IMG/VR virus record: IMGVR_UViG_3300027833_001691
Span: 1-28,549 of that record
Reading direction: 5' to 3' (one strand)
DNA from: a virus
DNA length: 28,549 bases
Position numbers and translations under genes: made by a program. The notes beneath the pieces were generated by a model that did not search any database, had not been told where the DNA came from, and saw only the letters and a list, made by a program, of their open reading frames with translations. Positions 1 through 28,549 of this stretch are shown piece by piece (within the stretch, counting starts at the first letter, position 1; each line of letters starts with the position of its first letter).

Positions 1-1
1 A

Positions 2-142
2 GGTATTATAAATCAAATTAGGTTTGCACTTGATCAAGCAGTGACCGGTAATGGCTGGCAACCATGGGCTGGGCGAGGACCTGCTGGCGTTGCACAATAT
101 GCAGGACTTCGAGGCGCTAGAGCAATTAAAAATTATAGTTAA
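2..142 (+). CDS. C-terminal end of an unrecognised protein (partial)
   Basis: An open frame enters from the left edge and ends at TAA 140-142, giving about 46 residues that finish in KNYS. The tail is rich in Gly, Ala and Arg, with a GNGWQPWAGRGPAG stretch. The other two forward frames close early or lack a link to the next gene. It ends 9 nt before the ATG of the YqgE-like gene, whose ribosome site (AAGGTG) overlaps this stop, so the two are probably co-transcribed. I do not recognise the family. The amino terminus lies outside the window. Confidence 0.6.
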   Translation, partial: GIINQIRFALDQAVTGNGWQPWAGRGPAGVAQYAGLRGARAIKNYS

Positions 143-151
143 GGTGTAACA

Positions 152-706
152 ATGAGCAGAACGGGAAAACTTTTAATCGCTCACCCTAACTTGCCCAAGA
201 CAACTCCTTTCTATAAAACAGTTATCTATCTTGTCAATGACAACGAACATGGTACACAGGGCATGATACTTAACAAGCCTTCTAACTATCCATTAAATGA
301 ATTTGCATTATCAAAAAGGCTTTCTGGCTTTCCGGAAACGTCTGACACATTACGCTTTGGCGGACCATTGTCAGTTAAAACGGTATACATGTTACACACA
401 GATGACTTTGAAAGTACTAGTTCAAACAACGCTGGCAAAGGCCTAATGTTTAGTAGTGATGACTTTATGTTTCAAAAGATGTCCTGGGGACAACAACCAA
501 GCGCCTGGAGGATTGCCGCTGGGATTAGCGGATGGCAACCCGGACAGCTAGAACTAGAACTAAAAGGACAGAAGCCTTATCGTCAAGAGAATAGTTGGTT
601 GACAGCTGAAGGTAATGATAGTATAATATTTAATTATGATGGAGAAGAACAATGGGAACGAGCTATGGAACTAAGCAGCCATCAAATGATCAATCACTTC
701 TTTTAA
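152..706 (+). CDS. YqgE/AlgH family protein (UPF0301, DUF179)
   Basis: A 184-aa protein. The N-terminal pattern GKLLIAHPNL followed by hydrophobic strands, GMILNKP (about residues 37-43) and RFGGP (about 68-72) is the hallmark of the YqgE/AlgH fold. The length matches the usual 180-190 aa. The biochemical role of the family is unknown; AlgH was linked to alginate gene regulation in Pseudomonas, but a direct regulatory activity is not settled. Homologs occur in marine T4-like phages. The start ATG 152 has AAGGTG 6-11 nt upstream. The C-terminal coding part overlaps the next small gene in another frame. Confidence 0.85.
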   Translation: MSRTGKLLIAHPNLPKTTPFYKTVIYLVNDNEHGTQGMILNKPSNYPLNEFALSKRLSGFPETSDTLRFGGPLSVKTVYMLHTDDFESTSSNNAGKGLMFSSDDFMFQKMSWGQQPSAWRIAAGISGWQPGQLELELKGQKPYRQENSWLTAEGNDSIIFNYDGEEQWERAMELSSHQMINHFF

Positions 707-819
707 GTTTAAAAGAAAAACAAATAGAATATTCCGAAGGTACAAGAACGTGGATTAACCTGCAATCAAAAATAGATGAGATTGTAGCACAGAACTATTT
801 ACATTATGTAAATAGATAA
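652..819 (+). CDS. Small hypothetical protein overlapping the yqgE-like gene
   Basis: A 55-aa frame starts at ATG 652 inside the last 55 nt of the preceding gene and ends at TAA 817-819. A strong ribosome site (GGAGAAG, 641-647) lies 5 nt before the ATG and is itself inside the upstream coding region. The product begins MGTSYGTKQPSNDQ and has a helical middle (SLLLSLKEKQIEYSEG). It exactly fills the otherwise empty stretch before the exported-protein gene at 837. The family is not recognised. Position and ribosome site make it likely to be real, with translation coupled to the upstream gene. Confidence 0.65.
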   Translation: MGTSYGTKQPSNDQSLLLSLKEKQIEYSEGTRTWINLQSKIDEIVAQNYLHYVNR

Positions 820-836
820 CAGAAAGGACATTAACA

Positions 837-1199
837 ATGTTTAAGAGACTAGCCTTAGCCTTATGTGTAGGTTCTCTAAGCATGAGTCCTGCACTAGCAC
901 AACAAGAAGATAACACAGCAAAAATATTTATTGCAAAACAACCATGCGATGTATTGCCAAAGATGATAGAAGTCATCAAAGGATACAAAGAAGAATTATT
1001 ATTCATGGGCGAAGGAATGTCATTTGCGGCACAAAGCGGTAAAGGCTTTATGGGCGGCATGATGTTCTTTACTAATCAAGACACAAATACATGGTCAATG
1101 TTACAGTTGTATGGTGACGGCACAGCATGCCTAGTAATGAACGGCAAAGGCTTTGTGCCTTATAGTGGTCCAACGATACCAGAAGGAATAGAACACTGA
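837..1199 (+). CDS. Small exported protein with signal peptide
   Basis: A 120-aa protein. Residues 1-21 form a typical Sec signal peptide: MFKR positive end, hydrophobic ALALCVGSLSMSPALA core, and an ALA-QQ cleavage site. The mature part (about 99 aa) has two cysteines, a Gly/Met-rich stretch (GKGFMGGMMFF) and a C-terminal GKGFVPYSGP segment. GAAAGG (822-827) precedes the ATG. No known family is recognised; similar short exported proteins are common as unknowns in marine myophages. It probably acts in the periplasm or envelope during infection (inference). It overlaps the next gene by one base. Confidence 0.7.
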   Translation: MFKRLALALCVGSLSMSPALAQQEDNTAKIFIAKQPCDVLPKMIEVIKGYKEELLFMGEGMSFAAQSGKGFMGGMMFFTNQDTNTWSMLQLYGDGTACLVMNGKGFVPYSGPTIPEGIEH

Positions 1200-1396
1200 T
1201 GTGGGTACTTGTTTTTATATATTTTTACGATGCAGTACCGTACATAGAACAAGTGTCGGCACATGATAATATGATAAGATGTTTCCAAGCACGTGAAGCC
1301 CTAGCAGAAGATGTAGGCAAGGGTGCAGGATACTTTCAACCAGGACAGCAAGCCATTTGTATTGGCATGAATGAATCAACAGACACACAAGGATAA
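1199..1396 (+). CDS. Small hypothetical protein with hydrophobic N-terminus
   Basis: A 65-aa protein whose ATG overlaps the last base of the upstream TGA (TGATG), indicating translational coupling. Residues 1-14 (MWVLVFIYFYDAVP) are hydrophobic and could be a short membrane anchor or uncleaved signal. The rest contains two cysteines (CFQAREAL and QQAICIGM), spaced so that they could form a disulphide outside the cytoplasm (inference). Because it is paired with the exported gene just upstream, both may work in the envelope. The family is not recognised. Confidence 0.6.
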   Translation: MWVLVFIYFYDAVPYIEQVSAHDNMIRCFQAREALAEDVGKGAGYFQPGQQAICIGMNESTDTQG

Positions 1397-1401
1397 CGTT
1401 T

Positions 1402-1911
1402 GTGGCAGACACGTTAGTTTTAAACAAAGATGGACAGCCCATCAGCCTATTACCTCCTTCTACTATACAGTGGAAGGAAGCAATCACATACCTATGGTTA
1501 GACAAGGTACATGTGCTTGAATGGTATGACGATTGGATTGTGCGTAGCAACAGTTGGGAAACAAGAGTGCCTGCGGTTATCATGTTGAAAGATATGTACA
1601 AACGACGGCGGAGGCCGAGATTCTCTAAATACAACGTCCACCTAAGAGACATGTTTATATGTCAATTTTGTCTAACCAAATTCCCCACAAAACAATTAAC
1701 ACTTGATCACGTAACACCAATAAGCCTTGGTGGTAAAACATCTTGGGATAATATTGTTAGTGCGTGTAACCCTTGTAATAGTAGAAAAGGTAGTAAGTTG
1801 ATAAAGCCAAACACTATGCCTTATCGTCCTGACTATTACGAACTTGCGAACAAACGCAAACAATTAGATTTTACTATTAAACACCCTAGTTGGGCAAACT
1901 GGCTTAGTTAG
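1402..1911 (+). CDS. HNH endonuclease
   Basis: A 169-aa protein starting at GTG 1402, 5 nt after the preceding stop. The C-terminal half carries a zinc-stabilised HNH domain: CQFC (C87, C90), LDHVTP (D102, H103), GGxxxWDN (N117) and a second pair CNPCNSRKG (C122, C125, N126). This matches the HNH family of DNA nicking or cutting enzymes. The N-terminal 75 residues (KDGQPISLLPPSTI, WKEAITYLW) are shared with many bacterial and phage stand-alone HNH proteins. It could be a free-standing homing enzyme or a packaging or host-DNA nuclease; context does not decide. Its end overlaps the opposing Smr gene by 4 nt. Confidence 0.85.
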   Translation: MADTLVLNKDGQPISLLPPSTIQWKEAITYLWLDKVHVLEWYDDWIVRSNSWETRVPAVIMLKDMYKRRRRPRFSKYNVHLRDMFICQFCLTKFPTKQLTLDHVTPISLGGKTSWDNIVSACNPCNSRKGSKLIKPNTMPYRPDYYELANKRKQLDFTIKHPSWANWLS

Positions 1912-2165
1912 ATACGCCTTACAACTATTACTCCGTAGCGATCCATTGCTACTTCTTCACAGTTTATTCTTTTAATTACAGTTTCAACTAAGTTGATCAT
2001 TGTAGGACTGTTACCGCAAATAATTGTAAGCGGTAACAGTTTTTGATTCATTAGTATAAAGTTCTCTACCTTGTAGTCGACTTCATAGTGTCTAATGCCA
2101 TGTAGGTCAAGTTTACTTGAGCCATCCAATTTTCTGTCCTTTTTTGACACGATTGGTATGCTCAT
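1908..2165 (-). CDS. Smr-domain-like small protein
   Basis: About 85 aa if started at ATG 2165, inside the DUF454 gene. An alternative TTG at 2129 has a better ribosome site (AAGGA, 7 nt away) and would give 73 aa. The segment [20 protein letters not shown] is the Smr signature: LDLHG followed by a helix that orients the active site. The usual second motif (TGKG) appears as ICGNSP, so the catalytic loop is altered. Smr domains bind or cut nucleic acids, and stand-alone Smr proteins act as nucleases or at stalled ribosomes. This one is last in the ALAS operon. Its role is unclear, and the changed loop may mean binding without cleavage (inference). Confidence 0.65.
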   Translation of the reverse strand: MSIPIVSKKDRKLDGSSKLDLHGIRHYEVDYKVENFILMNQKLLPLTIICGNSPTMINLVETVIKRINCEEVAMDRYGVIVVRRI

Positions 2166-2526
2166 CAATTGAACCTGGATATCTCCAAGCCCAGATAGCA
2201 ACAAGTACCATAAAGATTCCGCTGTATGCTACAGCCTTCATATTACCTGTTGTATACAAAAGGAATGCTAACGATGATGACATTACTATAATCATCGCAT
2301 ACTTGCCTTTGGTAGGAAATACACTTTTTTGCGTCCAGTTAGTTAAGAACGGTCCAAAGTATTTGTGATTGTAAATCCAGGCATGCATCCTTGGTGAACT
2401 CTTTGCAAAGCAATAAGCCGCAAATACCAAAAATATGCTGAACGGAATACCAGGAACAATCACTCCTATGTATGCCATGCCAAGTGATAGGAAACCAAGT
2501 CCTAGCCATAAGTATTTTTTAATCAT
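2113..2526 (-). CDS. DUF454 (YbaN-like) inner-membrane protein
   Basis: A 137-aa protein. The segment [24 protein letters not shown], followed by [19 protein letters not shown], matches the DUF454/YbaN core (PGLP..PFLL.A..CFARSSPR.H.WL..H..FGP). Three to four hydrophobic segments are visible: about residues 6-20, 24-42, 76-93 and 96-113. Function is unknown in all hosts. Its ATG overlaps the stop of the ALAS gene (ATGA), so the two are translationally coupled. That suggests a job linked to tetrapyrrole production or the membrane during infection, but this is inference from gene order only. Confidence 0.8.
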
Positions 2527-3722
2527 TTATTAAGCACCTCCTTGAGTGCATTGACTAAGTTCTCCAACATTTCATCTGTGTGAAATGGTGTTGGAGCAAT
2601 CCTTAATCTTTCAGTACCCTCTGCGACAGTTGGGTAGTTTATTGGTTGAATATAGATGCCATAATCGTTTAATAACGTATCGCTCATCTCTTTGCATTTA
2701 AACGCATCTCTAATCATTACAGGGACAATATGAGTACTTGCTTCTTCATGTATTTCAATATTGTTCTCGTGTAATAGTTGTTTGAGTTTGCGTGTTGTCG
2801 CCTGGTGTTTATCTCTAAGTTCCGGATGGTCTCTGAGATATTTCACACTTGCCAAAGCACCTGCACAAAGTACAGGGCTAAGGCTCGTGGTAAAAATAAA
2901 GCCTGAAGCTACAGAACGGACAGTGTCAATAACAACAGCGTCCCCTGCTATGTATCCTCCTGTAATTCCGAAGGCTTTTCCTAGCGTACCGTTTACGATA
3001 TCTACTTGATGTTGCAAGCCTAGTTTTTCTAAGTGGCCTGCTCCTTGTTCCCCATATAAGCCTACGGCATGAACTTCATCAATGTACGTCATCGCCCCAT
3101 ACTTGGTTGCTAGATCGCAAATCTCTTTGATAGGAGAGACATCACCGTCCATGCTATACACCGACTCAAATACAACGCACGGCGTACCGCCGTTCGTGGC
3201 TACTTCTCTGAGTTTATCTTCGAGATCTCCCATGTCATTGTGCTTCCATATGATCTTGTCAGCACCACTGTGTCTTATCCCTTGGATCAAAGATGCGTGA
3301 TTTTTACTATCACTTAAGAACACAATGTCGGGAATGATTTGTTTTAAGGAGATGAGTGTCCACTCATTTGCGACATACGCAGAACTGTATAATAGCGCAC
3401 TCTCCTTGCTATGCAAGGACGCTAGTTCATGTTCAAGCGCAACGTGATAGTGTGAAGTTCCTCCAATGTTACGAGTTCCTCCACTACCAGCACCTGTTTG
3501 ATTCAATGCTGTGTGCATTGCATCAATGACAACAGAATTTTGTCCCATTCCGAGGTAATCATTTGAACACCAGTTTACAATCTCTTTGATTGCATACTTG
3601 CCGTACCAAATAGCTTTAGGAAACTTTCCGCGTTCTCTGAGTATATCATTGAATACACGGTACTTACCTTCCTGTTTCAGTTGTTTGAGTTTTTGTTCAA
3701 ATGGGGCTTTATCTATTGTCAT
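2523..3722 (-). CDS. hemA: 5-aminolevulinate synthase (ALAS)
   Basis: A 399-aa, PLP-dependent alpha-oxoamine synthase that condenses glycine and succinyl-CoA to 5-aminolevulinate, the first step of tetrapyrrole synthesis by the Shemin route. Visible motifs: NDYLGMG (54-60), [13 protein letters not shown] (77-89), [10 protein letters not shown] (D215 and H218 contact PLP) and GTLGKAFG, with K249 the expected Schiff-base lysine (K248 in Rhodobacter capsulatus ALAS). The C-terminal [19 protein letters not shown] distinguishes ALAS from the related BioF and KBL enzymes. The length is that of bacterial ALAS and no key residue is missing. It overlaps both neighbours by ATGA. ALAS is typical of alphaproteobacteria, so it was probably acquired from such a host (inference). 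Confidence 0.95.
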
Positions 3723-4375
3723 AATATTTTAAATTTCTCGCTCTTATCATAATGATTGAATGCTAAGTTAACTACACTTTGGTAGAACCCTTCAGCATCA
3801 CATGCTATGTTTACATCAGGTCTACCGTCACCTAATTTAATAGCATCTCTGTCGGTGAATTGCCATTTAATTGTGCCGTGTACATCTGTTACTAACTTAC
3901 TTAGTAAACTTAATTTTTCGTCTTCATAGTCTAGTCGATCTTTAGTAGGATAAAAATACTTTCTAAATGCTGCTGTACTAATACCGTCGTGGTTCTCATT
4001 TTTATAAATGAATACCTTTTCATTAAAAGTTTTCATGCCACGTGAAACACTATCTAATAGTTCAACTTCTACTGGTAATTGGTGTAATGGTATTAGTAAT
4101 GCAGGTAATGTTTTGTCTTTTCTAAAATAACTTGCTAACAACCTTCCTTGTCCAGGATGAACTGTAATACTATCTCTCCAAGCACTAACTGTCACTGGGT
4201 TTTCTAATTTAGGTGCAACATGGTAGAAATATAAAAACGTTGAAATAAAATGCGGTACTGGCGAATTTAAAAATAACTTTCCAGCGTGTTGAGCCATGCC
4301 GATTACTCTACCGTGTGACAGATCTAATTTACCTGAATACGTTTTTAGCTTGTATACTTTTATTTCTTTATCCAT
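3719..4375 (-). CDS. Hypothetical protein, first gene of the ALAS operon
   Basis: A 218-aa protein starting at ATG 4375 ([10 protein letters not shown]). A longer frame exists upstream, but it would run through the promoter. A basic N-terminal stretch is followed by [22 protein letters not shown] (about residues 80-101); HPGxxR recalls ParB/sulfiredoxin-like nucleotide-binding turns, but the rest does not fit well enough to call it. No membrane segment or signal peptide is seen. Its stop overlaps the ALAS start (ATGA). A TAAATA box lies exactly 5 nt before the ATG with no ribosome site, predicting a leaderless message. Function unknown. Confidence 0.75.
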
Positions 4376-4380
4376 GTAGC

Positions 4381-4388
4381 TATTTACG
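4381..4388 (-). promoter_or_regulatory. Late-type promoter box of the ALAS operon
   Basis: On the minus strand the sequence reads CGTAAATA, then GCTAC, then ATG (4375). T4 late promoters (TATAAATA, last A at about -6) start transcription 6 nt after the box, which would be the A of the ATG. It lies back to back with the plus-strand box at 4389-4396. Confidence 0.45.
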
Positions 4389-4396
4389 TATAAATA
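4389..4396 (+). promoter_or_regulatory. T4-type late promoter (TATAAATA)
   Basis: An exact TATAAATA lies 18 nt upstream of the ATG at 4414. The predicted transcript starts near 4402 and has a very short leader containing AGGAG. It faces away from the ALAS operon box next to it. Confidence 0.65.
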
Positions 4397-4413
4397 GAGT
4401 ATAGGAGATGCAA

Positions 4414-4701
4414 ATGCGAGCACAAGATATTATTAGAGCTGTACTAGATATAATTGATAGCGATAACAATCCAGGTTCTGAAGAAACATGTGGGTCGGAA
4501 CAAGGCGAGCCAAATGCATCACGTTTTAAACAAATAATGGCAATACTTGATAGCGACAACACTGGACCTTATTCTAATACACCTAATGAAGTTGTAACAG
4601 ATGTAGACAGTGTAACCACACTAGCAGGAGGAGGACTTAATGGCCCTAAAGATCCTGCAGATATTAGAGTAAAAGACCCAGGAGCATACAATGGCAGCTA
4701 A
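4414..4701 (+). CDS. Conserved marine T4-like phage protein
   Basis: A 95-aa acidic protein. ATG 4414 is preferred over ATG 4408 because AGGAG (4403-4407) touches the first but lies 6 nt from the second. It begins MRAQDIIRAVLDIIDS, has a repeated IxDSDN motif (about residues 14-18 and 44-48), and ends with a segment SNTPNEVVTDVDSVTTLAGG, then GLNGPKDPADIRV, that I recognise from marine T4-like phages. No enzyme motif is present. With a late promoter, it is most likely a minor virion or assembly protein (inference). It overlaps the next gene by 11 nt. Confidence 0.75.
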   Translation: MRAQDIIRAVLDIIDSDNNPGSEETCGSEQGEPNASRFKQIMAILDSDNTGPYSNTPNEVVTDVDSVTTLAGGGLNGPKDPADIRVKDPGAYNGS

Positions 4702-4918
4702 CGGAATATCAACACTAGCAAACAAGAAACTAAGACAAGAAGCAAAACTTGCTCTAGCAAATGCAGACAGAGCAGCTCGAAATGTAGTTGAGCCAGGGCG
4801 TTATGCAGATGTCACAGCAGACATTAATCAACTACCTACCAAGTATGACACAGACAACAGTCTTATTGACAATGCTAACACAGGTGGCCTAAAAGTAGGA
4901 AGACCTTGGGCAACTTAA
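4691..4918 (+). CDS. Small conserved marine T4-like phage protein
   Basis: A 75-aa protein, MAANGISTLANKKLRQEAK, ending in GGLKVGRPWAT. This start and end pattern recurs in marine T4-like phages, always as a short, probably virion-associated, protein. Residues 10-31 form a basic, Ala-rich helix, and YADVTADINQLPTKYD follows. It starts inside the preceding gene (11-nt overlap), so expression is coupled. No known catalytic motif. A stem-loop follows at 4930. Confidence 0.7.
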   Translation: MAANGISTLANKKLRQEAKLALANADRAARNVVEPGRYADVTADINQLPTKYDTDNSLIDNANTGGLKVGRPWAT

Positions 4919-4929
4919 TAAAAGATTAA

Positions 4930-4955
4930 CCCCTAGCTAAATTAATAACTAGGGG
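4930..4955. terminator. Stem-loop between converging genes
   Basis: CCCCTAG (4930-4936) pairs with CTAGGGG (4949-4955) around a 12-nt AT-rich loop. The minus-strand 3' side is T-rich (TTAATCTTTT), so it would work best as a terminator for leftward transcripts. A second weak stem (GGAC-TAT-GTCC, near 4981) followed by T-rich sequence could serve rightward ones. Confidence 0.45.
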
Positions 4956-5015
4956 CTGCTGTCTAATGTACTTTATATAAGGACTATGTCCCTTTATTCT
5001 TTACTTGTTTATAAT

Positions 5016-5333
5016 TTATTTGCTTGGCTTGCCGTTTACAAAATCGTAAAACTTATCAGCTGCTTCCATTACAGCATCAACACCTGGTACTTCTGGCATT
5101 GTTACTGTAGTTACAACTTCGTCGCCTTCTCTAGCAACAGTAGTTTCAAATGCACCTAGTTTGGCGTGGTAGTCTTGCCATACATTGTTTTGTGCCATCT
5201 CTAGCACTTTGGTGCGGATTTCGTAACCGTTTTTATTTGTGTTTACTTTTGGCATTGCTTGCTTGAACATATCTGCAATCTCTTGCGTTTGTTTCAAGAT
5301 AGTTTCACCATACGTAGTTTCTACTTTTGACAT
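5016..5333 (-). CDS. Hypothetical protein with its own promoter
   Basis: A 105-aa protein starting at ATG 5333 (MSKVETTYGETILKQTQEIADMF). A good ribosome site (AAAGGAGA) lies 6 nt upstream, and upstream codons in the frame run through the promoter, so they are not used. The protein is predicted mostly helical with no membrane segment, and has a central IRTKVLEMAQNNVWQDYHAK and a C-terminal AADKFYDFVNG. The family is not recognised. A sigma70-like promoter with a dyad over its -10 (5362-5399) suggests early, regulated expression. Confidence 0.75.
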   Translation of the reverse strand: MSKVETTYGETILKQTQEIADMFKQAMPKVNTNKNGYEIRTKVLEMAQNNVWQDYHAKLGAFETTVAREGDEVVTTVTMPEVPGVDAVMEAADKFYDFVNGKPSK

Positions 5334-5361
5334 AATATTCTCCTTTGTGTGTATGTGTGTA

Positions 5362-5399
5362 GTGCTATTATTATAGCACAAGTATTTAGTGTTTGTCAA
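5362..5399 (-). promoter_or_regulatory. Sigma70-like promoter with dyad operator
   Basis: On the minus strand, TTGACA (5399-5394), 18 nt, then TATAAT (5375-5370): both hexamers are perfect. A 7-bp inverted repeat, GTGCTAT-tatt-ATAGCAC (5362-5379), covers the -10. The spacer also contains CTAAATA (5389-5383), so a late-type start could overlap. A bound repressor would block the -10 (inference). Confidence 0.75.
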
Positions 5400-5611
5400 C
5401 CACCTGGAACAAATTCTTTTGGAGTATACCAATTCTTTTGATGATGTATACGTCCTAGCAGTTCTTGTATCTCGTGCATTTCTTCTTTTAGCTTTTCAGA
5501 TACATCGCCTTGAGCAATGGCCATTCCTCTACGGCCAGCCTTTGCTCTTAGTGCTGATTCAATGACTTCAATGTCTCTTACAGTCAATTCAAAGTTGTTG
5601 TTAGGTTTCAT
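5396..5611 (-). CDS. Small hypothetical protein
   Basis: A 71-aa protein starting at ATG 5611 (MKPNNNFELTVRDIEVIESAL). An ideal AGGAGG lies 6 nt upstream, and it has its own sigma70-like promoter at 5631-5659. It is mainly helical: LTVRDIEVIESALRAKAG and a charged EKLKEEMHEIQELLGRIHHQ stretch that could form a short coiled coil. It ends in FVPGG just before the -35 of the next promoter. The family is not recognised; such short early proteins are often host-takeover factors (inference). Confidence 0.75.
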   Translation of the reverse strand: MKPNNNFELTVRDIEVIESALRAKAGRRGMAIAQGDVSEKLKEEMHEIQELLGRIHHQKNWYTPKEFVPGG

Positions 5612-5630
5612 AGTCCGCCTCCTGTAGTAA

Positions 5631-5665
5631 TATATAGCAGGGTTCACAGGCGATGTCAACCCTGC
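5631..5665 (-). promoter_or_regulatory. Sigma70-like promoter flanked by 8-bp inverted repeats
   Basis: On the minus strand, TTGACA (5659-5654), 17 nt, TATATA (5636-5631). GCAGGGTT (5637-5644) and AACCCTGC (5658-5665) are perfect complements 13 nt apart; one arm touches the -10 and the other covers part of the -35. This is a typical layout for a dimeric repressor site. Confidence 0.75.
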
Positions 5666-5694
5666 TCTATATAGATGTACAGTTATGTAGCTAC

Positions 5695-5817
5695 TTAGAT
5701 TTGACTAAGTGAAATGTACATAACACTGATAGCAAATATTGCAATTATACCGAAGCCTATGTTGTCACATAGTTCGCCATCGCATCGTACTATCATACGG
5801 TTAATTAATTCTTTCAT
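5695..5817 (-). CDS. Tiny single-span membrane protein
   Basis: A 40-aa frame, MKELINRMIVRCDGELCDNI, then a hydrophobic segment from about residue 21 to 37 (GFGIIAIFAISVMYISL), ending SQI. AGAGG lies 6 nt upstream of ATG 5817. The layout is a cytoplasmic head with two cysteines and one membrane span. It is the last member of the minus-strand small-gene chain. No family recognised; a host-membrane effector is possible but unproven. Confidence 0.6.
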   Translation of the reverse strand: MKELINRMIVRCDGELCDNIGFGIIAIFAISVMYISLSQI

Positions 5818-5843
5818 AAATTCCTCTGTGTGATCGAGGGCGA

Positions 5844-5906
5844 CTACTTGCCGCCCTTTTTCTTTTCGCCCTTGGGCTTGATGTATGTGTGATCTGGATC
5901 AATCAT
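5844..5906 (-). CDS. Possible 20-aa Lys-rich peptide
   Basis: A 20-aa frame (MIDPDHTYIKPKGEKKKGGK) whose ATG overlaps the stop of the 44-aa gene upstream (ATGA). There is no separate ribosome site, so it would depend on coupling. It is strongly basic at its C-terminus. The call rests only on the overlap and on the even packing of the cluster. Confidence 0.35.
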   Translation of the reverse strand: MIDPDHTYIKPKGEKKKGGK

Positions 5907-6037
5907 GATGTTGGATACATATTGTGTTTGAACTCAGAGATCTCATTAGCTGCTCTGTGATGACCGCTTTGGCGTAGTTGGCGAATAGCCATACAGTAAC
6001 TTCTGTATTCCATTGCTTTCATAAAACGTTTAAACAT
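5903..6037 (-). CDS. 44-aa basic protein of the small-gene chain
   Basis: A 44-aa frame starting at ATG 6037, overlapping the TAA of the 61-aa gene (TAATG); a GGAGAG ribosome site lies 6 nt before it. The sequence MFKRFMKAMEYRSYCMAIRQLRQSGHHRAANEI resembles the ARAAAELHRQGFYKEAK part of its upstream neighbour (R.L...G...AA.E pattern), suggesting a diverged duplicate. No catalytic motif; function unknown. Confidence 0.6.
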   Translation of the reverse strand: MFKRFMKAMEYRSYCMAIRQLRQSGHHRAANEISEFKHNMYPTS

Positions 6038-6222
6038 TATTTGCTCTCCAGCATAAGTGCTTTGGCTTCTTTGTAGAAGCCTTGACGATGTAGTTCAGCG
6101 GCCGCTCTTGCTCTGCCTGCTGATTCACCAAATGCTATAAAGCCAATCCACATTGCAAGAAGTGTTTTACCTATTGCTTTGCCCAAGCCTGTTGTTGCGT
6201 CTGTCATTGTTGTTACAGTCAT
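6037..6222 (-). CDS. 61-aa protein with a hydrophobic segment, next to DUF1127
   Basis: A 61-aa protein. Residues 11-31 (TGLGKAIGKTLLAMWIGFIAF) are hydrophobic or amphipathic and could lie in the membrane. The C-terminal GRARAAAELHRQGFYKEAKALML resembles the Ala-rich arm seen in small alphaproteobacterial proteins of the DUF1127 type. The start overlaps the stop of the DUF1127 gene by one base (TAATG), so the pair is coupled. An internal ATG at 6207 is also possible. Confidence 0.65.
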   Translation of the reverse strand: MTVTTMTDATTGLGKAIGKTLLAMWIGFIAFGESAGRARAAAELHRQGFYKEAKALMLESK

Positions 6223-6479
6223 TATACAGATCCTCTCAAGTTGTCGTTAACTTCGATACCACGTTTGATTGTTCTATCACCACGTGCAATGTTTCTAATG
6301 TCGCCACGGCAAATGCCGATGTCGTTTAGTTCATAGTCGTTTAACTTGCTAAGTTCTTTATAAGTTTGTTTGTATGATGCTTTACGTTCTGCACGTAGTT
6401 TCATTGATCTACGTAAGTCTCTGTATCCTTCGATTGCATCTTGAATCCAACTTGATGTTTCTAGTACATAGTGTGCCAT
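6222..6479 (-). CDS. DUF1127 (YjiS-like) protein
   Basis: An 85-aa protein starting at ATG 6479 (MAHYVLETSSWIQDAIEGY). Residues about 44-71 (YKQTYKELSKLNDYELNDIGICRGDIRN) match DUF1127: a basic helix, then LxxLxDxELxDIGIxRxDI. DUF1127 proteins are small, arginine-rich and especially common in alphaproteobacteria, where some bind RNA and affect sRNA turnover or phosphate and stress responses. A phage copy could reset host RNA regulation (inference). The start overlaps the stop of the upstream 59-aa gene (TAATG). Confidence 0.75.
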   Translation of the reverse strand: MAHYVLETSSWIQDAIEGYRDLRRSMKLRAERKASYKQTYKELSKLNDYELNDIGICRGDIRNIARGDRTIKRGIEVNDNLRGSV

Positions 6480-6658
6480 TAGTTGAATACTCCTGCTCTT
6501 GGTGCAGAACCGTTGTGGCTCAGCATATATTGATAGGCATAGCGCCAATCACTTCCGTACTCTGTTTTTGCGTAAGTAAGCATCTCTCTTTCAAACTTCC
6601 GTGTTGGAAGTGGGTTTCCAAGTATACTCACAAGTCCGCTAAATGTTTCTTTAAACAT
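6479..6658 (-). CDS. 59-aa hypothetical protein, first of the small-gene chain
   Basis: A 59-aa frame, MFKETFSGLVSILGNPLPTRK to SAPRAGVFN, with AAGGAG 6 nt before ATG 6658. Its TAA overlaps the ATG of the DUF1127 gene. It contains YAKTEYGSDWRYAYQYML, a Tyr-rich helical stretch. Family not recognised. It follows a long (about 180 nt) structured leader, so it is probably the gene most directly controlled by that leader. Confidence 0.7.
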   Translation of the reverse strand: MFKETFSGLVSILGNPLPTRKFEREMLTYAKTEYGSDWRYAYQYMLSHNGSAPRAGVFN

Positions 6659-6849
6659 TTCGTTCTCCTTATTAAGTTTTTAGGATGCTTGAGGAAAGCA
6701 ATACCCCGGAACTTCCCCGGCGGTGCATGTACCTTTGGTACACGTCAATTGCGTTTTTAGGAGTGCTTTGTAACTCCCATAGTCTATCCTATGTGTCTAT
6801 GTGTGTTGTCAAAACCGCCATTGCAGCTGTTTTAACGCTTGTATTTATA
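6659..6849 (-). promoter_or_regulatory. Promoter region and GC-rich structured leader of the minus-strand small-gene chain
   Basis: There is no gene from 6659 to 6971. On the minus strand the region holds an exact late box TATAAATA (6849-6842) and a TTGACA (6812-6807) without a clear -10 (best TAGGAT after 15 nt). The leader then has an 8-bp hairpin, CGTGTACC-AAA-GGTACATG (about 6726-6744), and a GC-rich block with CCGGGG twice (about 6704-6722) that stands out in this AT-rich DNA. It could be a folded 5' UTR controlling the downstream genes; no known riboswitch is recognised. Confidence 0.45.
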
Positions 6850-6937
6850 CCTTATTTCTATATAATACACGCTATTTGAGCTAAAATCAAGTTACTTTTG
6901 TGCATACTCGCTATGCATATAATACATACCTAGCTGA

Positions 6938-6945
6938 TATAAATA
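6938..6945 (+). promoter_or_regulatory. T4-type late promoter (TATAAATA)
   Basis: An exact TATAAATA lies 26 nt before ATG 6972. The predicted start is near 6951, leaving a short leader with GGAGAA. It drives the 316-aa protein and PAAR genes. Confidence 0.7.
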
Positions 6946-6971
6946 ATAGTAACAAAAACGGAGAACAACAC

Positions 6972-7922
6972 ATGGGACTTTTTAGCGGTGTAGCATCTGG
7001 TGCAACTTGGGCATTAGACAAATTAGGACTTACTTGGGTAACAGGTGGAGCCACAGCAACACAAACACTGACACCTACATCAACTATAAAAATTGCTATA
7101 AATGTACCCGAAATGTATCCTGCATTAGCACCAAGTCCTGCGCTTCCGTTCCCCGCAAACCACCAAGGTAATTTTGAAATAAAAGTTCCAGACCATAGTA
7201 AGATACTAGGTGATCTTGCTGTGAACATGGCAGAAAATGCACTTAACATGGTAGAGATGGCAATAGCATTACAAACTATTATTGATCCAGAAGGCGGAAT
7301 ACGAATAAAAGACCAATTAGATGATTACCATTATAGTGTTATTAAAAATGCACTAGAAGAAAATGGCAATACTGTTCCACCTTTGAAAGAACCAGAAGCA
7401 AGTACAGCCGCACAGATTGGCGGAGCAATGACCGAAGCTGGTATACTTTCAAATTTAACAACAGCAGCAGATGCACTTGGTGCTGTTAGTCCGTTGGTAG
7501 AAACATATACTACTTTACCAACTAATAAGTTTGGTCTTAATCCTCCTAACGCGGAAAAAGTTAGCAAAGGTAACTTTGGTTCACCTACCCTACAACCAGA
7601 AAATAACCTTGCTCCTAACGGCATATTTCCACCACAAGGAATACCAGGAGTGCTTGGAGATATAACTTGTATGGTAGACGGTCACTTCCCAGACTATTCT
7701 CTTCAATATAGCATAATGGCAAGTGCAATGTCAATACAAGGATTCATTATGAAGTATGCTGTTGGTAACTTTAGAAATGCAATAGATACTAACTCTCGAG
7801 CTCTTGTAATTAAAAACATGCTAGGTGAATTTAGTAAAGAAGTTAGTGACCAAGCACTCGAAGAAGCAAGTCAGCCAGTTCCAGAATGGACAGAGCCAAC
7901 TGGCTCACAAGGAATAAGATAA
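6972..7922 (+). CDS. Hypothetical, probable virion (tail/baseplate) protein
   Basis: A 316-aa protein from ATG 6972 (MGLFSGVASGATWALDKLGL), with GGAGAA 8 nt upstream. The N-terminus has small-residue-rich amphipathic helices. The middle is Pro/Asn/Thr-rich with helices (NMAENALNMVEMAIALQT). The C-terminal YSIMASAMSIQGFIMKYAVGNF is also helical. No enzymatic motif. Its stop overlaps the start of the PAAR gene (TAATG) and a late promoter precedes it. In other systems PAAR genes sit with spike, baseplate or effector partners, so this may be a baseplate or spike-associated component (inference from context). Confidence 0.65.
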   Translation: MGLFSGVASGATWALDKLGLTWVTGGATATQTLTPTSTIKIAINVPEMYPALAPSPALPFPANHQGNFEIKVPDHSKILGDLAVNMAENALNMVEMAIALQTIIDPEGGIRIKDQLDDYHYSVIKNALEENGNTVPPLKEPEASTAAQIGGAMTEAGILSNLTTAADALGAVSPLVETYTTLPTNKFGLNPPNAEKVSKGNFGSPTLQPENNLAPNGIFPPQGIPGVLGDITCMVDGHFPDYSLQYSIMASAMSIQGFIMKYAVGNFRNAIDTNSRALVIKNMLGEFSKEVSDQALEEASQPVPEWTEPTGSQGIR

Positions 7923-8191
7923 TGCCAGGAGTAGCACGTAAGGGTAAAGACATTGCAATAGGAGTAGTGAGAACTGGACGTACAACAGTTTTTGCTAACA
8001 ACCAACCTATTGCTACTGTAGGTGATTTGATTGCACCACACATACCTGGTGGCCCACATTCTGCTAGTGTTGTTGTAGGTTACGAACCTACAGTATATGC
8101 TGAGTCAAGAGAAGTTGCACGAGAAGGTGATGCTACTAGTTGCGGCCACCCATTATCAACAGGATCGTCAAACGTTTTTGCTGGCGACTAA
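7922..8191 (+). CDS. PAAR-motif tail spike tip protein
   Basis: An 89-aa protein starting at ATG 7922, overlapping the previous stop. It shows the PAAR pattern: MPGVARKGKD with IAxGxV repeats, then VGDLIAPHIPGGPHSASVV, then AREGDATSCGHPLSTGSSNVFAGD, with His and Cys residues placed to bind the metal at the cone tip. PAAR proteins cap the membrane-piercing spike of contractile tails; T4 gp5.4 is the phage equivalent. The length is typical. Its last 24 nt overlap the end of the opposing lipase gene. Confidence 0.85.
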   Translation: MPGVARKGKDIAIGVVRTGRTTVFANNQPIATVGDLIAPHIPGGPHSASVVVGYEPTVYAESREVAREGDATSCGHPLSTGSSNVFAGD

Positions 8192-8944
8192 CTTACTAAT
8201 GTGTTTGATGTACTCATCCATTGAATGATCTGAGAAGTTATCAATCTTACCTTGCTTGATACCCATCCACATGCCACGCATTTTATCTTTAAACATCTGC
8301 CAGCCAGTAGGCTTACGAAGGTTGCCATATGCATTTAAGTAATGCTGATTACCACAGTGTCTAAAGCCCATAAGTGCTAGAGGAACAGTTGTAACTATAT
8401 CGTTGTTGTTCTTCCATCTGTGATGTACAGTGCCAAAGCTCTTTACGTAAGTAGGCCATCCTACTCTTGGTGAACCATATGTGTATAGTTCCTCTGGATT
8501 GTTTAGTGTTGTATCACACTCGCAACGATTGGCCATAATAGTTGCCATTGCTGCACCTAAACTATGTCCGCATATCCATAACTTCTTGCCTACATTAACT
8601 GTACGTGCAATATCTTCGCACACCATAGGCCAAAGTTCGTCTACTTCGTCTTTGAAACCTTTGTGTACTCTACTAATTGTTTCAGCGATAACAGGCAAAG
8701 CATTTAGATCTGCTTTGATATCATTAAACTCTGTTGGTTGTGTTCCGCGACACGCAATTACCAAGTCTTCTTTGTTCATAAAGCGGTATGCTTGTGCGCC
8801 TTCTTTGTTATAGAACTCAACAGTTGTGAATCCTAATTTTTTTACTTGACTTTTAACCTCTTTGACATTATCATTATACGCAATACTAGACAGTTTTGCA
8901 AATAATAATGAACGCTCAGGAAAAGACATTTTTGTTATAGACAT
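8168..8944 (-). CDS. Class 3 lipase (alpha/beta hydrolase)
   Basis: A 258-aa protein with a complete lipase-3 triad. GHSLGAAMA carries the nucleophile S128, NNDIVTTVP has D182, and DHSMDEYI has H240. CRGTQP (about 65-70) matches the conserved strand before the oxyanion region, and YGSPRVGW follows the nucleophile elbow as usual. There is no signal peptide. The enzyme should hydrolyse acyl esters of lipids; in infection it may act on the host membrane at lysis or on the envelope at entry (inference). A late box (8979-8986) precedes it. It converges on, and overlaps, the PAAR gene. Confidence 0.9.
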   Translation of the reverse strand: MSITKMSFPERSLLFAKLSSIAYNDNVKEVKSQVKKLGFTTVEFYNKEGAQAYRFMNKEDLVIACRGTQPTEFNDIKADLNALPVIAETISRVHKGFKDEVDELWPMVCEDIARTVNVGKKLWICGHSLGAAMATIMANRCECDTTLNNPEELYTYGSPRVGWPTYVKSFGTVHHRWKNNNDIVTTVPLALMGFRHCGNQHYLNAYGNLRKPTGWQMFKDKMRGMWMGIKQGKIDNFSDHSMDEYIKHISKLVASKNV

Positions 8945-8978
8945 GTTTGCCCCCTAGTGTGTTGCCTCATTGTACACG

Positions 8979-8986
8979 TATTTATA
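8979..8986 (-). promoter_or_regulatory. T4-type late promoter for the lipase gene
   Basis: An exact TATAAATA on the minus strand, 34 nt before ATG 8944; the predicted start is near 8973. It implies late expression of the lipase. Confidence 0.6.
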
Positions 8987-8997
8987 GTTTACATAAA

Positions 8998-9004
8998 CTA
9001 AATA
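8998..9004 (+). promoter_or_regulatory. Late-type promoter box (CTAAATA)
   Basis: CTAAATA lies 19 nt before ATG 9024, diverging from the lipase box. A ribosome site (CGGAG) lies between. Confidence 0.5.
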
Positions 9005-9023
9005 CATTAACGGAGTTGGTTAA

Positions 9024-9284
9024 ATGAAAAAACGTACTAGAAGTATACTAGAAGAATTAAACAATCTTGATCGTGCTGTAAGCAATGATCACTTAATTGA
9101 AGCCACGGGTAGTAACATTATTGAAAGTGCTATTAATTTATTGAATAGAATTAGTAATACCTATAATGAACAGACAGCTGGCGAACTTGAACGTAGATTC
9201 ATTAATTCAATAAAATCAGGAGATCCTCAAAAGTTTAAGCGAGGATTAAAGAAAGTAATAGAGAGCAAAAATAATGACGAATAA
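9024..9284 (+). CDS. Small conserved marine T4-like phage protein
   Basis: An 86-aa, helical, charged protein. MKKRTRSILEELNNLD and the C-terminal SIKSGDPQKFKRGLKKVIES are patterns I have seen in marine T4-like phages, where the function is not known. The middle (ESAINLLNRISNTYNEQTAGELERRF) suggests a two-helix hairpin. CGGAG precedes the ATG. It overlaps the next gene by 11 nt. Its size and operon suggest a structural or assembly helper. Confidence 0.75.
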   Translation: MKKRTRSILEELNNLDRAVSNDHLIEATGSNIIESAINLLNRISNTYNEQTAGELERRFINSIKSGDPQKFKRGLKKVIESKNNDE

Positions 9285-10143
9285 ACTCTTTGAAGGCGGC
9301 AACGTATTTAAAACAGCTGACAGTGCATTGACACAGCGTATAGCAACTAAGGATGTACATCCTACTATCCAGTTTATTGAAAAGATTACGGGCTTGACCT
9401 TTGACGAAGAAGATTGGTTAGGCACAACAGGTAAGAAGAATGATCCAGACGGAGCATTTGAAAAGAATAGTTCAGGCGATTTGGATCTAAACACAGATGC
9501 AAACAAAGTAAGCAAAGAAGAATTAATTTCTAAATTAAAAGCGTACTTACAAAGCCAAGGTGTTCCAGAAGAGAACTGGATGAACCAAGGCCGCAAAAAA
9601 ACTGATGGATATATTCATAATGCAGGAGACCAAGTACACTTCCGCACACCAATAGATGGAGATGATAGAAACGGTTATGTACAAACAGACTTTATGTTTA
9701 CTAGCAACCCGGACTTTCAACGAGGAGCCAAGCGTGGCGGCACAGAACAGTATGGCGGCACAGACAGAGCTATCTTATTGTCAAGTGTTGCAAGAGGCCG
9801 TGGACTAAAGTTTAGTCCTAAGTTTGGATTAGTTGATCCTGCACAAGGCGATGTAGTTGTTGCTGATACCTGGGACAAGATTGCAGAACTATTATTAGGC
9901 AAAGGTGCTACTGAAAAGGACACTCATACTGTTGAAACTATGATTGCATATTTAAAGAACGATCCAAACTATGAAGAACTTATTGCTCCGTGGAAAGAAA
10001 CAATGGAAAAGGCGGGCAAACAAGTACCGGAACAAGCTCAAGAATCATTAGCTGATAAACACCTACGTAGAATTAAACAGTTAAGTGGCGTAGGCACTAG
10101 TCATACTGTAATGGCATCAAATGGCATTAGGATGAATAAATGA
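9274..10143 (+). CDS. Putative pol-beta-type nucleotidyltransferase
   Basis: A 289-aa protein. Around residues 49-71 it reads LGTTGKK... SGDLDLNTD: a Gly-Thr (G50-T51) followed by D69-L-D71, and later VQTDFMF with D139. This fits the NTase-fold signature hG[S/T]...Dh[D/E]h...h[D/E]h that binds two metals. The spacing of 18 residues is longer than usual but tolerable. The C-terminus is helical (YLKNDPNYEELIAPWKETME). The substrate cannot be told from sequence. It overlaps the following KWDG protein by ATGA, so the two probably act together. The family name is not certain; the fold call is from motifs only. Confidence 0.6.
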   Translation: MTNKLFEGGNVFKTADSALTQRIATKDVHPTIQFIEKITGLTFDEEDWLGTTGKKNDPDGAFEKNSSGDLDLNTDANKVSKEELISKLKAYLQSQGVPEENWMNQGRKKTDGYIHNAGDQVHFRTPIDGDDRNGYVQTDFMFTSNPDFQRGAKRGGTEQYGGTDRAILLSSVARGRGLKFSPKFGLVDPAQGDVVVADTWDKIAELLLGKGATEKDTHTVETMIAYLKNDPNYEELIAPWKETMEKAGKQVPEQAQESLADKHLRRIKQLSGVGTSHTVMASNGIRMNK

Positions 10144-11297
10144 GATACAGTGATATCAAATTAGTTGAAAGTAAAGTACAACCTGTACAACTCAACGAAG
10201 GCGCACGTATTGATCACGCAGAAGACATTGTGTTTTGGGAAGGTAGCCGAGGCGCTATGCGAGCTGTTGAAGCTCTAAGGAACCTAGAAGGTGATTCACA
10301 CAAAGATGTTACACTTAAATGGGACGGTTCTCCTGCTATTATCTTTGGCCGCAATGAAGATGGAGAGTTTATACTCACAGACAAAAGTGGATTCACAGCG
10401 AAAGGTTATGATGGACGAAGCAAAAGCGGCGATGACCTAGAACAGATGTTTCTAAACCGTAGTGGCGGAAAGAACAGAGAGAACCCGGGCTATGTAGCAT
10501 TTGCAGGCAGTATGAAAAGCATCTTTCCAATGTATGAACAAGCTGTACCAACTAACTTTAGAGGTTACTTCAAAGGCGACTTGTTATATTATAACACACC
10601 ACAAGTACAAAACGGCAACTATGTGTTTAAACCAAACATAGTTGAGTATGCTGTAGACGTAAACAGTGAACTAGGCAAACGGATTGGACAAAGTACAACA
10701 GGAGTTGTAGTACACAGAGTAGTTGACGCTGAAGGTAACGAAGGTCCACTAACAAGTGCTGACATCTTCCAAGGCACTACTGTATTAGTAGTACCGCCAG
10801 TTACAGTTGAACGTCCAGCACAAGTAAACAACGACCAAGTAACACAACTAGAACAGCTAGTTAAAAAGAATGCCGCAGGCATTGACGAGCTACTAAATAT
10901 GGAGTCACTAAAGCAGATGCAACTAAGTGACTTTGCTAAAATACTATATGCATATACAAACAGCAAAGTAGACACAGGATTAAACAATCTAGGTAAAGAC
11001 TTTGCTCAATGGATACAAGCAAGAAAACAACTTTCTCAAAAGAAGAAAGATAAAATAATTGAATACATCGGTCAACATCAGCAAGCATTTGGTGCAATGT
11101 GGGAGACCGTTACAGCACTAATGGCAGTTAAGGACAGTATCATTCAACAGTTTGACACACATGATCAAACAGTTAAATCAAATATCCCAGGTATGGGTGA
11201 TGGTGGTGAAGGGTATGTACTAGCTCATCCAGAAGGTGATATTAAACTAGTACCAAGAGAGTTCTTTACTAAAGCAAACAGAGCTGTACAGAGATAA
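10140..11297 (+). CDS. Protein with ligase-like KWDG motif
   Basis: A 385-aa protein. TLKWDGSPAIIFG (K60, D62, G63) resembles motif I (KxDG) of the covalent nucleotidyltransferases (DNA/RNA ligases, capping enzymes). A later FKGDLLYY and NYVFKPNIVEYAVD could supply strand motifs. The other ligase motifs (III-V) are not obvious, so activity is unproven. The C-terminal half is helical (QLEQLVKKNAAGIDELLNM), ending with GEGYVLAHPEGDIKLVPREFFTKANR, which again recalls a ligase motif IV/V region (EGxVx...KxV). It is coupled to the NTase-like gene just upstream. Confidence 0.6.
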   Translation: MRYSDIKLVESKVQPVQLNEGARIDHAEDIVFWEGSRGAMRAVEALRNLEGDSHKDVTLKWDGSPAIIFGRNEDGEFILTDKSGFTAKGYDGRSKSGDDLEQMFLNRSGGKNRENPGYVAFAGSMKSIFPMYEQAVPTNFRGYFKGDLLYYNTPQVQNGNYVFKPNIVEYAVDVNSELGKRIGQSTTGVVVHRVVDAEGNEGPLTSADIFQGTTVLVVPPVTVERPAQVNNDQVTQLEQLVKKNAAGIDELLNMESLKQMQLSDFAKILYAYTNSKVDTGLNNLGKDFAQWIQARKQLSQKKKDKIIEYIGQHQQAFGAMWETVTALMAVKDSIIQQFDTHDQTVKSNIPGMGDGGEGYVLAHPEGDIKLVPREFFTKANRAVQR

Positions 11298-11308
11298 GGA
11301 GAAATACC

Positions 11309-11755
11309 ATGACAGACTATATGAAAGAGTTTGAAACACACTTAGATAAGATTACTGAAAGTGTTTTAGGCGACGAAGTACAACAGGAAGCAGAGACATC
11401 ACCTCAGCAAAAGAAACTAGCCAACTATGGCAGAATCTTAATGGATCAAGCTGCAACAACTAAAGATGATGCATTGTCAAATATGATGGCAAAGGTTGGT
11501 AATGAACTTACTAACTTTGGTGCAACGTTTGGTTCAAGAACTTTAGAAGAACTATGTAAAAAAACAGGAACAACTCCTAACATAGTAAAGAAACTATTAG
11601 CTTATGCAGAAAAGATATCTGCAACACAAAAAGATATTGCTAGTGATAAATCAGACGGCGGATTAGATGACGAAGGCGACGACGAGTTTACTAGTGCAGC
11701 AGATGATGAAATGGATGCAATGAAAGCAGACCAAGCAGCAAGAGACGCAATGTAA
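11309..11755 (+). CDS. Acidic hypothetical protein of the late block
   Basis: A 148-aa protein with a strong ribosome site (AAGGAG, 6 nt before ATG 11309). The N-terminal half is helical (MTDYMKEFETHLDKITESV). The C-terminal third is very acidic (GGLDDEGDDEFTSAADDEMDAM). The acidic tail is typical of scaffold or assembly proteins and DNA mimics, but nothing identifies it. Its stop and the next start overlap by one base (TAATG). Confidence 0.7.
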   Translation: MTDYMKEFETHLDKITESVLGDEVQQEAETSPQQKKLANYGRILMDQAATTKDDALSNMMAKVGNELTNFGATFGSRTLEELCKKTGTTPNIVKKLLAYAEKISATQKDIASDKSDGGLDDEGDDEFTSAADDEMDAMKADQAARDAM

Positions 11756-12081
11756 TGGACTTTATTAAGGATATGTATAAAGAAGGTCTTGTTGACAGTC
11801 AGATTGACGAGAATGCGTGGGCAGATATTCGCGGACGTAGAATTCAACGACTGTCAAAAGAAAAGCAAGTAGCTCTTTATGCATATCTTGTTGGTCTTGA
11901 AAATGCTATGCGAGCAACTAAGTTTGTTGAAATGGCAGAAGAAGGCAAAACACCACCAAATCAGTACGTAAAAGGGTATGCACCTATAGTTGAAATGGTG
12001 GATGATATTGTAAATGGCGGCACAGCATACATTGCACAGCTAAGACAGTTACACAAACGAGCTAAAAACAGCCGAAAGTAA
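11755..12081 (+). CDS. Helical hypothetical protein
   Basis: A 108-aa protein, MDFIKDMYKEGLVDSQIDEN, with a basic C-terminus (QLHKRAKNSRK). The centre (GRRIQRLSKEKQVALYAYLVGLENAMRA) is helical. The start is coupled to the acidic gene upstream, so an acid-base pairing of the two products is conceivable (inference). Family not recognised. Confidence 0.65.
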   Translation: MDFIKDMYKEGLVDSQIDENAWADIRGRRIQRLSKEKQVALYAYLVGLENAMRATKFVEMAEEGKTPPNQYVKGYAPIVEMVDDIVNGGTAYIAQLRQLHKRAKNSRK

Positions 12082-12100
12082 GCAATAATTTACAAAAAGA

Positions 12101-12134
12101 CTAAATACATATAACAACTTCACTGAGCGTGAAG
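12101..12134 (+). promoter_or_regulatory. Late-type promoter with 5' hairpin
   Basis: CTAAATA (12101-12107) predicts a start near 12113. CTTCAC-tgagc-GTGAAG (12118-12134) would form a 6-bp hairpin 5 nt from the 5' end, which could protect the mRNA. Gene 12167 follows with GGAG. Confidence 0.5.
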
Positions 12135-12166
12135 ATGTGTCATAGAGAAAACATAGGAGAAATAAA

Positions 12167-12496
12167 ATGGCAGGACCAGGATTTGGCGCAATTGCAGGCG
12201 TCGACAATTATAACGCAAAAGCAGGCAACGGCTTAGGCCCACGCACACAGATCATTAGTTTATCTAAAACTAATATCACTCAAGCAGAGCTAGATGCAGC
12301 AGTACAAGCAATCGGAGCAGGCGGAGTAGCAGGAACAGACGATGCAATGAGTATCGCAGGTATTTCAGCTTTTGAAGCAGGCGTAACTGACGCTGTACAC
12401 GTAGCAATCCAAGGAACAGGCACAGTAACAGCAGGCGCTGACTACCGTGGTGTTACTGGAGTAACAATGGCTATCGTAACTACTTTTGTAGACTAA
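12167..12496 (+). CDS. Small Ala/Gly-rich probable virion protein
   Basis: A 109-aa protein, MAGPGFGAIAGVDNYNAKAG, with beta-rich Ala/Gly/Thr/Val sequence (VAIQGTGTVTAGADYRGVTGVTMAIVTTFVD) and no catalytic residues. It is a monocistronic unit: late box, 5' hairpin, AGGAG ribosome site and a strong terminator directly after it. This layout suits an abundant structural protein such as a capsid decoration or tail component; which one is not resolvable. Confidence 0.7.
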   Translation: MAGPGFGAIAGVDNYNAKAGNGLGPRTQIISLSKTNITQAELDAAVQAIGAGGVAGTDDAMSIAGISAFEAGVTDAVHVAIQGTGTVTAGADYRGVTGVTMAIVTTFVD

Positions 12497-12550
12497 GATT
12501 CCTTTACCTTAGGAACCGTGATTATGGCCGTAAAGGCAGGCGTCACACTA

Positions 12551-12580
12551 AAGAGTCACTTTTTAAGTGGCTCTTTTTTT
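12551..12580 (+). terminator. Rho-independent terminator
   Basis: AAGAGTCACTT (12551-12561) pairs with AAGTGGCTCTT (12565-12575) with one G-U pair and a 3-nt loop, followed by seven T. Just upstream, CCTTTAC (12501-12507) and GTAAAGG (12530-12536) can also pair. Confidence 0.85.
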
Positions 12581-12584
12581 ATGG

Positions 12585-12592
12585 CTTAAATA
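12585..12592 (+). promoter_or_regulatory. Late-type promoter giving a leaderless start
   Basis: CTTAAATA followed by exactly 5 nt (CAAGC) and ATG 12598. There is no ribosome site between the terminator T-run and the ATG, so the transcript probably starts at or next to the ATG. Confidence 0.55.
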
Positions 12593-12597
12593 CAAGC

Positions 12598-12987
12598 ATG
12601 AACTTCCAAATAAAAACATTAGTAGATGTTACACAAACAAATGCTCGCAAGGGCCAAGATAAAAAACTAGTTAACCAACAGGATAACTTTAACACGTTAT
12701 ACAATACTATTGGTCTTAGAACTAATCCAACAGAGTTTAGCATTAGTGTAGGCAAAGAAACTTGTGAGTTGTTTGGCGCTGTATACAAAAGCAAGCACAA
12801 TGTATGGACTATTGACTTTGTTGTTGAACAAGAGTTTTCAACAAGTATTGACTTTATGTTGCAAGACTTTGAATATGTTCCTATTATATCAGGCTTAGAT
12901 GAAACTGTTAGCATAGACAACGATATGTTTATCACTTGCAAAAATCCTAGTAAATGCAATATAATCTTTAATCAATTGGATAAATAA
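12598..12987 (+). CDS. Hypothetical late protein, probably leaderless
   Basis: A 129-aa protein, MNFQIKTLVDVTQTNARKGQDKKL, with alternating strands (EFSISVGKETCELFGAV, VWTIDFVVEQEF). It has the size and look of a small virion protein. Family not recognised, though the TLVDVTQTNARKG opening recurs in marine phages as I recall it. It has no ribosome site; a TAAATA box sits 5 nt before the ATG. Three cysteines are present (C57, C122, C127 approximately). Confidence 0.7.
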   Translation: MNFQIKTLVDVTQTNARKGQDKKLVNQQDNFNTLYNTIGLRTNPTEFSISVGKETCELFGAVYKSKHNVWTIDFVVEQEFSTSIDFMLQDFEYVPIISGLDETVSIDNDMFITCKNPSKCNIIFNQLDK

Positions 12988-13007
12988 CTTTGTAGTGTTA
13001 AAACTAC
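12979..13007 (+). promoter_or_regulatory. Late-type promoter with 5' terminal hairpin
   Basis: GATAAATA (12979-12986) overlaps the end of the previous gene. The predicted start (about 12992) is the first base of GTAGT-gttaaa-ACTAC (12992-13007), so the message would open with a hairpin. The gene at 13067 follows with CCGGAG. Confidence 0.45.
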
Positions 13008-13066
13008 CAGGCATCTTAAATCACACAACTAGGCTAACGCAACACTTTACCTAACCGGAGAATAAG

Positions 13067-13294
13067 ATGGCCACTGAGCTAGAAAGAACAAACCTAGAAG
13101 CACATGTTGATTTATGTGCAATACGCTACGAAGCGTTAGAAGGCCGCCTCGGGCAAGTAGAATCAAAAATTGAACACATCCATACAGATATTATAGACGG
13201 TCAGAAGTCAATGACCAAAGTCCTTATAGGTACAGCAGGTACTATTGTAGCAGGACTACTATCAACCATCATCGTTATTTTATTGCAGCAGTAA
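13067..13294 (+). CDS. Coiled-coil protein with C-terminal membrane span (holin-like)
   Basis: A 75-aa protein. Residues 1-45 form a charged helix or coiled coil (LEGRLGQVESKIEHIHTDIIDGQ), and residues about 51-73 (VLIGTAGTIVAGLLSTIIVILLQ) form one membrane span. This plan matches XhlA-type hemolysin/holin-associated proteins, which help phage lysis enzymes reach the wall. The match is by layout, not by a strong motif. No endolysin gene is in this window. Ribosome site CCGGAG. Confidence 0.6.
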   Translation: MATELERTNLEAHVDLCAIRYEALEGRLGQVESKIEHIHTDIIDGQKSMTKVLIGTAGTIVAGLLSTIIVILLQQ

Positions 13295-13300
13295 TTCTCG

Positions 13301-13307
13301 CTAAATA
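13301..13307 (+). promoter_or_regulatory. Late-type promoter giving a leaderless start
   Basis: CTAAATA followed by exactly 5 nt (ACTAT) and ATG 13313, with no ribosome site. It has the same spacing as the boxes at 12585 and 4381. Confidence 0.55.
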
Positions 13308-13312
13308 ACTAT

Positions 13313-13609
13313 ATGTTATTAAGAGAACTTTACATTGAACCCGATTCCATAGAGGAAAAGCAAGTTTGGGCTCGCCGCGGAAAGAATGTTGTACGCAAGT
13401 ACAGATGTTCAGGCGGTAGACGCAACGGTCGAATCGTTGCAAAGATGTCACAATGTTATGCTGCACCAGATGCTAAGAAACGTGCTAGAATGAAAATCAT
13501 GAAAGCAAAGTTAGGAACACGCATAGCTAAGAAGACTAAGAGAACTAAACGTACTAATCCAGCAAGTATTAGAGTAAGCCGCTTAAACAAGATGGCAAGG
13601 CGCAAGTAA
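13313..13609 (+). CDS. Small highly basic protein, paralog A
   Basis: A 98-aa, Arg/Lys-rich protein. N-terminal VWARRGKNVVRKYRCSGG is followed by RRNGRIVAKMSQCYAAP, so two cysteines sit in a basic context. The C-terminus is TNPASIRVSRLNKMARRK. The 100-aa product of the next gene shares all three blocks, so the pair arose by tandem duplication. Similar proteins occur in marine T4-like phages without a known role. The charge suggests binding to DNA or RNA, for example packaged DNA or prohead core (inference). Confidence 0.75.
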   Translation: MLLRELYIEPDSIEEKQVWARRGKNVVRKYRCSGGRRNGRIVAKMSQCYAAPDAKKRARMKIMKAKLGTRIAKKTKRTKRTNPASIRVSRLNKMARRK

Positions 13610-13610
13610 T

Positions 13611-13913
13611 ATGTTGATTAGGGAGCTCACCGAAGCTACTCAAGTATGGAGTAAGAGTGGCAAGTCAAGTGTACGCAAGTACAGATGTACTTCTGGTGTG
13701 CGTAAAGGAAGAGTAATGGCATCGCCTGCGGCATGTAATAAACCTTTGAATGTAAGTAAGAGTAAATCATTCAAGCAAACACGTAGCACAAAGGCACCAA
13801 CGATGAAATTTAAAAGCAAGATTGCTAAAAAATCAAATCCTGCTTCTAACAGAAATATACGATTAAATAAGTCTGTTAAACCAAAGTCAAAAAGCAGGAG
13901 AAAAGTTCGATGA
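13611..13913 (+). CDS. Small highly basic protein, paralog B
   Basis: A 100-aa protein starting 1 nt after the stop of paralog A. Shared blocks: VWSKSGKSSVRKYRCTSGVRKGRVMASPAAC near the N-terminus and SNPASNRNIRLNKS near the C-terminus; the linker differs and is Lys/Ser-rich. The aligned cysteines are kept in both copies. Its stop overlaps the next start (ATGA). Probably nucleic-acid binding; exact role unknown. Confidence 0.75.
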   Translation: MLIRELTEATQVWSKSGKSSVRKYRCTSGVRKGRVMASPAACNKPLNVSKSKSFKQTRSTKAPTMKFKSKIAKKSNPASNRNIRLNKSVKPKSKSRRKVR

Positions 13914-14152
13914 GAATTACAGAGATCACAAACAACAACAATCAAAAAGTTAGTAAAGTGCAGGGCAACAAAGTAACTATCGATCAAGGTGATGGAACCG
14001 AACTAACTGTTGACACAACTAAAAACAAGAACGTAATTGGAAAAGATTCCGATGGTTCTGTTACTGTTAATAAAGATGCAGGCAATAGCTCAATGGGAGC
14101 TAAGCCGCAAAACAAAATACGACCAGGACAACGAGTCAAAACAATATCATGA
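13910..14152 (+). CDS. Small Asn/Asp/Thr-rich hypothetical protein
   Basis: An 80-aa protein, MRITEITNNNNQKVSKVQGNK, with short beta-type repeats (KVTIDQGDGTELTVDTTKN, GSVTVNKDAGNSSM) and a basic C-terminus. The MRITEI opening is common to many late marine-phage proteins encoded near the prohead genes. Start and stop both overlap the neighbours by ATGA. Function unknown. Confidence 0.65.
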   Translation: MRITEITNNNNQKVSKVQGNKVTIDQGDGTELTVDTTKNKNVIGKDSDGSVTVNKDAGNSSMGAKPQNKIRPGQRVKTIS

Positions 14153-14361
14153 AAATAAATGAATTGCTCGATAATCTTACTATACAAGTGTCTAATGAGG
14201 AAAGCACAGTTCTAGAAAAACTAGATAGAACTATGCCACTCAGCTTGTTCACTGAGAGAGAGAAATTCGTGATTGAAAACCTTGTTAAGAAGAGTCTGGT
14301 AAGTAAAGTAGTATCTAATACCCAAACAGTAGTTGTGAGAAATGACATCAAAGAATCTTAA
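14149..14361 (+). CDS. Small hypothetical protein
   Basis: A 70-aa protein, MKINELLDNLTIQVSNEES, with a predicted helix-turn-helix-like arrangement in PLSLFTEREKFVIENLVKKSLVSKVVSN that resembles a short winged-helix or sigma-like end but lacks enough length for a call. It overlaps both neighbours (ATGA upstream, 20 nt downstream). Family not recognised. Confidence 0.6.
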   Translation: MKINELLDNLTIQVSNEESTVLEKLDRTMPLSLFTEREKFVIENLVKKSLVSKVVSNTQTVVVRNDIKES

Positions 14362-14770
14362 ATTAATAAAAGAACTTGAAGAGCTTGTAAATGAAACCAT
14401 TGATGCGAGTATGTTTCCCTATCAAAAGGGTAACAGTATACGCATTGGATCTTTTATTGTGCGTTGTAATAAACGTGGCTTTTACAAAGTATATGATTGT
14501 GGGAACAATACACTAGTTACTGAAGCATTCTGTAAGACCAGTGCTGTTGCAATAGCAAAGACACTAAGTCAAGGGCAAGCGGTAATTAACAATATATTAG
14601 TCATTGACAAAGATATACAAAAGTGGTATAATGATTGCATATTCTATAAACATAATATGCGAGCTACAAAAGATTCATTTAAGCATGATATTATCTTAAA
14701 TAGATATGAAATTGCTAAAGATAAAACTTGCCATGCGAAAGAACAGTTAGATAAATACATTTATGCGTAA
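14342..14770 (+). CDS. Conserved marine-phage hypothetical protein
   Basis: A 142-aa protein, MTSKNLKLIKELEELVNETI. The part IRIGSFIVRCNKRGFYKVYDCGNN is beta-strand rich, and EAFCKTSAVAIAKTLSQGQ is helical; the C-terminal half is helical with a pattern of Tyr, His and Lys. I recognise the general form from marine T4-like phages, but no function is known. It starts inside the previous gene. Confidence 0.7.
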   Translation: MTSKNLKLIKELEELVNETIDASMFPYQKGNSIRIGSFIVRCNKRGFYKVYDCGNNTLVTEAFCKTSAVAIAKTLSQGQAVINNILVIDKDIQKWYNDCIFYKHNMRATKDSFKHDIILNRYEIAKDKTCHAKEQLDKYIYA

Positions 14771-14775
14771 GAAGG

Positions 14776-14787
14776 CATAAATAAATA
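14776..14787 (+). promoter_or_regulatory. Late-type promoter boxes
   Basis: Overlapping CATAAATA (14776-14783) and ATAAATA (14781-14787) lie 30-40 nt before ATG 14817, with AGGAAGAG near the start codon. Confidence 0.5.
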
Positions 14788-14816
14788 TAATAGATTATAC
14801 ACTAGGAAGAGTTGTA

Positions 14817-15701
14817 ATGAACATACATGAAATATCAAAACCAGTAACATCAGCATCGCTGAATGAGAGCCTAGCTAAAAAGTTTGGCCAAAAGATTAAT
14901 ATCGCAAAATTCACGCTTGAGCAACTACAAGATGCTCGCAACAGAATTAGAACAAAACTAAGTCAAGTTGAAACAAACGAAAGTTTCGACAGTGTCCACA
15001 CTAACGAAAGCTACCAAAAGTCAAAACTCTTCCTAGACGTTTTAAATGCTGCAATTAGTGAACAAACAGACATCCAAGAAGCTAAGCCGGACTTCCTAGA
15101 CTTAGACAAAGATGGCGACAAAAAAGAGCCAATGAAAAAAGCTGCTAAAGACAAGAAAGCAAAAAAGAAAACTGATGAGTCTGTAGTAACTGAAGGCGCA
15201 GAAGATCAAGCTGAACTAGTAATGGCTTCCAAAGACATGGTTGACAGATTAACTGGTTGGATGGAAGACACAGCAGAAATGCAGTCAGAGTCAATGTTAG
15301 AACTAGCTGATGCAATCCGTGATGAAATGGGTAGTGAAAAGTCAGAAGCGTTTACAGCGGCAGTTAAGCCAAGCCTAGAAGCATTGTACACAGCAATGGA
15401 GCAAACACGTATTGCACTAACAGGCGGTGTTGGTATGTTAACTGGCGAAAGTGATGCACCTATGATGGGTGATGAGCCAGCAATGGAGCCAACAGTTGAC
15501 GGCGACATGGACATGGCAGCTCCATTGGATCCAGATGCACCAGCAGAAGATGATGCGTTTGCAGCAGCTGATGCGGCAATGGGCGGAGATGATGAAGCTG
15601 GTCGTGCAAAGCGTGAAAGCATTCAACGCTCAAAAAAAAAGTTAGCTGAAATAAGCGACCAAGCACGTAGAATAACAACCATACTTTCAAAAAAAAAGTA
15701 A
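14817..15701 (+). CDS. Acidic structural or scaffold-type protein (short, zero-frame form)
   Basis: A 294-aa protein. The N-terminus (MNIHEISKPVTSASLNESLAKKFGQ) and KFTLEQLQDARNRIRTKLSQVE, then KPDFLDLDKDGDKKEPMKKA with an EF-hand-like Asp loop, are patterns of marine T4-like phage structural proteins. Residues 100-120 are Lys-rich, and the C-terminal third is very acidic (Asp/Ala/Met-rich). It ends in a run of lysines coded by nine A, with A-AAA-AAG directly followed by TAA. Reading continues without a break in the -1 frame, see 15698-16084. Its likely role is a virion or prohead component (inference). Confidence 0.75.
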   Translation: MNIHEISKPVTSASLNESLAKKFGQKINIAKFTLEQLQDARNRIRTKLSQVETNESFDSVHTNESYQKSKLFLDVLNAAISEQTDIQEAKPDFLDLDKDGDKKEPMKKAAKDKKAKKKTDESVVTEGAEDQAELVMASKDMVDRLTGWMEDTAEMQSESMLELADAIRDEMGSEKSEAFTAAVKPSLEALYTAMEQTRIALTGGVGMLTGESDAPMMGDEPAMEPTVDGDMDMAAPLDPDAPAEDDAFAAADAAMGGDDEAGRAKRESIQRSKKKLAEISDQARRITTILSKKK

Positions 15702-15730
15702 CCGAAGCTGAGGTTGACAGCCCTGCAGCT
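15692..15730 (+). promoter_or_regulatory. Candidate programmed -1 frameshift signal
   Basis: In the zero frame A AAA AAG occupies 15692-15698, the same heptamer as in E. coli dnaX, and the stop TAA follows immediately. Seven nt later, AGCTG (15706-15710) can pair with CAGCT (15726-15730), with GG/CC inside. A 16-bp palindrome, AAACTTG-TA-CAAGTTT, lies at 15731-15746. After a -1 slip the frame is open to 16084. The nine-A run could equally allow transcriptional slippage. Confidence 0.6.
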
Positions 15731-16084
15731 AAACTTGTACAAGTTTTAAGAACAGTAATAGGCAGCGCAGACCAAAATGGTCACGCTGTCTTTTTGCATT
15801 TTGACAAGCCAAAACCTGAAGCAATCAAAAAAGGTGCTAAGAACATAGACCTAAACAAACTGATGCAAAACGTAGGTGCAGAGTCATTTGACTTTGGCAC
15901 GTTTAAGGCTGCATATGATACTGATGCTAGAGTAAAAGCAATGACAAAAGATTTCAGCAAGTATGGTATTGAACCTAAGACCAAAAATGAATTAGACAAC
16001 GGCGACGATGTGTCCGCAGGTGCTGGCAATGATAATACTGTAAGCAACATGGCTAAATCAGCAACAGACCTAAGCGATCTATAA
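15698..16084 (+). CDS. -1 frame extension of the 14817 protein
   Basis: A 128-codon open frame that reads VTEAEVDSPAAKLVQVLRTV, then IGSADQNGHAVFLHFDKPKP and onward to LSDL. No ATG or GTG exists in the frame before the conserved-looking sequence begins; the only alternative is a TTG (15794) without a ribosome site in the middle of it. The sequence has good coding character throughout, including a helix (AKLVQVLRTVIG) and a FGTFKAAYDTDARVKAMTKDF segment. If the slip occurs, the fused product has 422 residues. If it does not, this stretch would be an untranslated remnant. Confidence 0.65.
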   Translation, partial: VTEAEVDSPAAKLVQVLRTVIGSADQNGHAVFLHFDKPKPEAIKKGAKNIDLNKLMQNVGAESFDFGTFKAAYDTDARVKAMTKDFSKYGIEPKTKNELDNGDDVSAGAGNDNTVSNMAKSATDLSDL

Positions 16085-16090
16085 TATAGG

Positions 16091-16131
16091 TTGACTTTCC
16101 TTTAATTAGATAGTATACTAATTGTTAAATA
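16091..16131 (+). promoter_or_regulatory. Sigma70-like promoter plus late-type box for the exonuclease gene
   Basis: TTGACT (16091-16096), 17 nt, TATACT (16114-16119). The perfect palindrome TAGTATACTA (16111-16120) and the wider pair AATTAG/CTAATT cover the -10. A TTAAATA box follows at 16125-16131. This suggests early transcription, possibly repressed, with a late option. Confidence 0.65.
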
Positions 16132-16143
16132 GAGGAAAGTATA

Positions 16144-16848
16144 TTGAGTTTAATTCAAAAGAAGTACGACTACACACCAATTTCACGAAAGCAGATTGAC
16201 GGCAAACGCAAGTACATGACACCCGATGGAGGTGCTGTGGCAAGTGTTACAACTATCCTTGATGCTACAAGTGATAAGTCAGGATTGATTGCTTGGCGTA
16301 AACGTGTAGGCGAAACTAAAGCACGAGAAATTACTACAGAAGCCGCAGGTGTTGGCACACGTATGCACAAGTATTTGGAAGACTATGTTGAGACAGGTGT
16401 AATGCCTACTCCGGGTAGTAATCCATTTGCTAAGAAAGCACACGCAATGGCACAGCAAGTCTTAGAACACGCAATGGGCGATGTAGATGAGATATGGGGT
16501 AGTGAAGTTGCTCTTTATGTTCCACAGATGTATGCAGGCACAACTGACCTAGTAGGACAATACAAAGGCCAGCCCTGCATAATGGATTTTAAGCAAACGA
16601 ACAAGCCTAAGAAGCTAGAGTATGTACAAAACTACTTCCTACAGCTAGTAGCATACGCAGAAGCACACAACGAAATCTACGGCACTAACATACGTGAAGG
16701 ACACATCTTTATGTGTAGTCGCGGAGATGACGGAATGTTGCTAGGCGGTGAAACATATCAACAGTTTGATGTATGGCCACATGAATATGATGAGTGGCGC
16801 AACGAATGGTACAACAGGGTCTATACATACTATGAAAAATATGCATAA
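16144..16848 (+). CDS. PD-(D/E)XK nuclease (RecB/Cas4-type exonuclease)
   Basis: A 234-aa protein from TTG 16144, which has GAGGAAAG 6-7 nt upstream. The motif order of the RecB-like nuclease clade is present: GTRMHKYLED (H75), AGTTDLVG (D135), CIMDFKQT (D148, K150) and QNYFLQLVAY (Q167, Y171). The length of about 230 aa fits stand-alone phage exonucleases. It should degrade or resect DNA ends, for host DNA breakdown or phage recombination. It has its own early-type promoter. The last 17 nt overlap the HNH gene. Confidence 0.85.
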   Translation: MSLIQKKYDYTPISRKQIDGKRKYMTPDGGAVASVTTILDATSDKSGLIAWRKRVGETKAREITTEAAGVGTRMHKYLEDYVETGVMPTPGSNPFAKKAHAMAQQVLEHAMGDVDEIWGSEVALYVPQMYAGTTDLVGQYKGQPCIMDFKQTNKPKKLEYVQNYFLQLVAYAEAHNEIYGTNIREGHIFMCSRGDDGMLLGGETYQQFDVWPHEYDEWRNEWYNRVYTYYEKYA

Positions 16849-17416
16849 ACATCATATTATTCAAAGATATAAATGTAAGATGTTAGGCATTGATCCTGAC
16901 CATCCTGATAACACAGTTAATATTCCTAGAGAAGTACACGCTACTGTTCATTGGGGTTATTTTAAACACGACTTAACACCGTTGTTAGAATGGTGCTCCC
17001 CTCCTCAGTGGATACTTGATAATATTGAACTAGGAAATACAAAAGATGCAGGAGCCGCTTCGCTAATTACTGAACAGCATCAAGCTGATTATGATCTTTC
17101 TGGCAAAAATAATCCTAATTACAAGGACGGCGCACTAGTAGGACAGTACAAAGATCCTAGTATTCGAAAACGTGTAGATAAGATACGCAATGCAGAGCGT
17201 CATTCAGAGAATAAAGTAGGCAATAGGCATCGTATGTTAGCAAGATACTATCTACAAAGAGACGTATCTAAAGCCAAGGAACATTTTGATAATTGGCAAG
17301 ACTACAAACGCAATATGCCTGCAAGTAACAAAGGCAATTATATACGCAAGTTTGAAACTTGGAACTCTTGGAAAGCCAAACAGAGCATAAATACTAATAA
17401 TAAATTAGGAGACTAA
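16832..17416 (+). CDS. HNH homing-type endonuclease with NUMOD-like C-terminus
   Basis: About 194 aa if started at ATG 16832 (MKNMHKHHIIQRYK); ATG 16841 is an alternative. HKHHII, PDHPDNTVNIPREVHATVHWGYF carries the HNH His and Asn residues typical of free-standing phage homing enzymes. GKNNPNYKDG (about residues 90-99) resembles a NUMOD3 DNA-binding element, followed by a long basic helical region. Such genes are mobile and sit next to conserved genes; here it is inserted between the nuclease and the tail fibre gene and overlaps the nuclease gene end. Confidence 0.75.
   Translation: MKNMHKHHIIQRYKCKMLGIDPDHPDNTVNIPREVHATVHWGYFKHDLTPLLEWCSPPQWILDNIELGNTKDAGAASLITEQHQADYDLSGKNNPNYKDGALVGQYKDPSIRKRVDKIRNAERHSENKVGNRHRMLARYYLQRDVSKAKEHFDNWQDYKRNMPASNKGNYIRKFETWNSWKAKQSINTNNKLGD
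17386..17393 (+). promoter_or_regulatory. Late-type promoter (CATAAATA)
   Basis: CATAAATA within the end of the HNH gene, 25 nt before GTG 17419, suggests late expression of the tail fibre gene. TTAGGAG near the start is its ribosome site. Confidence 0.5.
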
Positions 17417-17418
17417 AC

Positions 17419-19362
17419 GTGGCTGTAGTACAAATATCAAGAATTCAAATAAGACGCGGACAAAAAAATCAAGGTACAGGGTTACCTCAATTGTCAAGTG
17501 GTGAACTTGGTTGGGCAATAGATACACAAGAAATGTTTGTAGGTAACGGCAGTGTAGCAGAAGGTGCACCGCAAGTAGGCAATACTAAAGTTATAACAGA
17601 ACACGATGACCTATTTCAACTAGCTGATTCATACATTTATCGCAACGGTGACGGCGCTATTGTAACAGGCATTGACAGTGTAAACCCTGTTAAAAGAAGC
17701 CTACAAGATAGATTAGATGACAGAGTAAGTAGTAAGAGCTTTGGACTAACAGGCGAACAATCACAAGACGCAACGGTACTACTACAACGTGCAATTGATC
17801 AGTTATTCCTAAATGCAGGAACAGAATTAAGTACAAGCAACAGAGTAGAACTACACCTAGAAGCTGGCATATACACAATTAACGATACAATTAAAGTACC
17901 TCCGTTTGCAACTATACGTGGTGCAGGCAAAGATAAAACTATCATTAGACAACTTAATACTGGCAGAGCTTGTATACAAACAGTTAGCGAAGAAAGTATT
18001 CCAGGCGGTTATATTGTAGGCGGCGAGTACGCAACACAAGCAAGAGATATTTCAATAGACGGCCTAACACTTACTGTTACTGGTGGCTCTAAAGGTATGA
18101 TACTTGATAGTTGTAGAGATAGTAATTTTTCTAACATTAAAGTTAATGGCAATTGGGCCATTGGCACATTAGTTCCAACAGACACTACAACTACTTCAGA
18201 CATTGCACTATCATTAAACAGTAAGAATGGCGGCGTTGAATCAAGTAACAATGTTTTTTATCGCTGTGACTTTGAAAACTTTGGATACGGAGTAGTATCT
18301 AATTGGGACATTAATGATAATACATTTAATCAATGTAACTTCACAACACTAGGTTACGGAATTGCATTTGGTAAGAACATGGTAGTTGATTCGATACCTG
18401 GTAACGGAAAATCAGTTGGCCCATCAAACACTATTATTAAATCAAGTGTATTTAAAGATACTCTTTACCAAGCAATACTAATTACAAACGGCGGCAACAA
18501 TGTTAGTAAAGAAAACAAGTTTTATACTTGTGCTAACAACGGTGGCGGAGATGATCAGCCAGAGACAGCAATTGTTACAATTGATACATTGAGTAACAAG
18601 AGCGTAAACGATTACTTTTCTAGAACTAAAGTGTTATCATACAGCCAGGGCTTTATTAGAGAAAGTTCTGCTACATTAGTCGCAGGTGGCTTGTCAGTTA
18701 TTGTAGCAAGTACAGCAGATATTAATCCTGGACAGCTTCTTATTAAGAAGACAGGCATTGGTGAATTTGGATTTACACTAACTGATAACTTAAACACTCC
18801 TGAAGTAGATACAGACATAACTACTAATTCCCGAGTTGATCAAGTTATTAGTCCAACAGAATTTACTGTTACAATACCACACTTAGCTAGTGGTGCTATA
18901 ACATTTGAACTTGTATCGCCAATTATTGAAGACGTAGCGTATGTGCCTGAAGTAGAAGGCCCAGTAAACTACGATTGGGGATACGAACACGAAGTAACTA
19001 TACTAGACGGTGATGCTAATACTATATTTAGATTACCAAAGTTACAAAATCAAGCCTTTGTCATTGAATACACATCAATGTCAGAGCAAGGGTACAATGG
19101 AATGCGTTCAGGTACCATGCAAATTGTCGTTAATGCAACCACTGATGTAGCTAACGGCACACCATCATTACTAGTTTCGGACGAATACGATTACTTAGGC
19201 GATGATTTATATCTTGACACAATTAGTTTTGATGCTATACTAGATAATGTAGGCAATACGCCAGACTTAAACACAATCATTGTTAAGTCTAATGCTAGTG
19301 GCTTACCAACTGAAGCAAGAAGTAAATTTAAATTTAAAGTGAAAACGAAACAAACTGTGTAA
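17419..19362 (+). CDS. Tail fibre/tailspike with beta-helix (pectate-lyase-like) domain
   Basis: A 647-aa protein from GTG 17419. The first ~50 residues (ISRIQIRRGQ, LPQLSSGELGWAIDT, MFVGNG) form the phage fibre attachment repeat. From about residue 110 (SFGLTGEQSQDATVLLQRAIDQLF), then VELHLEAGIYTINDTI and IRGAGKDKTIIRQ, it matches the Pectate_lyase_3 right-handed beta-helix fold used in tailspikes. Later parts have repeating Asn-rich rungs (FYRCDFENFGYGVVSNWDINDNTF) and a beta-rich C-terminal domain. It should bind, and may cleave, surface glycans of the host. No catalytic residues can be assigned by eye. Confidence 0.85.
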   Translation: MAVVQISRIQIRRGQKNQGTGLPQLSSGELGWAIDTQEMFVGNGSVAEGAPQVGNTKVITEHDDLFQLADSYIYRNGDGAIVTGIDSVNPVKRSLQDRLDDRVSSKSFGLTGEQSQDATVLLQRAIDQLFLNAGTELSTSNRVELHLEAGIYTINDTIKVPPFATIRGAGKDKTIIRQLNTGRACIQTVSEESIPGGYIVGGEYATQARDISIDGLTLTVTGGSKGMILDSCRDSNFSNIKVNGNWAIGTLVPTDTTTTSDIALSLNSKNGGVESSNNVFYRCDFENFGYGVVSNWDINDNTFNQCNFTTLGYGIAFGKNMVVDSIPGNGKSVGPSNTIIKSSVFKDTLYQAILITNGGNNVSKENKFYTCANNGGGDDQPETAIVTIDTLSNKSVNDYFSRTKVLSYSQGFIRESSATLVAGGLSVIVASTADINPGQLLIKKTGIGEFGFTLTDNLNTPEVDTDITTNSRVDQVISPTEFTVTIPHLASGAITFELVSPIIEDVAYVPEVEGPVNYDWGYEHEVTILDGDANTIFRLPKLQNQAFVIEYTSMSEQGYNGMRSGTMQIVVNATTDVANGTPSLLVSDEYDYLGDDLYLDTISFDAILDNVGNTPDLNTIIVKSNASGLPTEARSKFKFKVKTKQTV

Positions 19363-19368
19363 TGATAA

Positions 19369-19791
19369 ATGTTTCATAAAAATTATGAACAAAGACTAAA
19401 TTCTTGGAGCTCTCTTCGGCAAAAACTAGAAGTTGCTGCAGACCCTTTTCAAGAGGTTATTAACTTTTATAAACAGGCTCCGTATGTAAGTGTACATACT
19501 GATCCTTGGTCACAAGACATGTGGCCAGACCCTTGGGAGTTAGTTTATGAGAACCAGTATGATGAGTTCTGTACCGTGCTAGGTATGTGTTATTCATTAC
19601 AGTTAACAGACCGCTTTAAGGGGTCTAAATTTGAGATACATATCTGTACACTCGAAAGTTTAAGCTATGTTTACCTACTTTTTGTAGACGATTATGTACT
19701 CGGGTATGACAATAATAAAGTAGTTTTGAAGAAAGAGTTACCAATGGATTTACAGTCGCAAACAGTATATGCCATGCCTAAGTTAAACTAA
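19369..19791 (+). CDS. Conserved marine T4-like phage protein
   Basis: A 140-aa protein, MFHKNYEQRLNSWSSLRQKL, with VHTDPWSQDMWPDPWELVYEN and CTVLGMCYSLQLTDRFKGS. These blocks recur in marine T4-like phages next to tail-fibre or neck genes; the function is unknown to me. The Trp-rich middle is unusual. Only 6 nt separate it from the fibre gene, so it may help fibre assembly (inference). Confidence 0.75.
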   Translation: MFHKNYEQRLNSWSSLRQKLEVAADPFQEVINFYKQAPYVSVHTDPWSQDMWPDPWELVYENQYDEFCTVLGMCYSLQLTDRFKGSKFEIHICTLESLSYVYLLFVDDYVLGYDNNKVVLKKELPMDLQSQTVYAMPKLN

Positions 19792-19830
19792 ATATCACAC
19801 TAATTAAAGAAGATTATGGAGAGAAAAAGA

Positions 19831-22137
19831 ATGTCAAATGGTATCTACATCGTAAAACGAGACGGCGCTAAAGAACCAATTAATATTAATAAAATTCACA
19901 AGGTAGTAGAACATGCATGTGAAGGTTTAGCTGGCGTAAGTAGTAGCCAGATTGAGATGAATGCTAACTTACAGTTTTATGATGGCATGACTAGTGGAGA
20001 GATTCAAGAAGTTTTAGTGCGTAGTGCTAATGACCTTATCTCATTAGATGCACCTAACTATCAATATGCTGCGGCACGTTTGTTAAGTTACGGTTTGTAC
20101 AAGCAAGTGTTTGGAGAGTTCTTAGCAATTCCATTCAAAGAAATTATTCAAAAGAATATTGATCGCGGGTTATATGACCCTGCGATTTTTGAGTCTTATA
20201 CTGATGAAGAGATTGCATCATTAGACAGTTACATTAAACATAAGCGTGATGAAAACTTTACCTATGCAGGCATGCGTCAAGTAGTTGACAAGTATCTAGT
20301 ACAGGATCGTTCATCAGGTGAATTGTTTGAAACTCCTCAGTTTATGTATATGATGATTGCAGCAACATTGTTTGCTAACTATCCAGCAGAAACACGTATG
20401 CATTACGTAAGGAGATACTACGATGCGACCTCACTTTTTAAAGTTAATATCCCAACGCCAGTCATGGCCGGAGTCAGAACGCCTGTGCGACAGTTTGCTT
20501 CGTGTGTCCTTGTTGATAGTGATGACACCCTTGATAGTATCTTCGCAAGCGATATGTCGATTGGTAGATACACAGCACAAAGAGCGGGTATCGGCATCAA
20601 TGCAGGACGCATCAGAGGCGTCAATGCAAGAATCAGAGGCGGAGAAGTAGCACACACAGGCATTGTTCCGTTCCTAAAGAAGTTCGAAGCAACTGTACGT
20701 TGTTGTACACAGAATGGTGTACGTGGCGGCAGTGCAACTACACACTTCCCTTTTTGGCATCAAGAGATCGAAGACATCCTTGTGCTAAAGAACAACAAAG
20801 GTACTGAAGACAATCGTGTACGTAAGCTAGACTATTCAATTCAGCTTAACAAAACTATGTATGAAAGGCTTTTATCCGGCGGCGATATAACTCTTTTCTC
20901 GCCACACGATGTACCAGGTCTTTACGAAGCATACTTTGGCGATGCTGACAAGTTCCAAGAACTATATGAGAAGTACGAACGTGCAACTAGCATAAAGAAA
21001 CGTTCTATCCCAGCTATGGAATTGTTTTCTGCGTTGATCAAAGAACGTGCAGAAACAGGACGCATTTATATTATGAATGTTGATCACTGTAATACACACA
21101 GCTCATTCAAAGACAAAGTATACATGAGTAACTTGTGTCAAGAGATTACACTACCAACTAAGCCACTACAACACATTGATGACGAAGAAGGCGAAATTGC
21201 ATTGTGTATCCTAAGTGCTATTAACGTAGGCACAATTAGATCACTAGACGACTTGGAAGAACTATGTGAACTGGCAGTAAGAGCACTAGAAGAAATTATT
21301 GACTATCAACGCTACCCAATCAAAGCGGCAGAGATTAGCACAAAAGCAAGACGCTCACTAGGTGTAGGCTACATTGGTCTAGCACATTACCTTGCTAAGA
21401 ATCATTCACAGTATAGTGATTCAAAATCTTGGCAACTAGTACATGACTTAACAGAAGCTTTCCAATACTATCTATTACGTGCCAGCAACAAATTAGCGCA
21501 GGAGAGAGGTGCTTGTGAGTACTTCCACCGCACTAAATACAGCGACGGCATCCTTCCTATTGATACATATAAAAAGGATGTAGATACAATAGTGGAGAAC
21601 AAATTAAACTATGATTGGGATAGTTTACGATCTGACATCAAGGAACACGGACTACGGCACTCAACGTTGTCCGCACAAATGCCTTCGGAGAGCTCGTCCG
21701 TTGTGTCGAACGCAACAAACGGAATTGAACCACCTCGAGGCTACTTGTCCGTTAAGAAGTCAAAGAAAGGACCTCTTAAACAGATTGTTCCACAGTATCA
21801 AACTCTAAAGAACCACTACACATTGCTTTGGGATATGCCAAGCAACGAAGGTTATACAAATGTAGTAGCTGTTATGCAGAAGTTCTTTGACCAAGCAATT
21901 AGTGGCAACTGGAGTTATAATCCTACACACTTCCCAGACAACGAAGTGCCGATGAGTGTAATGATTAAAGACTTGCTTACAACTTACAAGTTAGGTTGGA
22001 AGACTAGTTACTATCAAAACACGTATGATTATAAAACTGATCCAAGTGAACTAGAAGATGACAAACCGTTAGAGGCACTTCCACAAAGAGAAGACTTTGA
22101 CACAGAAGAAGAATATTGCGAGGCATGCGCAATTTAG
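19831..22137 (+). CDS. nrdA: Class Ia ribonucleotide reductase, large subunit (NrdA)
   Basis: A 768-aa protein from ATG 19831 (MSNGIYIVKRDG), with GGAGAG 7 nt upstream; an upstream ATG at 19816 has no ribosome site. The N-terminal ~90 residues form an ATP cone for allosteric control. Active-site residues match E. coli NrdA: C225, N434, C436 (NLCQE, E438) and C459 (ALCILSA). GWKTSYYQNTYD has the two radical-transfer tyrosines, and the C-terminus ends in CEACAI for thioredoxin/glutaredoxin reduction. It makes dNDPs from NDPs for phage DNA synthesis, together with NrdB and the glutaredoxin downstream. Confidence 0.96.
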   Translation: MSNGIYIVKRDGAKEPININKIHKVVEHACEGLAGVSSSQIEMNANLQFYDGMTSGEIQEVLVRSANDLISLDAPNYQYAAARLLSYGLYKQVFGEFLAIPFKEIIQKNIDRGLYDPAIFESYTDEEIASLDSYIKHKRDENFTYAGMRQVVDKYLVQDRSSGELFETPQFMYMMIAATLFANYPAETRMHYVRRYYDATSLFKVNIPTPVMAGVRTPVRQFASCVLVDSDDTLDSIFASDMSIGRYTAQRAGIGINAGRIRGVNARIRGGEVAHTGIVPFLKKFEATVRCCTQNGVRGGSATTHFPFWHQEIEDILVLKNNKGTEDNRVRKLDYSIQLNKTMYERLLSGGDITLFSPHDVPGLYEAYFGDADKFQELYEKYERATSIKKRSIPAMELFSALIKERAETGRIYIMNVDHCNTHSSFKDKVYMSNLCQEITLPTKPLQHIDDEEGEIALCILSAINVGTIRSLDDLEELCELAVRALEEIIDYQRYPIKAAEISTKARRSLGVGYIGLAHYLAKNHSQYSDSKSWQLVHDLTEAFQYYLLRASNKLAQERGACEYFHRTKYSDGILPIDTYKKDVDTIVENKLNYDWDSLRSDIKEHGLRHSTLSAQMPSESSSVVSNATNGIEPPRGYLSVKKSKKGPLKQIVPQYQTLKNHYTLLWDMPSNEGYTNVVAVMQKFFDQAISGNWSYNPTHFPDNEVPMSVMIKDLLTTYKLGWKTSYYQNTYDYKTDPSELEDDKPLEALPQREDFDTEEEYCEACAI

Positions 22138-22140
22138 TGG

Positions 22141-22169
22141 TTGACACTATCACCGTGATAGTGTACAAT
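22141..22169 (+). promoter_or_regulatory. Strong sigma70-like promoter with long inverted repeat (operator) before nrdB
   Basis: TTGACA (22141-22146), 17 nt, TACAAT (22164-22169). The sequence 22144-22164 is a perfect dyad with 10-bp arms (ACACTATCAC, mirrored) around a single C. It fills the entire spacer and enters both hexamers, so a bound protein would block RNA polymerase. The outer arm ACACTAT resembles half of an NrdR box, but the spacing is 5 bp longer than the usual 16-bp box. Confidence 0.85.
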
Positions 22170-22193
22170 AATAAAGTATAAGGAAAGTAAGAG

Positions 22194-23297
22194 ATGGCAA
22201 AAACAGTTTTTAATAAAGAAAAAGTAGACTTCACTAAACAGAATATGTTCTTTGGTGCAGATCAAAATACACAGCGTTACGATACATTTCGTTTCCCAGT
22301 GTTTGACAAACTTAATCAAACAATGCTTGGTTACTTTTGGAGACCTGAAGAAGTAAGTCTACAAAAAGATAGAGCTGACTTTGCAAACTTCCGTCCAGAG
22401 CAGAAGCACATCTTTACTTCCAACTTGAAATATCAAACCTTACTTGACAGTGTCCAAGGACGTGGTCCATGTTTAGCATTTTTGCCGCATGTTTCGCTTC
22501 CTGAACTAGAAGGTTGCATTGTTACTTGGGATTTCTTTGAAACAATCCACTCACGTAGCTACACACACATTATGAAGAATGTGTACGCTGACCCGTCAGA
22601 AGTGTTTGATACTATCTTAGATGATGAAAAGATCATTGCAAGAGCTACAAGTGTAACTAAACATTATGATGCCTTTACAGAAGCTGCTGATGCATATACG
22701 CATCGCAACGAAGGTAACATGCGAGATGTTAAGAAGAAACTTTATCTTGCTATGCAAACTGTCAACATCTTAGAAGGTTTGCGTTTTTACGTATCATTTG
22801 CATGTACATTTGCTTTTGGCGAATTAAAACTAATGGAAGGCTCTGCAAAGATTATTTCATTAATTGCTCGTGACGAAGCACAACACCTAGCACTAAGCAC
22901 ACATATTTTAAAGTTGTGGGCACAAGGCAAAGACGATCCAGAAATGGCAAGTGTTGCTAAAGAGTGTCAGGAAGAAGTATATGACTTATGGCGTGAATGT
23001 GTTGCAGAAGAAAAAGATTGGGCTGACTATCTATTTAAAGATGGTTCAATTATTGGATTAAATGAAACACTATTGCATCAGTATGTAGAATACATTGCAA
23101 ATCGTAGACTGAAGGCGCTGGGCATGAACGCAATATTTGATGCTCCAGTAAATACTAACCCGCTACCATGGACACAGCATTGGCTATCTAGCTCAGGCTT
23201 GCAAGTTGCACCGCAGGAGACAGAAGTCGAATCTTATATTATTGGTGGCATTAAACAAGACGTTGATGAAAACAGTCTAAAAGGATTCAGCTTATAA
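22194..23297 (+). CDS. nrdB: Class Ia ribonucleotide reductase, small subunit (NrdB)
   Basis: A 367-aa radical-generating subunit. Metal ligands and the radical Tyr line up with E. coli NrdB: D85, E116, H119 (FFETIHSRSYTHI) and Y123. LIARDEAQHLAL carries the second Glu/His pair. It is a tyrosyl-radical type, not the phenylalanine Mn/Fe form. AAGGAAAG precedes ATG 22194. Unlike nrdA it has its own early-type promoter with a dyad. Its stop overlaps the glutaredoxin start (TAATG). Confidence 0.96.
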   Translation: MAKTVFNKEKVDFTKQNMFFGADQNTQRYDTFRFPVFDKLNQTMLGYFWRPEEVSLQKDRADFANFRPEQKHIFTSNLKYQTLLDSVQGRGPCLAFLPHVSLPELEGCIVTWDFFETIHSRSYTHIMKNVYADPSEVFDTILDDEKIIARATSVTKHYDAFTEAADAYTHRNEGNMRDVKKKLYLAMQTVNILEGLRFYVSFACTFAFGELKLMEGSAKIISLIARDEAQHLALSTHILKLWAQGKDDPEMASVAKECQEEVYDLWRECVAEEKDWADYLFKDGSIIGLNETLLHQYVEYIANRRLKALGMNAIFDAPVNTNPLPWTQHWLSSSGLQVAPQETEVESYIIGGIKQDVDENSLKGFSL

Positions 23298-23551
23298 TGA
23301 GTATTGAAATATTCGGCAAACCACAGTGTCCGTTTTGCGACAAAGCAAAGGCTTTTTGTGAAACACGACAGCTACCATACACATACAAATCACTTGGTAC
23401 TGACTACACTAAAGAACAACTCCTAGAGAGTTTTCCGGGTGCTAGAACAGTGCCGCAGATTCGTATTAACGGTGAGAACATTGGCGGATATGATAAATTA
23501 GCTGCATACATTGAAGACACTGGATACAACGGAACAGGATATACATTATAA
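23297..23551 (+). CDS. Glutaredoxin
   Basis: An 84-aa, single-domain glutaredoxin with active site CPFC (11-14), the cis-proline TVP (51-53) and GGY (63-65) for glutathione binding. It would re-reduce the C-terminal cysteines of NrdA (T4 NrdC-like role). It is coupled to nrdB by TAATG, and to the next gene in the same way. The length is standard. Confidence 0.93.
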   Translation: MSIEIFGKPQCPFCDKAKAFCETRQLPYTYKSLGTDYTKEQLLESFPGARTVPQIRINGENIGGYDKLAAYIEDTGYNGTGYTL

Positions 23552-23841
23552 TGTTAATAGAAGCACCATATACAGTTGGAGACACAGTGTCTCTAAAACT
23601 AAGTTCAGGCGAAGAAATTGTAGCAAGACTTGAAGCAGAAAGCGACAAGGCTTATACAGTAAGAAAGCCAATGGTACTTATTGCAGGAGAAAAAGGACTA
23701 GGATTAGCCCCTTTTATGTTCTCAGTAAGTCCAGATGGCAAATTTAACTTGCAAGCAACTTCAGTAAGTTGTGTAGCAAAAACAGAAGCAGAAATTGGGA
23801 AACAATATGTTGCCCAAACATCAGGCATAGCAATCACTTAA
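23551..23841 (+). CDS. Sm-like-fold conserved marine phage protein
   Basis: A 96-aa protein. PYTVGDTVSLKLSSGEEIVARLEAES followed by AYTVRKPMVLI gives strand patterns of an Sm/LSm barrel (GxxVxxxLxxGxxxxGxxxxx). It is frequently found in marine T4-like phages near RNR genes, as far as I recall, and has no known function. An Sm-like fold would point to RNA binding; this is inference. It is coupled to glutaredoxin by overlap. Confidence 0.65.
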   Translation: MLIEAPYTVGDTVSLKLSSGEEIVARLEAESDKAYTVRKPMVLIAGEKGLGLAPFMFSVSPDGKFNLQATSVSCVAKTEAEIGKQYVAQTSGIAIT

Positions 23842-23854
23842 AGGAGAAAAAGGC

Positions 23855-24031
23855 ATGACCAATCACGAAGAAATCGTACAAGCATTTAACAACTACCTAA
23901 CAGAACACGACACGTTCGAAGGTAAAGGCATTAAAGCCTCAGCGGCAAGAGCACGTAAAGCACTAGGTGACTTAGGTAAGTTATCTAAAGAGCGCCGTAA
24001 AGAAATCCAAGAAAAAAAGAACAGTATGTAG
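23855..24031 (+). CDS. 58-aa basic, histone-H1/Hc1-like protein
   Basis: A 58-aa frame with AAGGAG 8 nt before ATG 23855. It reads MTNHEEIVQAFNNYLTEHDTF and then KGIKASAARARKALGDLGKLSKERRKEIQEKK. The Lys/Arg-rich repeating helix (SAARARKAL..L.KL..ERRKEI) looks like the short histone-like Hc1 proteins found in bacteria and phages. It probably binds DNA. Confidence 0.65.
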   Translation: MTNHEEIVQAFNNYLTEHDTFEGKGIKASAARARKALGDLGKLSKERRKEIQEKKNSM

Positions 24032-24042
24032 GAGTTATTCAT

Positions 24043-24201
24043 ATGTGGGAATATTGGTGTAAAGCCATAGGCCAAAAAGCATATGATGACAACAACCGAG
24101 CAGATGCAGTAGCACTTATCCGAACTGGCTGGGTGCTACTTCATGTTGCAACATGCTCAATGATCATTATAGGTAATGGCAGAACTATGGGGTGGTGGTG
24201 A
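24043..24201 (+). CDS. 52-aa membrane-associated protein
   Basis: A 52-aa frame, MWEYWCKAIGQKAYDDNNRAD, followed by a hydrophobic segment (about residues 29-44, GWVLLHVATCSMIIIG) and a WW end. AGGAG lies 8 nt before ATG 24043. The start codon of the next gene (GTG 24198) overlaps its TGA stop. Family not recognised. Confidence 0.6.
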   Translation: MWEYWCKAIGQKAYDDNNRADAVALIRTGWVLLHVATCSMIIIGNGRTMGWW

Positions 24202-24473
24202 TACGTTACTTCTTAGGATCTTGTGAATATAAATGGTCACACGCAGATACTCGTAATGAGCAAATCTGGATTCGTCGAGAATTAGGAGACGATCTTTACA
24301 AGACTGTAGAGTCTAATAATTGGGAATGGAAACTATTACGTAGTGGTAGTCAAACTATGCCTAATGATATCTATTGTCGTTGTGACATTTATGTAGATTT
24401 ACCAGGTTCTAAAGAAGCAACACTATTTGTACTTAAATACCCTAGAATAAAACTAGTGGAGGTACTAACATGA
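24198..24473 (+). CDS. Hypothetical protein
   Basis: A 91-aa protein, MIRYFLGSCEYKWSHADTRNE, from GTG 24198, which overlaps the TGA upstream (GTGA); two other GTG codons 3 and 6 nt earlier are possible. It has alternating strands and helices (WIRRELGDDLYKTVE, WEWKLLRSGSQ, CDIYVDLPGSKEATLFVLKY), suggesting a small alpha/beta domain. Family not recognised. Confidence 0.6.
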   Translation: MIRYFLGSCEYKWSHADTRNEQIWIRRELGDDLYKTVESNNWEWKLLRSGSQTMPNDIYCRCDIYVDLPGSKEATLFVLKYPRIKLVEVLT

Positions 24474-24667
24474 TGTGGGTTGATTATACTATTAACAGTA
24501 TACCAGGTGGCAAAGGCTTCAAAGTTGAAGGTGATACACCAACTGAAGTAATGGACAAAGGTTTGTACAAACCAGGTGATGTCTTTATTGTAAACGAAAG
24601 CGGTTGGCTAGTAAAAACAGACGAACTAACTACCCTAGTAAAGAAATACGAACATGAACGTAAGTGA
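24470..24667 (+). CDS. Small hypothetical protein
   Basis: A 65-aa protein, MMWVDYTINSIPGGKGFKVEG, from ATG 24470 that overlaps the TGA upstream. The sequence YKPGDVFIVNESGWLVKTDELTTLVKKYEHERK has a small beta barrel-like core. It overlaps the next gene by 14 nt. Function unknown. Confidence 0.6.
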   Translation: MMWVDYTINSIPGGKGFKVEGDTPTEVMDKGLYKPGDVFIVNESGWLVKTDELTTLVKKYEHERK

Positions 24668-24959
24668 AGGTGATAAAGCTGTAATTGTGTTTTCAGTAAA
24701 TCCTGCAAACATCGGACGCATTGTAAATGTAGCAGAGTACATTGGTAAGTTTAGTGAACGAGAAATGTTTCAGTTCAACGGAATGCAATGTATGGCTCCG
24801 GTTGCAGATCACTATTGGTGGGTTGAAGCAGACGACTTAACTATTATGTTAGGCCCAAGCCCAAGAGCATATATCGCTGATAGCTGGCTACGCAAACTTG
24901 TAGATCCAGATAAAAAAGTTTCAACTACAGCACAAAAAGAACTTGACATGTTTAACTAA
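24654..24959 (+). CDS. Hypothetical protein
   Basis: A 101-aa protein, MNVSEGDKAVIVFSVNPANIGRIV, starting within the preceding gene. The opening (GDKAVIVFS... IGRIVNVAEYIG) resembles a small beta-barrel (KOW/SH3-like) domain. Later HYWWVEADDLTIMLGPSPRAYIADSWLRKLVDP is a recurring phage pattern, as I recall it. No function known. Its stop lies 6 nt before the late promoter of the tmRNA. Confidence 0.65.
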   Translation: MNVSEGDKAVIVFSVNPANIGRIVNVAEYIGKFSEREMFQFNGMQCMAPVADHYWWVEADDLTIMLGPSPRAYIADSWLRKLVDPDKKVSTTAQKELDMFN

Positions 24960-24965
24960 ACGTGT

Positions 24966-24973
24966 TATAAATA
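24966..24973 (+). promoter_or_regulatory. T4-type late promoter of the tmRNA
   Basis: An exact TATAAATA. The predicted start (about 24979) lies a few bases before the 5' part of the acceptor piece, with no protein gene in between, so the tmRNA would be a late transcript. Confidence 0.7.
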
Positions 24974-24978
24974 GTATG

Positions 24979-25264
24979 TAACGTTGAAGCAATTCAAACG
25001 CTATACTGGACCCGGGGGCGGTACCCGGCGGCTCCACCATAAACACATTCTGCTAAGTGTATAGCACTAAGCAACAGATCTGATAAACTGGGAATGTGTT
25101 TATGATGGGGCCGAAATAGGATCGACAGGTAGTTAATAGAAGCGTGGAGTTATCCGGATGTAAGCACGGTTATCGCGAACGAAAACTATAATTGCAAATG
25201 AAAATTTCGCATTAGCGGCCTAGGCTGTTACGAGGTAGTTAGACCTTGTTACCAAACATAGCAG
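24979..25264 (+). ncRNA. ssrA: Permuted two-piece tmRNA (ssrA)
   Basis: The molecule is circularly permuted as in alphaproteobacteria. The acceptor piece comes first, ending in CGGCTCC-A-CCA (25029-25039); its T arm is CCGGG, a 7-nt loop, CCCGG. Then a spacer (25040-25106) with a 10-bp pair (25041-25050/25092-25101) is likely removed. The coding piece starts GGGGCCGAAAT (25107), whose first seven bases pair with the acceptor strand to form the 7-bp stem; GAAATAGGATCGAC is the conserved coding-piece start. GCTAT (25000-25004) pairs with ATAGC (25258-25262), joining the two pieces. Together with SmpB it rescues stalled ribosomes. Confidence 0.93.
25194..25223 (+). other. tmRNA tag reading frame (ANENFALAA)
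   Basis: GCA AAT GAA AAT TTC GCA TTA GCG GCC TAG encodes ANENFALAA. The ALAA end is the normal degron read by ClpXP-type proteases, and the A-N-E/D-N start is the proteobacterial norm. The exact resume codon is inferred from family pattern. Confidence 0.88.
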
Positions 25265-25292
25265 GAAAAGGCACTTCGGTGTCTTTTCTTTT
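25265..25292 (+). terminator. Rho-independent terminator of the tmRNA
   Basis: GAAAAGGCAC-TTCG-GTGTCTTTTC with one G-U pair, a stable UUCG loop and a T-run. Its last T residues overlap the -35 of the next promoter. Confidence 0.85.
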
Positions 25293-25378
25293 GACAGATC
25301 ACTCTCCTTGTGTTAGTATAAATAATCAGTAGGCAACGTCGAGCCTACCTTTAACGTGAGCGCCGTGGTAAAAACGGC
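25291..25378 (+). promoter_or_regulatory. Early/late double promoter and structured leader of the PiT gene
   Basis: TTGACA (25291-25296), 17 nt, TAGTAT (25314-25319), overlapped by a late box TATAAATA (25317-25324). The leader folds as two hairpins: GTAGGC/GCCTAC (25329-25334/25343-25348) and GCCGT/ACGGC (25362-25366/25374-25378), just before AGAGGAG. This may be a control element (phosphate-related or other), but no known riboswitch is recognised. Confidence 0.6.
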
Positions 25379-25395
25379 AAGCAGAGGAGAAACTA

Positions 25396-26355
25396 ATGGA
25401 CGCACTCACCTTATGGAGCCTAGTCGGGTTCCTATTCGCGGCATACGCTGTGATAGCAAATGATTCAGTACAAACTCTCGGTACTTGGATGGCATCAAAC
25501 AATGAGAGATTTACTTATAAGACATTATGGATTGCGGCAAGCGCAGTTCTACTAGCCACACTATGGTATGGCTGGCACGTAAATGGTGGAGACATCAGTT
25601 ACGGACGACTAAACAAGATCCCATGGCAAGAGGTACAATGGTATCATGCTATGGCACCGGGCATACTTGTTATACTAACACGTATGGGAGTTCCGGTATC
25701 AACTTCCTTCCTAGTGTTGAGTGCTTTCGCAAGTACCTTTGTGCTAGAAAAGATGTTGATGAAAAGCATAATGGGCTACGGCATCGCGGCAATGTTCGCA
25801 TACTTTGCTTGGTACTTTATTAGTAGAGTAATGGACGAAACAGCACCAGTCAAAGAACAACACAAAGACTATTGGCGTGTAGCACAGTGGGTAGCAACAG
25901 GAGGCTTGTGGTGGACTTGGTTGTCACATGACATGGCTAACATTGCTGTATTCCTTCCACGTGAAGTTCCACTGGACCTAATGGTACTGATCAGCTTTGT
26001 ATTTGTTATTGGTTTGTTCTTTATGTTTAGAGAACGAGGCGGCAAGATACAAAACATTGTACTAGAAAAGCACAACACAAGATATGTGCGTAGTGCTACA
26101 CTAATTGATCTATTCTATTGGTTGTGTTTGTACTTCTTCAAAGAGCTTAACGATATACCTATGTCAACTACTTGGGTGTTCGTTGGTATGCTTGCAGGAC
26201 GTGAACTTGCTATTGCAAGCTTCACAGGCAAGATGAAGTTCAAGAGTGTGTTTCCCTTAGTAGCACGAGACTTTCAGAAGATGATGATTGGCTTAGGTGC
26301 ATCAGTAGCAATTGTGCTATCGATACACTATATACTAATACCAAACGGATATTAA
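25396..26355 (+). CDS. PiT-family inorganic phosphate transporter-like protein
   Basis: A 319-aa polytopic membrane protein with about 8-9 hydrophobic segments. Two PiT-type repeats are visible: N-terminal AVIANDSVQTLGTWMASN (PiT signature ANDxxxTxGT) with GVPVSTSFLVLSAFAS (PVST), and C-terminal LSHDMANIAVFLPR with DIPMSTTWVFVGMLAG (PxSTT). Both signatures contain the Asp needed for cation and phosphate binding. It should bring inorganic phosphate into the cell with H+ or Na+. It is shorter than E. coli PitA (about 500 aa), because the central loop is short. Phosphate supply during infection fits its neighbour PRPP synthetase. Confidence 0.75.
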   Translation: MDALTLWSLVGFLFAAYAVIANDSVQTLGTWMASNNERFTYKTLWIAASAVLLATLWYGWHVNGGDISYGRLNKIPWQEVQWYHAMAPGILVILTRMGVPVSTSFLVLSAFASTFVLEKMLMKSIMGYGIAAMFAYFAWYFISRVMDETAPVKEQHKDYWRVAQWVATGGLWWTWLSHDMANIAVFLPREVPLDLMVLISFVFVIGLFFMFRERGGKIQNIVLEKHNTRYVRSATLIDLFYWLCLYFFKELNDIPMSTTWVFVGMLAGRELAIASFTGKMKFKSVFPLVARDFQKMMIGLGASVAIVLSIHYILIPNGY

Positions 26356-26361
26356 TTACAG

Positions 26362-26388
26362 GGGTGTGTTCGACGACACATCCTTTTC
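26362..26388 (+). terminator. Rho-independent terminator after the PiT gene
   Basis: GGGTGTGT (26362-26369), a 6-nt loop, ACACATCC (26376-26383) with one G-U pair, then TTTT. Confidence 0.75.
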
Positions 26389-26390
26389 TC

Positions 26391-26419
26391 TTGACTAGCC
26401 TGCGTAATAGTAGTATTAT
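26391..26419 (+). promoter_or_regulatory. Sigma70-like promoter of prs
   Basis: TTGACT (26391-26396), 17 nt, TATTAT (26414-26419). The AT-rich spacer and -10 region contain TAATA-gtag-TATTA and GTAATA...TATTAC inverted pairs (26404-26433) that could be operator half-sites. Confidence 0.7.
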
Positions 26420-26462
26420 ATAAGTATTATTACTTACAACAAAGGTCGGGACAAATTTGAAA

Positions 26463-27395
26463 ATGAAAATTATCGCAGGGAACGCTAACCCAACTTTAGC
26501 CCAAGAAATTGCAGACTATTCGTTTGCACCGTTATTGCCAACTAAAATTAGTACATTTGCAGATGGCGAAATAAGCGTAGAGTTTTTAGACAACATCAGA
26601 GGCGAGGATGTGTTTATTATACAAAGTACATCAACTCCTGTTAATGATAGTTTAATGGAACTGTTAATTATGATTGACGCTGCCAAGCGGTCAAGTGCTA
26701 AACGCATTACAGCAGTTATTCCATACTTTGGTTACGCACGTCAGGATCGTAAAAGCGCAAGTAGGACACCTATAACAGCAAAACTAGTTGCTAACTTGCT
26801 TACAACATCGGGTGCAGATAGAGTGCTTACGATGGACTTACACGCAGGACAGATTCAAGGCTTCTTTGATATTCCAGTTGATGACTTAACAAGCCGTTTA
26901 GTATTTGCTAAAGACATTAAACGTAATGTTATTATTGAAGATGGTACTGTATTTGTAAGTCCTGATGCAGGCGGTGTTGTTCGCGCTAGGAAGTTTGCAG
27001 ACATGTTCCACGCAGACATTGCTATAGTAGACAAGATGCGTCCTATGGCAGGTAGAAGTGAAGTCATGAACTTGATCGGCGATGTTAAAGGTAAACACGC
27101 CATTCTAGTTGATGACATCATTGACAGTGGTGGTACATTATGCAACGCAGCCAAAGCAATTATGGATGCAGGTGCATTGTCAGTTCGTGCATATATCACA
27201 CACGGCGTACTGTCAGGCGAAGCATGTAATAAGGTTGAAAAGAGTGTACTCACAGAACTAGTAGTTGCAGATACAATAAAGGATCATTGTCCTAAAAGTT
27301 GTAAAAAGACACGACAGGTTAGTGTTGCACCTTTGTTTGGTGAAGCTATTCGTCGCATAACTAACGAAGAGTCAGTAAGCAGTTTGTTTGGTTAA
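26463..27395 (+). CDS. prs: Ribose-phosphate pyrophosphokinase (PRPP synthetase)
   Basis: A 310-aa protein from ATG 26463 (MKIIAGN, the family N-terminus). A TTG at 26457, 6 nt after the GGTCGGG ribosome site, would add two residues and is also possible. Motifs: the catalytic-flexible [11 protein letters not shown] (91-101), [11 protein letters not shown] with D125/H127, KMRP (191-194) and the PRPP loop [11 protein letters not shown] (216-226). It makes PRPP from ribose-5-phosphate and ATP for nucleotide synthesis, and full length and all motifs suggest an active enzyme. It works alongside NrdA/NrdB. Confidence 0.95.
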
Positions 27396-27400
27396 TCTTA

Positions 27401-27442
27401 AAGAGTGTTGCTGAAGAGTGTTGCTGAAAAGTAACACTTTTT
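27401..27442 (+). terminator. Terminator with duplicated 5' arm
   Basis: AGTGTTGCT-GAAA-AGTAACACT (27417-27438) followed by T-rich sequence. The 13-mer AAGAGTGTTGCTG occurs twice in tandem (27401-27413 and 27414-27426), so either copy of the 5' arm could pair with the 3' arm. Confidence 0.7.
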
Positions 27443-27565
27443 CCTTTTGTGGGCTCATTCTTGCACAGAAAGAGTGCGTATTAGATAACTAATAGTGTGA
27501 AGCAAACAATTCCCACCCCAAAGCTCACATAGAAAAAACTAATATAATAATATAAGGAAGTAAAA

Positions 27566-28378
27566 ATGCGTATTCTCGCGATAGCAATGGTTGCCGCAAT
27601 GGCAACGACTTCAGCAATGGCTGAAGACACAGTAACAAAAACACAGGCTCCAGTAGGGCCAGTACTAACAGGTGCAGTAAACTTAGACTTTGCTGAAACA
27701 GCCGCAGGTAAAACTGGCGGAACAATGGGTATCGAACTAGACATCGATGCGCCAGGTATTGCAACAGTAGACCTAGACTTTAAAGCAACAGACGGCAATG
27801 CTCTAACACTGGACACATGGACAGTAGGAACTACAATCGGCTCAGTAGGTTTAGCATTTGGTGATGACAACGGTCTATTACCAGAAACAACAGCAGACGC
27901 AGCCGCAGACGGAACACTAGCAAAACCAGCAATGACAGAATCATTAGCATTGTCATTTGGTAATGCAAGTGTAGCTGTAGGCTTAACTGACTGGACAACA
28001 GACGTAACTGAAGTAAGTAACCTACAAGGTGCATACACAGTAGACGCAGGTATTGTAGACGTAACAGCAAGTGCTGACTACAACCGTACAACTGAAAACA
28101 CTGTACTAGGTGCAGAAGTTGGCGGCCTAGACTTAGGTATGATGACAGCAGGCGGTGCATTAACATATGATACAGATGCAGCAGATTGGGCATTTGAAGG
28201 CTCAGTAGCAACTGGCGGTCTATCAGCATACATCAACGGTACAGATGATAACAGACTACAGCACATTGGTGGTGAGTATGTATTAACCTATGCAGGTGCA
28301 GAACTAAGTGCAGGTGTTGATTATGACACAGACGCAAAAGACTGGAAACCAACAGCAGGTCTATCTTTTAACTTCTAA
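27566..28378 (+). CDS. Outer-membrane beta-barrel (porin-like) protein
   Basis: A 270-aa protein with a signal peptide (residues 1-19, MRILAIAMVAAMATTSAMA, cleavage AMA-ED). The mature part is acidic, lacks cysteine, and consists of short amphipathic strands separated by Asp/Gly/Thr turns (GGLDLGMMTAGGALTYDTDAADWAFEGSVATGG). It ends with an aromatic residue, GLSFNF, the usual signal for insertion by the BAM machinery. The size fits a porin of about 12-16 strands. Transport specificity cannot be told. AAGGAAG precedes ATG 27566, and a strong terminator follows. Confidence 0.8.
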   Translation: MRILAIAMVAAMATTSAMAEDTVTKTQAPVGPVLTGAVNLDFAETAAGKTGGTMGIELDIDAPGIATVDLDFKATDGNALTLDTWTVGTTIGSVGLAFGDDNGLLPETTADAAADGTLAKPAMTESLALSFGNASVAVGLTDWTTDVTEVSNLQGAYTVDAGIVDVTASADYNRTTENTVLGAEVGGLDLGMMTAGGALTYDTDAADWAFEGSVATGGLSAYINGTDDNRLQHIGGEYVLTYAGAELSAGVDYDTDAKDWKPTAGLSFNF

Positions 28379-28400
28379 GTTAAACACATAAAAACAAAAA

Positions 28401-28433
28401 AGGGTTGCTTCATTAGGTTGCGACCCTTTTTTT
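28401..28433 (+). terminator. Rho-independent terminator after the porin gene
   Basis: AGGGTTGC (28401-28408) pairs with GCGACCCT (28420-28427) with one G-U pair; A-run before and seven T after, so it may act in both directions. Confidence 0.88.
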
Positions 28434-28437
28434 ATGA

Positions 28438-28444
28438 CTAAATA
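28438..28444 (+). promoter_or_regulatory. Late-type promoter box (CTAAATA)
   Basis: CTAAATA 26 nt before ATG 28471, right after the terminator. Confidence 0.5.
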
Positions 28445-28470
28445 ATGTTAGCATATAAAGGGCAGGGCAA

Positions 28471-28549
28471 ATGGACAAGCGCGAACAAAAACGCAAAGAA
28501 CGTGTTGAGCGTATTCGCAATTGGTTCAACATAGACAACATTATAGATG
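28471..28549 (+). CDS. N-terminal part of an unrecognised protein (partial)
   Basis: The frame opens at ATG 28471 and runs off the right edge after 26 residues: MDKREQKRKERVERIRNWF then NIDNIID. The start is strongly basic and helical (Lys/Arg/Glu), followed by an aromatic turn. GGGCAGGG lies just before the ATG as a weak ribosome site. A late-type box precedes it. Too little is visible to name it. Confidence 0.6.
   Translation, partial: MDKREQKRKERVERIRNWFNIDNIID

Follow-up and report, generated by a model that had tools for sequence, protein, structure and literature searches.

The window analyzed here is the whole of a 28.5-kb record (28,549 nt) from an uncultured virus. On its forward strand, a gene for a 294-residue protein (14817-15701; the N part) ends in ...CTT TCA AAA AAA AAG TAA, with sense codons through 15698 and its stop codon at 15699-15701. 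The slip site with its stop (TCA AAA AAA AAG TAA, 15687-15701) includes a run of nine A's at 15689-15697 and the in-phase heptamer A_AAA_AAG at 15692-15698. On the same strand, the −1 frame (15689-16084; the C part) reads KKKVTEAEVDSP...DLSDL and stays open for 128 codons past the slip, with its last sense base at 16081 and its stop codon at 16082-16084. The codons directly 3′ of the slip, GTA ACC GAA GCT (15698-15709), encode V-T-E-A, which resembles a prohead protease site of the form [LIV]-x-E. The only ATG, GTG or TTG in the first 150 nt of the −1 frame is a TTG at 15794, and the C part is easily overlooked by gene callers because it has no start codon. An initial annotation, made from the sequence alone, had proposed that −1 frameshifting at this dnaX-type heptamer with its immediate stop extends the protein from 294 to 422 residues. 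Both lengths, the heptamer with its stop, the 128 further codons and the lack of a usable start codon for the second frame were read correctly. The label of structural protein rests on a match of the N part to phrog_14154 (virion structural protein, E 8.8e-11), which makes it a likely prohead or virion protein.

Several other features surround the gene pair. A perfect TTGACA-17-TATAAT promoter sequence with an extended −10 lies at 14604-14632, 213 nt upstream of the start of the N part, and a perfect TTGACA-17-TATAAT occurs at a like place in five other loci (L001, L009, L064, L087 and L122). A 10/12 promoter match at 16091-16119 precedes an exonuclease gene. Elsewhere the window holds an AlgH-like gene (152-706), a ribose-phosphate pyrophosphokinase gene (26457-27395) and, on the reverse strand, an aminotransferase-like gene that by eye resembles 5-aminolevulinate synthase (2523-3722) and an esterase/lipase-like gene (8168-8944).

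Conservation of the split and of the slip site

In IMG/VR, 74 relatives of the C part were found, with identities of 53-93%, and more than 500 of the N part; the two parts adjoin in 147 of the loci fetched. After the window was added and the set was dereplicated at 90% nucleotide identity, 83 loci with both parts remained. In 69 of them, the window included, the junction has an A-run, and a C gene with a separate start was not seen; in every one of these 69 loci, which come from many metagenomes, the frame of the C part is −1. In the remaining 14, the C part stands alone with its own ATG, usually behind a GGA-type ribosome site, and its frame relative to the N part is the same in seven, −1 in four and +1 in three. 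The A-run is absent from this stand-alone class except in one locus (L020), where a shortened A6G is retained. Since the frame in the stand-alone class is random, this class serves as a natural control: the frame of the C part is free without a slip site and fixed with one. The initial annotation had counted homologs with their own ATG for the C part against a frameshift. Such homologs do exist, but with the A-run lost and the frame random they act as a control and not as a refutation.

The 69 A-run loci are related by descent and cannot be counted as separate events; single-linkage clustering by C identity groups them into 20 clusters at 60% and 10 at 50%. When 80 loci were picked by the N part alone, seven failed the first screen for the C part; in six of the seven the A-run is still followed by a C-like −1 ORF, and the last ends at a contig edge. 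Aligning homologs had been suggested earlier as a check on the proposed frameshift, which the outcome supports: the split and the A-run are kept together in the whole A-run class, and no single-frame fused N-C homolog was seen among the relatives compared. Some sequencing platforms make errors in long A runs, and a miscounted homopolymer in what is truly a single-frame gene, a possibility raised by the initial annotation, would produce a split of this kind. This explanation can in practice be rejected, since 69 dereplicated loci, three of them with only A6, agree in the split, its phase and its direction, since phase and direction are also identical in the 72 stretches found by the pattern search described below, and since no fused homolog was seen.

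A separate C protein could instead arise by reinitiation or internal initiation past the N stop codon. The stop codon adjoins the C part, and the ATG and ribosome site of the stand-alone relatives show that the C part can have a start of its own. However, in 44 of the 69 A-run loci the C frame contains no ATG, GTG or TTG between its last stop and a point 45 nt past the slip, that is, before the conserved region, and an ATG occurs there only in L105. Moreover, reinitiation would work in any frame and with no in-phase A-run, whereas every locus of the A-run class has the −1 frame and such a run, so that this route to the C protein appears very improbable.

One locus joins the two arrangements. 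In L020 (4929-5369), the C part lies in −1 relative to a slippery A_AAA_AAG, and that open frame also has its own ATG with a targeting-like N-terminus; this locus is a possible evolutionary intermediate. In a tree of the C domain, the stand-alone forms require about three changes; many forks are unsupported, and for that reason the tree does not fix the direction of the switch between frameshift and own start.

A heptamer A_AAA_AA(G/A/C) lies in phase with the zero frame in all 69 A-run loci. The runs are A9G in 51 loci, A10T in 6, A6G in 5, A8G in 3, A9C in 3 and A7G in 1, and the run nearest the stop has at least eight A's in 63. Elsewhere in the N part, just 14 of 311 KK pairs are encoded by A_AAA_AAR. 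In E. coli, A_AAA_AAG is far more shift-prone than A_AAA_AAC or A_AAA_AAA (PMC5009743). The window carries a second TCA AAA AAA AAG (TCAAAAAAAAAG, 15630-15641) on the same strand, 57 nt 5′ of the slip site and in the same phase; a −1 slip there would end after K-V-S. Two runs of at least eight A's are present in the last 150 nt at 11 of the 69 loci, and such paired runs may possibly reflect tandem duplication of the slip region.

A 24-base DNA pattern was composed of the slip site, the stop codon and GARG. Among 2.9 million viral contigs of IMG/VR it found 72 stretches, every one of them at the N-C gene pair; a profile search placed the N part in frame 0 and the C part in −1 in 70, and in the remaining two one side was too short to score, with a matching peptide there. 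The expectation for the extended pattern in shuffles of the window was 0.00. In genomes of bacteria and archaea (257 Gb), the 24-base pattern gave one match, in Paenibacillus; its flanks look unrelated, so no host was found by this search.

RNA structure downstream of the slip site

The initial annotation had named a hairpin at 15706-15730 as a possible stimulator of the shift. The hairpin is present on the forward strand, 7 nt past the heptamer, and remains a candidate stimulator, but its strength in the window is modest: −9.7 kcal/mol, with a z score of −1.7 alone, −0.8 in a 62-nt context and −1.9 against synonymous recoding, a null that keeps the protein and the pooled codon usage. Over the group, the first 48 nt past the slip have a mean z of −1.43 ± 0.19 against synonymous recoding, and 35% of the loci fall below −2. 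The strongest stems begin 5-11 nt past the slip and vary in sequence among loci (AAGCACTTGAAC/GTTCAAGTGCTT in L141 is one example); a strong stem-loop near the slip is found in about one third of the relatives, and most loci are without one. A 16-bp palindrome (AAACTTGTACAAGTTT) that had also been reported is present.

A stronger hairpin, which the initial annotation did not mention, lies at 15760-15791, within the coding sequence of the C part (−17.5 kcal/mol, z −4.3; z −4.7 against synonymous recoding), and is followed by a T5 run, the whole spanning 15760-15795 on the forward strand. In the alignable subset of relatives, this second hairpin, 45-60 nt downstream, has a mean z of −2.4. In many relatives, A-run and stand-alone alike, the structure there goes beyond what codon constraint explains and takes at least two registers; at positions past this hairpin, z against synonymous recoding is mostly −0.1 to −0.5. 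Because the second hairpin is equally present in the stand-alone relatives, it is not a frameshift signal. It is terminator-like in form and could be an attenuator or terminator; a scan for intrinsic terminators did not list it.

RNA polymerase can slip on runs of about 8-9 or more A's. If polymerase slippage on A9 or A10 added an A to some of the mRNA, normal translation would give the same N-C fusion, and the runs, with A9 in 54 of 69 loci and A10 in 6, are longer than the A_AAA_AAG that a ribosome needs. Three observations argue against this explanation. In three dereplicated loci (L114, L120 and L125), the run in the overlap is no longer than A6, and these loci carry strong hairpins. Polymerase slippage would be expected to cause losses as well as gains, yet the C part is always in −1. 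Finally, structure is raised in RNA 3′ of the run, which would be untranscribed at the moment when the polymerase slips. On account of the A6 sites, the fixed direction and the raised structure, the ribosome is favored as the slipping agent, and polymerase slippage seems unlikely. Use of the site to make an N-C fusion by ribosomal slippage is, judging from the sequences, quite probable.

Capsid-targeting-like sequences and a relative with T4-type head genes

In phage T4, internal proteins carry an N-terminal propeptide of 10-19 residues that directs them to the prohead, and the protease gp21 cuts after L/I-x-E (PMC9026906). The N part begins with MNIHEISKPVTSASLNES in the window and with MNIxEIxKPVTAxxLNES as the family form; L15-N16 is invariant and E17 near-invariant, giving an L-N-E that matches the gp21 motif. 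Each of the 14 stand-alone C proteins carries L/I-x-E within its first 10 residues, as in MRVSDIILE, MKVFELYEA and MKVSEILKE, and in sequence these N-termini look like the T4 capsid-targeting propeptide. At the frameshift junction, [LIV]-x-E occurs no more than 9 residues past the lysines in 68 of the 69 A-run loci, compared with 27% in same-residue shuffles and 0.9% elsewhere in the C part. The valine of the junction is forced where TAA or TGA directly follows AAG and is read in −1; the glutamate is not forced. Junctions of other lengths keep the motif as well (KKDLTEA, KKKLTIHEA, KKKGLTLSEE and KKKGYQIGEA). T4 gp21 itself prefers L/I, not V (PMC9026906). Comparison across the relatives shows that the split, the slip site, the direction of the shift and the junction motif are conserved, that both frames are coding and that RNA structure is raised downstream.

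A 357-kb relative contig encodes T4-type gp20, gp21 and gp23 together with a cluster syntenic with the window. Its capsid protein has ...RYLAESATAG... close to the start, and ORFs of its syntenic cluster start with MRFQEFKTLLTEA, MKIKDVMVEMQ and MKINEIVLEQ. In the other records searched, which are mostly fragments (one other contig is 180 kb), gp23 was not found in 34 and gp20/gp21 was not found in 16. Small ORFs in the window between 9024 and 14361 start with MRYSDIKLVES, MLLRELYIEP, MLIRELTEA, MRITEIT and MKINELL and are candidates for capsid-targeted internal proteins.

Sequence and structure searches returned few matches. Isolate phages (INPHARED, tblastn, with the limits used) gave no match to the N or C part, apart from faint cyanophage matches of one N relative, and Pfam gave no match to either part. 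The N part is mostly helical, and is likely a T4-type prohead or internal protein. AlphaFold2 predicts that the C part is a small alpha/beta domain (pLDDT 78 overall and 84-93 over residues 11-100); this fold had no PDB match at E 0.001, and its best viral match was an uncharacterised protein (E 5.5e-3).

A proposed route into the phage head

We propose that the N and C frames would act as one expression unit. The majority of ribosomes would end at the TAA after SKKK and yield the 294-residue N protein, and a minority would slip −1 on A_AAA_AAG and yield the 422-residue N-C fusion. Since the N part has a putative propeptide of the capsid-targeting type, the fusion could bring the C domain along into the prohead, in a low and constant proportion. 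A gp21-type protease may then cut after the [LIV]-x-E just past the slip and so release the C domain to become an internal head protein. Where relatives lack the slip site, the C protein would enter the head alone, by means of its own start codon and targeting propeptide. The targeting-like starts of the stand-alone C proteins, the junction motif and the 357-kb relative with its T4-type genes together suggest that the frameshift lets the C domain enter the head fused; taken by itself, packaging and cleavage of the fusion has, in our estimate, close to an even chance of being correct. Alternatively, a real frameshift might serve a stoichiometric or regulatory purpose only, for example with the fusion acting outside the head and the C domain unpackaged. 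The fold of the C part has no match of known role, which leaves room for such a purpose; this alternative bears on packaging alone, and we regard it as a substantial possibility, albeit on balance a somewhat doubtful one. Against it stand the conserved [LIV]-x-E at the junction and the targeting-like N-termini with L/I-x-E of the stand-alone C proteins, which lie amid an ORF cluster with similar starts.

Among phages, frameshifting has been described chiefly in tail chaperones and coat proteins. No published description of an N-C frameshift of this kind, or of the C part, was found among the open-access papers searched, in agreement with the initial annotation as regards the frameshift. The nearest parallels are gene 10 of phages T7 and T3 and the coat proteins of phages A2 and Listeria A118/A500, in all of which a −1 shift close to the 3′ end of a structural gene adds a C-terminal extension to a minor share of the product (PMC5009743). 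In contrast, the gene here likely encodes a T4-type prohead or internal protein and not a coat protein; no match ties the C part to Ig-like domains, and in relatives it stands alone with a targeting-like N-terminus. Some T4-like phages have been reported to lack a frameshift in their tail chaperones (Vladimirov 2022, known here through its citation in PMC10885494). With E. coli dnaX the window shares A_AAA_AAG and a 3′ stem-loop, and in the dnaX of some bacteria the zero-frame stop directly follows the slip site, as in the window (PMC5009743). Unlike dnaX, the phage structural gene usually has A9 instead of A6, and a conserved upstream Shine-Dalgarno stimulator was not noticed.

The proposed packaging has parallels elsewhere. 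In retroviral Gag-Pol, fusion to a structural protein by frameshifting brings a minor protein into the particle, and proteolysis follows (PMC5009743). The likeness is one of analogy only: the virus here is a DNA phage, packaging and cleavage are proposed for it, and common descent is not claimed. With T4 internal proteins (PMC9026906) the likeness is that the stand-alone C proteins and the N part both have a short propeptide-like N-terminus containing L/I-x-E; the C part of the window differs in having no propeptide of its own, so that it would have to be targeted by way of the fusion. A Gag-Pol-like scheme in a DNA phage, in which cargo fused by frameshifting is packed at a fixed ratio and freed by a protease, and in which frameshift and targeting signal are interchangeable among relatives, is offered tentatively, as an idea not far short of even likelihood.

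Frameshifting at this site would be a conserved trait of a large, uncultured and mostly marine group of bacterial viruses, represented by at least 69 distinct sequences, and the 24-base pattern, which among the viral contigs hit only the N-C gene pair, can serve as its diagnostic. The two classes of relatives offer a natural experiment, in which the same domain is reached either by a frameshift or by a start of its own. The proposed fusion may provide a way, open to testing, by which a minor protein is loaded into a phage head.
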